Assembly: GCF_019200975.1 (NCBI RefSeq)
Contig: NZ_JAHTMR010000013.1
Coordinates: forward strand, 62,001-126,000
Reading direction: 5' to 3'
Length of the DNA: 64,000 nucleotides
DNA from: Pseudomonas sp. PD9R
GTDB taxonomy: Bacteria > Pseudomonadota > Gammaproteobacteria > Pseudomonadales > Pseudomonadaceae
A program made the translations under genes and the position numbers. Shown here in pieces: positions 1 to 64,000 of the stretch (positions are counted from its first letter, which is position 1; every line of letters starts with the position of its first letter). Under the pieces are notes generated by a model. The model saw only the letters and a program-made list of their open reading frames with translations, was not told the origin of the DNA and made no database searches.

Positions 1-220
1 GCGTTCTGGCAAGGAAGTGTTGCGTCGGTTGAGCGCCATGGCTCAGGTGCAGCAGCTGTGTGCGGTGAGTGGCGAATTTGATTATGTGGCCTGGTTGCGC
101 ACGGACTCGCCAGAGCAGCTGGATCAGTTGCTGGATCAGATTGGCAGCGTGGATGGGGTGGAGAAGACGACGACTTCAATCATCTTGAGTAGCAAGATTG
201 ATCGTGGGCAGCCGGTTTGA
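1..220 (+). CDS. Lrp/AsnC family transcriptional regulator, C-terminal fragment
   Basis: Only the last ~73 codons are in the window; the frame is open to the left edge (reading from base 2). The visible part matches the ligand-sensing RAM half of Lrp/AsnC regulators: a beta-strand region ending in Val-Ser-Gly-Glu-Phe-Asp-Tyr, a helix, then a segment ending in Lys-Thr-Thr-Thr-Ser-Ile-Ile-Leu, typical of the end of this fold. The DNA-binding half lies outside. It points towards davBA, and in P. putida an AsnC-type gene also sits beside davBA, so control of lysine degradation by lysine or 5-aminovalerate is a reasonable inference. The family assignment is fairly secure; the target is not. Confidence 0.75.
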   Translation, partial: RSGKEVLRRLSAMAQVQQLCAVSGEFDYVAWLRTDSPEQLDQLLDQIGSVDGVEKTTTSIILSSKIDRGQPV

Positions 221-258
221 GTCTCTGGCTGTAGAGCTTCGGTGTCTGGGCTGGCCTC

Positions 259-283
259 TTCGCGAGCAAGCTCGCTTCTACAG
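259..283. repeat. Single REP-like element, group C
   Basis: One copy of the palindromic core GCGAGCAAGCTCGC followed by a TTCTACAG tail, in the gap between the Lrp-type regulator and davB. It is unpaired here, unlike most other copies in the window. It could form a short hairpin after the regulator stop codon. Confidence 0.6.
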
Positions 284-441
284 TGGGCAGTGTGCATCGA
301 CAGATCGTCATACTGATCAATATATTGGCAAAACGACGACACTTTGCGTCTTATTAACGTGTTCTACGCTCTCTAGAATGGCTGGCATCTTTTCCTATAC
401 TCAGACGCGCACTCCGCGTTCGGTCGCTAGCAAGGTCAGCC

Positions 442-2124
442 ATGAACAAGAACAATCGCCATCCTGCAGATGGTAAAAAACCAGTCACCATTTTCGGCCC
501 GGACTTTCCTTTCGCCTTCGACGACTGGATTGAACACCCGGCCGGTCTGGGCAGCATTCCCGAACACAATCACGGTGCCGAAGTGGCGATTGTCGGCGGT
601 GGCATTGCAGGCTTGGTGGCCGCGTACGAATTGATGAAACTGGGCCTCAAGCCTGTCGTCTACGAAGCCTCAAAAATGGGCGGTCGTCTGCGCTCCCAGG
701 CGTTCAACGGTGCCGAAGGCATCATTGCCGAACTCGGTGGCATGCGTTTCCCGGTGTCGTCTACCGCGTTTTATCACTACGTCGACAAGCTTGGCCTGCA
801 AACCAAACCGTTCCCGAACCCGCTGACACCCGCGTCGGGCAGCACGGTGATCGACCTCGAAGGCCAAACCCATTACGCACAAAAACTGTCGGATCTTCCC
901 GCACTGTTCCAAGAAGTGGCTGATGCCTGGGCCGACGCTCTGGAAGCCGGTTCGCAGTTTTCCGATATCCAGCAAGCGATCCGCGACCGCGATGTGCCAC
1001 GCCTGAAAGAGCTGTGGAACACCCTGGTTCCGCTGTGGGACGACCGCACGTTCTACGACTTCGTCGCCACCTCCAAAGCCTTCGCCAAGCTGTCGTTCCA
1101 TCACCGCGAAGTGTTTGGCCAGGTCGGTTTTGGCACGGGCGGCTGGGACTCGGACTTCCCCAACTCGATGCTGGAAATCTTCCGCGTAGTGATGACCAAC
1201 TGCGACGATCATCAGCACTTGGTAGTCGGCGGCGTGGAACAAGTGCCACTGGGTATCTGGCGTCATGTGCCGGAACGTTGCGCGCATTGGCCTGCGGGCA
1301 CCAGCCTCAGCTCCCTGCACAACGGCGCACCGCGCACCGGTGTGAAAAAAATCGCTCATGCCGAAGGTGGCCGTTTTGCCGTCACCGACAACTGGGGCGA
1401 CACCCGTGAATACGCGGCCGTGCTCACCACGTGCCAGAGCTGGCTGCTGACCACCCAGATCGAATGCGACGAAAGCCTGTTCTCGCAAAAGATGTGGATG
1501 GCCCTGGACCGCACCCGTTACATGCAATCGTCGAAAACCTTCGTGATGGTCGACCGCCCGTTCTGGAAGGATAAAGACCCAGAAACCGGCCGCGACCTGA
1601 TGAGCATGACCCTCACCGATCGCCTGACTCGTGGCACCTACCTTTTTGATAACGGCGACGACAAACCAGGCGTGATTTGCCTGTCGTACTCGTGGATGAG
1701 CGACGCGCTGAAAATGCTTCCGCAGCCGGTGGAAAAACGCGTGAAACTGGCGCTGGATGCACTGAAGAAGATCTACCCGAAAGTCGATATTGCGGCGCGC
1801 ATCATTGGCGATCCGATCACCGTGTCGTGGGAAGCCGACCCGCATTTCCTCGGAGCTTTCAAAGGTGCCCTGCCCGGCCACTACCGCTACAACCAGCGCA
1901 TGTACGCGCACTTCATGCAGGACGACATGCCTGCCGAACAGCGCGGGATTTTCATCGCCGGCGACGACGTTTCGTGGACGCCGGCCTGGGTCGAAGGCGC
2001 GGTGCAGACGTCGCTCAATGCGGTGTGGGGGATCATGAAACACTTCGGCGGTGCAACTCACGCCGAGAATCCGGGTCCAGGTGATGTGTTCAACGAGATC
2101 GGACCGATCGCCCTGCCCGAGTAA
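442..2124 (+). CDS. davB: L-lysine 2-monooxygenase (FAD)
   Basis: Oxidatively decarboxylates L-lysine to 5-aminovaleramide, the first step of the aminovalerate route in the cytoplasm. The 560-residue protein has an N-terminal Rossmann motif at about residues 48-70 (VAIVGGGIAG, followed by an acidic strand end in VVYEAS and the GGR motif of amine oxidases). A C-terminal FAD-binding stretch around IFIAGDDVSWTPAWVEGAVQ is typical of flavin monoamine oxidases. The N-terminus and overall sequence closely resemble P. putida DavB as I remember it; tryptophan 2-monooxygenase is the nearest alternative. davA follows after a 12-base gap, so the two form an operon. ATG 442 is preceded by AAGG about 10 bases upstream. 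Confidence 0.93.
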   Translation: MNKNNRHPADGKKPVTIFGPDFPFAFDDWIEHPAGLGSIPEHNHGAEVAIVGGGIAGLVAAYELMKLGLKPVVYEASKMGGRLRSQAFNGAEGIIAELGGMRFPVSSTAFYHYVDKLGLQTKPFPNPLTPASGSTVIDLEGQTHYAQKLSDLPALFQEVADAWADALEAGSQFSDIQQAIRDRDVPRLKELWNTLVPLWDDRTFYDFVATSKAFAKLSFHHREVFGQVGFGTGGWDSDFPNSMLEIFRVVMTNCDDHQHLVVGGVEQVPLGIWRHVPERCAHWPAGTSLSSLHNGAPRTGVKKIAHAEGGRFAVTDNWGDTREYAAVLTTCQSWLLTTQIECDESLFSQKMWMALDRTRYMQSSKTFVMVDRPFWKDKDPETGRDLMSMTLTDRLTRGTYLFDNGDDKPGVICLSYSWMSDALKMLPQPVEKRVKLALDALKKIYPKVDIAARIIGDPITVSWEADPHFLGAFKGALPGHYRYNQRMYAHFMQDDMPAEQRGIFIAGDDVSWTPAWVEGAVQTSLNAVWGIMKHFGGATHAENPGPGDVFNEIGPIALPE

Positions 2125-2136
2125 GAGGAATCCGAA

Positions 2137-2931
2137 ATGCGCGTAGCCCTTTACCAATGTCCGCCACTGCCCCTGGATGTCGCCGGCAATCTGCAACGCT
2201 TGCAGCAGCTTGCGCAGGAAGCCAAAGGCGCCGATTTGCTGGTACTGCCGGAAATGTTCCTGACCGGTTACAACATCGGCGTCGATGCCGTCAGCGTGCT
2301 GGCGGAGGTGCACAACGGTGAGTCGGCGCAACAAATTGCGCGCATTGCCAAGTCTGCCGGGATTGCCATTTTGTATGGCTATCCCGAGCGCACCGAGGAC
2401 GGGCAGATCTACAACGCCGCGCAGTTGATCGACGCCAACGGCGAGCGCCTGTGCAACTACCGCAAGACGCACTTGTTCGGTGACCTTGACCGTTCGATGT
2501 TCAGCCCCGGCACCAACGATTTCCCAGTCGTTGAACTCAACGGCTGGAAACTCGGCCTCCTGATTTGCTACGACCTGGAGTTTCCGGAAAACGCCCGGCG
2601 TCTGGCCCTTGATGGCGTCGAGCTGATTCTGGTGCCGACGGCGAACATGATTCCTTTCGACTTCATTGCTGACGTCACCGTCCGCTCCCGCGCCTTCGAA
2701 AACCAGTGTTACGTCGCCTACGCCAACTACTGCGGGCACGAAGGTGACATCCATTATTGCGGCCAAAGCAGCATCGCCGCGCCGGATGGCAGCCGCATTG
2801 CCCAGGCCGGTCTCGATGAAGCGCTGATTGTTGGCGAGCTGGATCGTCAGTTGATGGTCGATTCCCGCGCCGCCAATCGCTACCTGCTCGATCGTCGCCC
2901 CGAACTTTACGGCGACCTGAACAAGCGCTGA
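2137..2931 (+). CDS. davA: 5-aminovaleramide amidohydrolase
   Basis: Hydrolyses 5-aminovaleramide, the DavB product, to 5-aminovalerate and ammonia. This 264-residue nitrilase-superfamily protein shows the Glu-Lys-Cys catalytic triad: Glu39 in LLVLPEMF, Lys110 in YRKTHLFGD and Cys144 in LLICYDLEFPE. Length and motifs fit the carbon-nitrogen hydrolase family, and the position directly behind davB fixes the substrate. An AGAGGA ribosome binding site precedes ATG 2137. The next genes of the route (davD, davT) are not in this window. Confidence 0.92.
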   Translation: MRVALYQCPPLPLDVAGNLQRLQQLAQEAKGADLLVLPEMFLTGYNIGVDAVSVLAEVHNGESAQQIARIAKSAGIAILYGYPERTEDGQIYNAAQLIDANGERLCNYRKTHLFGDLDRSMFSPGTNDFPVVELNGWKLGLLICYDLEFPENARRLALDGVELILVPTANMIPFDFIADVTVRSRAFENQCYVAYANYCGHEGDIHYCGQSSIAAPDGSRIAQAGLDEALIVGELDRQLMVDSRAANRYLLDRRPELYGDLNKR

Positions 2932-2973
2932 CTAATCCGCTAGCATGAGCGCTTCTCTGTTCTGGAAGTGCTC

Positions 2974-5403
2974 ATGTCTGCGCTGAACCACCTTCGCCCC
3001 CACACTGAAACCCTGGCCAACGGCCTGCGGGTGACGCTACGCCATGCGCCTGAATTGAAGCGTTGCGCTGCGGCATTGCGGGTTGCTGTCGGCAGCCATG
3101 ATGTGCCGTTGGCATGGCCCGGTCTGGCGCATTTTCTTGAGCATCTGCTGTTTCTGGGGACCGAGCGTTTTCCCGCCGGCCAGGGGCTGATGGCCTACGT
3201 CCAGCGTCATGGCGGGCAGGTGAATGCGCGGACCAGCGAACGCACCACCGATTACTTTTTCGAATTGCCGCCCCTGGCGTTTGCCGGTGGGCTAGAACGC
3301 CTGTCAGACATGCTCGCCCATCCGTATATGAATCTGGAGGATCAGCAGCGGGAACGTGAAGTGCTGCAGGCGGAATTTATCGCCTGGTCGCAGGACGCGA
3401 CGGCCCAGCAACAGTTGACGCTGTTCGATGGGGTTGCTGAAACTCATCCACTGCGGGGCTTTCACGCGGGTAATCGCGACAGTCTGCCGGTGCCACAACC
3501 GGAGTTTCAGCAGGCCTTGCTGGATTTTTTTCAGCAGTACTATCAAACCGGACAAATGACGCTGAGTCTGGTCGGACCACAGAATCTTGAAGAACTGAAA
3601 GCACTTGCCCAGGCATTCGCTGAGGCCATTCCCGAGGGAAATTCGATCGCGCAACAGGCTGCTACGCCGCTGATGGGCGATTCGGATAAAAGTTATCAGC
3701 AGGTGAACGAGCGCCGACTGGATCTGCTGTTTGCTCTTGAAGCGCTACCCGATTCATCGCCCGAAGCATTGGAGTTCCTGTGCCATTGGCTCAACGCTGC
3801 GAAACCCGAAGGGTTGCTGGCTGAATTGCAAAACCGCGGGTGGGCCGAAAAGTTGAAAGCCGCGCCGTTGTATCAATTTGCCGGGCAAGCCTTGCTGCAC
3901 ATCGAGTTCACGCGGGACACCAATACACAGCCGACGGCGATTCGCGACCTGTTAATGGATTGGCTGGGCTTCTTCGCTCAGCAAGACTGGAGCGGATTGC
4001 GCGATGAATACGCAGCTCTGCTCCAGCGCCAACAGCAAGTCAGCAGCGCCCTGCAATTGGCCCGACTGGACAGCGAACGGCACGAAGCCGGGCTATCCGA
4101 ACACGGCGTGACAGCCCTCCAGCAAATCCTGCAACAACTCCGCGCTGTGGATAACTTCACGGGCCAATGGCAACTGCCGACACCCAATCCGTTCTTGCGC
4201 GCCGAGTCTGCGGCACCGAACGCCGGGTTGATTCGCGGCCAGACCAGCGCCCACCGTGGCTTGCGCACATTTGCACAGGATCGCTCGCGCAGTCGCCGCG
4301 AACGTTCGCCGATGCAGTTCAGCCAAGCGTTGCCGGATAACAGCGCTGAAGGTGCGGTGTACGTGCGCTGGCGCCTCGACGCAGCACCTGGCAATCACCT
4401 TCAATCAAGGCTGGCAAAACATCTGCAACCGCTATGCGAAGAAGCGCATCAGGCAGGCGTGGATGTTTCCTTCAGCGCAGCGGGCAACGAATGGCGGCTG
4501 AAAATGACGGGGCTACAGGAGCCGATGCCTACCGTCCTGGAACACGTGCTGAAGGAACTGGCGAACACCGATGCCGATTTCCTGTGTGATGAATCAACAG
4601 CCGTCGCGTTGATGCCTATTCGGCAATTGCTCAAGGCATTGCCCGATCATTGCCTTGAACAAACCGCCGTATCGGACGACGCGAAGCAACTCTGGTCGAG
4701 CGCCCGCTGGGATGGCCTGGCAATCGGCCTGTCGGCTCAGACCCAAGCGGCAATGGGCCTGGCGCTGAGCCGTATACCCGGCACTCCGGACAATCAGCTG
4801 ACGCTGCCGCCATCGATTCACACGCAACATTTGTGGCACACCGTCGCTACCGGCTCCAGCGAACACGCATTGCTGTTGTTCTGTCCGACACCCTCCCAAG
4901 AAATTGCCGACGAAGCCGCGTGGCGTTTACTCGCACACGTCTGTCAGACGCCGTTCTACCAACGCCTGCGGGTGGAATTGCAACTCGGCTACGCGGTTTT
5001 CAGTGACCTGCGCCAGATTCACGGGCAAACCGGTCTGCTGTTCGGTGTGCAATCGCCGAGCGTCGCTCCGCTGGATCTACTGCTGCACATTGAACAGTTC
5101 CTTAGCGGATTGCCGGACATGATCCGCAACCTCGACGACATCAGCTTCATCGCACTGCGTCAGACCTTGGCTAACCAATTCGAAAGCACCGCCATGCCCA
5201 ACGCCGAAGCGGCCGAGCTGCTCTGGCAGGGCAAACTGGCCGGCCGCTCGTCGGATTATCTGAAACAGTTACCCCAAGTGATTCTGCAAATTGATCAAGC
5301 GGCGCTCGTGGGTGCGGCCCAACGGCTGAATCAGGCCGAAGGCGGTTGGCGTTGCCTGGCCAGCGCGGCTTGCCCGGGGTCACCCTGGCAAGTGGCAAAA
5401 TGA
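2974..5403 (+). CDS. pqqF: PqqF, M16-family zinc peptidase of PQQ biosynthesis
   Basis: An insulinase-type protease thought to trim the PqqA precursor peptide. The protein is 809 residues from ATG 2974. The inverted zinc motif HxxEH is at about residues 53-57 (HFLEH), and a downstream glutamate lies in the EREVLQAEF region, as in M16 enzymes. The C-terminal half (about residues 400-809) looks like the inactive second M16 half. ATG 2974 is preferred to GTG 2968 because GGAAG at 2963-2967 has the right spacing only for the ATG. It lies between davA (42-base gap) and pqqA; pqqA has its own leader, so pqqF may be transcribed separately. Confidence 0.9.
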   Translation: MSALNHLRPHTETLANGLRVTLRHAPELKRCAAALRVAVGSHDVPLAWPGLAHFLEHLLFLGTERFPAGQGLMAYVQRHGGQVNARTSERTTDYFFELPPLAFAGGLERLSDMLAHPYMNLEDQQREREVLQAEFIAWSQDATAQQQLTLFDGVAETHPLRGFHAGNRDSLPVPQPEFQQALLDFFQQYYQTGQMTLSLVGPQNLEELKALAQAFAEAIPEGNSIAQQAATPLMGDSDKSYQQVNERRLDLLFALEALPDSSPEALEFLCHWLNAAKPEGLLAELQNRGWAEKLKAAPLYQFAGQALLHIEFTRDTNTQPTAIRDLLMDWLGFFAQQDWSGLRDEYAALLQRQQQVSSALQLARLDSERHEAGLSEHGVTALQQILQQLRAVDNFTGQWQLPTPNPFLRAESAAPNAGLIRGQTSAHRGLRTFAQDRSRSRRERSPMQFSQALPDNSAEGAVYVRWRLDAAPGNHLQSRLAKHLQPLCEEAHQAGVDVSFSAAGNEWRLKMTGLQEPMPTVLEHVLKELANTDADFLCDESTAVALMPIRQLLKALPDHCLEQTAVSDDAKQLWSSARWDGLAIGLSAQTQAAMGLALSRIPGTPDNQLTLPPSIHTQHLWHTVATGSSEHALLLFCPTPSQEIADEAAWRLLAHVCQTPFYQRLRVELQLGYAVFSDLRQIHGQTGLLFGVQSPSVAPLDLLLHIEQFLSGLPDMIRNLDDISFIALRQTLANQFESTAMPNAEAAELLWQGKLAGRSSDYLKQLPQVILQIDQAALVGAAQRLNQAEGGWRCLASAACPGSPWQVAK

Positions 5404-5448
5404 TCATTACCGGGGCTGCAATGAGCTTTCTCAAAGTTTCATGGGCAA

Positions 5449-5469
5449 TTACTCAGCAATATTGAGTAA
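5449..5469. promoter_or_regulatory. Perfect inverted repeat upstream of pqqA, candidate operator
   Basis: Arms TTACTCA and TGAGTAA are separated by 7 bases, about 90 bases before pqqA. Size and symmetry suit a dimeric regulator, for example one of LysR type such as the regulator at 12641-13558, but nothing in the sequence proves that link. Confidence 0.45.
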
Positions 5470-5515
5470 CATAGCTACCTAACTATCTGAACATCTCCTG
5501 CTGGAGGTGGACTAT

Positions 5516-5605
5516 ATGTATAGGTCTCAACTGTCCCATCAACCTAAGGAGCGCCCCCATGGCCTGGACCAAACCTGCTTACACCGACCTGCGTATCGGC
5601 TTTGA
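5516..5605 (+). other. Possible 29-codon leader frame overlapping pqqA
   Basis: ATG 5516 is preceded by a strong GGAGG (5503-5507, spacing 8). The frame runs 29 codons out of phase through the pqqA start and stops at 5603-5605. It has no recognisable similarity. It may be a translated leader that affects pqqA translation, or a chance frame. Confidence 0.3.
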
Positions 5606-5633
5606 AGTCACCATGTACTTCGCCAGCCGTTGA
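5559..5633 (+). CDS. pqqA: PQQ precursor peptide PqqA
   Basis: A 24-residue peptide starting [18 protein letters not shown]. Glu16 and Tyr20, the two residues cross-linked to become PQQ, are in the conserved Glu-Val-Thr-Met-Tyr context. AAGGAG at 5545-5550 lies 8 bases before the ATG. It is too short for most gene callers. It is followed by a hairpin (5661-5690) and then pqqB, the usual arrangement in which the substrate peptide is made in excess over the enzymes. Confidence 0.97.
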
Positions 5634-5660
5634 TCTCTGCCTTGGCAGAAATGCAGTACA

Positions 5661-5690
5661 ACGCCTCGGTTATCCGAGGCGTTTTATTTT
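5661..5690 (+). terminator. Hairpin with T-run between pqqA and pqqB
   Basis: A 9-bp stem (ACGCCTCGG/CCGAGGCGT) with a TTAT loop is followed by TTTATTTT. It looks like an intrinsic terminator, probably partial, so that most transcripts end after pqqA and some continue into pqqB-E. Confidence 0.8.
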
Positions 5691-5714
5691 CAGCGTTAAA
5701 ATGATGGAGCGCCC

Positions 5715-6626
5715 ATGTTTGTCCAGATTCTAGGTTCCGCCGCTGGCGGCGGTTTCCCCCAATGGAACTGCAACTGCGTGAACTGCGCAGGCTTTCGCGA
5801 CGGCAGCCTGAATGCCAGGGCGCGTACCCAGTCGTCCATCGCGATATCCGATGACGGCGTAAATTGGGTGCTCTGCAACACGTCCCCGGACATCCGCGCC
5901 CAGCTCCAGAGCTTCGCCCCGATGCAACCGGGCCGCGCCCTGCGTGACACCGGCATCAGCGCGATCATTCTGATGGACAGCCAGATCGACCACACCACCG
6001 GCCTGCTGATGTTGCGTGAAGGTTGCCCGCATCAGGTCTGGTGCACCGACATGGTCCATGAAGACCTGAGCACCGGTTTCCCGTTGTTCACCATGCTGAA
6101 TCACTGGAACGGCGGCCTGAACTGGAACCGCATCGAACTCGACCAGAGCTTCAGCATCCCGGCGTGCCCGAACCTGCGCTTCACCCCGCTGCCACTGCGC
6201 AGTGCCGCGCCACCCTACTCGCCGCATCGCTTCGACCCGCATCCGGGCGACAACATCGGCCTGATCGTCGAAGACCTGGGCACAGGTGGCAAATTGTTCT
6301 ACGCGCCAGGCCTGGGCAAGGTCGACGCGCCATTGCTGGAAATCATGGCCGGCAGCGATTGCCTACTGGTGGACGGCACGCTGTGGGACGACGATGAAAT
6401 GCAGCGCCGCGGCGTTGGCACCCGTTCCGGTCGGGAAATGGGCCACCTGGCGCAGAACGGTCCCGGCGGCATGCTTGAAGTGCTGGGGCAATTGCCCAAA
6501 CAGCGCAAAGTGCTTATCCACATCAACAACACCAACCCGATTCTCGACGAGGATTCGCCAGAGCGGGCGGAGTTGGATCGGCGTGATGTAGAAGTGGCGT
6601 ACGACGGCATGAGTATTGTGCTGTAG
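5715..6626 (+). CDS. pqqB: PqqB, metallo-beta-lactamase-fold protein of PQQ biosynthesis
   Basis: The 303-residue protein begins [19 protein letters not shown], the signature N-terminus of PqqB, and carries the Cys-rich NCNCVNC segment that binds zinc in this family. Its fold is metallo-beta-lactamase-like. It acts late in the pathway, probably as a hydroxylase on the cross-linked Glu-Tyr intermediate. It follows the pqqA hairpin by 25 bases. A BIME lies between it and pqqC, so the transcript either reads through or is processed there. Confidence 0.96.
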
Positions 6627-6639
6627 CTGACGGCCTCTG

Positions 6640-6703
6640 CGCGGGCAAGCCTCGCTCCTGCAAGGGTGCCATCCAACCTGTAGGAGCGAGGCTTGCCCGC
6701 GAA
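6640..6703. repeat. BIME, two inverted group A REPs, between pqqB and pqqC
   Basis: A copy of GCGGGCAAGCCTCGCTCCTG and its inverted partner (TAGGAGCGAGGCTTGCCCGC) are separated by about 20 bases. It lies inside the pqq operon and could form a long hairpin in the mRNA. Confidence 0.85.
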
Positions 6704-6754
6704 GCGTCCAACCAGGCACCAAAGAATCCACCGGTTGTACTCCGGAGAACCGCA

Positions 6755-7507
6755 ATGACTGACACCCCAATGTCCCCCGACGAATTTGAAGCCGCCCTGC
6801 GCGCCAAGGGCGCCTATTACCACATCTACCACCCCTACCACGTGGCGATGTATGAAGGCCGGGCGACCCGCGAGCAGATCCAGGGCTGGGTCGCCAACCG
6901 CTTCTACTATCAGGTGAACATCCCCCTGAAAGACGCCGCGATCCTCGCCAATTGCCCGGACCGCGAGATCCGTCGCGAGTGGATTCAGCGCCTGCTCGAC
7001 CATGACGGCGCTCCCGGTGAAGACGGCGGCATCGAAGCCTGGCTGCGCCTCGGTCAGGCGGTCGGCCTCGATCCGGATCAACTGCGTTCCCAGGAACTGG
7101 TGCTGCCCGGCGTTCGTTTCGCCGTGGACGCTTACGTCAATTTCGCCCGCCGCGCCAGTTGGCAGGAAGCCGCCAGCAGCTCTCTGACCGAGCTGTTCGC
7201 GCCGCAGATCCACCAGTCGCGCCTGGACAGTTGGCCACAGCATTACCCGTGGATCGACCCGGCCGGCTACGAGTATTTCCGCACGCGCCTGGGTCAGGCG
7301 CGCCGCGATGTCGAGCATGGTCTGGCGATCACCTTGCAGCACTACACCACCCGCGAGGGCCAAGAGCGCATGCTGGAAATTCTCCAGTTCAAACTGGACA
7401 TTCTTTGGAGCATGCTCGATGCCATGAGCATGGCTTACGAGCTGAACCGCCCGCCGTATCACAGCGTGACCGAACAACGGGTCTGGCATAAAGGAATCAC
7501 CTTATGA
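6755..7507 (+). CDS. pqqC: PqqC, pyrroloquinoline-quinone synthase
   Basis: Catalyses the last step: ring closure and eight-electron oxidation of 3a-(2-amino-2-carboxyethyl)-4,5-dioxo-hexahydroquinoline-7,9-dicarboxylate to PQQ, using O2 without a cofactor. The 250-residue length is that of the family. The His/Tyr-rich [15 protein letters not shown] near residue 20-34 and the helical TenA/haem-oxygenase-like composition fit. The stop codon overlaps the start of pqqD (ATGA at 7504), so the two are translationally coupled. Confidence 0.96.
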
Positions 7508-7779
7508 GCTTCGATCGCAGCAAGACCCCGACCTGGCGTCCCGGCTACCGTTTCCAGTACGAACCCGCGCAAAAAGGCCATGTGCTGCTGTACCCGGAAG
7601 GCATGATTAAACTCAATGAAAGCGCCGCGCTGATTGGCGGGTTGATTGATGGCGAACGCGACGTCGCCGCGATCATTGTCGAACTCGACCAACAGTTCCC
7701 CGGCGTGCCCGAGCTCGGTGATGATATCGAGCAATTCATGGAGGTCGCCCGTGCTCAGCACTGGATCGAACTTGCCTGA
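7504..7779 (+). CDS. pqqD: PqqD, PqqA-binding chaperone
   Basis: A 91-residue winged-helix-like protein that binds the PqqA peptide and presents it to the radical SAM enzyme PqqE. The family pattern is visible: W-R-P-G near the N-terminus, then [22 protein letters not shown]. It overlaps pqqC by four bases at the 5' end and pqqE by 29 bases at the 3' end, which fits tightly coupled synthesis of the PqqD-PqqE complex. Confidence 0.95.
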
Positions 7780-8926
7780 CAGCGCGTCAGACAAGTTACC
7801 GCCCAAACCGGAAATCGGCCTGCCGCTGTGGCTGCTGGCCGAACTGACCTATCGCTGCCCGCTGCAATGCCCGTACTGCTCCAACCCACTGGACTTCGCC
7901 GAGCAAGGCAAGGAATTGAGCACCGAGCAGTGGCTTAAAGTGTTTCGCGAAGCACGAGAGATGGGCGCAGCGCAGTTGGGTTTTTCCGGCGGTGAACCCT
8001 TGGTGCGTCAGGACCTCGCAGAATTGATTGCCGAGGCGCGCAAGCTGGGTTTCTACACCAACCTGATCACCTCCGGCATCGGCCTGACCGAGCAAAAAAT
8101 CAGCGACTTCAAGAAGGCCGGTCTCGATCACATTCAGATCAGTTTCCAGGCCAGCGACGAGCAAGTGAACAACCTGTTGGCTGGCTCGAAGAAGGCCTTT
8201 GCGCAGAAGCTGGAAATGGCCCGCGCGGTGAAGGCGCACGGCTATCCGATGGTGCTCAACTTCGTAACCCATCGGCACAACATCGATAAGATCGACCGCA
8301 TCATCGAGCTGTGCATCGCCCTTGAGGCGGACTTCGTCGAACTCGCCACTTGCCAGTTCTACGGCTGGGCGCAGCTCAATCGGGTTGGTTTGCTGCCGAC
8401 TCGGGAACAACTGGTGCGCGCCGAACGCATTACCAATGAGTACCGCGCCAAACTGGAAGCCGAAGGGCATCCGTGCAAACTGATTTTCGTCACGCCGGAC
8501 TATTACGAAGAACGCCCGAAAGCCTGCATGAATGGTTGGGGCAGTATTTTTCTGACAGTTACGCCAGATGGTACCGCGCTGCCATGTCATGGCGCCCGAC
8601 AAATGCCAGTGCAGTTTCCCAATGTGCGCGACCACAGCATGCAGCACATCTGGTACGACTCCTTCGGCTTCAACCGCTTTCGCGGCCACGACTGGATGCC
8701 CGAGCCGTGCCGCTCCTGCGACGAGAAAGAAAAAGACTTTGGCGGCTGTCGCTGCCAGGCATTCATGCTCACGGGTGACGCGAGCAACGCCGACCCGGTG
8801 TGCAGCAAGTCGCAGCATCACGGCGTGATTCTCAAGGCTCGCGAAGAAGCCGAGCACGCGACTCAGACCATCGAACAACTGGCCTTTCGCAATGAACGAA
8901 ACTCACGCCTCATCGCCAAAAGCTGA
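7751..8926 (+). CDS. pqqE: PqqE, radical SAM PqqA cross-linking enzyme
   Basis: Forms the Glu-Tyr carbon-carbon bond in PqqA. The radical SAM CxxxCxxC motif is CPLQCPYC at about residues 35-42, and a SPASM-like Cys-rich C-terminal region ([18 protein letters not shown]) binds auxiliary iron-sulfur clusters. I start it at GTG 7751 because GGAGG (7740-7744) lies six bases before it; the frame is also open further upstream inside pqqD, but without family similarity. Length from this start is 391 residues, normal for PqqE. Confidence 0.94.
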
Positions 8927-10715
8927 ACCGTTCAGCGCCGCCAACGCCGTCGCGGCCGGCATCGACTTTGCCGAGTTGCAGCTGGGCGTCCATGGTTTGT
9001 TCTGGAACGAATACCGACCGGAAGATGCCGCCTGCCGGATCTGGCATTGGCGCGACGGCGTGGCGAAATGTCTGACGCCATCAGGCTTCAGCGTGCGCAG
9101 TCGGGTGTACGAATATGGCGGTGGTGCGTTTTGTCTGACCGACGACGGAGTGGTTTTCGTCAACGAGGCTGACCAGCAGCTTTATCGTCAATCACTGCAC
9201 GGCGAGCCTGCAGTCCTGACGTCGGGTGTGTGCCGTTACGGCGACTTGCAGTTTGCCGATGGTCAGGTGCTGGCAGTTGAAGAACATCGTGACCGGCATC
9301 GATTGGTAGCGATTGATCTGGCCGACGGCTCGCATCATTTGCTGGCCGAAGGTGCTGACTTTTACGCTGCACCGACATTGAGTCCTGACGCTCGGCGCCT
9401 GGCCTGGATCGAGTGGAGCCGCCCGGATCAGCCGTGGACCGCGACTCGCTTGATGGTTGCCGAACGCCTAGACGATGGAGGTTTTGCCCCGCCCCGTTGC
9501 GTGGCCGGCGATAACGCCCAAGAGTCACTGCAACAACCTCGATTCGATGACAGCGGCAGGTTGTTTTGTCTGACGGATCGCGGCGGTTTCTGGCAGCCTT
9601 GGATGGAGTCCGCAAACGGTCTCAGCTCATTACCAAGTGCCGCCGCCGACCATGGTCCGGCGCCTTGGCAACTTGGCGGCTGCACCTGGTTGCCGCTGGG
9701 CGAAACCCGCTATCTGGCCAGTTGGAGCGAGGGCGGTTTTGGCCGATTGGGTCTTTGCGGCGCCACGTGCGAAGATTTCACCGGCGACTACAGCCGTTTC
9801 CGTCATCTCGCCCTGGATGAGCATTTCATTTACTGCATTGCGGCATCGCCGATCAGTTCGTCAGCCGTGATAGCCATCGACCGTCACACTCGCGAAGTGA
9901 AAAAACTGGCCGGCGGTATTACACCGCTGCCTACCCAACAGATCAGCGTTCCACAAACCCTGCGCTACCCGAGCGGCTCCGGCGAAGCCCACGGCTTTTT
10001 CTACCCGGCGATGACCTCGGATGCAAAACCGCCGCTGGTGGTATTCATCCACGGCGGCCCGACATCGGCGTGCTATCCGATGCTGGACCCGCGCATCCAG
10101 TACTGGACGCAACGCGGCTTCGCCGTCGCCGACCTCAATTATCGCGGGAGCAGCGGCTACGGTCGGGCCTATCGCCAGGCGCTGCATTTGAGCTGGGGTG
10201 ATGTCGATGTCGAAGACGCTTGCGCGGTGGTCAGCCATCTCGCCGAACGCGGATTGATCAATGGTGACAAGGCATTTATTCGCGGCGGCAGCGCGGGCGG
10301 TTACACCACGCTTTGCGCGCTGGCGTTCCACAAGGTATTTCGGGCTGGTGCCAGTCTTTATGGCGTCAGCGATCCTGTTGCGCTAGGTCGTGCGACGCAC
10401 AAATTCGAAGGCGACTATCTGGATTGGCTGATCGGCGATCCTGCGCAGGATGCCGAGCGCTACGCCGCTCGAACGCCGTTACTGCATGCGAGCAACATCA
10501 GCGTGCCGGTGATTTTTTTTCAAGGGGAACTGGACGCGGTGGTCGTGCCGCAACAGACCCGCGATATGGTCTCGGCACTTCAGAGCAACGGTATTCTGGT
10601 AGAAGCCCATTACTACGCTGATGAGCGCCATGGATTCCGCAAGGCGGTAAATCAGGCTCACGCGCTGGAGCAGGAGTGGTTGTTTTATCGGCGGGTTATG
10701 GAGATCGCCGGTTGA
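8892..10715 (+). CDS. S9 prolyl-oligopeptidase-family peptidase of the pqq cluster
   Basis: A 607-residue serine peptidase: N-terminal beta-propeller-like half, then an alpha/beta-hydrolase half. Oxyanion motif [10 protein letters not shown], nucleophile Ser at about residue 467 in [10 protein letters not shown], an acid in [10 protein letters not shown] and His in ERHGF are all present. There is no signal peptide, so it should act in the cytoplasm. It overlaps the end of pqqE by 35 bases and clearly belongs to the operon. A peptidase in this position has been called PqqM in P. fluorescens-type clusters (from memory). A role in degrading modified PqqA is plausible but not shown here. Confidence 0.88.
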
Positions 10716-10730
10716 AATTGTGGAGTTCCC

Positions 10731-10798
10731 TTCGCGGGCAAGCCCCGCTCCTACAGGGATATCATTTGTATCTGTAGGCGCGAGGCTTGCCCACGAAA
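10731..10798. repeat. BIME, two inverted group A REPs, after the S9 peptidase gene
   Basis: Inverted copies with a few mismatches (CGGGCAAGCCCCGCTCCTAC and TAGGCGCGAGGCTTGCCCAC) sit between the convergent S9 peptidase and Pmp3-like genes. It may double as a transcript end. Confidence 0.8.
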
Positions 10799-10821
10799 GC
10801 GCCTGACATCAGGCCCCGTAC

Positions 10822-10980
10822 TCAACGCTTGGCGATGATATAAACCGCATGCACGATCCCAGGGATGTAACCGCACAACGTCAGCAGAATATTCAGCCAG
10901 AACGCCCCGCCAAACCCCACCTGTAGAAACACACCCAATGGCGGCAGCAGAATGGCGATGATGATGCGAATGAAATCCAT
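10822..10980 (-). CDS. Pmp3/YqaE-family small membrane protein
   Basis: A 52-residue protein encoded on the minus strand, read from CAT at 10978-10980 with AGGAG seven bases upstream. The sequence begins MDFIRIIIAILLPPLGVFLQ and ends with IPGIVHAVYIIAKR. It has two membrane segments and the Pro-Pro-Leu-Gly-Val plus Asn-Ile-Leu-Leu-Thr-Leu-Cys-Gly-Tyr-Ile-Pro-Gly pattern of the Pmp3 proteolipids, linked in other organisms to membrane potential and salt or cold stress. It lies between the S9 peptidase gene and the aminotransferase gene; a role in PQQ is not evident. Confidence 0.88.
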   Translation of the reverse strand: MDFIRIIIAILLPPLGVFLQVGFGGAFWLNILLTLCGYIPGIVHAVYIIAKR

Positions 10981-11100
10981 GGGGCAACTCCTGATCGAAA
11001 TCGGCTCATGCGAGCCCTACAGCTAATCGACCTGTGCCGTTGGTCAGGGTTCACTTCAATAATCCTGTGCACCAGGCGTCGCGACAAGTTTCGCAGCCAC

Positions 11101-11140
11101 AAAAAAACGCCCCACGCCAAAAAATACAGGCGTGGGGCGT
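11101..11140 (-). terminator. Intrinsic terminator after the aminotransferase gene
   Basis: A perfect 12-bp stem (ACGCCCCACGCC with its complement, 10-base loop) has a run of seven A on its left side, giving a T-run when read on the minus strand. It ends the transcript of the gene at 11188-12471. Confidence 0.88.
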
Positions 11141-11187
11141 GCGTTATACCGCGAGACGGTTCGGGAATTTCTGTAGGGCGTGTCTGA

Positions 11188-12471
11188 TCAGACGGCAATC
11201 CCTTTGCGGCACTGCAGTTGCGCGGTGCGCACGCGGGAGAAGGCGCGGGCCAGGCGCAGGAGCATTTCGTCGATGTTGGCTTTGCTGACAGTGAGTGCCG
11301 GGGTGAAGCGCAGGCAGTCGGGTTGCGGAGCATTGAGCAGCAATCCTTCGTACAACGCTGCTTTGACTACGGCATCGGCCGAATCGTCGGACAGGGTCAG
11401 TCCCCAGAGCAGTCCTTGACCGCGTAACTGACCATGGCCGTAGCGATGGGACAACCGCTGTAAACCTTCGCGCAGGTGCTGGGCGCTTTCCTCGACGTGC
11501 TTAAGAAATCCTTTGTCTTGCACACTGTCAATTACGACCAGCCCCGCCGCTGTCATCAACGCATTGCCATGATGGGTGCCGGTCATTTCGCCGGTTTCGA
11601 AACAGCAGGCCCTGCCCCGCGCCAGCAATGCCGCTACGGGAACACCACCGCCCAGTCCTTTGCCGAGCACGACGATATCGGCGCGGACACCGAAGGACTG
11701 TTCGGCGAGCAAGGTGCCACAACGACCAATGCCGGTTTGCACTTCGTCGAGAATCAGCAGAATGCCGAGTTCACGGCACAGCCGTTCGACGCCTTTGAGG
11801 TAGTGCGCGGTGGCGGGAATCACCCCGGCTTCGCTCTGGATCGGTTCGAGCATGATCGCCACGGTTCGCTCATCCACGGCCGCGTGCAGCGCCGGCAGAT
11901 CATTGAACGGAACGTGGCTGAAGCCTGACAATTGCGGTTCGAACCGGTTGACCAGTGTCGAACTATCCGACGCTGAAATCGTCCCCAGACTACGACCGTG
12001 ACAGGCGTTGTTGGCGACGATGATCCGTGATGCGCCACCCCGATGTTGCTGGCCCCATTTGCGTGCCAGCTTGATTGCCGCTTCACACGCTTCACTGCCG
12101 CTGTTGAGCAGATACGCCTGGTCACTGCCGGTGCCAGCACACAATCGCTCGGCGAGGTTGAGCATGCCGCGATTATGCAGACCAAAACCGGGGTTAATCA
12201 GCGATTGAGCCTGTGCCGTGATGGCGTTAACCAGTGCCTTGGGGCTGTGCCCGAGGCTGTTGGCGCCGCCACCCTGTGAAAAATCCAGATAGGCACGGTC
12301 ATCGTTGTCCCACAACCAGGAACCCTGACCACGGACAAAAACCTGTTTCGGCCGCTCGACACTGGGCATCAGACACTCGCTGGAAAAGGTATCCCCCCGG
12401 GACTGAAAGGAGTCGTCCGCCACCAGGTCATCCAGACTTGGGGACGGGCGACGAAGGTTGAACAGATTCAT
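11188..12471 (-). CDS. Class III (PLP) aminotransferase of the pqq neighbourhood
   Basis: A 427-residue fold-type I aminotransferase resembling acetylornithine/ornithine and 4-aminobutyrate transaminases. The PLP-binding lysine is in DIVVLGKGLGGGVPVAALLA, the aspartate in LILDEVQTGIGRCG, and GSEACEAAIKLAR binds the phosphate. It is divergent from the LysR gene at 12641. In P. fluorescens-type pqq clusters the last two genes are an aminotransferase and a regulator (called pqqI and pqqH, from memory); this pair fits, but the substrate is unknown. With davBA upstream, 5-aminovalerate or an ornithine-like amine are alternatives. Confidence 0.85.
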   Translation of the reverse strand: MNLFNLRRPSPSLDDLVADDSFQSRGDTFSSECLMPSVERPKQVFVRGQGSWLWDNDDRAYLDFSQGGGANSLGHSPKALVNAITAQAQSLINPGFGLHNRGMLNLAERLCAGTGSDQAYLLNSGSEACEAAIKLARKWGQQHRGGASRIIVANNACHGRSLGTISASDSSTLVNRFEPQLSGFSHVPFNDLPALHAAVDERTVAIMLEPIQSEAGVIPATAHYLKGVERLCRELGILLILDEVQTGIGRCGTLLAEQSFGVRADIVVLGKGLGGGVPVAALLARGRACCFETGEMTGTHHGNALMTAAGLVVIDSVQDKGFLKHVEESAQHLREGLQRLSHRYGHGQLRGQGLLWGLTLSDDSADAVVKAALYEGLLLNAPQPDCLRFTPALTVSKANIDEMLLRLARAFSRVRTAQLQCRKGIAV

Positions 12472-12640
12472 GCCTTCAACCCTCGTTTGAGATTTTTTGT
12501 CTTACCTATGCAAACACCATCGAAACAATCGGTATTCATCGCGCTCTGTGGCCCTGTAAGCCTTGTGGATGCGGTTAGACTAGGCTCAGACGAGGCGTCC
12601 AGCCATTTCGATTTTTAAGCATTTTCGATAAGTATTTCTT

Positions 12641-13558
12641 ATGGATTTCAAGCAACTGCGTTATTTCGTCGCGGTCTACGAAGAAGGTCACGTGGGGCGT
12701 GCGGCCGAGCGCCTGTCCATCTCCCAGCCTGCCCTGTCGCAGCAGATTCGCCACCTCGAACAAAACCTCGAAGTGAGCCTGTTCGAGCGCAGCAGCAAAC
12801 GCCTGCTGCCTACCCTCGCCGCCCACACGCTGTACAACCATGCCCTGCCTCTTCTCGACGGTTTGCAACGAGCGCGGGAAGCGCTGGGTAACTTCAAGGG
12901 CCAAGCGTTGCGCACGCTGGCCATTGGTGTCTTGCAAACCGTCCACACCAGTCTCGTGCCACAAATGCTCGAGCGCGTACGCAAGGCCCAGCCGCATCTG
13001 GTGGTGCAGATTTACGAACTGACCGGATTGGAAATCGAAAAGCGCTTGCTCAACGGCTCGCTCGACATTGGTATCAGCTACCTGCCGCCGCGCCAGCCGG
13101 GTTTGCATGGTGTGATGCTGTACGAAGATGAACTGACCCTGGTAATCCCTGCGGATCATCCATTGCGGGAATTCAAGAAAGTGTCCATGAGTCAGGCCGC
13201 GGAATTGCCGATGTTGCTGCTGGGTGAAGAGTTTCAGATCCGGCAAATCTGGCAAGCGCAATTAGCCAGCCTCGGACGTCGTCCGCAAGTACAGGCAGAA
13301 TTGAATAACATGGTGGGGATTCTCGACAGCCTGCCTCACACCCGGCTGGCGACCGTATTGCCTGGACGCTCGCAAAAGGAATACGGCAATCAGGAACTAC
13401 TGTGGAAACCCTTGAGTGAGCCGCGCGTGCCACTGAAAGTCGGGTTGGTGTGTCGGGATGTGCAACGGCAACAGGCCTCGCTGGCGTTGTTGCGGACATT
13501 GCTGGAGGAAGTGATGAACCGGCCGGATGAACGCTTGAACAGTCCGCCGACGATGTGA
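12641..13558 (+). CDS. LysR-family regulator, CynR-like, end of pqq cluster
   Basis: A 305-residue LysR protein: helix-turn-helix at residues 1-60 (MDFKQLRYFVAVYEEGHVGRA then LSISQPALSQQIRHLE), linker helix, and periplasmic-binding-fold effector domain from about residue 90. It is transcribed divergently from the aminotransferase gene, with a 169-base shared promoter region, the classic arrangement for a LysR protein and its target. By position it matches the gene called pqqH in related clusters. The effector is unknown; whether it acts at the palindrome before pqqA is untested. Confidence 0.87.
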   Translation: MDFKQLRYFVAVYEEGHVGRAAERLSISQPALSQQIRHLEQNLEVSLFERSSKRLLPTLAAHTLYNHALPLLDGLQRAREALGNFKGQALRTLAIGVLQTVHTSLVPQMLERVRKAQPHLVVQIYELTGLEIEKRLLNGSLDIGISYLPPRQPGLHGVMLYEDELTLVIPADHPLREFKKVSMSQAAELPMLLLGEEFQIRQIWQAQLASLGRRPQVQAELNNMVGILDSLPHTRLATVLPGRSQKEYGNQELLWKPLSEPRVPLKVGLVCRDVQRQQASLALLRTLLEEVMNRPDERLNSPPTM

Positions 13559-13574
13559 AACTTTTCTCGAGGCA

Positions 13575-13601
13575 AAAGAAAACCCCGCCGAAGCGGGGCT
13601 T
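13575..13601. terminator. Hairpin terminator downstream of the LysR gene
   Basis: CCCCGC-CGAA-GCGGGG is flanked by AAAAGAAAA on the left and CTTT on the right. It is T-rich when read on the minus strand, so it may serve both the LysR gene and the convergent dehydrogenase transcript. Confidence 0.7.
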
Positions 13602-13747
13602 TGCAGACTGTTTCCCTGACATCCATTTCACTCCGCCGTCCTGGCAGAATCCTACGTGTCCGTGTTGTTGCTTTGCGCTTCCTGCGCTACGTCCATGTGA
13701 AGTAGATTAACTGTGGATCCAATTTAAACCTATGGGAGAACAGCAGC

Positions 13748-13777
13748 ACGTCATGTAAGAGAATGCTTACATGACGT
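13748..13777. other. Perfect 12-bp inverted repeat after the dehydrogenase gene
   Basis: ACGTCATGTAAG and its exact complement flank a six-base loop, 7 bases past the stop codon of the minus-strand gene at 13785. There is no T-run, so it may be an mRNA 3'-end stabiliser or a protein-binding palindrome rather than an intrinsic terminator. Confidence 0.5.
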
Positions 13778-13784
13778 TACATCT

Positions 13785-15563
13785 TCAGAACTGCGCGGCA
13801 TCCAGCAGAAACAGCGGCTCGCTGCCGGCCTTCACCGACGCACTCAGCGAGTGAATCCGCGGCAGCAGACGGGCGAAATAGAATCGCGCCGTACCCAATT
13901 TACTGGCGTAGAAATCGTCCTGCGCTTCTTTGCCGAAGGCAGCCTTGGCCATCAGCGCCCACATGTAGGCGTAAGCCGTGTAACCGAATGCTTGCAGATA
14001 CTCGACTGACGCCGCGCCGATTTCATTCGGGTTGTTTTTAGCGCGGTCCAGTACCCAGGCGGTCAGCTCGTCGAGGGTGGTCACGGCATCGTTCAGCGGT
14101 TTGGTGAACTCCGCCAGATCAGCGCTGGCGGTGGCGGTGAAGTGGCGAATCTCGTCAGCGAACAGGTTGTAGAACGCCCCGCCGCTGCCGACAATTTTAC
14201 GCCCGACGAGGTCCAGCGCCTGAATGCCGTTGGTGCCTTCGTAGATTTGGGTGATGCGCACATCACGCACCAACTGTTCCTGGCCCCACTCGCGGATGTA
14301 ACCGTGACCGCCGAAAATCTGCTGGCCGTGAACCGTGGTTTCCAGACCAAGGTCGGTAAGAAACGCTTTGGCCACCGGAGTCAGCAACGCTACCAGGTCT
14401 TCCGCGCGCTTGCGGGTGGTGGCGTCTTCGCTGAACTTGGCGGTGTCCAGTTGCATGGCCACATACGTCGAGAAAGCACGACCGCCTTCGTTCGAGGCTT
14501 TCATGGTAAGCAACATGCGACGCACGTCCGGGTGGACGATGATCGGGTCAGCCACTTTATCCTTGTTCTGAGCACCGGTTGGCGAGCGGCTTTGCAGACG
14601 GTCACGGGCATATTCGACAGCGTTCTGGTAAGAGCGCTCACCGGTAGCGAGGCCCTGAATGCCAACCCCCAGACGTTCGTAGTTCATCATGGTGAACATA
14701 GCCGCAAGGCCTTTGTTCGGCTCGCCGACCAGGTAACCCACGGCTTCGTCGAAGTTCATCACGCAGGTCGCGGACGCCTGGATGCCCATTTTGTGCTCGA
14801 TCGAACCGCAGTTCGCCGGGTTGCGTGCGCCCAGGCTGCCATCGGCGTTGACCATGAACTTCGGCACCAGGAACAGCGAAATGCCCTTCGGCCCGGCCGG
14901 AGCGTCCGGCAGTTTGGCCAGCACCAGGTGAATGATGTTCTCGGTCAGGTCGTGTTCGCCGCCGGTGATGAAAATCTTGGTGCCACTGACCTTGTAGGAA
15001 CCGTCGGCCTGAGGTTCGGCCTTGGTGCGGATGATCCCCAGGTCGGTGCCGGCGTGCGACTCGGTCAAACACATGGAACCGGCCCAGATACCGGCATACA
15101 TGTTCGGCAGGTACGCGGCCTTCAGTTCTTCGCTGGCGTGGTTGTTGATCGACAGGCAGGCACCGGCGGTCAGCATCGGGTACAGGCCGAACGCCAGGCT
15201 GGCGGAGTTGACCATTTCTTCGACCTGGGCCGAAACAGCCTTGGGCATGCCCATTCCGCCGTAGGTCGGATCACCACCGACACCGACCCAACCGCCTTCA
15301 GCGTAGGTCTGATAAGCCTGTGGAAAACCTGCCGGCGTGGTGACGGCACCGTCCGCCCAGTGGCAACCTTCTTCGTCAGCCGCACGGCTCAGGGGCGCGA
15401 TGCTCTTGCTGGTGACCTTGCCGGCTTCTTCGAGAATGGCTTCGACGGTTTCCGCATCGACGGTCTCGGCCAACGCTGGCAGTTCGGCCCAAAGTTTGGC
15501 GACCTCGAAAACTTCATTGAGGACGAAGCGCATATCGCGCAGGGGCGCTTTGTAGTCAGCCAT
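13785..15563 (-). CDS. Acyl-CoA dehydrogenase (paralogue 3)
   Basis: A 592-residue FAD acyl-CoA dehydrogenase of the large two-part type with a C-terminal extension. It begins [19 protein letters not shown], like its two neighbours. The MCLTESHAGTDLG segment contacts FAD and substrate, and the catalytic Glu is expected in YEGTNGIQALDL. GAGG seven bases before the ATG sets the start. By order it matches one of the dehydrogenases next to the bio genes in P. aeruginosa (FadE2, PA0508, from memory). It oxidises acyl-CoA to enoyl-CoA in beta-oxidation; chain length cannot be read from sequence. A 188-base gap with a terminator separates it from the upstream paralogue. Confidence 0.9.
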   Translation of the reverse strand: MADYKAPLRDMRFVLNEVFEVAKLWAELPALAETVDAETVEAILEEAGKVTSKSIAPLSRAADEEGCHWADGAVTTPAGFPQAYQTYAEGGWVGVGGDPTYGGMGMPKAVSAQVEEMVNSASLAFGLYPMLTAGACLSINNHASEELKAAYLPNMYAGIWAGSMCLTESHAGTDLGIIRTKAEPQADGSYKVSGTKIFITGGEHDLTENIIHLVLAKLPDAPAGPKGISLFLVPKFMVNADGSLGARNPANCGSIEHKMGIQASATCVMNFDEAVGYLVGEPNKGLAAMFTMMNYERLGVGIQGLATGERSYQNAVEYARDRLQSRSPTGAQNKDKVADPIIVHPDVRRMLLTMKASNEGGRAFSTYVAMQLDTAKFSEDATTRKRAEDLVALLTPVAKAFLTDLGLETTVHGQQIFGGHGYIREWGQEQLVRDVRITQIYEGTNGIQALDLVGRKIVGSGGAFYNLFADEIRHFTATASADLAEFTKPLNDAVTTLDELTAWVLDRAKNNPNEIGAASVEYLQAFGYTAYAYMWALMAKAAFGKEAQDDFYASKLGTARFYFARLLPRIHSLSASVKAGSEPLFLLDAAQF

Positions 15564-15702
15564 GGCAAACCTCGCAAGATCTATACAGGTGATTCGTAGG
15601 AGTGGTGCTTTCGTTGGGCCCGAGTGTAACCCAACAACTTTTGCGACACATAGGGTCAGCCGGTGACCGTTTTGTAATTTTTAGTCACCGACCATTCAGT
15701 CA

Positions 15703-15729
15703 CAAAAAAAGCCCGCGGTCAGGCGGGCT
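15703..15729 (-). terminator. Intrinsic terminator between dehydrogenase paralogues
   Basis: Stem GCCCGC/GCGGGC has a run of A on the left, giving a T-run on the minus strand. It follows the stop codon of the gene at 15752-17548. A second inverted repeat (CGGTGAC/GTCACCG, 15661-15690) lies just beyond. Confidence 0.82.
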
Positions 15730-15751
15730 CCTTTGTATCGGATTTAAAAGA

Positions 15752-17548
15752 TTAAAGTGAAAACAACTCCGCCGGCAGGCGCATCAGGCAATCACTACCC
15801 GCCTCGATGGCTGCCCGATGAGCGGCAGTGCGTGGCAACAAACGCTTGAAGTAAAACTCGCTCGTCGCCAGTTTGGCCGTGCAGAAATCCGCATCGCCGT
15901 TGCCGGCCTCCAGCTGTGCCTGGGCCACCAACGCCATGCGCAACCACAAATAGCCAAGGATGATGTAGCCGCTGTACATCAGGTAATCCACAGAGGCGGC
16001 ACCCACTTCATCAGGGTTTTTCATCGCAGCCACGCCGATCCTGGTGGTCAACTCGCCCCATTGCTGGTTCAGGCCATTGAGTTGTGCCACATAGCTTGCC
16101 AACTGCGGATGCTCGGCGTTCGTCGCGCAAAACTTGTGGACGATTTTTGTGAATCCCTTCAGGAGTTTGCCTTGGCTGCCGAGAACTTTGCGCCCCAGCA
16201 AGTCCAGCGCCTGAATGCCGTTGGTGCCTTCGTAGATAGGCGCGATGCGGCAATCACGCACCAGTTGCTCCATACCCCATTCACGAATGAAACCGTGGCC
16301 ACCGAACACTTGCATGCCGAGGTTGGTCACTTCCAGGCCTGTGTCGGTCATGAAAGCCTTGCAGATCGGGGTCAGGAACGCCAAGAGGTCTTCGGCATCC
16401 TGGCGCGCCGCCTCATCTGCACTCAGGTGTGCAGCGTCCAGCAACTGCGCCGTGAAGTAGGTCAGCGCCCGATTGCCTTCGTTGAAGGCCTTCATGGTCA
16501 GCAGCATTCGCCGCACATCCGGATGAACGATGATCGGGTCGGCAACTTTCTCCGGTGCTTTCGGGCCCGTCAATGCGCGCATCTGCAAGCGGTCGTTGGC
16601 GTACTTGATCGCGCCCTGGAAACTCGCTTCTCCCAGACACAAACCCTGCATGCCCGTGCCCAGGCGCGCGTGGTTCATCATGGTGAACATGCAGTTCAGG
16701 CCCTTGTTCGCCTCGCCGATCAGCAAGCCTTTGGCTTCGTCGAAATTCAGCACGCAGGTGGCCGACGCCTTGATGCCCATTTTGTGTTCGATAGAGCCGC
16801 AGGTCACACCATTGCGCTCGCCGGCCTCACCTGAGGCATCGGGCAGGAATTTAGGCACGATGAACAGCGAAATGCCCTTGGTCCCGGCTGGCGCGTCCGG
16901 CAATTTCGCCAGCACCAGGTGAATGATGTTGTCGCTCATGTCGTGCTCACCGGCGGAGATGAAAATCTTGCTGCCGGAGATCGCGTAACTGCCATCAGCC
17001 TGTGGCACGGCGCGGGTCTTGATGATGCCCAGGTCGGTGCCGCAATGGGCTTCTGTCAGGCACATGGTGCCGGTCCATTGGCCGGCGGTGAGTTTGCTCA
17101 GGTACGTCTGTTTTTGCTCTTCAGTGCCATGGGCATGGATGGCCGACATGGCCCCGTGGGTCAGGCCGGGGTACATGCCCCAGGAGGTGTTGCTGGACGC
17201 GATCATCTCGCTGATGACCAAGCCCAGAGAGCTTGGCAATCCCTGACCTCCGTAGGCTGGATCCGCCGCCAGACCATGCCAGCCGCCCTCCACATATTGT
17301 GCGAAAGCCTGCTTGAAGCCTGTCGGCGTTGTGACCACGCCATTGTCGAAATGGCAGCCCTCTTCGTCGCCGATACGGTTAAGAGGCGCCAGCACGTTCT
17401 CGCAGAATTTCGCACCTTCTTCGAGGATCGCACTGACCATGTCCGGGCTGGCGTCAGTAGCACCCAGCGCAGCGTAGTTGCTGTGAAAGTCGAAGACGTG
17501 GTCGATCAGAAAGCGCATGTCGCGCAGGGGAGCTTTGTACTCGGGCAT
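15752..17548 (-). CDS. Acyl-CoA dehydrogenase (paralogue 2)
   Basis: A 598-residue enzyme, MPEYKAPLRDMRFLIDHVF, paralogous to the genes at 13785 and 24261. It keeps MCLTEAHCGTDLG and the catalytic [18 protein letters not shown] motif. I choose ATG 17548 over ATG 17554 because GGAG is seven bases from the former and almost touches the latter. It is closer to paralogue 1 than to paralogue 3 (shared [16 protein letters not shown]-like and KVLGSQG-like segments). Probable role: acyl-CoA oxidation in fatty-acid degradation. Confidence 0.9.
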   Translation of the reverse strand: MPEYKAPLRDMRFLIDHVFDFHSNYAALGATDASPDMVSAILEEGAKFCENVLAPLNRIGDEEGCHFDNGVVTTPTGFKQAFAQYVEGGWHGLAADPAYGGQGLPSSLGLVISEMIASSNTSWGMYPGLTHGAMSAIHAHGTEEQKQTYLSKLTAGQWTGTMCLTEAHCGTDLGIIKTRAVPQADGSYAISGSKIFISAGEHDMSDNIIHLVLAKLPDAPAGTKGISLFIVPKFLPDASGEAGERNGVTCGSIEHKMGIKASATCVLNFDEAKGLLIGEANKGLNCMFTMMNHARLGTGMQGLCLGEASFQGAIKYANDRLQMRALTGPKAPEKVADPIIVHPDVRRMLLTMKAFNEGNRALTYFTAQLLDAAHLSADEAARQDAEDLLAFLTPICKAFMTDTGLEVTNLGMQVFGGHGFIREWGMEQLVRDCRIAPIYEGTNGIQALDLLGRKVLGSQGKLLKGFTKIVHKFCATNAEHPQLASYVAQLNGLNQQWGELTTRIGVAAMKNPDEVGAASVDYLMYSGYIILGYLWLRMALVAQAQLEAGNGDADFCTAKLATSEFYFKRLLPRTAAHRAAIEAGSDCLMRLPAELFSL

Positions 17549-17633
17549 GGTCATTCTCCGTCAGCAGATTGCTCAAATCTACTGCCGCCGACCACGCCTC
17601 ACAATCACAGTCCAGACGCTGAATGCGCCATCA

Positions 17634-18962
17634 TCACTCAACCGTAGCGGCGTCCATACGCACAGCGCCACGGCGGGTCTGACCGTACGCAACCACGCAG
17701 TTACGCCCGGCGCCCTTGGCGCTATAAAGGGCCTCGTCCGCCGATTTGAGCACTTGCTCCGGGGTGCGCTGTTCAAGCCGCTCGGCCACGCCAATACTGA
17801 CGGTGACCGACACACTCGAAGCCTGGGAACCGGAACGACGCTGACGACCCTGACTATCATCCTGAGGGCGGCTGTCCTGGTTACGCAGGTGAATGTTGTA
17901 AGTGGCGATGGATTCGCGGATGACTTCGAGGTGCGGCATGCACTCTTCGAGGGTTTTGCCGGCAAACACCAGGGCGAATTCCTCACCGCCGTAGCGATAC
18001 GCCTTACCGCCCCCGCCGATTTTCGACAGCTTGCTGGCCACCAGTCGCAGTACCTGGTCGCCGACATCATGGCCGTGGGTATCGTTGAATTTCTTGAAGT
18101 GATCGACGTCGCTCATGGCCAACACGTAATTGCGTCCCAGCCGTTGCATGCGTTCGTTCAAGGCGCGACGCCCCGGCAGGCCGGTGAGCTCGTCACGGAA
18201 CGCCATTTGATAGGCCTCGTGCGCAACGGCGGCGGCGATCATCAGCATCACCTGGCTGCACATGATGTTCAGGGTGAACGGCAGGATGAAGGTTTTCGGC
18301 AACATCCAGAACAGTCCGAGCAGCCCCACCAGTTGTGCCGCATGCAGCGGTCGCGGGTTGCGCCAGTACTGATAGGCCAGCAACACGAACGAGGCAATGA
18401 ACACCGGATAGGACAACTGGATCAGGCTCATCCAGGCACCATGCAACGCTGGCCAACGGATCTCCGACAGCCAGATCAACAGCGCATGCGGGTAACTTTG
18501 CTCAAGCCCGAGTGCCACGCTGCCCACGGCCAGCAATACCGCAAAGCGCGCCACCATGTCCTGGAACAGATGGGTACGTTCCTGCCACGCGCCGAACACG
18601 CCAAACAGTAGCGGCAGCAGCAGGCAACATAAATGAAAGACCACCGCTGCGTCGTCGCGCACTTTGCCGTTGTCGCGGTAGTAGTCGGTCTGGGTGTCGA
18701 GCAGGAAGTAGGCAATGTACACCGTGACCATCAGAAACAGTTCACGCTGACGTCGATAAACCGCGCAGTAAGCACCGCCGAGCAACAGCACCAAGGTTGG
18801 CAGCACGTTGAACAGCGAGGTGAAGAAGACGTTCAGATCCTTGACGTAAGCAGCCGCAAGCCCCGCCAGCAACAGCAGTAGTGACGGCAGGAAATGACTG
18901 AAACGTACAGCGGAAGAACGCGGCAAGGGTAAAGCTCCGACCGTCATAGCAATTGATGGCAT
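17634..18962 (-). CDS. Membrane-bound diguanylate cyclase (GGDEF)
   Basis: Synthesises cyclic di-GMP. About six hydrophobic membrane segments fill residues 15-220, followed by a cytoplasmic GGDEF domain with active-site RYGGEEF. The product-inhibition I-site (RxxD, normally eight residues before GGEEF) is replaced by GGGG, so feedback inhibition is probably lost. A low-complexity insert (QDSRPQDDSQGRQRR) interrupts the domain after the active site. The start is uncertain: ATG 18962 with a nearby AGG is used; ATG 18947 and GTG 18992 are alternatives. It is convergent with nothing and stands alone between paralogue 2 and the di-haem gene. Confidence 0.85.
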   Translation of the reverse strand: MPSIAMTVGALPLPRSSAVRFSHFLPSLLLLLAGLAAAYVKDLNVFFTSLFNVLPTLVLLLGGAYCAVYRRQRELFLMVTVYIAYFLLDTQTDYYRDNGKVRDDAAVVFHLCCLLLPLLFGVFGAWQERTHLFQDMVARFAVLLAVGSVALGLEQSYPHALLIWLSEIRWPALHGAWMSLIQLSYPVFIASFVLLAYQYWRNPRPLHAAQLVGLLGLFWMLPKTFILPFTLNIMCSQVMLMIAAAVAHEAYQMAFRDELTGLPGRRALNERMQRLGRNYVLAMSDVDHFKKFNDTHGHDVGDQVLRLVASKLSKIGGGGKAYRYGGEEFALVFAGKTLEECMPHLEVIRESIATYNIHLRNQDSRPQDDSQGRQRRSGSQASSVSVTVSIGVAERLEQRTPEQVLKSADEALYSAKGAGRNCVVAYGQTRRGAVRMDAATVE

Positions 18963-19154
18963 TGTGCCTGCAACGCGTGGCAATAAGCACACACATTCTG
19001 ACCAAGGTCACATGGCCATCATTGTTAACGGCCGAAGCCCTGACTTACTGAGTGGTTTGACGAGGTTTTTTTCAGCAATGCGTTACCGAATGCAACGCCA
19101 GCCATCGAACCTCGTAAGGAGGCCAATGGCTGGGCCGATATAACGCGACGGCAG

Positions 19155-21296
19155 TCAGATGTCGTTGTTGAACGGCTGCAGCGGTCCTTCCTGGGGCCCG
19201 CGCCCCTCCGCACCGATCGGTTTGAGCTGGATGTTGGCGTCCAGCGCCTGGCGGGTGGTGATCTTCGGACTGACCGGTTTCTGTGTCACTGCGTTTTCAT
19301 CACCGACCGCGCCTTGCGGCAGCACCAGCGATGGGTGATCGAACGGCGCCTGTTCCCATGCGACGCGCGGGTCGGTCAAACCCACCTCCATGAATTTGAC
19401 CAAAGCATCCTGTTCATCGGGCGTCAGGTTCAGGTTGGTCATGTCCGGATCGAGGTTCGAGCCGTTGTGCTGATTAACCGAAGGGTGCTCGAAACCGCTG
19501 GTGTTGCTCGCGTCCTCGCCACGCCGGTCGCCGCCACGGTTGTAAAACTCGATGACCTGCTTGAGCGTCGCACGGCTGCCGTTGTGGAAATACGGCCCGG
19601 TCAGCGCGATGTTACGCAGCGTCGGGGTCTTGAAGGCACCATCGACCGAGTCGCGGAAATTGACGTTGGGCTTGAGCGTCGCATCGCAGGGAATCGCCGC
19701 ACTCAACGGTGCTTCGAAAGTGCAGACATCGACATCCAGTGGGTCAGGTATCTTCCCGCCTTGTAGCTGCGTGTTGTACTCACGGGCAAAGGACAATGGA
19801 TTGCCCCACGCGTCCGCACCACCGAGCGCCAGGTCTTCCGACGTCGGGCGCACACCGGTGTTATAGAAGCCGTTGTCGTAGAGCGTGGTCAGGTTGTCAG
19901 CCATCACCATACGTTCGATGCGCTCACGTGGATGGAACAGCAGCCGGCTGCCAGCGTTAGTCAGCTCTGCGCCACCGTGGCAACTGATGCATTTGCCTTT
20001 GCCCAGGAACAAGTTCATGCCCTGAACCTGCTGCTCGTTCATGGCCGTGTGATCACCCTGCAAATAGGCATCCAGCGGCGCCTGATCCGAGATCAGCGTG
20101 GACTCATACATCTGAATCGCCAGCCCGAAGAACAGCGGGAAGTTAGCCTCCATCTGAGTGTAGGGAGCGCCGCCCAGGGAAACCTGCTGCGTGGCGTTCC
20201 ACAGCCGTGGCTGGAAGGCATTTTTGATCAGTTCGCGGTAGGTGGGCCTGCGCGCACCCGATACCGGAGCGAGCACAGAGTCGGTGGATGAGATCCGCTG
20301 CTGCTTGAGCATCAGGGTGTCGAGCATGCGCCGGCCGATGTCGGCAAACGTGCGCCCGCCGCAGGACATTTCAACGGGGCTGCCCGGAGGCCCCACGGCT
20401 TGCGAGGCCGCCGAGGCATCGTTGAGTGCCAGCCGCACTTTGACCGCTACGCCGCTGCGATCGCTGGTGACGAAAATCCCGGCGTCGGGGTCGCGGTTGC
20501 CGAAAGGCGAGAAGCCGTTGAACACGTTGTTGGCCCGGCCATCCCAGAAGTTGCGCACATTGAATGCCGCATTGATCACCGACGGCGCGTTGCGCCCGGT
20601 ACTGCGACGGACATTGATGCCGCCGACCTGGAAGACACCGTCTGGTTGCTGTATGCATTTGTCGAAACGTGGTTGATTTGGTTTGACGAAGTTGGCGTCG
20701 AACACGCCCTGGGAACCGATGACGTCGTCGCTCGAATAAAGAATCGGCGAATTGCGATTCAGCGGGTCAGCCAGCACATGGGTGGGGAAATCGGCTTTCT
20801 TCAGCAGGTAGTTCGGACCGCCCTTGCCCCCGGACTTGGTCGTATAGGTAGGCACGTCGCCCGGGACATCGGACGCCACGAAGGGCTTGTTGAAGATCGA
20901 CGTGACGTTGGCATTGGTGTTCGCCTGGCCTGGGTTGATCTGGTTGGTGGTGCGGTGATCAACCCCGGCGTGGTAATGGCAGGACGCGCAGGCAGTGGAG
21001 CTGTCGCTGCCGATTTCCATGTCCCAGAACAGCGCTTTACCCAACAAGATAGCGGCGCCGCGATTGAGTACGTAGTCGGTCATCAAATCGACCTTGCGCC
21101 CGCCTTCGGTCCCAGAGGGATCGGGCGGGGTCATGCCGCGCAACGACTGCAGGCTGGGCACATCCGGTATAGGTGTGACAACTTCTGGCACGTCAGCGGC
21201 GACAGCACTCTTGCAAGCGAGACTAACTGCAATCAGGCTGCCCGCGATCACGCCGGCCAAGCGGATAGTACGAATGATGCTCAAGGGCTTAACCAT
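19155..21296 (-). CDS. Secreted di-haem cytochrome c peroxidase-like protein
   Basis: A 713-residue exported protein with an N-terminal signal sequence (cleavage probably after AVA, residue 33). Two c-type haem sites are visible: CASCH at residues 103-107 and CISCH at 436-440. Length and layout fit the large MauG/cytochrome c peroxidase superfamily rather than the usual ~330-residue peroxidase; a long insert separates the haem domains. MauG relatives oxidise protein side chains, and RoxA relatives cleave polyisoprene, so the true substrate is open. A divergent gene for an exported cysteine-rich protein lies 1.1 kb away and may encode its partner. It should act in the periplasm or outside the cell. 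Confidence 0.85.
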   Translation of the reverse strand: MVKPLSIIRTIRLAGVIAGSLIAVSLACKSAVAADVPEVVTPIPDVPSLQSLRGMTPPDPSGTEGGRKVDLMTDYVLNRGAAILLGKALFWDMEIGSDSSTACASCHYHAGVDHRTTNQINPGQANTNANVTSIFNKPFVASDVPGDVPTYTTKSGGKGGPNYLLKKADFPTHVLADPLNRNSPILYSSDDVIGSQGVFDANFVKPNQPRFDKCIQQPDGVFQVGGINVRRSTGRNAPSVINAAFNVRNFWDGRANNVFNGFSPFGNRDPDAGIFVTSDRSGVAVKVRLALNDASAASQAVGPPGSPVEMSCGGRTFADIGRRMLDTLMLKQQRISSTDSVLAPVSGARRPTYRELIKNAFQPRLWNATQQVSLGGAPYTQMEANFPLFFGLAIQMYESTLISDQAPLDAYLQGDHTAMNEQQVQGMNLFLGKGKCISCHGGAELTNAGSRLLFHPRERIERMVMADNLTTLYDNGFYNTGVRPTSEDLALGGADAWGNPLSFAREYNTQLQGGKIPDPLDVDVCTFEAPLSAAIPCDATLKPNVNFRDSVDGAFKTPTLRNIALTGPYFHNGSRATLKQVIEFYNRGGDRRGEDASNTSGFEHPSVNQHNGSNLDPDMTNLNLTPDEQDALVKFMEVGLTDPRVAWEQAPFDHPSLVLPQGAVGDENAVTQKPVSPKITTRQALDANIQLKPIGAEGRGPQEGPLQPFNNDI

Positions 21297-21648
21297 GATG
21301 ACATTCTCGATTCAGTACGGAGCAGCCAGACTCCGGAGTTGTCCTGTTACGAGATTAACTCTTGGCCATGGACCTTGTTGCTCGCATCATTAATCACACC
21401 AACTCTAAATTGGCAGAGGCGAGAAGAAGCCGCGCTGGCAAAGTACTCTCTTGGCTCAGGCTTAATTAAAACACTGCGTGCTCGCACCGTGGGCGATGCT
21501 TATCTCAACTCTAGCTGTAACAAAAGATTTCATCAGTAAAAATTCAATGTTTTTTATTGCATGCACTATTGATAAAAACTGCCAAATGAAAATGTCACGC
21601 AACAAATCAAATCGACCAATGCATCTCTTCCTCAATTTCGGCAAAGCT

Positions 21649-21673
21649 CCCCCATTACTGGGGGGAATTCCCC
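21649..21673 (-). promoter_or_regulatory. G/C-run element upstream of the di-haem gene
   Basis: Read on the minus strand it is GGGG-AATT-CCCCCC-AGTAAT-GGGGG; it contains the overlapping palindromes GGGGAATTCCCC and CCCCCA-TTAC-TGGGGG. It ends 353 bases before the di-haem start codon, matching the spacing of its partner element before the divergent gene. Confidence 0.5.
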
Positions 21674-22037
21674 ATAAGCATCTGTCACCCAGCAATCAAC
21701 ATGCACGTAACTAAATGATTTAGAACTGTTTATTATTGAACAATGATTATTCCAGCAAGCTGGCAAAGTAATTGCTAATTCATACAACAGGGACAACGTG
21801 TATTAACAAAACCCAGTACATACCAGAACTATTAAAGAGCAGGAGCAAAAAACAAATACAGATTTTCCATTCGTATGCAGGTTGTACTGCGCCAGCTATT
21901 GCTTTTATTTAATACTGAATTAAAAACAGTAATTTTGCATATTTTCAACACGCCCGCTTGCAAAGCGTTTCCAGTCAGAGTACATATAAACAACACTTCT
22001 CATTAAGTAACCCGAACCACATTAAAACCCCTAACAC

Positions 22038-22064
22038 GGGTATATATCCCCCCCTACATTGGTG
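22038..22064 (+). promoter_or_regulatory. G/C-run element upstream of the exported-protein gene
   Basis: GGG-TATATAT-CCCCCCC-TACATT-GGTG resembles the element at 21649-21673 in the same orientation relative to its gene and at nearly the same distance (358 bases) from the start codon. It lies about 90-115 bases before the sigma-54-like promoter, where enhancer sites for activators usually lie. Confidence 0.5.
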
Positions 22065-22149
22065 AATATCAATTTAACAGTGTTGCGTGCAATACCTTCC
22101 ATGACAGCACAGCCCGCATGTTTAATGCACTGGCCATTGTTTGTGCCAA

Positions 22150-22168
22150 TCAGGCACGACAACTGCTA
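22150..22168 (+). promoter_or_regulatory. Candidate sigma-54 promoter
   Basis: AGGCACGACAACTGCTA has GG at 22153-22154 and GC at 22165-22166 with exactly 10 bases between, matching TGGCACG-N4-TTGCT at all positions but two. Transcription would begin near 22178 and give a 240-base leader to the start at 22422. Confidence 0.5.
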
Positions 22169-22421
22169 AGTACGCCTCAGGCTCAAGGAAATGTCTCTCG
22201 CGATTGTGTCCCTAACCGGCCAACACATCGCGGATCGGATGCATCTGAAGGGTGAGAGGCGATCGCGTACTGACCGTACAGAATCTCAACCACTTATCTC
22301 TTTGGATCGAGCCCACTCGACGCTCACGCCTTTTTTGTCTTTCTTGCGCGGGATTCAGCGCATCAGCAGGCGTGCGAGTCGATTGGCCGGCAACTGGTTC
22401 TGCATGATTTTGGAGAGATCC

Positions 22422-24176
22422 ATGAGCTTATCCACACTAGCAAAAACGCTCGCTATACCACCGTTCCACAAGCGAACCATTGCCTTGTCAGGTCGCCACG
22501 GGCTGCTGGCCTGTGCCGCTGTCATCGCGTTGGCCTTTGGAGGTGCAGGCCCTGCAATGGCTAAAAACGGGACGGCCAAACCACCCGTCAAGGGTGCAAC
22601 ATCGCCCTTCTCGACGCCCACGCTACCCGATCCGGTATTCGCCAACCCGAATGCGGTTCATGGCTTCGACGTCACCGGGTTTATCCAGAACATGACCTTG
22701 GACCCCACCAATGCTAACTGCCCAGGCACCACTGACCCTGGTCGTTACGGGGGCACCGTCCAACTGAACGGCGTCACGATAACCGTCCCTTGCAACACGA
22801 TTATGCAAATGCCGGCCAACACCCTGAGCTGGGCGGACTTTGTCCACGGTGGCTCACTGGCACTCAACAAAACACCACCGGCTTATCCTTCGTTCGAGAT
22901 CCATGTGGTGGGCAACTTTGTCGCCGACAAAAAAATTGCCGGGCTGATTTTTGTCTCGCAGCAATCAGCCAATGCTGGCGCCGGCTACATCTCCCGAATC
23001 GACTACACCAACGGCAACATCGAAGTTGACAGCGGCAACCCTTCGTTACCGACGATCATCCAGATCAACGATCCGAACGGACGCTTTGGCCGCCCACAAA
23101 GCCCCGACCCTCGCTTCTCCGTCGATGACGCCAACCCCACCATTCATGCCGCCACCGGTTATCCGATGTGTGTACCGCGCACCATCTCCGGGGACGACGC
23201 ACTCTGCCCGCAGAAAAACCGGCCTAAAGTGGTTACCGCGACGACCACCAACAATTGCCGTAACTTCAGCCAGGCTGGCGTGACACTGCCGGCCAGCGGA
23301 GAGCTTTCGGCGCCGGCGATCGGTCAGGTCTTTTGCAGCCAGTACGTCATGAAGCGGTTCAGCGATGCGACACGCACCGCGACAGACCCTGACCCGACGC
23401 AACAGGCTCCATTCGAAGTTGGCGACTTCATCAGCTACTCCGGCACACTGTTCAAATCGGCGACGTCAGGCAGCCCTGACTTCATCTCCGCGCACACCAT
23501 CGAGGCCAATGTCGGGATCTACACCCAGCCGGGTACTCAGCCCAGCTATCTGTCTATCGGCGAATTTGGTCTGGGCACTGCTGACCCTGCGGCGGTCGCT
23601 ATCGGCGGTGCAGCTCAAGAAACACAGGACCGGATTTTCCTTGAAGCCTCGACCACCGACATCAAGACCCCGGTCGATATTTATCTGATCGATGTCAATC
23701 CATCGACGGGCGTTCAGACCAATCGCTGGGTGACCCCCTTTGAGATGACCGGTGAATGCGACCCTTCCACAGGCCTGGCCGCCAGCTGCCTGGGAGCCCC
23801 GGGCGGCATCACGACCCAAAACCTGGGTGCCCAGCCACAACGTGCCAGGCTTCGGGCAGCCAAGGCCCCGACCGGACTGCTCAGCCAGCCGACGCGTACC
23901 TTGCGGGTCATTGCGCGTTCCCTGTGTGCGCCACAAACGTCTCTGTCCCAGACCGCCGTGGACAATTGCATCCAAAACGCCAGCCGGCTGACCGTAGCCA
24001 ACGGTTTGACTGCAGGACAATACGTGGCACCGGTGTTCGAATTCATCTTCCCGGAAGGCGTCAAACCCGGCGATCCAATGGTTCCGAACGACTTCTGGCA
24101 CCTGCCGTTCATACGCAATGGAGAAGGCACAAGCACCCCGACTGGAGTCGGCCCTCTGGAACCGACGCCATGGTAA
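22422..24176 (+). CDS. Exported cysteine-rich protein of unknown function
   Basis: A 584-residue protein that I do not place in a named family. It has a long basic N-region and a hydrophobic core ending in GGAGPAMA, so a signal peptidase I site near residue 46 is likely. The mature part has ten cysteines, an even number that suggests disulfides outside the cytoplasm, and no membrane segment. Recognisable blocks are INDPNGRFGRPQSPDPRF, SVDDANPTIHAATGYPMC and a C-terminal FEFIFPEGVKPGD. I have a weak memory of similar blocks in uncharacterised fungal secreted proteins. ATG 22422 has GGAGA seven bases upstream; the frame is open back to 22191. It is divergent from the di-haem gene and followed by a terminator. 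Confidence 0.75.
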   Translation: MSLSTLAKTLAIPPFHKRTIALSGRHGLLACAAVIALAFGGAGPAMAKNGTAKPPVKGATSPFSTPTLPDPVFANPNAVHGFDVTGFIQNMTLDPTNANCPGTTDPGRYGGTVQLNGVTITVPCNTIMQMPANTLSWADFVHGGSLALNKTPPAYPSFEIHVVGNFVADKKIAGLIFVSQQSANAGAGYISRIDYTNGNIEVDSGNPSLPTIIQINDPNGRFGRPQSPDPRFSVDDANPTIHAATGYPMCVPRTISGDDALCPQKNRPKVVTATTTNNCRNFSQAGVTLPASGELSAPAIGQVFCSQYVMKRFSDATRTATDPDPTQQAPFEVGDFISYSGTLFKSATSGSPDFISAHTIEANVGIYTQPGTQPSYLSIGEFGLGTADPAAVAIGGAAQETQDRIFLEASTTDIKTPVDIYLIDVNPSTGVQTNRWVTPFEMTGECDPSTGLAASCLGAPGGITTQNLGAQPQRARLRAAKAPTGLLSQPTRTLRVIARSLCAPQTSLSQTAVDNCIQNASRLTVANGLTAGQYVAPVFEFIFPEGVKPGDPMVPNDFWHLPFIRNGEGTSTPTGVGPLEPTPW

Positions 24177-24206
24177 GAAGCGGCTGATCGCAGAAAATGA
24201 AGCAAA

Positions 24207-24241
24207 AAAAACCGCCGATCCCGAGGGAACGGCGGTTTTTT
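24207..24241. terminator. Bidirectional terminator
   Basis: Stem ACCGCCG/CGGCGGT is flanked by A7 on the left and T7 on the right. It separates the exported-protein gene from the convergent dehydrogenase gene at 24261. Confidence 0.92.
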
Positions 24242-24260
24242 TCAGGTGCTTCGCTAAGGC

Positions 24261-26066
24261 TTAATAGCCCAGATCGAAGTTTTCTTCTTTCATGTCCATC
24301 AGGTTGTTGGCGCCCGACAGCATGGTTGCAACGTGAGTGCGTGTACGCGGCAGGATGCGCTGGAAGTAGAAACGCGCAGTCTGCAGCTTGGCGGTATAAA
24401 ACGCTTCTTCCGAGGTGCCAGCAGCCAGTTTTTCGGCCGCCAGGCGCGCCATGTCAGCCCAGAAGTAGGCCAGGCAGGCGTAACCGGAGTACATCAGGTA
24501 GTCCACGGAGGCCGCGCCGACTTCTTCGCGATCTTTCATGGCGGCCATACCGACCTTCATGGTCAACTCGCCCCATTCCTTGTTCAGTGCAGCCAGCGGT
24601 GCGACGAACTCCTGAACGGCTTCGTTGCCTTCGTTGGTCTGGCAGAACTTGTGAACGATCTTGGTGAAGCCTTTCAAAGCCTCGCCTTGAGTCATCAGCA
24701 CTTTACGGCCCAGCAGGTCGAGTGCCTGGATACCGGTGGTGCCTTCGTACAGCATCGAAATGCGGCTGTCGCGAACGTTCTGCTCCATGCCCCATTCGGC
24801 GATGAAGCCGTGGCCGCCGTAGATCTGCACGCCGTGGTTAGCCGACTCGAAGCCGACCTCGGTCATGAAGGCCTTGGCGATTGGGGTCATGAATGCCAAC
24901 AGAGCGTCGGCTTTCTTCTTCTCTTCTTCGTCCACCCCGTACTTGACGATGTCGACTTGCTTGGCGGTGAAGTAAACCATCGCACGGTTGCCTTCGGCGA
25001 ACGCCTTCATGGTCAACAGCATGCGACGTACATCAGGGTGCACGATGATCGGGTCAGCGGCTTTGTCCGGCGCTTTGGGGCCAGTCAGCGAACGCATTTG
25101 CAAGCGATCACGAGCGTATTTCAGGCCGCCCTGGAAGCCGATTTCGGCGTGGGCCAAACCTTGCAGTGCGGTACCCAGGCGTGCGGTGTTCATGAAGGTG
25201 AACATGCAGTTCAGGCCTTTGTTCGCCGGGCCGATCAGGAAACCAGTGGCCGCGTCGAAGTTCATCACGCAAGTGGCGTTGCCGTGGATGCCCATCTTGT
25301 GTTCCAGGGAACCACAGGACACCGCGTTGCGCGCGCCGATCGAACCGTCTTCGTTCGGCATGAACTTTGGAACGATGAACAGCGAGATACCTTTGGTGCC
25401 AGCCGGTGCATCCGGCAGGCGGGCCAGCACGATGTGGACGATGTTGTCGGCCATGTCGTGTTCACCGGCCGAGATGAAGATTTTGGTGCCGGAGACTTTG
25501 TAGGAACCGTCGGCCTGAGGCTCGGCCTTGGTGCGCAGCATGCCCAGGTCGGTGCCGCAGTGAGGCTCGGTCAGGCACATGGTGCCGGTCCATTCGCCGG
25601 AAACCAGTTTGGTCAGGTAGGCGTGCTGCTGCTCTGGCGTGCCGTGCTCGGAGATGGTGTTCATCGCGCCATGCGACAGGCCCGGGTACATGCCCCACGA
25701 CCAGTTGGACTCGCCAACCATTTCGCTCACAGCCAGACCCAGGGATTCCGGCAGGCCTTGGCCACCGTGCTCCACGTCATGGGCCAGGCTTGGCCAGCCG
25801 CCTTCGACGAATTGTTTGTAGGCTTCTTTGAAACCGGTCGGGGTTTTAACGCCGGACTCGCTCCAGGTGCAGCCTTCGATGTCGCCCACGCGGTTCAGCG
25901 GAGCCAGTACCTGCTCACAAAACTTGGCGCCTTCTTCGAGAATGGCGTCAACCATGTCCGGAGTTGCGTCTGCGCAAGCCGGAAGGCTCTGATAATGCGC
26001 TTCGTAGCCGAGCAGTTCGTCACGAACGAAGCGAATATCACGCAAGGGGGCCTTGTAGTCAGGCAT
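24261..26066 (-). CDS. Acyl-CoA dehydrogenase (paralogue 1)
   Basis: A 601-residue FAD-dependent acyl-CoA dehydrogenase, [19 protein letters not shown], with [14 protein letters not shown] and the catalytic region [18 protein letters not shown]. It converts acyl-CoA to trans-2-enoyl-CoA and passes electrons to ETF. By position next to the bio genes it matches P. aeruginosa FadE1 (PA0506, from memory). Tandem CAAAC/GTTTG palindromes 62-88 bases before its start look like PsrA operators, suggesting control by fatty acyl signals. It is separated from the other two paralogues by a 6.5 kb block with unrelated genes. Confidence 0.92.
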
Positions 26067-26127
26067 AGCGATAAACCTCTGCTGATGTAACCGGGAATGA
26101 GCGACCGTGTCGATTTGCTGCGACGGT

Positions 26128-26154
26128 CAAACAGTTGTTTGAAACATACGTTTA
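26128..26154. promoter_or_regulatory. Tandem PsrA-like operator
   Basis: CAAAC-AGTT-GTTTG (26128-26141) is a perfect match to the published PsrA consensus (G/C)AAAC-N2-4-GTTT(G/C). A second copy, GAAAC-ATAC-GTTTA (26141-26154), overlaps it by one base. Both lie just upstream of the dehydrogenase start at 26066. Confidence 0.65.
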
Positions 26155-26297
26155 CGCCCAAATCTTGTCAAGCGCCGATCTTTTGCCGTTCGTCATCATG
26201 CGCTGCAAATACAATTGCCCACAGCGGCGCAACGCGGTTGACTGAGCAACACGCCGTACAGGAAAGATTAGTGTGGGGAGAAGGCGTTACGTAGAAA

Positions 26298-26321
26298 AAC
26301 GCCGCGAAAAGTCGCGGCGTT
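26298..26321. terminator. Hairpin downstream of the 98-residue gene
   Basis: A perfect 10-bp stem AACGCCGCGA/TCGCGGCGTT with an AAAG loop. Read on the minus strand it is followed by TTTT, so it probably ends the transcript of 26345-26641. Confidence 0.75.
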
Positions 26322-26344
26322 AGAAAAGTGGCTTTAGCGAAGGA

Positions 26345-26641
26345 TCAGGCGAACGTATCGATTAGAGTGCCCAGCACTTCATCGGAAGTCTTGGCGACTT
26401 TCGCACCCAGTTCCACCTGAAATTTGCCTTGGGACATTTCGATCACATTACTGGCCAGGTTCGATTGCTGGCTGCGATCGACCGAAAGCAGGCGATCAAC
26501 CTGAGCTTCGGAAGACTGGCTGGTAACCGAACGTTCAATCGTATTGTTGGCGATTTGGCCAGCGGCTTGATCGACTCGGTTCTGCCCTGTCTGAACAGTG
26601 CTCAGACCGGCATAGAAAGCGGTGTTTCCTGAGATTTCCAT
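26345..26641 (-). CDS. Small protein with a flagellar-rod-like N-terminus
   Basis: A 98-residue protein conserved in position next to bioD in Pseudomonas (PA0505 in P. aeruginosa, from memory). Residues 8-34 (AFYAGLSTVQTGQNRVDQAA then GQIANNTI) resemble the N-terminal heptad-repeat motif of flagellar rod, hook and hook-associated proteins. The C-terminal half is a second amphipathic helix (VIEMSQGKFQVELGAKVAKT), also as in axial proteins. It is far too short for a rod protein and no flagellar gene is nearby. AAGGAC lies upstream of the start. Function unknown. Confidence 0.75.
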   Translation of the reverse strand: MEISGNTAFYAGLSTVQTGQNRVDQAAGQIANNTIERSVTSQSSEAQVDRLLSVDRSQQSNLASNVIEMSQGKFQVELGAKVAKTSDEVLGTLIDTFA

Positions 26642-26763
26642 GGGAGAACTCGTCCTTGCAAAGGATCAACAGCGGCCATTGAATCAGACCCAACAGCAAA
26701 AGGCCCGACAAAAACACTAATGGCACAGTGCCTTGTCATAGGCAAAACCCTCTTTGCAACAAA

Positions 26764-27444
26764 TCAGTCCAGCAGATCCAGCTGCAGATGCTCTGCCACA
26801 GCGTCCGCCGTCACGAGCTTGAGCTTCGGCACCCGCCCCAGACACGGTGCCGGGATTCGCTCGGCGAGGGTCGCGAGATTTTCTTCCAGCCGCGAAGTCT
26901 TCGGATCGATGATATTGGCCACCCAACCCGCCAGCTGCAAACCGTCCCGGGCAATCGCCTCGGCCGTCAGCAAGGCATGGCTGATGCACCCCAGGCGAAC
27001 GCCAACCACCAGAATCACTGGCAAATTCAGCGCAATCGCCAGGTCTGACAGGTTGTCCTGATCTGCCAAAGGCACGCGCCAGCCACCGGCACCTTCGATC
27101 AAGGTGAAATCGGCCTGCATGTCGAGGATCTGCCGCATGGGCGTCAACAGCGACTGTACCGTCAGCGCCACACCCGCTTCACGCGCGGCCAGATGCGGGG
27201 CGATGGCGGGCTCGAACGCCACCGGGTTGACCTGTGCATAGGTCAACGGCAGCGAACATTCCGCCAGCAGCGCCAGGGCATCAGCGTTGCGCAAACCCTT
27301 GGGCGTGACATCGCAGCCCGAGGCGACCGGTTTGCCCGCCGCCGTGCTCAGGCCTGCTGACCGTGCGGCATGCAGCAAACCGGCAGCCACTGTGGTTTTG
27401 CCGACATCGGTATCCGTGCCGGTGATGAAATAGGCTGCGCTCAT
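26764..27444 (-). CDS. bioD: Dethiobiotin synthetase
   Basis: Closes the ureido ring of dethiobiotin from 7,8-diaminononanoate, CO2 and ATP. This 226-residue protein begins [20 protein letters not shown], the modified P-loop of BioD, and has the [10 protein letters not shown] loop. It is the last gene of the bio operon, starting within the stop codon of bioC (ATGA). Confidence 0.96.
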
Positions 27445-28253
27445 AAGGGTTTCTCCATAACGGCGTACACCACTTGATAAGTCGCCGGCAGGCCTTGGGC
27501 CTGACGAAACTGCTCATAAGCCTCGATCAAACCCAGAATCCGTGCCCGACCGGTCAAACCACCCGGCCGACCAGGATTCAGGTTATGCGCGCCCAACGCC
27601 TTGAGCTCATGGGTCAGGCTGCGCACATCCGGGTAATGCAGCACGTGTGGGCGCGTTTCCAGGCTGATTGCCTGCAAACCACTGGCCGCACACAACTGTT
27701 GATAAACCGCGAACTCACGGAAGCGGTTGACGTGGACCATACCGTCTACTTGCCGCCAACTGTCACGCAGTTCAAACAACGTGCCCACGCATAGACTAGC
27801 AAACGCAAAAATACCGCCTGGTTTCAGCACCCGATGGGCTTCGCTGAGCACCGAAGCAAAGTCCGCGCACCACTGCACTGCCAGGCTGGAAAAAATCAGG
27901 TCACAGGCCGAATCCTGCAGCGGCAAACGCTCGGCGTCGCCGGCAATGAAGTGCGTTGCGCCGCCCAATGGCCGGGCGTGATTGAGCATGCCTTCAGCAA
28001 TGTCCAGCGCCACACCTTGAGCCTCGGAAAAGCGCTCGCCCAGCGCACGACTGAAGTATCCGGTGCCGCAACCAAGGTCCAGCCAACGTGCCGGCACGAA
28101 ATCACCCGGCAAACGGTTCAACAATTGGCTGCCGACATCACGCTGCAACTCGGCCACGCTGTCGTAACTCGATGCCGCACGGGAAAAGGAAGCCGCTACC
28201 TGGCGTTTGTCGGGCAAACCGCCGGGTACGTTGGGAAGGGATAAATCAGTCAT
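27441..28253 (-). CDS. bioC: Malonyl-ACP O-methyltransferase
   Basis: Methylates malonyl-ACP so that fatty-acid synthesis can build pimeloyl-ACP methyl ester. The SAM-binding motif [17 protein letters not shown] is at about residues 58-74, and the protein of 270 residues has the usual BioC N-terminus ([20 protein letters not shown]). I start it at ATG 28253, which overlaps the bioH stop codon; GTG or ATG codons slightly upstream are less likely. Confidence 0.94.
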
Positions 28254-28977
28254 CACCGGACTCATGCAAAAAGGCCTGGATCGCCCCCGCTACACCGTGG
28301 GGGTCTTCCAGAAGAAACGCGTGGCTGGCCTGTTCAATCAGGCCGATTTCGACATCTGGCAGCAATACCAGAAGTTCTCCGGCAGCTTCGGCTGGAACCA
28401 GTCCGTCGAGGCCGGCGAACAAATGCAACTGCGGACCACGGAAAGCCTGCAAGGCCTGCCGGGTGTCCAGTTGTGCGAGCAATTCCAGGCCGTTCATCAA
28501 CACCGGCGCAGTGGTATGTGGTGCGCCACCGAGCAACAGCCGTGACAACCCGCGCGAGTCTTCGGCGCCTTGTGCGCAAAGCAGCGAAAAGCGTTTCAAG
28601 GTCATGCGCGGGTCGGCAGCACAGCCCGCCAGAAACGCATCGAACGTTTCACCGGGCATCGCGCTCGGCCACTGCTCATGGCTGACAAAAGACGGGTTGC
28701 TCGCCAGCGTCAGCAAGCCGCAGCAACGGTCACCGCGACGCGCCGCCAACTCGGACGCGAGCATGCCACCCAAGGACCAGCCGCCAAGCCAGGCATCCTG
28801 CGGCACCGTCGAGTCGAGCTCATCGAGCCACTCTTCAAGATCACTCGATTCCAGCTCCGGCAACGGCTCGATTTCCACACGCAGGTGTTCATCCAGGCCC
28901 TGCAAGGCCGCCGCCAACGGTTCCAGCGGCGAAACTCCGAGGCCCCAGCCGGGCAGCAGAATCAGGCGATCACGCAT
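28246..28977 (-). CDS. bioH: Pimeloyl-ACP methyl ester carboxylesterase
   Basis: Removes the methyl group from pimeloyl-ACP methyl ester, the last step of pimelate synthesis. It is a 243-residue alpha/beta-hydrolase with nucleophile Ser in [12 protein letters not shown], an acid in [10 protein letters not shown] and catalytic His in [11 protein letters not shown]. The start at 28977 overlaps the bioF stop codon. Linkage of bioH to bioC within the operon is typical of Pseudomonas, unlike E. coli. Confidence 0.93.
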
Positions 28978-30148
28978 GGCTTGGCTCCGGTCCAAGGTGT
29001 TGAAAGCAATCGGCCAATCCTTCTAACAATAGCTGCACCTGCGCCTCGCTGTGGGCGGCGGTCAGGGTTACGCGCAATCGGGCACTGCCGGCAGGCACAG
29101 TTGGCGGGCGGATGGCGGTCACCATCAACCCGCGTTCGCGCAGCATCTGCGACAAGCGCACCGCGCGCCCGGCGTCGCCAATCATGATCGGCTGGATCGG
29201 TGTGAAACTGTCCATCAGCTCCAGGCCAATCTGCTCGGCACCGTGGCGGAACTGGCGGATCAGCGTCTGCAAATGCTCGCGACGCCAGTGCTCACTGCGC
29301 AGCAACTCAAGGCTTTTCAGCGTGGCACAGGCCAGCGCCGGAGGCTGGCTGGTGGTGTAGATGTAGGGGCGGGCGAACTGGATCAGGCTTTCGATCAGCT
29401 CTTCGCTGCCGGCGACAAAAGCACCGGCCGTGCCGAATGCCTTGCCGAGGGTACCGACCAATACCGGAACGTCTTCCTGACTCAGGCCGAAATGCTCGAC
29501 GATGCCACCCCCATTGGCACCCAACGGACCAAAACCGTGGGCATCATCGACCATCAGCCACGCGCCCTTGGCCTTGGCTTCTCGCGCCAGCGCCGGCAAA
29601 TCGGCGATGTCGCCGTCCATGCTGAACACGCCGTCGGTGACCACCAGCGTATTACCGGTGGCTTTCTCAAGACGCTTGGCCAGACTGGCTGCGTCGTTGT
29701 GCAGATAACGATTGAAACGTGCGCCGGACAACAGCCCCGCATCCAGCAACGATGCGTGATTGAGCCGGTCTTCAAGCACCGTATCGCCCTGTCCCACCAG
29801 CGCCGTGACAGCGCCGAGGTTGGCCATGTAACCGGTGGTGAACAACAACGCTCGCGGGCGACCGGTGAGGTCGGCTAGTGCTTCTTCCAACGCGTGATGC
29901 GGGCCGCTGTGGCCAATCACTAAATGCGAAGCACCGCCGCCGACGCCCCACTTCGAGGCACCGGCGCGCCAGGCCTCGATCACTTGCGGGTGATTGGCCA
30001 GGCCCAGGTAGTCGTTGTTGCAGAACGCCAGCAATGGCTGACCATCGACCAGCACTTGCGGGCCTTGCGGGCTTTCGAGCAGCGGGCGCTGGCGATAAAG
30101 GTTTTCGGCACGGCGGGCAGCAAGGCGTGCGGCGAGATCGAAAGACAT
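28970..30148 (-). CDS. bioF: 8-amino-7-oxononanoate synthase
   Basis: A PLP enzyme that condenses pimeloyl-ACP (or CoA) with L-alanine. From ATG 30148 ([20 protein letters not shown]) it is 392 residues. The PLP lysine lies in [14 protein letters not shown], and [13 protein letters not shown] and [11 protein letters not shown]-like ([11 protein letters not shown]) motifs are present. The frame is open upstream through the BIME to 30238, but that stretch encodes repeat sequence and is not coding. Confidence 0.95.
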
Positions 30149-30182
30149 GCAGGCCTCGCGAATGGGAAAGGTGCGCGACCCC

Positions 30183-30266
30183 TGTAGGAGCTGCCGAAGG
30201 CTGCGATCTTTTGATCTTGCTTTTAAAAACAAAATCAAAAGATCGCAGCCTTCGGCAGCTCCTACA
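30183..30266. repeat. BIME, two inverted group B REPs, between bioB and bioF
   Basis: Copies of AGGAGCTGCCGAAGGCTGCG and its inverse, each followed by ATCTTTTGAT, form an almost perfect 36-bp inverted repeat with a short AT-rich centre. It lies within the bio operon. Confidence 0.9.
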
Positions 30267-30283
30267 AAGAATCCTCAGCGTGA

Positions 30284-31339
30284 TTAAACAGCTGCGTTAT
30301 AAAACTGCTCGCTGCTCTTCTGCTCCACCAGCGCCTGCTCGATCGCAGCCTGATGCACTTCGTCAGCATGCTCTTCCCGAGCTTCCGGCAGGATGCCCAG
30401 ACGCGAGAACAACTGCATGTCTTTGTCCGCCTGCGGGTTGGCGGTGGTCAGCAGTTTGTCGCCGTAGAAAATCGAGTTGGCACCGGCGAAGAACGCCAGG
30501 GCCTGCATTTGCTCGTTCATCGCTTCGCGGCCAGCAGACAGTCGCACGTGGGATTGCGGCATCAGAATCCGCGCAACCGCGAGCATACGGATGAAGTCGA
30601 ACGGGTCGATGTCGTCGGCATTTTCCAGCGGCGTACCGGCGACTTTCACCAGCATATTGATTGGCACCGACTCAGGATGCTCTGGCAGGTTAGCCAACTG
30701 GATCAGCAGATTGGCGCGGTCATCGAGGGACTCGCCCATGCCGAGGATGCCGCCGGAGCAGATCTTCATCCCCGACTCACGCACGTAGGCCAAGGTCTGC
30801 AGGCGCTCGCCGTAGGTGCGGGTGGTGATGATGCTGCCGTAGAACTCCGGCGAGGTGTCGAGGTTGTGGTTGTAGTAATCGAGGCCTGCATCAGCCAGGG
30901 CCACAGTCTGGTCCTGATCGAGACGACCGAGGGTCATGCAGGTTTCCAGGCCCATGGCTTTCACGCCTTTGACCATTTCCAGCACGTACGGCATGTCTTT
31001 AGCCGACGGGTGTTTCCACGCCGCGCCCATGCAGAAGCGGGTCGAACCGATGGCCTTGGCGCGAGCAGCCTCTTCGAGGACCTTCTGCACTTCCATCAGT
31101 TTTTCTTTTTCCAGGCCGGTGTTGTAGTGACCGGACTGCGGACAATATTTGCAATCTTCCGGGCAGGCACCGGTTTTGATCGACAGCAGGGTCGATACCT
31201 GGACGCGGTTGGCGTCGAAATGCGCGCGGTGCACCGTCTGGGCCTGGAACAACAGGTCGTTGAATGGCTGAACGAAGAGTGCTTTGACTTCGGCCAAAGA
31301 CCAGTCATGACGCAGGGTTGCAGTGGTGCTGGCGCTCAT
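30284..31339 (-). CDS. bioB: Biotin synthase (radical SAM)
   Basis: Inserts sulfur into dethiobiotin. It is 351 residues from ATG 31339. The radical SAM motif CPEDCKYC follows SIKTGA, and further conserved residues include the Arg in [10 protein letters not shown] that ligates the [2Fe-2S] cluster. It is the first gene of bioB-F-H-C-D and is divergent from the ComF-like gene; the 92-base gap must hold both promoters. Upstream in-frame codons as far as 31675 run antisense through that gene and are not part of bioB. Confidence 0.96.
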
Positions 31340-31431
31340 GGGCGTATACCTTTTTATGCTTTGGCAGGCGACGGGGAAATGGAATCCCCACGGTCGCATC
31401 ACAGATGTTTCGGCATATTTAAGGAAGAGCG

Positions 31432-32172
31432 ATGCGCTGTCAACCACGATACAGAGGGCCGGTTTACATCTGGTTAAAAAACAAACAACCCTGTTTGCTT
31501 TGCAATGAAGCTGCCGAGGGTGCCACGCCCATCTGCATGGGTTGCGAAACCGACCTGCCGTGGCTGAGCGATCACTGCCAGACCTGCGCCCTGCCCTTGC
31601 CCGCTGCAGGCCTGACGTGCGGGCAGTGCCTGAAGCAGCCGCCAGCCTTCGAACGGGTCGTGGCCCCGTGGACATACAGCTTCCCGGTCGACAGCCTGAT
31701 TACCCGCTTCAAGCACAGTGCAAAATGGCCCTTTGGCCACCTGCTCGGCGAACTTCTCGCGCAATCGCTGCAACATCGTTTCGAAGATGATCTGCCGCGC
31801 CCCGACGCACTGGTGCCGGTGCCGATGGCCACCCGACGTCTGCGCCAACGAGGGTTCAATCAATCCGCCATGCTGGCGCGCTGGCTCAGCGTCCACCTCG
31901 CCATTCCCTCCGACGAACGGCTACTACTAAGGACCCAAGACACCAACGCCCAACAAGACCTGAACGCCGAGGCACGCAAAAAAAACCTGCGTCACGCCTT
32001 TGCCCTGGCACCGAATGCGTCACCAAAGGGGCGTCACCTGGCCTTGGTGGACGACGTGCTAACCACGGGCGCCACGGCTCAGGCACTTGCCCGCCTATTG
32101 ATGGACGCAGGTGCCGCTCGGGTCGACGTCTATTGCCTGGCCCGCACGCCGAAACCTGGCGACACCGCGTAA
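31432..32172 (+). CDS. ComF-family phosphoribosyltransferase-like protein
   Basis: A 246-residue protein with an N-terminal zinc-ribbon-like region ([28 protein letters not shown]) and a C-terminal type I phosphoribosyltransferase domain with the PRPP motif [13 protein letters not shown]. This is the ComF/GntX family, needed in other bacteria for DNA uptake or for use of DNA as a nutrient; its chemistry is unknown. AGGAAGAG precedes ATG 31432. It is commonly next to bioB in gamma-proteobacteria. Confidence 0.92.
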
Positions 32173-32189
32173 CCTGAAAACACAAACCC

Positions 32190-32280
32190 TGTGGGAGCGA
32201 GCCTGCTCGCGATAGCGATCTGGCACTCAACATCTATGTCGAATGTGAAACCCTCATCGCGAGCAGGCTCACTCCCACAA
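32190..32280. repeat. BIME, two inverted group C REPs
   Basis: GAGCGAGCCTGCTCGCGAT and its inverse flank about 45 bases of spacer, between the ComF-like and ModE-like genes. Confidence 0.85.
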
Positions 32281-32357
32281 GTATTGTGGCTTGACTTGAC
32301 TCCCGAGCCCCGAGCCGCCAACGTCCTCATCATCGTCACAGCCCAAAGCGTCTTGCC

Positions 32358-33122
32358 ATGTCCATGCCTACGTTGTTGTCCCAGCACATTGTCCGCCGCC
32401 CGCAACGCATTGCCCTGCTGCAACACATCGCCGAGCAGGGTTCGATCACCCGCGCCGCGAAAAGCGCTGGCCTGAGCTACAAAGCCGCCTGGGACGCCAT
32501 TGACGAATTGAACAACCTTGCGGAAAAACCGCTGGTGGAGCGCGTTGTCGGCGGCAAGGGTGGCGGGGGCGCCAAACTGTCCAGCGAAGGCGAACGCGTC
32601 TTGCGCCTCTATCAAAAGCTCCAGGCGTTGCAGGCCCAGGTGCTGGAAGCCGCTGAAGAGGCCAGCGACCTCGATCTGCTTGGGCGCTTGATGCTCAGGA
32701 CCAGCGCGCGCAATCAGTTGCATGGCAAGGTCTCGACCATTGAAACCCAGGGCCACAACGACCGCGTTCGCCTGGAATTGGCCGAAGGCCTGAGCATCGA
32801 CGCGCAAATCACCCACGACAGCACCCTGCGCCTGGACCTGCAAACCGGCACCGAAGTCGTGGCCCTGATCAAGGCCGGCTGGCTGGATGTGTTGGGCAGC
32901 GAAGACGACGCAACACCAGGACACAATTGCCTGGAGGGCATCATCGAGGAAATTCTCGATGCCGAAGACGGCCCCTGCGAAGTGCGCATCAGCCTGCCCA
33001 ACGGCCAGACACTCTGTGCCCTGGCCGAGCCCTGGCACTTGCGGTCCCGTGAGCTGATCGCCGGAAAACAGGTACGCGCGCAGTTCTCGCCGTCCAACGT
33101 CCTGCTTGGCACGCCGCTGTAA
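32358..33122 (+). CDS. ModE-like molybdate-responsive regulator
   Basis: A 254-residue protein: N-terminal winged helix (HIVRRPQRIALLQHIAEQGS then ITRAAKSAGLSYKAAWDAID), then two Mop/TOBE domains (about residues 120-185 and 190-254) that bind molybdate in ModE. Full ModE layout is present. No mod transport genes are adjacent, so its targets lie elsewhere. ATG 32364 is an alternative start. Confidence 0.86.
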   Translation: MSMPTLLSQHIVRRPQRIALLQHIAEQGSITRAAKSAGLSYKAAWDAIDELNNLAEKPLVERVVGGKGGGGAKLSSEGERVLRLYQKLQALQAQVLEAAEEASDLDLLGRLMLRTSARNQLHGKVSTIETQGHNDRVRLELAEGLSIDAQITHDSTLRLDLQTGTEVVALIKAGWLDVLGSEDDATPGHNCLEGIIEEILDAEDGPCEVRISLPNGQTLCALAEPWHLRSRELIAGKQVRAQFSPSNVLLGTPL

Positions 33123-33189
33123 TTACAACTGCAACAAAAGCTTCATCGACCCGCATTAAGGTGACTGCAAAAACCGCAGGGAGCCTGAT

Positions 33190-35091
33190 GTGAGCCTATT
33201 AGAAGACAACCAACCCACCGACCTTGAGCAAATGGTCGGCTTCAGCCGTCGCGGCTTTATCAGCGCAGGAGCCCTGTGCGGTGCCGCGATGTTCCTCGGC
33301 GGCAACCTGCTGAGCCGCAGCGTGCTGGCCGGCAGTGTCAGCGCCGGCACCAGCCAATTGTTGGGTTTCGACAGCATTCCCGCCGCCACCAGCGATGCCA
33401 TCAGCCTGCCGCCAGGCTACAACTCTTCGGTGCTGATCAGCTGGGGCCAACCCCTGCACAAAAACGGCCCGGCCTTCGACCCGAGTGGCAACGGCAGCGC
33501 CGAGCATCAGGAAATCCAGTTCGGCGACAACAACGACGGGATGAGCCTGTTCGCCTTCCCCGGTGACAACAACCGGGCACTGATGGCGATCAACAACGAA
33601 TACACCAATTACCGTTACCTCTACCCTCATGGCGGCATGCCGCAGTCGGCGCAAGACGTGCGCAAGGCACTGGCCTGTGAAGGCGTGTCGGTGATTGAAG
33701 TGCAGCGTAAAAACGGTCACTGGCAATTCGTCCAGGGCTCGCACTACAACCGACGCATCCACGGCAATTCGCCGATCAGCCTGAGCGGCCCAGCGGCCGG
33801 CCATGACCTGTTGAAGACCAGCGCCGATCCGCATGGCCAAAAAGTCCTCGGCACATTCCAGAACTGCGCCAACGGTAAAACCCCGTGGGGCACTTACCTG
33901 ACCTGCGAAGAGAACTTCACCGACTGCTTCGGCAGCAGCAATGCCGAGCAGAAGTTCGACGCCGCACAGAAACGCTACGGCGCCGTGGCAACCAGCAAAG
34001 AAATCAACTGGCACCAGCACGACCCGCGTTTCGACCTGGCGACGAACCCTAACGAACTCAACCGTCACGGCTGGGTGGTCGAAATCGACCCGTTCGACCC
34101 GCAATCGACGCCGGTCAAACGTACCGCACTGGGCCGTTTCAAACATGAAAACGCTGCCCTTGCCGAAACCGGCGATGGACGCGCCGTGGTCTACATGGGC
34201 GACGACGAGCGCGGTGAGTTCATCTACAAATTTGTCAGCCGCGACAAGATCAACCACAAAAACCCCAAGGCCAACCGCGACCTGCTGGACCACGGCACCT
34301 TGTACGTGGCGCGCTTCGACGCTGGCGACGGCAATGCCGATCACCCCAAGGGCCAGGGCGAGTGGATCGAACTGAATCACGGCAAGCACGGCATCGACGC
34401 CAGCAGCGGCTTTGCCAATCAAGCCGAAGTGCTGATTCACGCGCGCCTCGCGGCCAGCGTGGTCAAGGCCACACGCATGGACCGTCCGGAATGGATTGTC
34501 GTCAGCCCCAAGGACGGCCAGGTCTACTGCACCCTGACCAACAACGCCAAACGCGGCGAAGACGGGCAACCGGTGGGTGGGCCGAACCCGCGCGAAAAAA
34601 ACGTCTACGGACAAATCCTGCGCTGGCGCACCGACCGCGACGATCACGGCGCCAATACCTTTGCCTGGGATTTGTTCGTGGTCGCGGGCAACCCGGGCGT
34701 GCATGCCGGTACGCCGAAGGGTGGGTCCTCGAACATCACCCCGCAGAACATGTTCAACAGCCCGGACGGGTTGGGCTTCGACAATGCCGGGCGCCTGTGG
34801 ATTCTTACCGATGGCGATATGAGCAATGCCGGTGACTTTGCTGGCATGGGCAACAACCAGATGCTCTGCGCCGACCCTGCGACCGGCGAGATTCGTCGCT
34901 TCATGGTCGGGCCGATGGGTTGCGAGGTGACGGGGATCAGCTTCTCACCGGATCAGAAGACGTTGTTTGTCGGGATTCAACATCCGGGGGAAAACGGCGG
35001 ATCGACCTTCCCGGAGCATTTGCCCAATGGCAAACCGAGGTCTTCGGTGATGGTAATTAGCCGCGAAGATGGTGGGGTCGTCGGCGCCTGA
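33190..35091 (+). CDS. PhoX-family alkaline phosphatase, Tat-exported
   Basis: A 633-residue protein of the PhoX (DUF839) family. It starts with GTG 33190 behind CAGGGA. The twin-arginine motif SRRGFISAGALCGAAMFLGG at residues 18-37 directs folded export, which suits enzymes with Fe-Ca cofactors. Family blocks include NNEYTNYRYL, TPWGTYLTCEENF and DNAGRLWILTDGD. It hydrolyses phosphomonoesters in the periplasm in characterised members. No Pho box was recognised in the 67-base gap before it. Confidence 0.88.
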   Translation: MSLLEDNQPTDLEQMVGFSRRGFISAGALCGAAMFLGGNLLSRSVLAGSVSAGTSQLLGFDSIPAATSDAISLPPGYNSSVLISWGQPLHKNGPAFDPSGNGSAEHQEIQFGDNNDGMSLFAFPGDNNRALMAINNEYTNYRYLYPHGGMPQSAQDVRKALACEGVSVIEVQRKNGHWQFVQGSHYNRRIHGNSPISLSGPAAGHDLLKTSADPHGQKVLGTFQNCANGKTPWGTYLTCEENFTDCFGSSNAEQKFDAAQKRYGAVATSKEINWHQHDPRFDLATNPNELNRHGWVVEIDPFDPQSTPVKRTALGRFKHENAALAETGDGRAVVYMGDDERGEFIYKFVSRDKINHKNPKANRDLLDHGTLYVARFDAGDGNADHPKGQGEWIELNHGKHGIDASSGFANQAEVLIHARLAASVVKATRMDRPEWIVVSPKDGQVYCTLTNNAKRGEDGQPVGGPNPREKNVYGQILRWRTDRDDHGANTFAWDLFVVAGNPGVHAGTPKGGSSNITPQNMFNSPDGLGFDNAGRLWILTDGDMSNAGDFAGMGNNQMLCADPATGEIRRFMVGPMGCEVTGISFSPDQKTLFVGIQHPGENGGSTFPEHLPNGKPRSSVMVISREDGGVVGA

Positions 35092-35100
35092 TAGGCCCTC

Positions 35101-35184
35101 TTCGCGGGTAAGCCTCGCCCCTACAGATCATGCGCGATGTCTAAATCGGCGCATGACCTGTAGGAGCGAGGCTTGCCCGCGAAG
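35101..35184. repeat. BIME, two inverted group A REPs
   Basis: GCGGGTAAGCCTCGCCCCTA and inverse partner TAGGAGCGAGGCTTGCCCGC with a 40-base spacer, after the PhoX gene. Confidence 0.85.
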
Positions 35185-35288
35185 GCGTCAGCACGAACAT
35201 CACTCATCTCAAGCGAACCCCTAAACAAGCCCCGTCTGCGCTACCATGCCTGGCCGGACGCAGCAGCCTGCTGCGCGCAGGAGTCAGC

Positions 35289-36263
35289 ATGACCCACCCG
35301 TTTGCAACCCTCACCCCAGACCTCGTGCTCGACGCTGTCGAAAGCATCGGCTTTCTCAGCGACGCGCGCATTCTGGCGCTCAATAGCTACGAGAACCGTG
35401 TCTATCAGGTCGGCATCGAAGACTCCGAGCCGCTGATCGCCAAGTTCTACCGCCCGCAGCGCTGGACCAACGAAGCGATTCTGGAAGAACACCAGTTCAC
35501 CTTTGAACTCGCCGAATGCGATGTGCCGGTGGTTGCGCCGATGATCCACAACGGTGAAACCCTGCACGAACACAACGGTTTCCGTTTCACCCTGTTCCCG
35601 CGCCGTGGCGGCCGCGCGCCAGAGCCCGGCAATCTCGATCAGTTGTATCGCCTGGGGCAACTGCTCGGTCGACTGCATGCGGTGGGCAAGACCAAACCGT
35701 TCGAGCACCGCGAAGCGCTGGGGCTGAAGAACTTCGGTCACGACTCACTGACGACCGTACTCGAAGGTAATTTCGTCCCCAAAAGCCTGCTGCCGGCCTA
35801 CGAGTCGGTGGCCCGCGACCTGCTCAAGCGTGTGGAAGAGGTCTACGCCGCCACACCGCATCAGAACATCCGCATGCACGGCGACTGCCATCCCGGCAAC
35901 ATGATGTGCCGCGACGAGATGTTCCACATCGTCGATCTCGACGACTGCCGCATGGGTCCGGCTGTGCAGGACATCTGGATGATGCTGGCCGGTGACCGCC
36001 AGGAGTGTCTTGGGCAGTTGTCGGAATTGATGGACGGTTACAACGAATTTCATGATTTCGACCCACGGGAACTGGCCCTGATCGAACCGTTGCGCGCCTT
36101 GCGCCTGATGCACTACAGCGCGTGGCTCGCCCGCCGCTGGGACGACCCGGCGTTCCCGCGCAGTTTTCCGTGGTTCGGCACCGAGCGCTATTGGGGCGAT
36201 CAGGTGTTGGCCTTGCGTGAGCAGCTGGCAGCGCTGAATGAAGAGCCTCTGAAGCTTTTTTAA
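35289..36263 (+). CDS. srkA: Stress response kinase A (YihE/RdoA)
   Basis: A 324-residue Ser/Thr kinase of the aminoglycoside-phosphotransferase fold. Catalytic loop IRMHGDCHPGNMMC and metal-binding HIVDLDDC are present, and the N-terminus LNSYENRVYQVG is characteristic of YihE. In E. coli it protects against stress-induced death involving MazF. AGGAG lies seven bases before ATG 35289. It stands alone between two BIMEs. Confidence 0.92.
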   Translation: MTHPFATLTPDLVLDAVESIGFLSDARILALNSYENRVYQVGIEDSEPLIAKFYRPQRWTNEAILEEHQFTFELAECDVPVVAPMIHNGETLHEHNGFRFTLFPRRGGRAPEPGNLDQLYRLGQLLGRLHAVGKTKPFEHREALGLKNFGHDSLTTVLEGNFVPKSLLPAYESVARDLLKRVEEVYAATPHQNIRMHGDCHPGNMMCRDEMFHIVDLDDCRMGPAVQDIWMMLAGDRQECLGQLSELMDGYNEFHDFDPRELALIEPLRALRLMHYSAWLARRWDDPAFPRSFPWFGTERYWGDQVLALREQLAALNEEPLKLF

Positions 36264-36268
36264 TTTCA

Positions 36269-36349
36269 AGATCAAAAGATCGCAGCCTTCGGCAGCTCCT
36301 GCATCGGAATGCAATCAATGTAGGAGCTGCCGAAGGCTGCGATCTTTTG
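36269..36349. repeat. BIME, two inverted group B REPs, between srkA and rarD
   Basis: Inverted copies of the group B core (AGGAGCTGCCGAAGGCTGCG), each with GATCTTTTG on the outside and about 25 bases of spacer. Confidence 0.9.
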
Positions 36350-36423
36350 CTTTTCAGAAGCGACACATCTATACAACCGCCCTACAATCCCCCCTTTGTC
36401 AGCTGCCTGAGCAAGGATTCTGC

Positions 36424-37311
36424 ATGCAAGCCGCCAACCCGCGTCGCGGGTACATTCTGGGCCTGAGTGCCTACATCATCTGGGGACTTTTCCCGCTCTA
36501 CTTCAAAGCCATCGCCAGCGTGCCCGCCGTGGAAATCATCATCCACCGAGTCCTGTGGTCCGCGCTGTTCGGCGCCTTGCTGCTAATGGTCTGGAAGCAT
36601 CCGGGCTGGTGGCGTGAGCTGCGAGAGAACCCGCGACGGCTGGCGATCCTGGCACTCAGCGGAACGCTGATTGCGGCCAACTGGCTGACCTATGTGTGGT
36701 CGGTCAATAACGGGCGCATGCTTGAAGCCAGTCTGGGCTACTACATCAACCCGCTGGTAAACGTGCTGCTGGGCATGTTGATTCTCGGCGAGCGCCTGCG
36801 ACGCATGCAGTGGGTCGCGGTCGGTCTGGCAGCAATCGGCGTTGCGCAACAAGTATGGCAAGTCGGCAGTCTGCCGTGGGTGTCACTGGTGTTGGCGCTG
36901 AGCTTCGGTTTCTATGGGCTGATTCGAAAACAGGCACCGGTCAAGGCGCTGCCGGGATTGGTGGTGGAAACCTGGATGCTGGTGCCGATTGCCGTCGCCT
37001 GGTTGCTGTTCAATCCGACCGCAGCGAGCGCTCAACCTGAGTTCTGGACCACATCCGAAGCCTGGTGGCTAGTCGCTGCCGGTCCGGTTACCTTGGTGCC
37101 ACTGGTGTGTTTCAACGCCGCGGCGCGGCATTTGCCCTACACCACTCTGGGTTTCCTCCAATACCTCGCGCCGACATTGGTGCTGCTGCAGGCCGTTCTG
37201 CTGTTTGGCGAGCACTTGTCATCCAGCACACTGGTGGCGTTCATCTTTATCTGGGCCGGGCTGGCGGTTTACAGCCTCGATGCGTGGATAAGTTTGCGCC
37301 GCCGCAGCTGA
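36424..37311 (+). CDS. rarD: RarD, EamA-family transporter
   Basis: A 295-residue inner-membrane protein with ten hydrophobic helices in two EamA halves. The RarD signature YILGLSAYIIWGLFPLYFKA is at the N-terminus. RarD was named for chloramphenicol sensitivity; its substrate is unknown. AAGGA lies seven bases before ATG 36424. Confidence 0.92.
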   Translation: MQAANPRRGYILGLSAYIIWGLFPLYFKAIASVPAVEIIIHRVLWSALFGALLLMVWKHPGWWRELRENPRRLAILALSGTLIAANWLTYVWSVNNGRMLEASLGYYINPLVNVLLGMLILGERLRRMQWVAVGLAAIGVAQQVWQVGSLPWVSLVLALSFGFYGLIRKQAPVKALPGLVVETWMLVPIAVAWLLFNPTAASAQPEFWTTSEAWWLVAAGPVTLVPLVCFNAAARHLPYTTLGFLQYLAPTLVLLQAVLLFGEHLSSSTLVAFIFIWAGLAVYSLDAWISLRRRS

Positions 37312-37332
37312 TCAAAAAACGCACAAACCTTT

Positions 37333-37357
37333 GCAGGCCACGTATTCCGTGGCCTGC
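37333..37357. terminator. 10-bp hairpin after rarD
   Basis: GCAGGCCACG-TATTC-CGTGGCCTGC lies 22 bases past the rarD stop. No T-run follows (ATCATTCC), so termination is uncertain. Confidence 0.5.
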
Positions 37358-37374
37358 ATCATTCCTTCCCAAGG

Positions 37375-37496
37375 TTATCCACAGCCTGATCCCCGGCGAT
37401 TGTGCGCAAGTTACTGAAACTGCTGGTTTTTTGATCAGATCCTGAAAAGCCCCGGCCGGCGTGGCCTGGCGGGCTGTCTCTACAGGTTATCCACAG
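37375..37496. promoter_or_regulatory. Two perfect DnaA boxes (TTATCCACA)
   Basis: Exact consensus boxes at 37375-37383 and 37488-37496 in the same orientation, inside the 215-base gap between convergent rarD and gcvR. No AT-rich unwinding region or replication gene is near, so this is not an origin. Confidence 0.6.
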
Positions 37497-37526
37497 GCAG
37501 GTGCACGTTTAACTTGGATAACCTGA

Positions 37527-38045
37527 TCACGGTTCACTGCGCAGCACCAACTCGACCATCAGGTCATCCGCCAGGGTTTCCAGGCGCGATTGCAGCACGT
37601 CCAGCGATAACGTCAACGGCACGGCGAGAATCGCTTCGGCGTGGAACAGCGGCTCGCTGCTCATCGGTGCCGGACGCACCTCCGTCACCAGTCGCTCCAG
37701 ATTCACCCCCTGCTCGCTGAGCAATCGGGTGATATCACGCACAATCCCCGGCCGGTCGTTACCCACCAACTCCATGGCAATCGGTTTCCAGGTGCAGGAT
37801 TGTTCTATGCCGCTTTCCGCGATCAGCACGCGAATGCCGTGCGCCGACAAACCTTGCAGGGCATCGACCAGTGTGTCGTAGGCTTCAGCGGGCACGCCCA
37901 CCCGAAGGATCCCGGCAAATTGCCCGGCCATGCGCGACATGCGGCTTTCCAGCCAATTGCCGCCCTGCTCGGCAATGCATTGGGCAATGCGCTCGACCTG
38001 CCCTGGCTTGTCCGGAGCGAATACAGTGAGTACGAGGTGGTCCAT
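37527..38045 (-). CDS. gcvR: Glycine cleavage system transcriptional repressor-like protein
   Basis: A 172-residue protein made of two ACT domains (about residues 1-80, DHLVLTVFAPDKPGQVERIA, and 90-168, MELVGNDRPGIVRDITRLL). It has no DNA-binding domain. In E. coli GcvR binds glycine and GcvA to control the glycine cleavage genes. GAGGG precedes ATG 38045. No gcv gene is adjacent, although sarcosine catabolism at the right end of the window makes glycine. Confidence 0.85.
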   Translation of the reverse strand: MDHLVLTVFAPDKPGQVERIAQCIAEQGGNWLESRMSRMAGQFAGILRVGVPAEAYDTLVDALQGLSAHGIRVLIAESGIEQSCTWKPIAMELVGNDRPGIVRDITRLLSEQGVNLERLVTEVRPAPMSSEPLFHAEAILAVPLTLSLDVLQSRLETLADDLMVELVLRSEP

Positions 38046-38589
38046 GGCGCAGCCCTCTTGTCATGACTTTTGTTATAGAAAACCAAGTATAGGCAAGGGT
38101 TGACCCCTCGCTGAGTCGACCGACGCCTTCGCGGGCAAGCCTCGCTCCTACAAGGATTGCGTTGCCCTGTAGGAGCGAGGCTTGCCCGCGAAAGAAGAGA
38201 CACCGAGCCTGCTGAACACGAAAATCGTGTACAACTTTTTATATTTAACTGGAACAATCTCATACTTTTTTGAGAACATCCCGTGCCTCGCCGTGACTGC
38301 AATGCGTCATGGGGTCGCAGAACGACGTAATTAGTCTGATTTTCACAAGCGCAATTCATCATGTAGTATGCCGCAGCGCGCACTACATAACGTTGGATCG
38401 ATGTCTGCCACAGGCGCAGCCGCATCCCTGAAAGCCCCGTCAGCAAGGCCTCCGCGCCTTTGATTGGTCCCAACCCAGCCGTCAGAAATGGCATGCACTG
38501 GTCGCAGGGTTTGTGGTTTAAATGCCATAGGCTTCATTGTTAAATTGAAGAGCTGAAAAGCGAAATAGCTGAGCAGAGTGAGGCAAGCA
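38046..38589. other. 544-base gap before glcB
   Basis: Contains a group A BIME (38128-38192), a small palindrome ACACGA-AAA-TCGTGT (38216-38230), an AT-rich stretch at 38225-38275 that may hold a promoter, and a long leader before glcB. I see no gene in it. Confidence 0.6.
38128..38192. repeat. BIME, two inverted group A REPs, upstream of gcvR
   Basis: GCGGGCAAGCCTCGCTCCTA and exact inverse with an 18-base spacer. Confidence 0.9.
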
Positions 38590-40782
38590 ATGACTGAACA
38601 CGTTCAAGTCGGTGGCCTTCAGGTCGCCAAAGTCCTGTTCGACTTCGTGAACAACGAAGCCATTCCCGGTACCGGCCTCACCGCCGATCAGTTCTGGGCC
38701 GGTGCCGACAAGGTCATTCATGACCTGGCGCCGAAGAACAAAGCCCTACTCGCCAAACGCGATGATTTCCAGGCTCGTATTGATGGCTGGCACCAATCCC
38801 GTGCCGGTCAAGCACACGACGCCGTGGCTTATAAAGCCTTCTTGCAAGACATCGGTTATCTGCTGCCAGAAGCAGCCGATTTCCAGGCTACGACGCAAAA
38901 CGTCGATGAAGAAATCGCCCGCATGGCCGGCCCACAACTCGTGGTGCCAGTGATGAATGCCCGTTTCGCGCTCAATGCTTCGAACGCCCGCTGGGGTTCG
39001 CTGTACGACGCGCTCTACGGCACCGACGCCATCAGCGAAGCTGGTGGCGCGGAAAAAGGCAAAGGCTACAACAAGGTTCGTGGCGACAAGGTCATCGCCT
39101 TCGCCCGCGCCTTCCTCGACGAAGCGGCACCATTGGCAGCCGGCTCCCACGTCGATTCCACCAGTTACACAATCGTTGACGGCAAATTGGTCGTCGCCCT
39201 CAAAGGTGGCAGCAACTCGGTTTTGAAGAGCTCTGGCCTGCGTAACGATGCCCAGTTGATCGGCTTCCAGGGCGATGCTTCGGCTCCGACCGCGATCCTG
39301 CTGAAAAACAACGGCCTGCATTTTGAAATCCAGGTCGATGCCAGCACCCCGGTCGGCCAGACCGACGCTGCCGGCGTCAAAGACGTTCTGATGGAAGCCG
39401 CGCTGACCACCATCATGGACTGCGAAGACTCCGTCGCCGCCGTCGATGCCGATGACAAAGTGGTGATCTACCGCAACTGGCTCGGCCTGATGAAAGGCGA
39501 TCTGTCGGAAGAAGTCGCCAAGGGCGGTAAGACCTTTACCCGCACCATGAACGCCGACCGCACCTACACCGGCGTCGACGGTAAAGAACTGAGCCTGCAC
39601 GGTCGCTCCCTGTTGTTCGTGCGCAACGTCGGTCACCTGATGACCATCGATGCGATCCTCGACAAAGACGGCAGCGAAGTGCCGGAAGGCATTCTCGATG
39701 GCCTGGTGACCTGCCTGGCAGCGAAGCACAACCTCAACGGCAACACGTCGCGCAAAAACACCCGCACCGGCTCGGTCTACATCGTGAAGCCGAAGATGCA
39801 CGGTCCGGAAGAAGCGGCGTTCACCAACGAGCTGTTCGGCCGCATCGAAGACGTGCTGGACCTGCCACGCAACACCCTGAAAGTCGGGATCATGGACGAG
39901 GAGCGTCGTACCACGATCAACCTCAAGGCGTGCATCAAGGCAGCCAGCGAGCGCGTGGTGTTCATCAACACCGGTTTCCTCGACCGCACGGGCGACGAAA
40001 TCCACACCTCCATGGAAGCCGGCCCGATGGTGCGCAAGGCCGACATGAAGGCGGAAAAATGGATCGGCGCTTACGAGAACTCCAACGTCGATATCGGTTT
40101 GAGCACCGGCCTGCAAGGCCGCGCACAGATCGGTAAAGGCATGTGGGCGATGCCCGACCTGATGGCGGCGATGCTGGAACAGAAAATCGCTCACCCATTG
40201 GCCGGCGCCAACACTGCCTGGGTTCCATCGCCAACCGCTGCGGCCCTGCATGCGCTGCATTACCACAAGGTTGACGTGTTCGCCCGTCAGGCCGAACTGG
40301 CCAAACGTGCCCACGCGTCGGTGGACGACATCCTGACCATTCCGCTGGCTGTAAACCCGCAGTGGACCGCGGAACAGATCAAGAACGAACTGGACAACAA
40401 CGCCCAGGGCATTCTCGGTTATGTGGTGCGCTGGATCGACCAGGGTGTCGGCTGTTCGAAAGTGCCGGACATCAACGACGTCGGCCTGATGGAAGACCGT
40501 GCCACGCTGCGTATTTCCAGCCAGCACATCGCCAACTGGCTGCGTCATGGCATCGTCACTGAAGATCAGGTGATGGAAAGCCTCAAGCGCATGGCGCCGG
40601 TGGTTGACCGTCAAAACGCGGGTGACGCGCTGTACCGTCCGCTGGCACCGAACTTCGACGGCAACATCGCCTTCCAGGCAGCCGTCGAACTGGTGATCGA
40701 AGGCACGAAGCAGCCGAACGGCTACACCGAGCCGGTTCTGCACCGTCGTCGTCGCGAGTTCAAGGCTGCCAATGGCCTTTGA
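38590..40782 (+). CDS. glcB: Malate synthase G
   Basis: Condenses glyoxylate with acetyl-CoA to malate in the glyoxylate bypass. The 730-residue length is that of isoform G. The N-terminus [54 protein letters not shown] and the nucleotide-sugar-like [20 protein letters not shown] blocks are characteristic. I start at ATG 38590 (GAGG six to nine bases upstream) rather than the GTG four codons earlier. It is a single-gene unit closed by a strong terminator. Confidence 0.96.
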
Positions 40783-40808
40783 GTAAGCGTTAGCGCTGCA
40801 AATGAAAA

Positions 40809-40837
40809 AGCCCTGATCGGAAGATCAGGGCTTTTTT
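40809..40837 (+). terminator. Intrinsic terminator of glcB
   Basis: AGCCCTGATC-GGAA-GATCAGGGCT followed by T6 is a perfect 10-bp stem, also A-rich on the left, so it may work in both directions. Confidence 0.95.
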
Positions 40838-40846
40838 GTTGAAGGC

Positions 40847-40933
40847 AAAATCAAAGATCGCAACCTTCGGCAGCTCCTACAGAAATACGCATTCAAAATG
40901 TAGGAGCTGCCGAAGGCTGCGATCTTTTGATCT
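40847..40933. repeat. BIME, two inverted group B REPs
   Basis: Inverted group B cores, the first with one change (GCAACCTTCGG), between the glcB terminator and the convergent receiver gene. Confidence 0.88.
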
Positions 40934-40937
40934 TTCT

Positions 40938-41384
40938 TTACAGATCCATCCCCAACTCATGCTTCACCAGCCCCAGCAACTTGCCGGTATCGATGGGCTT
41001 GAGCAGAAAATCCACCACGCTCAAATGCATGGCGGCGATGGCGTCTTTCACATCGGCATCGCCGGAAACGATGATGATCGGCAGCGCCGCCCGCACTGAC
41101 TCGCGCACCTGGCGAATCAAATCCAGCCCATCGACATTTCCCATGCGCAGATCAGTAATGACCAGCCCGATCGAAGGTTTTTCATCCAGCATCTTGAGTG
41201 CGGTTTCGCCACTGGCGGCGGTCATGCAGCGAATCCCGTCCAGCGCCAGAATTTCTGATAGCAGCTCTCGGGCGTCTTTATCGTCGTCGACGATCAGCAC
41301 TCGCTGCGGCGGCAGGTCAGGTTCCAGCATGACGGCACTGAGCGCTTTGCGCTCGGCGTCACTCAAAATATCGTGGTCGGACAT
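40938..41384 (-). CDS. Stand-alone response regulator receiver
   Basis: A 148-residue protein from ATG 41384 with a ~25-residue N-terminal extension and one CheY-like receiver: VLIVDDDKDAR (acid pocket), phospho-acceptor Asp in VITDLRMGNVDG, conserved Ser/Thr in IIIVSGDADVKDA and Lys in DFLLKPID. There is no output domain, so it must act through partners, for example in a phosphorelay. No kinase gene is near. It is divergent from the DUF294 gene at 41645. Confidence 0.88.
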   Translation of the reverse strand: MSDHDILSDAERKALSAVMLEPDLPPQRVLIVDDDKDARELLSEILALDGIRCMTAASGETALKMLDEKPSIGLVITDLRMGNVDGLDLIRQVRESVRAALPIIIVSGDADVKDAIAAMHLSVVDFLLKPIDTGKLLGLVKHELGMDL

Positions 41385-41592
41385 GGCATTCTCTACATGT
41401 TCAGTTCTATTCCCTAGCACAGTGGTGAGACATCGCTAAGCAGACCTTCAATGTGCACTTCGTCGGAAAATTTTCCAATAGGGGAAAGCGTAGGTTTTTC
41501 TCACATTTGCGTAGGGTTTTTCCGACGCTCCGTCACGTTTGCTGCCTACCTAGACTTACGTCCAATGGGCACCCCGCTCGTAGGGGCCGACC

Positions 41593-41652
41593 ATGGCTGA
41601 GTCATCCGACAACAACAAATCCAAAAAAGACTGCGGTAATGGTTATGAGTAA
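41593..41652 (+). other. Possible 19-codon leader frame before the DUF294 gene
   Basis: ATG 41593 with AGGGG six bases upstream starts MAESSDNNKSKKDCGNGYE and stops at 41650-41652, overlapping the start of the next gene (41645) by eight bases. The downstream gene has only a weak ribosome binding site, so translation may be coupled. It could also be a chance frame. Confidence 0.4.
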
Positions 41653-43579
41653 AGCGGACGCCTTCACACAGGCAGGGAAAACCGCGGTGTTGCAGAACAT
41701 CCAGGGCACGTTGCAATTCCTTCAGCGCTTCCCGCCTTTCAATCAAATGGAACACGCCCACCTGGCGTATCTGGTTGAACAATGTCAGCTGCGTTTTTAT
41801 GCCCCCGGCGAGAGCATCATCAAGCCTGCCGACGGCCCCGTTGAGCACTTCTACATCGTCAAGCAAGGCCGGGTGGTGGGCGAGCGCCCGCACACGGCCA
41901 AGGGTGGGACCGAAACCACTTTCGAGATCACCACCGGCGAGTGTTTTCCCCTCGCCGCGTTGCTGGGTGAGCGTGCGACGCGCACCGAACACCTGGCCGC
42001 CGAAGACACCTTTTGCCTACAGCTGAACAAGCTGGCGTTCATAAAGCTGTTCGCCATTTCCTGCACCTTTCGCGACTTTGCCCTACGCGGCGTCAGCAGC
42101 TTGCTGGATCAGGTCAACCAGCAAGTCCAGCAGAAAGCCGTGGAAACCCTCGGCACCCAGTATTCGCTCAATACCCGTCTCGGCGAATTGGCCATGCGTC
42201 ATCCGGTGACTTGCAGCCCGAACACGCCGCTGCGTGAAGCCGTGACTCTGATGCATGACCAGCAAGTCGGCAGCATTGTGGTAGTCAACGAGCAGAAAGC
42301 GCCGCTGGGGATTTTCACCCTGCGCGACTTGCGCCAAGTGGTGGCCAACGGCACCGGCGATTTCAGTGAAGCCATTGATCGGCACATGACCCAGGCGCCG
42401 TTTTTCCTGTCGCCGGATCACAGCGCCTTTGATGCGGCGATCGCCATGACCGAACGGCATATCGCCCACGTGTGCCTGGTCAAGGATCAGCGCTTGTGCG
42501 GCGTGGTCTCGGAACGCGACCTGTTTTCCCTGCAACGGGTCGATCTGGTGCATTTGGCGCGCACCATTCGCAGCGCCCAGCGTGTGGAAAATCTGGTGAC
42601 GCTGCGTGGCGAGATTGGCCAATTGGTGGAGCGCATGCTGGCCCACGGTGCCTCTTCGACGCAGATCACCCACATCATCACCCTGCTCAACGACCACACG
42701 GTGTGCCGCGTGATCGAACTGACCCTGGCCGAGAAAGGCGACCCTGGCGTGCCATTCAGTTGGCTGTGTTTCGGCAGCGAAGGCCGCCGTGAGCAGACGC
42801 TGCACACCGATCAGGACAACGGCATTCTGTTCGAAGCCCGGGACGCCGCCCACGCGGCGGAAATTCGCGGCAAATTGCTGCCCATCGCACTGCAGATCAA
42901 TCAAAGCCTGGCGCTCTGTGGCTTCACCTTGTGCAAGGGCAACATCATGGCCGGCAACCCCGAGCTGTGCTTGTCCCGAGTCGAATGGGCCAGACGCTTC
43001 GCCGCGTTTATCCGCGAGGCCACACCGGAGAACCTGCTGGGTTCGAGTATCTACTTCGATTTGCGCGTGGTCTGGGGCAGCGAGCAAGGTTGCGAACAGT
43101 TGCGTCGCGGCATTCTCGATCAGGTCGGCGACAACCGTTTGTTCCAACGGATGATGGCCGAAAACGCGCTGCGCAATCGCCCTCCCGTAGGACGTTTCCG
43201 CGAGTTTGTACTCGCGCGCAAAAATGGCGCGAAGGCCACCCTGGACCTGAAGGTTCAGGGCCTGACGCCGTTCGTCGACGGTGCGCGGTTGTTGGCGTTG
43301 GCAAACGGGATCGAGACAAACAATACGCTGGAGCGTTTTCGCCAACTGGTGGACAAAGAAGTCATCGAGCCGCTGGATGGCGCTGCGTACGAAGAGGCGT
43401 ATCACTTCATCCAGCAAACCCGCATGCAGCAACATCAGCTACAGACCCGGGAGAACTTGCCCTACTCCAACCGCGTCGATCCGGACAGCCTCAATCATCT
43501 GGATCGGCGAATCCTGCGTGAGTCGCTGCGCCAGGCTCAGCGCCTGCAAAGCAGCCTGACCTTGCGGTACCAGTTATGA
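41645..43579 (+). CDS. cNMP-binding/CBS/DUF294 nucleotidyltransferase-like signalling protein
   Basis: A 644-residue cytoplasmic protein. Cyclic-nucleotide-binding-like domain at about residues 20-140 (FYAPGESIIKPADGPVEHFY), two CBS domains at about 170-300 (MRHPVTCSPNTPLREAVTLM, then MTQAPFFLSPDHSAFDAAIA), then a nucleotidyltransferase-like domain (CFGSEGRREQTLHTDQDNG) and the DUF294 C-terminal domain. The GS-x-R and T-D-x-D-N residues of an active nucleotidyltransferase are present, as in GlnD-type enzymes. The substrate is unknown. It overlaps the exonuclease gene by four bases (ATGA at 43576). ATG 41639 is an alternative start. Confidence 0.86.
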   Translation: MSKADAFTQAGKTAVLQNIQGTLQFLQRFPPFNQMEHAHLAYLVEQCQLRFYAPGESIIKPADGPVEHFYIVKQGRVVGERPHTAKGGTETTFEITTGECFPLAALLGERATRTEHLAAEDTFCLQLNKLAFIKLFAISCTFRDFALRGVSSLLDQVNQQVQQKAVETLGTQYSLNTRLGELAMRHPVTCSPNTPLREAVTLMHDQQVGSIVVVNEQKAPLGIFTLRDLRQVVANGTGDFSEAIDRHMTQAPFFLSPDHSAFDAAIAMTERHIAHVCLVKDQRLCGVVSERDLFSLQRVDLVHLARTIRSAQRVENLVTLRGEIGQLVERMLAHGASSTQITHIITLLNDHTVCRVIELTLAEKGDPGVPFSWLCFGSEGRREQTLHTDQDNGILFEARDAAHAAEIRGKLLPIALQINQSLALCGFTLCKGNIMAGNPELCLSRVEWARRFAAFIREATPENLLGSSIYFDLRVVWGSEQGCEQLRRGILDQVGDNRLFQRMMAENALRNRPPVGRFREFVLARKNGAKATLDLKVQGLTPFVDGARLLALANGIETNNTLERFRQLVDKEVIEPLDGAAYEEAYHFIQQTRMQQHQLQTRENLPYSNRVDPDSLNHLDRRILRESLRQAQRLQSSLTLRYQL

Positions 43580-44283
43580 GCCTGTTTTCGTGGCTTCGCC
43601 CGGCTGGCCCAATCCTCTCCGGTGAGCGGCAACAACGTCTGCAACGGTTGCCGACGCTGACCGGGCTGAGTGAATGCAGCTTGCGTGAGCAGCGCTGGGT
43701 CGTGCTGGACTTGGAAACCACCGGGCTGAACCTCAACAAAGACCGCGTGCTGTCCATTGGCGCGGTAGTGATCGAGGACGGCGCGATCGACTTCAGCCAG
43801 CAATTCGAACGCACCCTGCAATGCGCCGAACTCAAACTCGGCCCCAGCGTGCTGATTCACGGCCTCGGTCCCAGCGCGATTGCCGCCGGCAGCGACCCGG
43901 CCGAGGCGTTGCTCGATTTCATGGAATTCGTCGGCGACAGCCCGGTATTGGCCTTTCATGCGCCGTTCGACCAACACATGCTCGGCCGCGCATTGAAAGA
44001 TCATCTGGGCTACAAGTTGCCGCATGGCTTTCTCGACGTGGCGGATATCGCGCCATTGCTCTGCCCACAAGCCAACATCCGCGAGGCCGGCCTGGACGAA
44101 TGGATCGACTGGTTCAAGCTGGAGGTTTTTGAACGCCACAACGCCAGCGCCGATGCCTTGGCCACTGCGGAGCTGGCGTTGATCCTGTTCAGCCGAGCGC
44201 GACAGCAGCAAATTCATAGCCCGTTGAATTTGCAGCAACGGCTGAATCAGCGCAAGCGCCGACAGCAAACTCCGTCCTTCTAA
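43576..44283 (+). CDS. DEDDh 3'-5' exonuclease, DnaQ-like
   Basis: A 235-residue exonuclease-domain protein. The DEDDh residues are visible: Asp and Glu in VVLDLETTGL, Asp in LAFHAPFDQHML, and His plus Asp in HNASADALATAEL. It resembles the DNA polymerase III epsilon-type exonucleases encoded with DUF294 proteins in many bacteria. It is translationally coupled to the gene before it, which suggests the two act together; the nucleic-acid target is unknown. Confidence 0.9.
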   Translation: MSLFSWLRPAGPILSGERQQRLQRLPTLTGLSECSLREQRWVVLDLETTGLNLNKDRVLSIGAVVIEDGAIDFSQQFERTLQCAELKLGPSVLIHGLGPSAIAAGSDPAEALLDFMEFVGDSPVLAFHAPFDQHMLGRALKDHLGYKLPHGFLDVADIAPLLCPQANIREAGLDEWIDWFKLEVFERHNASADALATAELALILFSRARQQQIHSPLNLQQRLNQRKRRQQTPSF

Positions 44284-44295
44284 CACCCCCCTCAT

Positions 44296-44374
44296 GTAGG
44301 AGCTGCCGCAGGCTGCGATCTTTTGATCTTGAAAAATCAAAATCAAAAGATCGCAGCCTGCGGCAGCTCCTACA
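44296..44374. repeat. BIME, two inverted group B REPs
   Basis: AGGAGCTGCCGCAGGCTGCG and exact inverse; both copies share the same GCA variant, showing that the arms stay matched. Confidence 0.9.
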
Positions 44375-44439
44375 TGGCCCTACATCAAACTCCTACCCGA
44401 CCAACGTTAATTGCTTACCTCTCCTGCCTCTGACACAAT

Positions 44440-44458
44440 CGCGAACAATTCTCGTTAG
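44440..44458. promoter_or_regulatory. Candidate Fur box before the ECF sigma gene
   Basis: CGCGAACAATTCTCGTTAG resembles the Fur consensus (11 of 12 informative positions of GAGAATNATTCTC-type core agree if the centre is aligned on AATT). It lies 28 bases upstream of the sigma gene start, as expected for iron control. Confidence 0.5.
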
Positions 44459-44485
44459 TTAACACTTCCCAATCGGTGATGCTGC

Positions 44486-45004
44486 GTGTCGTCAGTCCCA
44501 AGCCCTCAAAGTGAGCTCGTCGGTGCGTTATATCGCGACCATCGCGGTTGGCTATTGACCTGGCTTCGTCGCAATGTCGCTTGCCCACAACGGGCCGAAG
44601 ACCTGAGCCAGGACACCTTCGTGCGCTTGCTGGGCCGTGAGGAACTGAAAGAACCGCGCGAGCCGCGGGCGTTTCTGGTGGCGATTGCCAAGGGTTTGCT
44701 GTTCGACTACTTCCGCCGCGCCGCGCTGGAACAGGCCTACCTCACCGAACTGATGCTGATTCCCGAAGCCGAGCAACCATCGGTTGAAGAACAGCAAATG
44801 ATCCTCGAAGACCTGAAAAACATTGATCGTTTGCTCGGCAAATTATCCAGCAAGGCCCGCGCAGCATTTATCTACAACCGTCTTGACGGCCTCTCCCATG
44901 CCGAAATCGCCGAGCGCCTCGGGGTATCGGTGCCGCGTGTGCGCCAGTATCTGGCCCAAGGCGTCCGTCAGTGCTACATCGCGCTGTACGGTGAGCCGAC
45001 ATGA
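44486..45004 (+). CDS. FecI-like ECF sigma factor
   Basis: A 172-residue iron-starvation sigma factor: region 2 at about residues 12-80 (LYRDHRGWLLTWLRRNVACP, AEDLSQDTFVRLL), and region 4 at 115-165 (LSSKARAAFIYNRLDGLSHA, EIAERLGVSVPRVRQY). Start is GTG 44486 with GGTGA six bases upstream. Its stop overlaps the FecR gene start (ATGA). With the receptor downstream it forms a cell-surface signalling set: iron-siderophore binding outside activates transcription of the receptor gene. Confidence 0.93.
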   Translation: MSSVPSPQSELVGALYRDHRGWLLTWLRRNVACPQRAEDLSQDTFVRLLGREELKEPREPRAFLVAIAKGLLFDYFRRAALEQAYLTELMLIPEAEQPSVEEQQMILEDLKNIDRLLGKLSSKARAAFIYNRLDGLSHAEIAERLGVSVPRVRQYLAQGVRQCYIALYGEPT

Positions 45005-45975
45005 GCCCGGTCAGTTCCAAACCGGTATCGGCGCAGGTGCTGGACGCGGCGATTGCCTGGCAATTGTCCCTGGACTCCGGCAACCCGGTGGAGCGCGAAG
45101 AGTTCGCCAAATGGCACGCCGCCCACGAAGAACATGCCCGCGCATGGCGTCAGTTGGGAATGCTTGACCAGCGTTTCAGTGTCGCCAGCGGCCCGGCCCG
45201 CACGGCTTTGCTGCAATCGCGAGAAGGCATTCGCCGACGCGTCCGTAAACTTGGCAGCGGCGTGGCCAGCGTCTTCGCCGTGGTCGGCTTGACGCTATTC
45301 GCCGCTGATCGTTACGTGCCACTTAGCTATTGGCTGGCTGATCAGCGCACTGCCACCGGCGAGCAACGCACCATTCGCCTGGCCGACGGCACGCTGATCA
45401 ACCTCAACACCCACAGCGCCGTAGACGTACGCTTCGATGAGAAACAGCGGCTGGTCGTCCTTCAGGAAGGGGAAATCCTCGTAGAAACCGGCCATGGTGA
45501 CCCCCGGCCATTTATCGTCGAGACCCGCGAAGGCAGCATGCGCGCGCTCGGGACACGGTTCCTGGTCAAGCGCGAAGAAGACGGTACGCGTCTGAGCGTG
45601 TTGCAGTCGGCGGTGGCCGCCCATCCCGAGGCGAACCCTGAAGAACAGATTCTGCATGAAGGCCAGCAGGTGCTGATCCGCAGCAACGGCCTGGGGCCGA
45701 TTGTGGCGCTGAACCTCGGTGCCGATGCCTGGACTCGCGGCATGCTGGTGGTGGACAACGCGAGGCTGGAGGATCTGATCCACGAGATTGGGCGCTATCG
45801 TCGCGGCTATTTGGGCGTTGCTCCGGAAGTGGCTGATCTGCGGATCACCGGCAGTTTCCCGTTGAAGGACACCGACCTGGCGCTCAACGCCCTGCTCCCG
45901 ACGCTGCCGGTGCAGATCGAACAGCACACGCAATGGTGGGTGACGGTGGCAGCGAAGACCGAAGCCAAGCCCTGA
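45001..45975 (+). CDS. FecR-like anti-sigma/signal transducer
   Basis: A 324-residue protein with a cytoplasmic DUF4880 domain (about residues 1-75, AIAWQLSLDSGNPVEREEFA), one membrane helix near residues 85-102 (VASVFAVVGLTLFAADRY), and a periplasmic FecR domain (RTIRLADGTLINLNTHSAVDV) with a C-terminal STN-contacting region. It passes the signal from the receptor STN domain to the sigma factor encoded just before it. Confidence 0.93.
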   Translation: MSPVSSKPVSAQVLDAAIAWQLSLDSGNPVEREEFAKWHAAHEEHARAWRQLGMLDQRFSVASGPARTALLQSREGIRRRVRKLGSGVASVFAVVGLTLFAADRYVPLSYWLADQRTATGEQRTIRLADGTLINLNTHSAVDVRFDEKQRLVVLQEGEILVETGHGDPRPFIVETREGSMRALGTRFLVKREEDGTRLSVLQSAVAAHPEANPEEQILHEGQQVLIRSNGLGPIVALNLGADAWTRGMLVVDNARLEDLIHEIGRYRRGYLGVAPEVADLRITGSFPLKDTDLALNALLPTLPVQIEQHTQWWVTVAAKTEAKP

Positions 45976-46002
45976 AGAGATGTTTTTGCCTGGTATGACA
46001 CC

Positions 46003-46069
46003 TTCGCGGGCAAGCCTCGCTCCTACAGGTACAGCGCAATCAGTTGTAGGAGCGAGGCTTGCCCGCGAA
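46003..46069. repeat. BIME, two inverted group A REPs
   Basis: GCGGGCAAGCCTCGCTCCTA and exact inverse with about 20 bases of spacer, between the FecR-like gene and the receptor gene. Confidence 0.9.
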
Positions 46070-46188
46070 GAGGCCATCAGCCACACCACAATTGCTGAAT
46101 CGAAATTATTTTCATCCAGCCCTATCACTTTTTGATTTTCATCCGGCACCTAAGCAATTGAGAAGTATTCACTTTCAGGAGCCGCTGT

Positions 46189-48633
46189 ATGTCCCGTTCG
46201 CTAGACACCTTGTTGCGCCCCAGTTTGCTGGCGGTCGCCATTGCCCTTTGCACGCCATTGGCCAGCAGCCAACTGATCGCCGCTGAACAGGCGTCTAGCG
46301 TTCGCGCCTACAACCTGCCGGCCGCGCCATTGGCCAGCACGCTGAACCAGATCGCCAGCCAGGCCGGTCTCGCGCTGTCGCTGAATCCATCGCTGGCAGC
46401 GGGCAAGACGTCGGCACCGGTCAAAGGCCAGTTCGACGCAGCCAGCGCGCTGCGCGAAGCCTTGCGCGGCACCGGTCTGCAATTGGAAGAGAGCGGCAGC
46501 GGTAGCTACAGCCTGGTGGCGGTGCCCGAGGGCGCGATGGCTCTGCCGGCGACCAGCGTGATTGGCGTAGAAGACACGGAAAGCGCGTGGGGCCCGGTGC
46601 AAGGATACTTGGCCAAGCGTACCGCCGCCGGCACCAAAACCGACACCGCACTGGTCGAAGTACCGCGGTCGATTTCCGTAGTCACTCGCGAGCAAATGGA
46701 CGACCGTAACGTACACACGCTCGATGACGCTGTGCGTTACTTGCCCGGCATCACCGCCAGCAGTTACGGCAGCGACACTCGTGCCGACTGGTTGCGTGTG
46801 CGCGGTTTCGAACCGACCCAGTTCCTCGACGGCCTGCCACTGCCTAAAGGCGTGTACGCGAACCCGAAACAGGAAACCTGGAACCTCGATCGCCTTGCCC
46901 TGCTGCGCGGACCGGCCTCGTCCGTGTACGGCCAGACCCCACCGGGTGGCCTGCTGGACATGGTCAGTCGTCGCCCAACCGCCGAATCCAGCAACGAAAT
47001 CCAGCTGCAATACGGCAGCGACAATCACCGCCAGATCAACTTCGCCAGCACCGGCAAGATCGATGATGAAGGTCAGTTCCTGTACAGCCTCAGCGGCGTA
47101 CTGCGTGACGGTGGCACCCCCATCGACCATATCGATGACAAGCGCTACAACATTGCGCCGAGCCTGACGTGGAACATTGACGAAGACACCACGTTCACCC
47201 TGCTCACCCAATTCACCCATGACGATACCGGGATCACCAGCCAGTTCTACCCGATCCAGGGCACCAAGATCGACATGCCTTTCGGCAAGATCTCGCACCA
47301 CAAAAACCTGGGTGATCCGGATTACGAGTACTACGACCGCACCTACTATGCGCTGGGCTATTCCTTTGAACATCGCTTCAACGATGTCTGGCAGTTCCGT
47401 CAGAACCTGCGCTACACCAAGTCGGACCTGTCGTTCCAGGCAGTGACCGTCAACAGCTACATTCCGGCATTTGCCGCTTTCGGATTTGTCGTCGACGATC
47501 AAGGCAATACCGGTCGCGGCACCACCAACGTGGACGAAGACATCAGCCAGTTCGCCGTGGACAACAATTTCCAGGGCGACTTTTCCACGGGTGACATCCA
47601 CCACACCCTGCTGCTCGGGCTGGACCATCAGCGCAACAACACCAACTACACCTCGATCTTCGGCAGTGCGCCGGGCATCAACGTGAATAATCCGATTTAC
47701 GGTTTGCCGATTGTTCGTCCACCGCGCTCGTCTGCGTTTTATGACTACGATCAGAAAACCCAGCAAACCGGCCTGTACGTCCAGGACCAGATGGCCCTCG
47801 ACCAATGGCGCCTGACCTTGGGCGGTCGTGAGGACTGGGTGCATACCGGTACCAAGTTCTTCAACAAAAACGATGCCACCAACACTGAACGCGACAAGAA
47901 CTTCAGCGGCAACGCGGCGATCAGCTATGTGTTCGATAACGGCTTCGTGCCTTACTTGTCCTACGCCGAGTCGTTCCAGCCGACCAGCAACGCTACAGCC
48001 TCGCCGACCGACTCGTTCAAGCCGACCGAAGGCAAGCAATGGGAACTGGGCATCAAGTACCAGCCACCGGGCAGCAGCACGCTATTGACCGCTGCGGTGT
48101 ATGACCTGACCCAGAAAAACGTCTCCGTCACCACCAACGTGGGCAACGTCCCTGTCACCAGCCAGACCGGCGAAGTGCGAGTCAAAGGCCTGGAGCTGGA
48201 AGCAGTCTCCGACGTGACCGAAAACCTCAAGGTCACCGCTGCCTACACCTTGGCCAAGTCCGAAGTGCAAGATGGCATCTACAAGGGCAATCGCCTGCAA
48301 CTGATGCCTAACCAACAAGCGTCGGTGTGGGGTGACTACACCTGGCACAACGGCGTGCTGGACGGTTTCGGCATCGGTGCTGGTGCGCGCTACACCGGCA
48401 ACACCTATGGCGACCAGGGCAACACCTGGCTGGGCAAGGCTGGCGCTTATACCCTGTTTGACGCTGCCGTCCATTACGACCTCGGCCGTCTGGACAACAG
48501 CCTGAAAGGCGCCTCGCTGGCCTTGAATGCGACCAACCTGTTCGACAAGGATTACATCTCCACCTGCGACGGTTTCTACTGCTACTACGGTGATGAGCGC
48601 AGCGTCGTCGCCAGTGCCACCTACAAGTGGTAA
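46189..48633 (+). CDS. TonB-dependent siderophore receptor with STN signalling domain
   Basis: An 814-residue outer-membrane protein. Signal peptide to about residue 29 (ASSQLIAAEQA), STN domain about residues 35-112 (AYNLPAAPLASTLNQIASQA then LALSLNP), plug domain (RSISVVTREQMDDRNV, GPASSVYGQTPPGGLLDMVS), beta-barrel, and terminal Tyr-Lys-Trp. The late Cys-Asp-Gly-Phe-Tyr-Cys loop followed by YGDERSVVASATYKW is as in ferrichrome-type receptors, so a hydroxamate siderophore is a possible ligand. The STN domain pairs it with the FecI/FecR genes upstream. The AT-rich 46090-46160 region probably holds a sigma-dependent promoter. Confidence 0.93.
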   Translation: MSRSLDTLLRPSLLAVAIALCTPLASSQLIAAEQASSVRAYNLPAAPLASTLNQIASQAGLALSLNPSLAAGKTSAPVKGQFDAASALREALRGTGLQLEESGSGSYSLVAVPEGAMALPATSVIGVEDTESAWGPVQGYLAKRTAAGTKTDTALVEVPRSISVVTREQMDDRNVHTLDDAVRYLPGITASSYGSDTRADWLRVRGFEPTQFLDGLPLPKGVYANPKQETWNLDRLALLRGPASSVYGQTPPGGLLDMVSRRPTAESSNEIQLQYGSDNHRQINFASTGKIDDEGQFLYSLSGVLRDGGTPIDHIDDKRYNIAPSLTWNIDEDTTFTLLTQFTHDDTGITSQFYPIQGTKIDMPFGKISHHKNLGDPDYEYYDRTYYALGYSFEHRFNDVWQFRQNLRYTKSDLSFQAVTVNSYIPAFAAFGFVVDDQGNTGRGTTNVDEDISQFAVDNNFQGDFSTGDIHHTLLLGLDHQRNNTNYTSIFGSAPGINVNNPIYGLPIVRPPRSSAFYDYDQKTQQTGLYVQDQMALDQWRLTLGGREDWVHTGTKFFNKNDATNTERDKNFSGNAAISYVFDNGFVPYLSYAESFQPTSNATASPTDSFKPTEGKQWELGIKYQPPGSSTLLTAAVYDLTQKNVSVTTNVGNVPVTSQTGEVRVKGLELEAVSDVTENLKVTAAYTLAKSEVQDGIYKGNRLQLMPNQQASVWGDYTWHNGVLDGFGIGAGARYTGNTYGDQGNTWLGKAGAYTLFDAAVHYDLGRLDNSLKGASLALNATNLFDKDYISTCDGFYCYYGDERSVVASATYKW

Positions 48634-48663
48634 CGGTTTGATCTGACACGCCCAATACCCAGG

Positions 48664-48683
48664 CCGTCCTTCGAGGACGGCTT
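48664..48683 (+). terminator. Short hairpin after the receptor gene
   Basis: CCGTCCT-TCG-AGGACGG followed by CTTT lies 31 bases past the receptor stop. It is weak, so partial read-through into the PepSY gene is likely. Confidence 0.55.
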
Positions 48684-48705
48684 TGGTATTTCTGAAGGTC
48701 ATGAA

Positions 48706-49836
48706 ATGAAAAGTAAAACAATTCGTCGCTGGTCCGCCGTCCACACCTGGACCAGCCTGATCTGCACGGTGTTCCTGCTGATGCTGGCACTGACCGGCCT
48801 GCCGTTGATCTTTCACCACGAGATCGACCACTTGCTGGGCGATGCTCCTGAAGTCAGACAAATGCCGGCGGACACCCCGCAGCTGGATCTGCAGCAGTTG
48901 GTGCAAGCCGCTGAAAAGCATCGTCCCGGTGAAGTGGTGCAATATTTCGGCTTCGAAGAAGACGAACCCAACGCCGTGCTTACCATCATGGCGCCCACTG
49001 CCGGGACCGAGCCGAACTCATCCCACACCTTCATGCTCGACGCCCGTACCGGCGAAGCGCTGGAGACGCCGTCGGCCAACGGCGGCTTCATGCTGGTCAT
49101 GTTGCGCCTGCACGTGGATATGTTCGCCGGGCTGCCGGGCAAGTTGCTGCTGGCGTTCATGGGCATCCTGTTCGTAGCGGCGATCGTCTCCGGCACCGTG
49201 CTGTACCTGCCATTCATGCGCCGCTTGAAATTCGCCACCGTCCGCCAGGACAAATCCACTCGCTTGCGCTGGCTCGACCTGCACAACCTGATCGGCGTCG
49301 TGACCCTGACCTGGGCCTTGGTCGTCGGCGTGACCGGTGTCATCAGCGCCTGTGCCGACTTGCTGATCGCCGCCTGGCGCAACGACAGCTTGAGCGCGAT
49401 GGTCGCGCCGTACCGCGATGCACCTGCGCTGACACATCTAGCGCCGGCCACCCGTCTGCTCGACATCGCCGAAGACGCCGCACCGGGCATGCAACCGGAC
49501 TTTATCGCCTTCCCCGGCACGCGGTTTTCCAGCGAGCACCATTACGCGGTGTTCATGAAGGGCAGCACGCACCTGACGTCGCACCTGCTGACGCCAGTGC
49601 TGATCGACGCCAGCACCCTTCAAGTGACCGCCGTGGCCGAGCGTCCGTGGTACATGGACGCCATGGGCATGTCGCAACCGCTGCACTTTGGTGACTACGG
49701 TGGCATGCCGATGAAAATCCTCTGGGCGACCCTGGATGTGCTGACGATCATTGTGCTTGGCAGTGGGGTTTACCTGTGGGTGGTGCGGCGCAAGGCTGCA
49801 AAACCCGTCCTGGAAAAAGCGGAGAGCCTGGCATGA
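48706..49836 (+). CDS. PepSY-associated membrane protein (iron-uptake linked)
   Basis: A 376-residue inner-membrane protein with four membrane segments: near the N-terminus (WTSLICTVFLLMLALTGLPL), around residues 140-165, around 190-225, and near the C-terminus (LTIIVLGSGVYLWVVRRKA). Periplasmic PepSY-like regions lie between them. Such proteins next to siderophore receptors are thought to reduce or release iron in the periplasm; conserved His residues in the membrane segments (HTW, HHEIDHLLG, HLHVDMF) suggest haem or metal binding. ATG 48706 has AAGG upstream. It overlaps the next gene by four bases. Confidence 0.88.
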   Translation: MKSKTIRRWSAVHTWTSLICTVFLLMLALTGLPLIFHHEIDHLLGDAPEVRQMPADTPQLDLQQLVQAAEKHRPGEVVQYFGFEEDEPNAVLTIMAPTAGTEPNSSHTFMLDARTGEALETPSANGGFMLVMLRLHVDMFAGLPGKLLLAFMGILFVAAIVSGTVLYLPFMRRLKFATVRQDKSTRLRWLDLHNLIGVVTLTWALVVGVTGVISACADLLIAAWRNDSLSAMVAPYRDAPALTHLAPATRLLDIAEDAAPGMQPDFIAFPGTRFSSEHHYAVFMKGSTHLTSHLLTPVLIDASTLQVTAVAERPWYMDAMGMSQPLHFGDYGGMPMKILWATLDVLTIIVLGSGVYLWVVRRKAAKPVLEKAESLA

Positions 49837-50012
49837 AGCCCCGGCAGTCGAACTTCTGGAAGGTCTTCGGCACCCCGACCGTTATCGCCCTGTTCAGTGC
49901 GGCGGGATTGTTTGCCGCGTTGCTTGGCGATGGAATGTGGGACGCCCTGAGCTGGTTGGGCCTGGGCATTCCGGCCTTCTTCGCCCTGCGCGGCCTCCTG
50001 CAACGCCGCTGA
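49833..50012 (+). CDS. 59-residue membrane protein coupled to the PepSY gene
   Basis: MKPRQSNFWKVFGTPTVIAL begins a small protein with two hydrophobic helices (residues 14-32 and 37-54) and a basic C-terminus (LRGLLQRR). Its ATG overlaps the stop of the PepSY gene (ATGA), so it is translationally coupled and probably a partner subunit. Similar small proteins occur at this position in other iron-uptake loci (DUF4175-like, uncertain). Confidence 0.85.
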   Translation: MKPRQSNFWKVFGTPTVIALFSAAGLFAALLGDGMWDALSWLGLGIPAFFALRGLLQRR

Positions 50013-50028
50013 CTGAACGCTGGCCCTT

Positions 50029-50111
50029 GTAGGAGCTGCCGAAGGCTGCGATCTCTTGATCTTGCTCTTAAAAACAACATCAAAAGATCGCAGCCTTCGG
50101 CAGCTCCTACA
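50029..50111. repeat. BIME, two inverted group B REPs
   Basis: AGGAGCTGCCGAAGGCTGCG and inverse with a TTAAAAAC centre; it closes the iron-uptake operon and may act as its transcript end. Confidence 0.9.
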
Positions 50112-50188
50112 TGACCCATTTCGAGTAGTCATACGATGACGGCCTCTTCCGCCCGTCGCTTCCTCCTGTAAATCCTCTGACATATTTG

Positions 50189-50218
50189 TTGACAATTTCG
50201 CCCTCTCACTTCTATAAA
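50189..50218 (+). promoter_or_regulatory. Sigma-70 promoter of the MFS transporter gene
   Basis: TTGACA (50189-50194) and TATAAA (50213-50218) are separated by 18 bases, close to the consensus. The start point would be about 50225, at the edge of the palindrome at 50226-50238. Confidence 0.8.
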
Positions 50219-50225
50219 GACGCAT

Positions 50226-50238
50226 GTTGTACGACAAC
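50226..50238. promoter_or_regulatory. Palindromic operator overlapping the transcription start
   Basis: GTTGT-ACG-ACAAC is a perfect 5-bp-arm palindrome of the type bound by FadR-subfamily GntR repressors that control sugar-acid uptake. Its place over the start point fits repression. A further half-site (ACAAC) follows at 50241-50247. Confidence 0.6.
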
Positions 50239-50289
50239 CTACAACAACTGAAACACCAAAAAATCCAAAAATAAAAGAATGGTGAAGTG

Positions 50290-51591
50290 ATGAAAGTCAA
50301 AGGCATCCGCTGGTGGATGGTCGGTCTGGTGACGGCCGGCCTGATGGTCAACTACCTGGCGCGCAATACCCTGTCAGTGGCTGCTCCGACACTGATGAGC
50401 GAAATGAACATCTCCACCGAGCAGTACTCGCACATCGTCGTCGCCTGGCAAGTCTGCTACGCGCTGATGCAACCGGTGGCGGGCTACATCATCGATGCCA
50501 TCGGCACCAAAATGGGCTTCGCCATTTTTGCCTTCGCCTGGTCGATTGCTTGCGCACTGGCGGCTCTGGCGACCGGTTGGCAGGGGTTGGCATTCGTCCG
50601 CGGCCTGCTTGGCCTGACGGAAGCGGCGGGTCTGCCCGCGGCGGTCAAGACCTCCACTGAATGGTTCCCGGCCAAAGAGCGCTCGGTGGCCATTGGCTGG
50701 TTCAACATTGGTTCGTCGATTGGCGCCGTGCTGGCACCACCCTTGGTGGTCTGGGCGATTCTGCACAGCGGTTGGGAACTGGCGTTCCTGATCGTCGGCG
50801 GCCTGGGCGTGGCCTGGACTTTCCTGTGGATGATCTTCTACAAGCACCCACGCGATCAAAAGCGCCTGAGTGACGAAGAACGCGATTACATCCTCGGCGG
50901 TCAGGAAGATCACTTCAAAAACACCGCAACGAAAAAAGGCAGCTGGAAAAAGATCATCGGCAGCCGCAATTTCTACGCCATCGCCAGCGCCCGTATGCTC
51001 TCCGAGCCAGCCTGGCAGACCTTCAACGCGTGGATTCCGCTGTACCTGATGACTGAACGCCACATGAACATCAAAGAGATCGCGATGTTCGCCTGGCTGC
51101 CGTTCCTCGCCGCCGACCTTGGCTGCGTACTCGGCGGTTACCTGAGCCCGTTCTTCCACAAGCACTGCAACGTGTCGTTGTTCACCTCGCGCAAAATGGT
51201 CCTGCTGTTCGGTGCCTCGTGCATGATCGGCCCTGCCTGTATCGGCCTGGTTGCCAGCCCGTACACCGCCATTGCGCTGCTGTGCATCGGTGGCTTCGCT
51301 CACCAGACCTTGTCCGGCGCGCTGTATGCGATCACCTCGGACTCGTTCGGCAAAAACGAAGTGGCCACTGCCACCGGCATGGGCGGCATGTTCGGTTACC
51401 TCGGTGCGGCGGCCTTCACGCTGGTGTTTGGTGTGATGGTGACCAAGATCGGCTACAGCCCGCTGTTCGTGGTGCTGGCGATTTTCGACATCGTGGCTGC
51501 GTTCATCGTCTGGACTGTGGCTCGTGAACTCAAGCCGCAGGCTGCTTCAGGCCCAAATGCCGAATCGCAGACACTGCAACCGGCCAGCTAA
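50290..51591 (+). CDS. MFS transporter, hexuronate/sugar-acid type (ACS family)
   Basis: A 433-residue inner-membrane carrier with 12 predicted segments. N-terminus GIRWWMVGLVTAGLMVNYLA with RNTLSVAAPTL is typical of the anion:cation symporter family (ExuT, GudP, DgoT). The motif GLTEAAGLPAAVKTSTEWFP follows helix 4. The likely substrate is a uronate, aldarate or aldonate with proton symport. It stands alone; its strong promoter with an operator suggests induction by the substrate through a regulator not encoded here. ATG 50290 is preferred to the adjacent GTG. Confidence 0.87.
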   Translation: MKVKGIRWWMVGLVTAGLMVNYLARNTLSVAAPTLMSEMNISTEQYSHIVVAWQVCYALMQPVAGYIIDAIGTKMGFAIFAFAWSIACALAALATGWQGLAFVRGLLGLTEAAGLPAAVKTSTEWFPAKERSVAIGWFNIGSSIGAVLAPPLVVWAILHSGWELAFLIVGGLGVAWTFLWMIFYKHPRDQKRLSDEERDYILGGQEDHFKNTATKKGSWKKIIGSRNFYAIASARMLSEPAWQTFNAWIPLYLMTERHMNIKEIAMFAWLPFLAADLGCVLGGYLSPFFHKHCNVSLFTSRKMVLLFGASCMIGPACIGLVASPYTAIALLCIGGFAHQTLSGALYAITSDSFGKNEVATATGMGGMFGYLGAAAFTLVFGVMVTKIGYSPLFVVLAIFDIVAAFIVWTVARELKPQAASGPNAESQTLQPAS

Positions 51592-51601
51592 AACGCAAAA
51601 C

Positions 51602-51693
51602 CTGTAGGAGCGAGGCTTGCGTGCAAAAGCGGTGTGTCAGTCAAAACTCTGTTGCTGACGCACCGCATTCGCGGGCAAGCCTCGCTCCTACAG
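51602..51693. repeat. BIME, two inverted group A REPs
   Basis: TAGGAGCGAGGCTTGCGTGC (one arm slightly diverged) and CGGGCAAGCCTCGCTCCTAC with about 45 bases between, after the MFS gene. Confidence 0.85.
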
Positions 51694-51760
51694 GGTTCGG
51701 TTTGAGCTACCGAACCAACACGCTATGCTGCCCGACACCGCCCCCGACCGAGTCGTCGCC

Positions 51761-52390
51761 ATGTCCGCCCCGAGCATGACCCTGTACCACAACCCTCTTT
51801 CACCCTTCGTTCGCAAAGTGATGGTGCTGCTGCACGAAACCGGTCAACAGAACCGTGTGGCGTTGCAGACCAGCGTGCTGACCCCGGTCAACCCGGACCT
51901 GACTCTTATCGACGATAACCCTCTGAGCAAGATCCCGGCCCTGCGCCTGGCCGACGGCAACGTCATCCACGACAGCCGGGTGATCCTCGACTACCTCGAT
52001 CATCAACACGTCGGCAACCCGCTGATTCCCCGCGAAGGCTCGGCCCGCTGGCGCCGCCTGACCCTGGCCTCGCTGGCCGACGGAATCATGGATGCGGCGG
52101 TGCTGGTGCGCTACGAAACCGCCCTGCGCTCCCCGGAAAAACACTGGGACGAATGGCTCGACGGCCAACGCGACAAAATCCGCCGCACCTTGTCGTTGCT
52201 GGAGAAGGACGCAATTGCCGAGCTGACCAGCCATTTCGATGTGGCAGCGATCAGCGTGGCGTGTGCGTTGGGTTATCTGGATTTGCGTCATCCGGATCTG
52301 GATTGGCGCGAGGTGAATCCGCAGTTGGCGGGGTGGTACTTCGAGGTGAGTCAGCGGGCTTCGATGATTGCGACGATGCCGAAGCTTTAA
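51761..52390 (+). CDS. Glutathione S-transferase family protein
   Basis: A 209-residue protein with an N-terminal thioredoxin-like domain (MTLYHNPLSPFVRKVMVLLH), the cis-Pro and Glu/Asp-Ser glutathione motif (LSKIPALRLADG then VIHDSRVILDYLD), and a helical C-terminal domain from about residue 90. The active-site region is Ser-Pro-Phe, as in bacterial zeta/beta-like members, so Ser is the likely catalytic residue. Start ATG 51761 is chosen; ATG 51776 is possible. Substrate unknown. Confidence 0.88.
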   Translation: MSAPSMTLYHNPLSPFVRKVMVLLHETGQQNRVALQTSVLTPVNPDLTLIDDNPLSKIPALRLADGNVIHDSRVILDYLDHQHVGNPLIPREGSARWRRLTLASLADGIMDAAVLVRYETALRSPEKHWDEWLDGQRDKIRRTLSLLEKDAIAELTSHFDVAAISVACALGYLDLRHPDLDWREVNPQLAGWYFEVSQRASMIATMPKL

Positions 52391-52414
52391 ATCTTCGTTG
52401 ACCGTACTGCCCTA

Positions 52415-52507
52415 ATCGCGAGCAAGCTCGCTCCCACATTTGATCTGTGGTGCGCACAAACTTTGTGTTCACTGGAGATCCCTGTGCGAGCGAGCTTGCT
52501 CGCGAAG
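52415..52507. repeat. BIME, two inverted group C REPs
   Basis: GCGAGCAAGCTCGCTCCCAC and inverse (GCGAGCGAGCTTGCTCGCGA) between the convergent GST and protease-like genes. Confidence 0.85.
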
Positions 52508-52534
52508 GCATCACACCGGCTCAGCCTGTATTAA

Positions 52535-53041
52535 TCAGCAATCCGGCTTGTCCGCCGTAAATCGCCGCGCCGGGTTCACCGCCGCGCCGAACTCGCGCAG
52601 GGCTTTTGCGCCAATCAATAGCGGGTAATTGAAGCTGCTGCGGTCGGTCAGGTTGACCTCAACCGTGCGTTTCACGTTACCCAGGCACAACTCCAGATCG
52701 ACCACTGGACGCTTGGTGGGTTCGATCACGTCCTTGTCCTCTTCGTCTTCCTCGGAGCGGGTCTTGATCTTGCTGATCCGCGCGACTTTGTGCTCGTAGA
52801 CCTTGTTGCTCGCGTCCTTGGTCGCGAGGCGAAAACGTACCCAGTTCTCGCCGTCGCGGGTAAAGGTTTCGATATCCTTGGCCGACAGCGACGCAGTCAG
52901 CGCACCGGTGTCCATCTTGGCCTTGAGTACTTCACCGCCGATTTCCGGCAGCGCGATGTATTCGTAACGACCGTACAGGGTCGGCTCGGCGGCCAGCACC
53001 GGCAGGGCTACGAGGGAAAGCAGTGCAAGGAGGGATTTCAC
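52535..53041 (-). CDS. Exported retropepsin-like (RimK-associated, DUF785) protease
   Basis: A 168-residue protein with a signal peptide (MKSLLALLSLVALPVLAAEP) and a single pepsin-like half: the catalytic Asp lies in KAKMDTGALTASLSAKDI, and LLIGAKALREFGAAV matches the second conserved block (flap/psi-loop region). Such proteins work as dimers in the retropepsin manner. An acidic linker (RSEEDEEDKDVIE) may bind a metal or a basic partner. Family members in the cytoplasm act with RimK; the exported version must act on periplasmic or membrane proteins. Confidence 0.82.
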   Translation of the reverse strand: MKSLLALLSLVALPVLAAEPTLYGRYEYIALPEIGGEVLKAKMDTGALTASLSAKDIETFTRDGENWVRFRLATKDASNKVYEHKVARISKIKTRSEEDEEDKDVIEPTKRPVVDLELCLGNVKRTVEVNLTDRSSFNYPLLIGAKALREFGAAVNPARRFTADKPDC

Positions 53042-53376
53042 GTAATGGGCTTCCTTGGGAAATGGGGCACAGAGGCCGAATTCTAGACCGTAAAAAACAC
53101 AGATAGTTGGTCTGGCACAGACCTTTGTGGCGAGGGAGCTTGCTCCCGTTTGGCTGCGAAGCGGCCATCAATCCGACGCTCCCGGTTCCCCTGAAACAAC
53201 GTAGCGTATGACTTTAGAGCTGTTCCGCAGCCAAGCGGGAGCAAGCTCCCTCGCCACAGGGGATCTTCATGAGTCCGAGGTTAACGGGCCAAAGGTGAAA
53301 CATTCGTCACCGTTGATTTGGCCTGCCGCCGGAAGCTGCTTATCATGGCGCGCCCAAACGCTTTCAAGAGTTACTT
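53042..53376. other. 335-base gap before the acyltransferase gene
   Basis: Mostly occupied by a long-range inverted repeat (53123-53260). The divergent promoters of the protease and acyltransferase genes must flank it. No gene seen. Confidence 0.6.
53123..53260. repeat. Inverted pair of group D REPs, widely spaced
   Basis: GGCGAGGGAGCTTGCTCCCG followed by TTTGGCTGCG, and its inverse (CGCAGCCAAGCGGGAGCAAG...) about 75 bases on. This is the only group D element in the window and has the longest spacer. Confidence 0.8.
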
Positions 53377-54264
53377 ATGCGCCGCCTGCTCACCGGCTGT
53401 TTCGTCACCCTGCTGCTGTTGCTCAACACCCTGGTCCTGTTCGGGCCGCTGATGGTGTTAGCCCTGTTCAAACTGGTCCTGCCCGGACGCTTTCGCGATT
53501 ACGCCTCCTGGGCGGTGATGTGGATCGCCGAGACCTGGGCTGAAATCGACAAGCTGATTTTCCGTCTGTGCATCCCCACTCAATGGGACATTCGCGGCGG
53601 TGACGACCTGCGCGGTGACACCTCGTATCTGGTGATCAGCAATCATCAATCCTGGGTCGATATTCCGGCATTGATCCAGACGTTGAATCGGCGCACGCCG
53701 TTCTTCAAGTTTTTCCTCAAGAAAGAGCTGATCTGGGTGCCGTTCCTCGGGCTGGCGTGGTGGGCGCTGGATTACCCATTCATGAAGCGCTACACCAAGG
53801 CGTTTCTGGCGAAGAATCCAACGCTTGCCGGCAAGGATCTGGAGATCACCAAACAAGCCTGCGAGCTGTTCAAGCGCCAGCCGGTGACGGTGGTCAATTA
53901 CCTGGAAGGCACCCGATTTACCGCGGCCAAAAGTGCTCAGCAAGCGTCACCGTTCAGCCACCTGCTCAGGCCTAAAGCCGGCGGCGTGGCCTTCGTGCTG
54001 GCGGCGATGGGTGAACAGCTGGACGCGATTCTCGACGTGACCGTGGTCTATCCACAGCAAACGATTCCTGGGTTTTGGGATTTGATCAGCGGCAACGTGC
54101 CGAGGGTCATCATCGACATCAAGACCCGCGAACTCGATCCGGTGCTGTGGCAGGGCGATTACGAAAACGATCCGTTGTTTCGCAAAGACATCCAGAACTG
54201 GGTCAACCAGCTCTGGATCGAGAAGGACCAGCGCATCGACGCCTTGCGCGCCGAAAGCCACTGA
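53377..54264 (+). CDS. PlsC-type acyltransferase (YihG-like)
   Basis: A 295-residue membrane-bound 1-acylglycerol-phosphate acyltransferase family protein. Two hydrophobic segments at residues 5-35, the catalytic HX4D motif as NHQSWVDIPAL at about residues 88-98, and the substrate motif YLEGTRFTAAK at about residue 175. It matches E. coli YihG in layout, which acylates lysophospholipid or poly(A) polymerase-associated targets. Its stop codon directly abuts that of the convergent DUF2780 gene. Confidence 0.88.
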   Translation: MRRLLTGCFVTLLLLLNTLVLFGPLMVLALFKLVLPGRFRDYASWAVMWIAETWAEIDKLIFRLCIPTQWDIRGGDDLRGDTSYLVISNHQSWVDIPALIQTLNRRTPFFKFFLKKELIWVPFLGLAWWALDYPFMKRYTKAFLAKNPTLAGKDLEITKQACELFKRQPVTVVNYLEGTRFTAAKSAQQASPFSHLLRPKAGGVAFVLAAMGEQLDAILDVTVVYPQQTIPGFWDLISGNVPRVIIDIKTRELDPVLWQGDYENDPLFRKDIQNWVNQLWIEKDQRIDALRAESH

Positions 54265-54813
54265 TCAGCTACCGGTGCCCCAGATTCCACCGAGGCTTTG
54301 CAACAGCGAACCACCGACACCCTGCTGACCGAGGTATTGCAGGATCACCGGAGCAAACTGGCCTATCATGCCGCTGTCCATGCCCAGCGCGCTGAAGGCG
54401 TTGTTCAGGTCGTTGGTGTCCTTGACGTTGCCCAGGGCGTTATCCAGCCCTGCCGCTTTTCCCGACGAGCCGAGCAAACCGGCGAGCGCGCCCAGTTCGC
54501 CGCCGCCCGACAGCTTGTCGATCCCCGGCACGCTTTTGGCCAGTTCCGAATAGTCGGTCGAACTCAACTGATTCTTCGCCAGGCCCAGCATCGCACCGGT
54601 GCCACCGACGGCTTGCTGTGGCGTCACGTTCAATTGGCTGAGCGCGCCCAGCAGGTCGGCTGTCTGCGGGGTCGGTGCCGCATTGGTGGCCGCGTTGCCG
54701 CCCTTCATTCCCGAAATGGCGTTGGCCGCATCGCCCAGGCTGAACTGTGCGAAGACCGGGCTGGCCGCCAGACTCATCAGCGAAGCCAGTACAAAACCGC
54801 GTGAAATCTTCAT
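54265..54813 (-). CDS. Exported DUF2780 protein
   Basis: A 182-residue secreted protein with signal peptide (MKISRGFVLASLMSLAASPV then FA-Q). The mature part is Gly/Ala/Leu-rich with two similar stretches (TADLLGALSQLNVTPQQAVG and FAPVILQYLGQQGVGGSLLQ), as in DUF2780 proteins annotated VcgC/VcgE. No function is known. It ends at the very next base after the convergent acyltransferase stop codon. Confidence 0.85.
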   Translation of the reverse strand: MKISRGFVLASLMSLAASPVFAQFSLGDAANAISGMKGGNAATNAAPTPQTADLLGALSQLNVTPQQAVGGTGAMLGLAKNQLSSTDYSELAKSVPGIDKLSGGGELGALAGLLGSSGKAAGLDNALGNVKDTNDLNNAFSALGMDSGMIGQFAPVILQYLGQQGVGGSLLQSLGGIWGTGS

Positions 54814-54919
54814 CCAGACATCCTCAATAAAAACCGCCCGGTAATGGACGGCGAAAAACTGTGTGTTGGACTGACACCTTCACAGATTGTTCCCACCCCC
54901 GCGAACTGGCGATACCCCC

Positions 54920-54998
54920 TGTAGGAGCTGCCGAAGGCTGCGATCTTTTGATTTTCATAATCAAGGTCAAAAGATCGCAGCCTTCGGCAGCTCCTGCA
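54920..54998. repeat. BIME, two inverted group B REPs
   Basis: Two inverted AGGAGCTGCCGAAGGCTGCG cores with TTTTGATTTTCATAATCAAG at the centre, in the divergent gap between the DUF2780 and FAS1 genes. Confidence 0.9.
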
Positions 54999-55093
54999 TA
55001 AATTGTGTTCGCGTGCATCCAGTCTGATCCCACCCACGTATATCAACCACGGACAGACATTCCTGGCCGATTCTCCCCACAAGGATCATCACC

Positions 55094-55684
55094 ATGAAAC
55101 GCACCTCGATCAAAACCCCGCTGATTGCCAGCCTTCTGACTCTGGCCCTTGGCGGATTCACCCTGAACACTGTGCAAGCAGCGGACATGAGCCACGACAC
55201 CGTCACGGTCGGCGGCCAAAGCATGCTGCCGAGCAAGGACATCGTCGACAACGCCGTAAACTCCGCCGACCACACCACCCTGGTCGCCGCCGTCAAAGCC
55301 GCGGGCCTGGTCGACACCCTCAAAGGCAAAGGCCCGTTCACCGTGTTTGCCCCGGTCAACTCGGCCTTCACCGCCCTGCCCGCCGGCACCGTCGATACCC
55401 TGCTCAAACCGGCCAACAAGGCCACGCTGACCCACATCCTCACCTACCACGTGGTTGCCGGGAAACTCGACATGATGACCCTGGCCGAGAAGATCAAGGC
55501 CGGTGGTGGCAAAGCCGAACTGACCACCGTCGCCGGCGGCAAGCTCTGGGTGATGATGAACGGCCCGCACAACATCACCATCAAGGATGAAAAAGGTGAC
55601 GTCGCCGACATCACCACCTACGACGTGTACCAGTCCAACGGTGTGATTCAGGTCATCGACAAAGTACTGATGCCGAAAAGCTGA
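55094..55684 (+). CDS. Secreted fasciclin (FAS1) domain protein
   Basis: A 196-residue protein: signal peptide (cleavage after VQA, residue ~29), then one FAS1 domain. Conserved H1 box GPFTVFAPVNSAFTALP, the central YH (LTYHVVAGKLD) and H2 box NGVIQVIDKVLMP are complete. FAS1 proteins mediate adhesion or carbohydrate/protein contact at the cell surface. AAGGA lies before ATG 55094. The next two genes are an ECF sigma and its anti-sigma, an order also seen for SigK-RskA with FAS1 antigens in mycobacteria. Confidence 0.92.
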   Translation: MKRTSIKTPLIASLLTLALGGFTLNTVQAADMSHDTVTVGGQSMLPSKDIVDNAVNSADHTTLVAAVKAAGLVDTLKGKGPFTVFAPVNSAFTALPAGTVDTLLKPANKATLTHILTYHVVAGKLDMMTLAEKIKAGGGKAELTTVAGGKLWVMMNGPHNITIKDEKGDVADITTYDVYQSNGVIQVIDKVLMPKS

Positions 55685-55690
55685 ACCGAA

Positions 55691-55724
55691 CCGCCGGTCC
55701 TGCGCATCGGGGCCGGCGGATTTT
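55691..55724 (+). terminator. Terminator after the FAS1 gene
   Basis: CCGCCGGTCC and GGGGCCGGCGG pair over an eight-base loop and are followed by ATTTTCC. It separates FAS1 from the sigma factor transcript. Confidence 0.72.
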
Positions 55725-55739
55725 CCGAGGTGTCCACCC

Positions 55740-56384
55740 GTGAATGGAACAAGTGCGCACCGTGAACTAACCTCTGCCTGCAACCGGCATCGCACGCAGT
55801 CCACCCTTGCCCCCTCGATTGCCTGGAGAACCGCTATTCCCATCGCCGACGCCGACCAGCTCAGACAGCTTCTGGCCCAATGTTCACTGGGCGACCGCCG
55901 CGCATTCGAGACGCTTTACCGCAGTGTCGGCCCACGCTTGCATGGCGTGGCGCTGCGTTTCATGGGGCGCCCGGACCTGGCGGAAGAAGTGCTGCAAGAA
56001 AGCTTCGTACGAATCTGGAATAACGCCTCGCGCTACGAATCACATCTGTCGGCGCCGTTGACCTGGATGATCAACATCACGCGCAATCAAGCCATCGATC
56101 AGTTGCGCAAGCATCGCGACCGACCGTTGAGCGATCTCGAAGAACAGGCCCTGATGGATGAAAGCCCATCGGCCCACGAACAATTGAACAGCGCCCGCGA
56201 GGCCAGCGCCTTGAACCGCTGCCTGGACAGCCTCGAAGGCATGCAACGCCAATCGATCACTATCGCCTACTTTCAGGGACTCTCCGGTTCGGAGCTCGCC
56301 GAACACCTCGCGGTGCCGCTGGGTTCGGTGAAGTCCTGGATCCGGCGCGGCATGGAACGCCTGCGCAGGTGCCTTGAATCATGA
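55740..56384 (+). CDS. ECF sigma factor, SigK/RpoE-like
   Basis: Sigma region 2 (LLAQCSLGDRRAFETLYRSV, DLAEEVLQESFVRIWNNASR) and region 4 (LDSLEGMQRQSITIAYFQGL then SGSELAEHLAVPLGSVKSW) are complete. From GTG 55740 (GAGG nine bases upstream) the protein is 214 residues, but residues 1-32 do not look like sigma sequence. A better-placed GGAG (55825-55828) lies seven bases before an ATT at 55836, which would give the normal 182-residue form starting IPIADADQLR. It overlaps the anti-sigma gene by four bases. Confidence 0.9.
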   Translation: MNGTSAHRELTSACNRHRTQSTLAPSIAWRTAIPIADADQLRQLLAQCSLGDRRAFETLYRSVGPRLHGVALRFMGRPDLAEEVLQESFVRIWNNASRYESHLSAPLTWMINITRNQAIDQLRKHRDRPLSDLEEQALMDESPSAHEQLNSAREASALNRCLDSLEGMQRQSITIAYFQGLSGSELAEHLAVPLGSVKSWIRRGMERLRRCLES

Positions 56385-57055
56385 ACTATCAAACCGCAAC
56401 CCTGCGCCGCGCCCTCGCCGCCGACTACGCCACCGGCCTGATGCCTGCTGCCGCACGTCGGCGCTTTGAACAGCTGTTGCTGGAAGACGCCGCGCTGCGA
56501 ACGGAACTGGCGCAATGGCAAGAAAGCCTCGCGAGCCTGACCGAAGCACTGCCAGAGCAGCCAGTACCGGAGCGCGTCTGGCAAGGCATTACCGCGCGCA
56601 TAGAACCGCAAGTACTGCATGTGCCGGAGAAACGTCCGTTCTGGAATTGGCTGCGGATTACGGCGGCGATCTGCTCGCTGGTGATTGCCGTGACCTTGGG
56701 CGTGCTCTACAACCGCGACACGGCGCGCTATAGCGCCACCTTGGTGACGGCCGACGCGCAGCCAGCGCTGAAGGTCGAAGCGCATAAGGATTATCTGAAA
56801 GTCGAACCGCTGACCCTCGCCGCCGTCGAACCTGGCCGCAGCCTGGAACTGTGGGCGATCCCGGCGGATGGCAAACCGATTTCCCTCGGGGTGATTCCGG
56901 CGGACGGCAAAGGCAAGGTTGAGCTGAGCGAGGCGCAGAAAGCGTTGATCGGCAAGCCGATTGCGCTGGCAGTGAGTCTTGAACCGCAGGGTGGTTCGCC
57001 GACCGGGCAACCGACGGGGCCGGTGTTGTATCAAGGGGCGTTGGCGGCGCGTTGA
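56381..57055 (+). CDS. RskA-like anti-sigma factor
   Basis: A 224-residue single-pass membrane protein. The cytoplasmic N-terminal part (about residues 1-85, RALAADYATGLMPAAARRRF) binds the sigma factor and lacks the zinc His-Cys-Cys motif of ZAS proteins. The membrane helix is at about residues 93-112 (ITAAICSLVIAVTLGVLYN). The extracytoplasmic RskA domain contains SLELWAIPADGKPISLGVIP. The ATG overlaps the sigma stop codon (ATGA), the usual coupling. Confidence 0.9.
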   Translation: MNYQTATLRRALAADYATGLMPAAARRRFEQLLLEDAALRTELAQWQESLASLTEALPEQPVPERVWQGITARIEPQVLHVPEKRPFWNWLRITAAICSLVIAVTLGVLYNRDTARYSATLVTADAQPALKVEAHKDYLKVEPLTLAAVEPGRSLELWAIPADGKPISLGVIPADGKGKVELSEAQKALIGKPIALAVSLEPQGGSPTGQPTGPVLYQGALAAR

Positions 57056-57063
57056 AAGCATAA

Positions 57064-57118
57064 GATCAAAAGATCGCAGCCTTCGGCAGCTCCTACAGGT
57101 GACGCGATCTTTTGATCC
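57064..57118. repeat. Incomplete group B REP unit
   Basis: One group B core (CGCAGCCTTCGGCAGCTCCT) with GATCAAAAGATCGC on the left and GCGATCTTTTGATC on the right. The second core is missing, as if the inner part of a BIME had been deleted. Confidence 0.75.
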
Positions 57119-57150
57119 AAAAAAAAACGGCGACCCGAAGGTCGCCGTTT
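57119..57150. terminator. Bidirectional terminator between the anti-sigma and fdhA genes
   Basis: ACGGCGACC-CGAA-GGTCGCCGT with nine A on the left and TTT on the right. It is a strong terminator for fdhA on the minus strand and probably also stops the plus-strand transcript. Confidence 0.9.
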
Positions 57151-57166
57151 TACGTTGCGTAAAGGC

Positions 57167-58366
57167 TTACGCCGCGCTGAACAGTTTGTGCGGATCGATC
57201 ACAAACTTCTTCGGCACGCCGGCATCGAACTCGCCGTAACCACGTGGCGCGTCGTCCAGGCTGATCACCTCGACCCCAACGATGTCGGCAATGTGGATAC
57301 GGTCCCACATGATTGCCTGCATCAACTGGCGGTTGTACTTCATCACCGGGGTCTGGCCAGTGTGGAAGCTGTGGGATTTGGCCCAGCCCAAACCGAAGCG
57401 AATGCTCAGGCTGCCCATTTTTGCGGCGGCATCGACGGCACCTGGATCTTCGGTGACGTAGAGGCCAGGGATACCGATCTTGCCTGCCACGCGTACCACG
57501 CCCATCAGCGAGTTGAGTACGGTGGCTGGCGCTTCGTGTTTTACACCGGCATGGCCGTGACCGCGCGCTTCGAAGCCTACGGCGTCAACGGCGCAGTCCA
57601 CTTCTGGCTCGCCGAGCAGTGCAGCGATTTGCTCGTGCAGTGGAGTGTCGAGCGACAGGTCAGCGATTTCGAAACCCTGGGCCTTGGCGTGCGCCAGACG
57701 GATCGGGTTGACGTCACCGACGATGACTACAGCAGCGCCCAACAGGCGAGCCGAAGCAGCCGCGGCCAGACCAACCGGGCCGGCACCTGCGATGTAAACG
57801 GTGCTGCCTGGGCCAACGCCGGCAGTCACTGCACCGTGGTAACCGGTGGGCAGGATGTCGGAGAGGCAGGTCAGGTCACGGATTTTTTCCATGGCCCGGT
57901 CGCGGTCCGGCAGTTTCAGCAGGTTGAAGTCGGCGTACGGCACCATGGCGTATTCAGCCTGGCCACCGGTCCAGTCGCCCATGTCGACATAACCATAGGC
58001 ACCACCTGGGCGGGCCGGGTTAACGGACAGGCACACGCCGGTGTGTTGCTCTTTGCAGGAACGGCAGCGCCCGCAAGCCACGTTGAACGGCACAGAGACC
58101 AGGTCGCCGATTTTCAGGTTCTCGACGTCGCTGCCCTTCTCGATCACTTCGCCAGTGATCTCATGACCCAGCACCAGGCCGGTTTGAGCGGTGGTACGAC
58201 CGCGCACCATGTGCTGGTCGGAACCACAGATATTGGTGGAAACGACGCGCAGGATCACACCGTGCTCGATCTTCCTGCCGCGCGGGTCCTGCATTTTCGG
58301 ATAGTCGATTTTCTGTACTTCGACCTTGCCACCGCCGAGATACACCACACCACGATTGCCAGACAT
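57167..58366 (-). CDS. fdhA: Glutathione-independent formaldehyde dehydrogenase
   Basis: NAD-dependent oxidation of formaldehyde to formate. The 399-residue length and sequence match the P. putida enzyme. Catalytic zinc ligands lie in STNICGSDQHM and LVLGHEITGE, structural zinc cysteines in CGRCRSCKEQHTGVC, and the NAD-binding VYIAGAGPVGLAAAASA follows. It is the last gene of the sarcosine operon and removes formaldehyde released by sarcosine oxidase. Confidence 0.96.
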   Translation of the reverse strand: MSGNRGVVYLGGGKVEVQKIDYPKMQDPRGRKIEHGVILRVVSTNICGSDQHMVRGRTTAQTGLVLGHEITGEVIEKGSDVENLKIGDLVSVPFNVACGRCRSCKEQHTGVCLSVNPARPGGAYGYVDMGDWTGGQAEYAMVPYADFNLLKLPDRDRAMEKIRDLTCLSDILPTGYHGAVTAGVGPGSTVYIAGAGPVGLAAAASARLLGAAVVIVGDVNPIRLAHAKAQGFEIADLSLDTPLHEQIAALLGEPEVDCAVDAVGFEARGHGHAGVKHEAPATVLNSLMGVVRVAGKIGIPGLYVTEDPGAVDAAAKMGSLSIRFGLGWAKSHSFHTGQTPVMKYNRQLMQAIMWDRIHIADIVGVEVISLDDAPRGYGEFDAGVPKKFVIDPHKLFSAA

Positions 58367-58440
58367 GCTTTCACCTCGCTGTTGTTTTTATGTAGCGGTC
58401 GCGTCGCCAACGTTGGGCGCCGCGTTGATTGCTCGGTAAA

Positions 58441-58513
58441 TCAAAAAATCGCAGCCTTCGGCAGCTCCTACATTGATCGCATACCCCTGTAGGAGCTGCC
58501 GAAGGCTGCGATC
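58441..58513. repeat. BIME, two inverted group B REPs, between purU and fdhA
   Basis: Inverted AGGAGCTGCCGAAGGCTGCG cores with about 21 bases of spacer, inside the operon. Confidence 0.9.
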
Positions 58514-58531
58514 CTGGTGGACTCAAGAAGG

Positions 58532-59389
58532 CTACAAAACCACCGTTCTGTTGGCGTTCAAAAACACTCTTCTCTCAATGTGATAACCCACCGCCCGCGC
58601 CAACGTCAGCCCTTCAATATCCCGCCCCTTGGCAATCAGGTCTTCCGGGTAATGACTGTGATCCACCACTTCAACGCCCTGGGCGATGATCGGCCCTTCG
58701 TCCAAATCGTTGTTGATGTAGTGGGCGGTGGCACCGACCAGTTTCACGCCCTTGTTGTAGGCCTGGTGATAAGGCTTGGCACCTTTGAAACCCGGCAGCA
58801 GGGAGTGATGGATGTTGATCGCCTTGCCGTCGAGTTTGCGGCACAGCTCCGGCGACAGCACTTGCATGTAACGGGCAAGGATCACCAGTTCGGCACCGGA
58901 CTCTTCGATCACCTGCAAGACCTGACGTTCCTGGGATGGCTTGTCATTGGGGTCCAGCGGGAAGTGGTAGTACGGAATCTGGTGCCAATCGGCGAGGGGC
59001 TTAAGGTCCGGGTGGTTGGAGACCACGGCGGCGACATCCATCGACAACTGACCGATGCGCTGGCGGTAGAGCAAGTCGTTGAGGCAGTGATCGGCCTTGG
59101 AAACCATGATCACCACCTTTGGCCGGTAGTTCGGTGCCGTCAGCTCGAAGATCATGCCGAAAGCTGCACCGCGCTCGGCGAGGCCCGCGCGGAACGACTG
59201 CTCGTCGAAACCATCAGGCTGGCGGAACTCCACCCGAATGAAGAAGCGACCCGAGAGCCGATCATCGAAGGAGTGGTGTTCGGTGACGTAGCAGCCCTGC
59301 TCAAACAGAAACCGCGTCACCGCGTCCACGGTGCCGAGGACGCTAGGGCAGTCGGCGGTCAGAATCCATGTGTCTGGGGCGCGGCTCAT
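58532..59389 (-). CDS. purU: Formyltetrahydrofolate deformylase
   Basis: Hydrolyses 10-formyl-THF to formate and THF. It is 285 residues: ACT domain at about residues 6-85 (PDTWILTADCPSVLGTVDAV), then the formyltransferase-type hydrolase domain with catalytic NIHHSLLPGFKGAKPYHQA and the Asp in NNDLDEGPIIAQGVEVVDHS. In this operon it recycles folate loaded with one-carbon units from sarcosine demethylation, and supplies formate. Confidence 0.95.
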   Translation of the reverse strand: MSRAPDTWILTADCPSVLGTVDAVTRFLFEQGCYVTEHHSFDDRLSGRFFIRVEFRQPDGFDEQSFRAGLAERGAAFGMIFELTAPNYRPKVVIMVSKADHCLNDLLYRQRIGQLSMDVAAVVSNHPDLKPLADWHQIPYYHFPLDPNDKPSQERQVLQVIEESGAELVILARYMQVLSPELCRKLDGKAINIHHSLLPGFKGAKPYHQAYNKGVKLVGATAHYINNDLDEGPIIAQGVEVVDHSHYPEDLIAKGRDIEGLTLARAVGYHIERRVFLNANRTVVL

Positions 59390-59431
59390 AGTGCGGTAAC
59401 TCCTGAGACATCGGTAAACGAAGCTGCCCTC

Positions 59432-59533
59432 CTGTAGGAGCGAGCCTGCTCGCGATGGAGGTCAACGATGACGCGTAATTCCTGATTTAACGCGTCGCTC
59501 TCAAGTCCATCGCGAGCAGGCTCGCTCCTACAG
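59432..59533. repeat. BIME, two inverted group C REPs, between soxG and purU
   Basis: TAGGAGCGAGCCTGCTCGCGATGG and inverse (core GCGAGCAGGCTCGCTCCTAC) with a 50-base spacer, inside the operon. Confidence 0.88.
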
Positions 59534-59546
59534 AGTAAGGTTGTGA

Positions 59547-60179
59547 TCAGGCCTGGACGCTGAGGCCGTATTCCGCCGCAGCATCCTGCAACCACAACCA
59601 CCAGTAATCCGAGAAGCTGCGACGGATCAGCAGTTCCCAGGTGTCTTCAGCGGTATGGCGGATCACCAGTTGCGACTTGGCGAACACCGTGCCGACTGCC
59701 TTGCCCACCGGGAAGCTGTTGGGGTGTACGTCGTAGCTGGTGGACTTCATCAATACCTGGCGCACGTTCGGGCCGCTCAGTTCGAGGATCTGCTGGCCGC
59801 CGCTGACGTTGACGATCTGGATGTGCAGGTCGCCCAGCGCTTCACGCAGTTTTTGCTCGGCGGCGAACTCTTCACCGGTCGGGACGATCAGCAACCATTC
59901 ATCCGGCCCCATCCATTGCAGGCTGGTTTCGCCTTTGACGATGACGCTCAGCGCGCCCGGCAGTTCGATGCCGAGTGCCTTGTGCACGCCAGCGGCGAAC
60001 GCGGCATCGTGGCCATCGCCACGGAGGGTCAGGTGGCCGAGGAGTTTTTTCTCACGCACGGTCACACCGGCGTTTTTGCGACCCTTACCCACCAGGCTGG
60101 CGAGGTCGGCGTGATGCAGCGACGACTCGGCCTTTGCCCCGGCGGTTGGGCGTTGTTGGTAAACATTGGCTGCGGTCAT
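59547..60179 (-). CDS. soxG: Sarcosine oxidase gamma subunit
   Basis: A 210-residue subunit of heterotetrameric sarcosine oxidase. It resembles the folate-binding aminomethyltransferase fold in reduced form, with GPDEWLLIVPTGEEF and ILELSGPNVRQVLMKSTSYD blocks. It lacks cofactor motifs; it is a structural subunit. It follows soxA after a BIME-containing gap. Confidence 0.93.
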   Translation of the reverse strand: MTAANVYQQRPTAGAKAESSLHHADLASLVGKGRKNAGVTVREKKLLGHLTLRGDGHDAAFAAGVHKALGIELPGALSVIVKGETSLQWMGPDEWLLIVPTGEEFAAEQKLREALGDLHIQIVNVSGGQQILELSGPNVRQVLMKSTSYDVHPNSFPVGKAVGTVFAKSQLVIRHTAEDTWELLIRRSFSDYWWLWLQDAAAEYGLSVQA

Positions 60180-60210
60180 AAAGCACCTTTCCTGAATTCG
60201 TACGACACAC

Positions 60211-60300
60211 CGTAGGAGCGAGGCTTGCCCGCGAAGGCAGCGACGCGGTTTATCTGAGGCCCCGCGTTATCGTTCTTCGCGGGCAAGCCTCGCTCCTACG
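60211..60300. repeat. BIME, two inverted group A REPs, between soxA and soxG
   Basis: TAGGAGCGAGGCTTGCCCGC and exact inverse, about 45 bases apart, inside the operon. Confidence 0.9.
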
Positions 60301-60312
60301 GGAGCTGTGGTG

Positions 60313-63300
60313 TTAGATGTTCTGGCGATCACCCTTTGGATCGAAGAACACCGAAGAAACGATTTCCGCTTCGATCACGCTGCCATCGGCCAGCGGTGCG
60401 AACACGCGCTCACCCATACGCTGCAACCCGCCCTTGACCACGCCCATGGCAAACGAATAGCCGAGGGAGTTGTGCGCGTAGCTGGAGGTCACGTGGCCGA
60501 CCATGGTCATCGGGATCGCTTGCTTGGTGTTGAACACCAGTTGCGCACCTTCCGGCAGCCATTGGGTCGGATCGATCGGCTTCAGGCCAACCAGTTGCTT
60601 ACGTTGATCACGCACGCAGTCTTCACGGTTCATGCCGCGCTGGCCGATCCACGAAAACGGTTTGGTGCGACCGACACACCAGCCCATGTTCAGGTCGTCC
60701 GGAGTCATCGAGCCGTCAGTGTCCTGGCCGACGATGATGAAGCCCTTCTCGGCCCGCAGTACGTGCATGGTTTCGGTGCCGTACGGGGTCAGGTTGTACT
60801 TCTTGCCCGCGTCGACGATTTTTTCCAGCACGCCCATGGCGTAGTCGGCTTGCACGTTGACTTCGTACGACAGTTCACCGGTAAACGAGATCCGGAACAC
60901 CCGCGCCGGCACACCGCCCACCAGACCTTCTTTCCAGGTCATGAATGGGAACGCTTCATTGCTCAGGTCAATGTCGGTGACCTCGCTGAGCAGCTTGCGG
61001 CTGTTCGGTCCGGACAGGGTCATGGTCGCCCAGTGATCCGTCACGGAAGTGAAGTACACCTTCAGGTCTGGCCATTCGGTCTGTTGGTAGATTTCCAGCC
61101 ATTGCAGCACACGTGCAGCGCCGCCGGTGGTGGTGGTCATCACGAAATGGTTGTCGGCCAGGCAGGCAGTTACGCCGTCGTCGAACACCATGCCGTCTTC
61201 TTTACACATCAGGCCGTAACGCGCCTTGCCCACATCGAGTTTGGTCCAGGCGTTGGTGTAGATGCGGTTGAGGAACTCACGCGCGTCCGGGCCCTGGATG
61301 TCGATTTTGCCCAGGGTCGAAGCGTCCAGCAGGCCGACGCTGTCGCGCACGGCTTTGCATTCGCGCTTGACTGCGGCATGCAGGTCTTCGCCGCCTTTCG
61401 GGAAGTACCAAGGACGTTTCCACTGACCGACGTCTTCAAACTCGGCACCGTTTTTTACGTGCCAGTGATGCAGTGCGGTGAAACGTACAGGCTCGAAGAT
61501 GTGCCCACAGTGACGACCGGCCACAGCGCCGAACGTCACCGGCGTGTAGTTCGGGCGGAACATGGTGGTGCCCATCTGCGGGATGGTCACGTTCAGCGAA
61601 CGGGCGGCGATGGCCAGACCGTTGACGTTACCGAGCTTGCCCTGATCGGTGCCAAAGCCCAGTGCGGTATAGCGCTTGACGTGCTCGACCGACTCGAAGC
61701 CTTCGCGGGTTGCCAGTTCGATGGCCGCTGCGGTGACGTCGTTTTGCAGGTCGACGAATTGCTTCGGTGCCCGTGCAGTGTTCTTTTCATGCGGCACCTG
61801 GAACAGCGCCAGCGTCGGCTCTTCCAGACGCGCCAGCGCTTTCGGCAACGTACCTTCGACGACACTGAAACCGGCTTCGCTGGCAGCGCGAGCGCCGCCT
61901 TCAAAGCCATCGGCCAGGGAATCGCCGAGGCCGTAGACGCCGTTGATACCACCGACGCATACGCGTTTCTGCGGTGCTTCGCCCGGTACGAAACCGAGGA
62001 TGTCTTCACGCCAGGTGGGCTTGCCGCCGAGGTGCGAGGCCAAGTGAACCACCGGGCTGTAACCGCCGGAGCTGGCGACGATGTCGCAGTCGAGCCATTC
62101 GCCAGGGCTGGTGACTTTGTGTCCTTTGACATCAATTGCGGCAACGCGGGCAGCCGTTACATGCTTGCTGCCACGGGCCTCGATCACGGCACTGCCGGTG
62201 AGGATGCGGATGCCTTTGGCGCGGGCTTCTTCCACCAGCGCACCACGCGGGTTGCTGCGGGCGTCAGCGATGGCCACCACTTGCAGGCTGGCGTCGAGCC
62301 AATCCAGGGCAACGCGGTAGGCGTGGTCGTTGTTGGTCGACAGCACAAGCTTTTTGCCCGGTGCCACGCCATAACGGCGCACGTAAGTCGAAACAGCGCC
62401 AGCGAGCATGTTGCCCGGCACGTCGTTGTTGCCGTAAACCAGTGGACGCTCGTGAGCGCCCGTCGCCAGCACTACACGCTTGGCGCGAACCCGGTGGATA
62501 CGCTGACGGACCTGGCCAATCGGGGCGCGGTCACCGAGGTGATCGGTCAGGCGCTCGTGAATGGTCAGGAAGTTATGGTCGTGGTAGCCGTTGACGGTGG
62601 CGCGCGGCAACAGCAGCACGTCAGGAGTGTCTTTGAGCTCGGCAATCACGCTGGCGACCCATTCGGCGGCAGGCTTGCCGTCGAGGCTTTCGCGGGAGTC
62701 GAGCAGGCTGCCGCCGAACTCTTCCTGCTCATCGGCCAGGATGACGCGAGCACCGCTGCGCGCAGCCGCCAGTGCAGCGGCCAGGCCTGCCGGGCCACCG
62801 CCGACGATCAGCACGTCGCAGTGTTGGTTCATGTAGTCGTAGGTGTCCGGATCGTTCTCGGTCGGCGAGCGGCCAAGACCGGCAGCCTTACGAATGTACT
62901 TCTCGTAAGTCATCCAGAACGATTGCGGGTACATGAAGGTTTTGTAGTAGAAGCCCGGCGGCATCAGCTTGCCGCCGACCTTGCCGAGAATCCCCATCAT
63001 GTCGTTGTTCACGCTCGGCCAGCCGTTGGTGCTGGTGGCGACCAAACCTTGATACAGCGCTTGTTGCGTGGCGCGTACGTTCGGGATTTGCGTGGCTTCG
63101 GTGGCGCCGATTTGCAGCACCGCGTTCGGCTCTTCGGCACCGGCGGCGAAGATGCCACGCGGACGAGAATATTTGAAGCTGCGACCGATGATGTCGACAC
63201 CGTTGGCCAGCAGTGCAGCGGCCAGGGAATCGCCTTCAAAGCCTTTGTAGCTCTGGCCGTTGAAGGTGAAGCTCAAGACTTTGTTGCGGTCGATCCGTCC

Positions 63301-63330
63301 GCCGTTGGACAGGCGATTGATCTGGCTCAT
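60313..63330 (-). CDS. soxA: Sarcosine oxidase alpha subunit
   Basis: A 1005-residue subunit. Residues ~20-100 are a 2Fe-2S-ferredoxin-like fold without its cluster (FTFNGQSYKGFEGDSLAAAL), then a Rossmann domain that binds NAD (VLIVGGGPAGLAAALAAARSG) and a C-terminal GcvT-like domain that binds tetrahydrofolate (STLGKIDIQGPDAREFLNRI, TDGSMTPDDLNMGW). Together with SoxB it oxidises sarcosine to glycine and passes the methylene group to THF as 5,10-methylene-THF or frees formaldehyde. It starts in the stop codon of soxD (overlap of four bases). Confidence 0.96.
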   Translation of the reverse strand: MSQINRLSNGGRIDRNKVLSFTFNGQSYKGFEGDSLAAALLANGVDIIGRSFKYSRPRGIFAAGAEEPNAVLQIGATEATQIPNVRATQQALYQGLVATSTNGWPSVNNDMMGILGKVGGKLMPPGFYYKTFMYPQSFWMTYEKYIRKAAGLGRSPTENDPDTYDYMNQHCDVLIVGGGPAGLAAALAAARSGARVILADEQEEFGGSLLDSRESLDGKPAAEWVASVIAELKDTPDVLLLPRATVNGYHDHNFLTIHERLTDHLGDRAPIGQVRQRIHRVRAKRVVLATGAHERPLVYGNNDVPGNMLAGAVSTYVRRYGVAPGKKLVLSTNNDHAYRVALDWLDASLQVVAIADARSNPRGALVEEARAKGIRILTGSAVIEARGSKHVTAARVAAIDVKGHKVTSPGEWLDCDIVASSGGYSPVVHLASHLGGKPTWREDILGFVPGEAPQKRVCVGGINGVYGLGDSLADGFEGGARAASEAGFSVVEGTLPKALARLEEPTLALFQVPHEKNTARAPKQFVDLQNDVTAAAIELATREGFESVEHVKRYTALGFGTDQGKLGNVNGLAIAARSLNVTIPQMGTTMFRPNYTPVTFGAVAGRHCGHIFEPVRFTALHHWHVKNGAEFEDVGQWKRPWYFPKGGEDLHAAVKRECKAVRDSVGLLDASTLGKIDIQGPDAREFLNRIYTNAWTKLDVGKARYGLMCKEDGMVFDDGVTACLADNHFVMTTTTGGAARVLQWLEIYQQTEWPDLKVYFTSVTDHWATMTLSGPNSRKLLSEVTDIDLSNEAFPFMTWKEGLVGGVPARVFRISFTGELSYEVNVQADYAMGVLEKIVDAGKKYNLTPYGTETMHVLRAEKGFIIVGQDTDGSMTPDDLNMGWCVGRTKPFSWIGQRGMNREDCVRDQRKQLVGLKPIDPTQWLPEGAQLVFNTKQAIPMTMVGHVTSSYAHNSLGYSFAMGVVKGGLQRMGERVFAPLADGSVIEAEIVSSVFFDPKGDRQNI

Positions 63331-63656
63331 ACCTTCTCTCCCAGAGCCGTGCTCGCCGCTTTCGGGCTATCGGTCTTGTCGGTGAATTGTGGCTTGGTGC
63401 CGATCTTGTAGGTTTCGAGAATCTCGTAGGTCACGGTGTCGCGGGTGGCGTTGAAGTACTGACGGCAACCGGCGGCGTGGATCCACAGTTCATGGTGCAG
63501 ACCGCGAGGGTTGTCGCGGAAGAACATGTAGTCGCCCCACTCCTCGTCGGTGCAACTGGTCGGGTCCAGTGGACGCGGAATGTGCGCCTGGCCGGATGCG
63601 TGGAATTCCTCTTCGGAGCGCAGTTCGCCGCAGTGAGGACAGAAGATATGCAACAT
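63327..63656 (-). CDS. soxD: Sarcosine oxidase delta subunit
   Basis: A 109-residue subunit that binds zinc through FCPHCGELRSEEEF and later Cys/His (LWIHAAGCRQYF). It begins MLHIFCPHCGE, typical for SoxD. AGGAG precedes the ATG. It overlaps soxA by four bases and follows soxB after a 14-base gap. Confidence 0.95.
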   Translation of the reverse strand: MLHIFCPHCGELRSEEEFHASGQAHIPRPLDPTSCTDEEWGDYMFFRDNPRGLHHELWIHAAGCRQYFNATRDTVTYEILETYKIGTKPQFTDKTDSPKAASTALGEKV

Positions 63657-63670
63657 GGGGATTTCTCCTG

Positions 63671-64000
63671 TTAGTGGGCAACCGCAGCAGCGCCATGTTC
63701 ATCGATCAACGCACCGTTGTGAAAACGGTCGATGGAGAAAGGTGCGGCCAACGGATGCATTTCACCCTTGGCCAGACTCGCGGCAAACACATTGCCCGAG
63801 CCAGGTGTTGCCTTGAAGCCACCGGTGCCCCAACCGCAGTTGAAGAACATGTTCGGTACCGGGGTTTTCGAAATGATTGGGCAGGCATCCGGCGTGGTAT
63901 CGACGATGCCGCCCCACTGACGGTTCATGCGTACCCGCGACAGCACAGGGAACATCTCGACGATCGCCTGAATGGTGTGTTCGATCACCGGGTATGAACC
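63671..64000 (-). CDS. soxB: Sarcosine oxidase beta subunit, C-terminal part
   Basis: The last 109 codons; the frame is open to the right edge. The visible part shows the FAD-contacting end of the DAO fold: [39 protein letters not shown]. SoxB carries covalent FMN and non-covalent FAD and holds the sarcosine site. The N-terminal Rossmann motif lies outside the window. Confidence 0.94.

Follow-up and report, generated by a model that had tools for sequence, protein, structure and literature searches.

The gap between two divergent genes of Pseudomonas sp. PD9R carries two elements built of G and C runs, and the locus raises the question of which regulator these elements serve and which gene they act upon. 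We analyzed a 64,000-nucleotide stretch (the window), positions 62001 to 126000 of contig C5 in this 6.88-Mb genome, and, within it, the 1125-bp gap (G+C content, 0.44) between cyt on the left (19155 to 21296, minus strand) and hyp on the right (22422 to 24176, plus strand). An earlier note on this DNA had described the elements as matching and symmetrically placed, pointing to one regulator that controls both genes.

The left-hand gene encodes a di-haem peroxidase/MauG-like protein. It matches PF03150 (E = 8.9e-25) and has a weak RoxA-like segment, features shared with the di-haem cytochrome c peroxidase/MauG/RoxA family, and its PDB relatives are di-haem peroxidases and MauG. However, its scores fall well short of the NCBIfam cut-offs for MauG and MbnH and, at 713 aa, it is longer than the listed PDB chains (308 to 477 aa). 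The right-hand gene encodes a protein of 584 aa with an apparent signal peptide. Its start, ATG 22422, is retained in the aligned relatives, whereas a longer open reading frame from 22191 is not; given this start, the distances of 353 and 358 bases previously reported between the elements and the start codons are right. Family scans run on the longer, 661-aa reading frame gave no Pfam or NCBIfam match for hyp, no PDB sequence relative was found up to an E value of 1, and the structure prediction had a mean pLDDT of 27.2. The closest named match, in a one-genome-per-species collection, was from Pseudomonas fluorescens H24 (94%). Searches with the gap itself returned no plasmid match and no Rfam family. 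Two acyl-CoA dehydrogenase paralogs lie on either side of the locus, both on the minus strand (15752 to 17554 and 24261 to 26066).

Both elements can be read directly from the sequence, exactly as they had been described. Element 1 (21649 to 21674, plus strand) contains the core CCCC-ATTACT-GGGG, of the form CCCC-N6-GGGG, and then CCCCA; on the minus strand, from 21673 down to 21649, it reads GGGG-AATT-CCCCCC-AGTAAT-GGGGG. Element 2 (22028 to 22064, plus strand) has two cores, CCCC-TAACAC-GGG (22028 to 22040) and CCCC-TACATT-GGTG (22051 to 22064), and the plus-strand stretch noted earlier, 22038 to 22064, reads GGG-TATATAT-CCCCCCC-TACATT-GGTG. Common to both elements is a CCC(C)-N6-GG core. 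Because this core is palindromic, the shared relative orientation emphasized in the earlier note is correct as read but says little. The near-equal distances to the two genes hold in the window but not in general, the core lying 367 bp from cyt in the window, 317 bp in L097 and 202 bp in L117.

That such elements are unlikely to arise by chance was borne out: two or more separate CCCC-N6-GG-N-G places occurred in 15 of 20,000 dinucleotide shuffles of the gap, and at least one in 711 of 20,000. Relatives that keep both genes, the place where conservation was to be sought, have conserved both elements. Element 1 is kept in four relatives, in an alignment that has diverged around both elements. 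By modal identity over five genomes, the level of element 1 was reached by 3 of 190 local windows and that of element 2 by 1 of 320, the element itself included in each count. When identity to the window was scored across the whole gap, element 2 stood out (matched or bettered by 27 of 1033 windows) and element 1 was unremarkable (by 216 of 1035), because the window's GGGGGGAATT differs from the relatives' GGGTGTCATT. The form found in the relatives, GGGTGTCATTCCCCA, is that of the mcoA enhancer of the window's own genome. Thus, both elements are real, conserved and unlikely by chance.

Their number is unremarkable. The exact core CCCC-N6-GGGG occurs 36 times genome-wide, compared to 30 times for the reversed control, and is therefore not enriched; with one mismatch allowed, the window holds fewer copies than its shuffles do (17 versus 39.4). 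Counts of the bare core per genome do not separate 30 genomes that have MnxR, the response regulator discussed below (24 to 61), from 20 that lack it (18 to 67). It is location, not number, that sets these cores apart. A genome search with the bare element was too unspecific to be of use, giving 87 matches on both strands, mostly within genes where inspected.

We next considered the sequence downstream of each element and looked for GG at -24 and GC at -12 with 10 bases between them, set in TGGCA..TTGC. A conserved site of this kind, TGGCAAAGTAATTGCT, lies at 21761 to 21776 on the plus strand; it fits the sigma54 consensus, with a transcription start expected near 21787. Its GG-N10-GC is present in 11/11 genomes of the window's arrangement (defined below), and it reached a matrix score of 20.9 without being among the training sites of the matrix. 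A second conserved site on the plus strand, AGGCACGACAACTGCT (22152 to 22167, start expected near 22178), keeps GG-N10-GC and deviates from the consensus at two positions. Each element lies approximately 95 to 105 bp upstream of its sigma54-type site, on the same (plus) strand, and would be the enhancer of that promoter: element 1 of the one at 21761 and element 2 of the one at 22152. Joint core and sigma54 places in the gap number two on the plus strand and none on the minus strand, and at least two were seen in 1 of 5000 shuffles. Since both are on the plus strand, both modules point to hyp. The idea of symmetric switches, with the same promoter class facing each gene from an element of its own, was therefore not supported in the window's lineage: both sigma54-type sites run toward hyp, and none was found toward cyt. 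The product of the first promoter would be either a long hyp leader or a short separate transcript. A short non-coding transcript is possible from 21787 to 22038 in the window and from the matching stretch in six genomes without hyp.

Toward cyt, the sigma54 matrix found nothing convincing in the 11 genomes of the window's arrangement, the best value per locus ranging from 0.1 to 8.8. In the other arrangement, scores toward cyt were 17.4 to 19.7 in six loci, with a matrix whose training included three cyt sites of that arrangement and left out the element-1 sites. What does face cyt in the window is a block TGAAAT..TTTTGTTACAGCTA (21505 to 21545, minus strand), present in the upstream sequences of 11/11 genomes and in the alignment, approximately 110 bp from element 1. 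It has no sigma54 match by the matrix and may be a cyt promoter of another class. A second sigma54-like stretch (21437 to 21452, plus strand) points away from cyt; it reads TGGCAAAGTACTCTCT in the window and TGGCGAAGTGCTCGCT in L097, L103 and L104.

The distances from core to sigma54 site cluster mostly at 71 to 73, 81 to 87, 91 to 96, 104 to 108 and 116 to 118 bp. When 77 pairs were reduced to 28 distinct family-by-spacing values, the observed 11-bp phase was reached by 4 of 20,000 uniform draws (8 for a 10.5-bp phase and 218 for a 10-bp phase, each of 20,000); after merging neighbors to 15 values, it was reached by 68 of 20,000 (10.5 bp, 214 of 20,000), draws that ignore kinship among related genomes, which are not independent observations. 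The result on all pairs is weaker than that on a single hand-chosen core per locus, yet it stands. The elements are thus inverted repeats upstream of a promoter, with a preferred face of the helix, and the phasing is what a looping activator bound on one helix face would give.

Which activator this might be is suggested by other places where the same module occurs. On contig C12 of the same genome, an mnxG match (409941 to 415760) lies with a YVTN-type/SCO1/SCO1/cytochrome/SurA-like operon, and matches to mnxS1, mcoA, SCO1, mnxS2 and mnxR lie at 438751 to 447305; these names were given by gene order and sizes as reported in the part of PMC11409713 covered here and by Pfam domains, not by sequence comparison with GB-1. 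A strict joint pattern, CCCC-N6-GGG-N71..101-TGGC-N7-TTGC, has exactly two matches in the whole genome, one at 21650 to 21775 of the window and one in the mcoA promoter (C12:440217-440342), both 126 bp long, and its reversed control has none. The exact core was found within 800 bp upstream of mnxG in 30/30 loci (one with 591 bp available), and the strict core and sigma54 pair within 230 bp of mnxG in 22 and absent in 8 of these 30. CCCC-N6-GGG with a sigma54 site precedes mcoA in 15/15 loci with the gene start in the sequence, namely, the window's genome and 14 of the 20 stretches fetched, the other 6 lacking the gene start. At mnxS1, the core is present in 15/16 loci, with little by the strict sigma54 pattern. 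The earlier proposal of one regulator is thus plausible, the core being common to these Mn(II)-oxidase promoters, but the part of it that had both genes under symmetric control was not supported in the window's lineage.

Across genomes, the joint pattern gave 98 matches in 29 genomes with MnxR (3.4 each) versus 30 in 20 genomes without it (1.5 each), counts that exclude G005, where one repeated sequence, probably a mobile element, accounts for most of 20 matches. The pattern is therefore enriched in, but not exclusive to, genomes that have MnxR. Among the 31 exact cores of the window's genome outside the Mn and window genes, 21 were examined (13 inside long reading frames and 8 between genes), and none had GG-N10-GC 68 to 120 bp downstream. 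A looser UAS-sigma54 pattern was set aside as too unspecific (73 matches versus 35 in the control).

Co-occurrence tells a similar story. Among 199 genomes of the genus, 61 have an MnxR ortholog (E up to 1e-150) and 59 have MnxG, all of them with MnxR. The cyt gene was found in 26 genomes, every one with MnxR (35/61 MnxR genomes are without it), and hyp in 7, all with both cyt and MnxR; the hypergeometric values, which disregard phylogeny, are 4.6e-16 for cyt and 2.0e-4 for hyp. There are two ARRANGEMENTS of cyt among the 26 genomes. In 15, a core with its sigma54 site is directed into cyt (15/15 loci). In the other 11, which share the window's arrangement, the sigma54 site faces away from cyt, and the strict element-1 core and sigma54 pair is present in 10/11. 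Six of these 11 have no hyp here; beyond the site there is nothing but the 3' end of a convergent acyl-CoA dehydrogenase gene, so the away-facing promoter has no evident coding target there. By the modules of the other arrangement and by its occurrence only alongside MnxR, cyt appears tied to the same regulator.

A second set, 35 hyp loci from a related-locus search, extended these results. Among 18 Pseudomonas loci with a divergent cyt, the element-1 pair was present in 17, a pair toward cyt in none and the strict element-2 pair in 12; the 6 that failed the strict element-2 pattern have kept the sigma54 site, and their core is worn. Where hyp is located elsewhere (L175 to L181), a pair was found in 7/7. 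Four loci (L160, L164, L179 and L181) come from genomes already used, two of them among the 18; with new loci only, the counts are 15/16 for the element-1 pair, 0/16 toward cyt, 10/16 for the strict element-2 pair and 5/5 for hyp elsewhere. L184 has the pair, L183 has none, and two loci are without upstream sequence. Exceptions in the first set were one of 11 element-1 loci and one of 7 hyp loci, both without a pair.

Outside Pseudomonas, the core and sigma54 pair was found in 0/6 hyp loci, and hyp relatives lie beside multicopper oxidases or di-haem proteins (L189, L191 and L194). Downstream of hyp, Methyloglobulus has an McoA homolog (52% identical across 862 aligned columns) and SCO1; in Nitrosomonas, a multicopper oxidase and SCO1 precede hyp. 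In a Desulfarculales bin, hyp is flanked by two di-haem proteins, one homologous to cyt along its length (36%), and a multicopper oxidase follows. A multicopper oxidase is thus near hyp in 3/6 of the non-Pseudomonas loci, of which all but L192 were inspected, and none was among the reading frames listed for Hyphomicrobium and Kineosporia. Independently of the motif, these neighborhoods support the view that hyp and cyt have a role in common with multicopper oxidases.

Taken with the motif, its conservation and spacing, the fit to the sigma54 consensus, co-occurrence and neighborhood, these results lead us to regard the elements as probable enhancers at which a sigma54 activator acts, the likeliest being MnxR, and the locus as a likely part of the Mn(II)-oxidation regulon. 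Dimers of the enhancer-binding protein would bind CCCC-N6-GGGG half-sites one helical turn apart and assemble approximately 95 to 105 bp from the -24/-12 elements (21761 and 22152), on their upstream side; DNA looping would then let them remodel sigma54-RNA polymerase. The proposed binder, MnxR, belongs to the MnxS1/MnxS2/MnxR system as its sigma54-type response regulator. Under this model, hyp would be directly controlled by the two modules, and cyt would belong to the same pathway, with a promoter in the window's lineage that may be of another class. MnxR binding, induction by manganese and the roles of the hyp and cyt proteins are what we infer from this pattern.

The assignment to MnxR draws on location, co-occurrence and domain type, and a different sigma54 activator might recognize this core as well. 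An enhancer-binding protein that merely has Mn-oxidation genes among its targets would fit the joint pattern seen in genomes without MnxR, and Pseudomonas is rich in such activators, a loose look giving more than 100 MnxR candidates in most of the genomes listed. We nevertheless consider it unlikely, as cyt and hyp occur only with MnxR and the core precedes mnxG, mcoA and the mnxS1-mcoA-mnxS2-mnxR cluster. A mirror-image arrangement, in which one regulator at each element drives each divergent gene from its own promoter, is in our view quite improbable. It would explain why both elements are conserved, the 15 other genomes do have the core and a sigma54 site facing cyt, and the conserved block approximately 110 bp from element 1 faces cyt as well; against this, no sigma54 site toward cyt was found in 11/11 genomes of the first set and no pair toward cyt in 18/18 loci of the second. 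The notion that the G/C runs arose by chance or are structural, as remnants of a terminator or a repeat would be, could appeal to the lack of genome-wide enrichment of the bare core. Given the shuffle tests, the conservation amid diverged sequence, the fixed spacing to the sigma54 sites and the lack of an Rfam match, we hold it to be very improbable.

The reading as enhancers for a sigma54 activator, MnxR for preference, is in good agreement with what has been reported in the parts of the literature covered. PmnxG and PmcoA of P. putida GB-1 are induced by Mn and predicted to be IHF-sigma54 promoters (PMC11930936), Mn oxidation is lost upon insertion into rpoN (PMC11409713), and control of mnxG and mcoA depends on the Mnx two-component pathway (PMC8218464, PMC9765421). 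At the loci examined, the mnxG and mcoA promoters have the same upstream core and downstream sigma54 element as the window modules, and element 1 with its promoter equals the mcoA module of the same genome in length. In contrast, the GB-1 promoter descriptions in the covered part of PMC11930936 give predicted IHF and sigma54 sites and name no G/C enhancer, and the window promoters serve genes other than mnxG and mcoA. The kind of promoter is already known; the motif and these members, like any published MnxR binding site, were not found in a partial literature search, outside which the main GB-1 regulator papers lay. Like NtrC-class regulators, MnxR has receiver, sigma54-interaction and Fis-type HTH domains, and the class likewise acts from inverted-repeat enhancers of the window type, approximately 70 to 120 bp upstream of GG-N10-GC and helically phased. 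The sites of NtrC and CbrB differ from the core CCCC-N6-GGGG. An enhancer motif whose position relative to sigma54 sites is fixed would make the regulon searchable and its regulator testable, and hyp and the di-haem enzyme would be two new candidate genes for Mn oxidation, a process for which the physiological purpose is said to be unknown (PMC11930936, covered in part) and in which c-type cytochrome maturation is already implicated (PMC11409713, likewise).

We tentatively extend this to a broader picture, possible rather than probable as a whole. The Mn-oxidation activator would read a CCCC-N6-GGGG code, helically phased to sigma54 sites, and would also drive partners not so far linked to Mn oxidation, namely hyp, a nearby type II secretion operon and the di-haem MauG/RoxA-like enzyme; the proximity of hyp to multicopper oxidases across other phyla and classes would be ancient, and in one case that of the di-haem enzyme too; and in one lineage the module would face away from cyt, yielding a conserved transcript without evident protein where hyp is absent. 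The secretion operon adjoins the mnxG operon and is a candidate further member of the regulon. At C12:421694-421843 (L054 5895-6044), the exact core occurs twice (CCCCAACAGTGGGG and CCCCGTTTTTGGGG), the copies lying 44 bp apart. Together with a loose sigma54 site, TGGCATGAAGTGTGCG, 83 bp past the center of the second core, they precede a receiver-type reading frame and a type II secretion ATPase gene. A similar core pair, 42 bp apart, is present in G047. Finally, a long REP-like inverted repeat lies between two core copies upstream of mnxG (C12:409680-409780; L053 13681-13781), and many relatives have this upstream region without the repeat.
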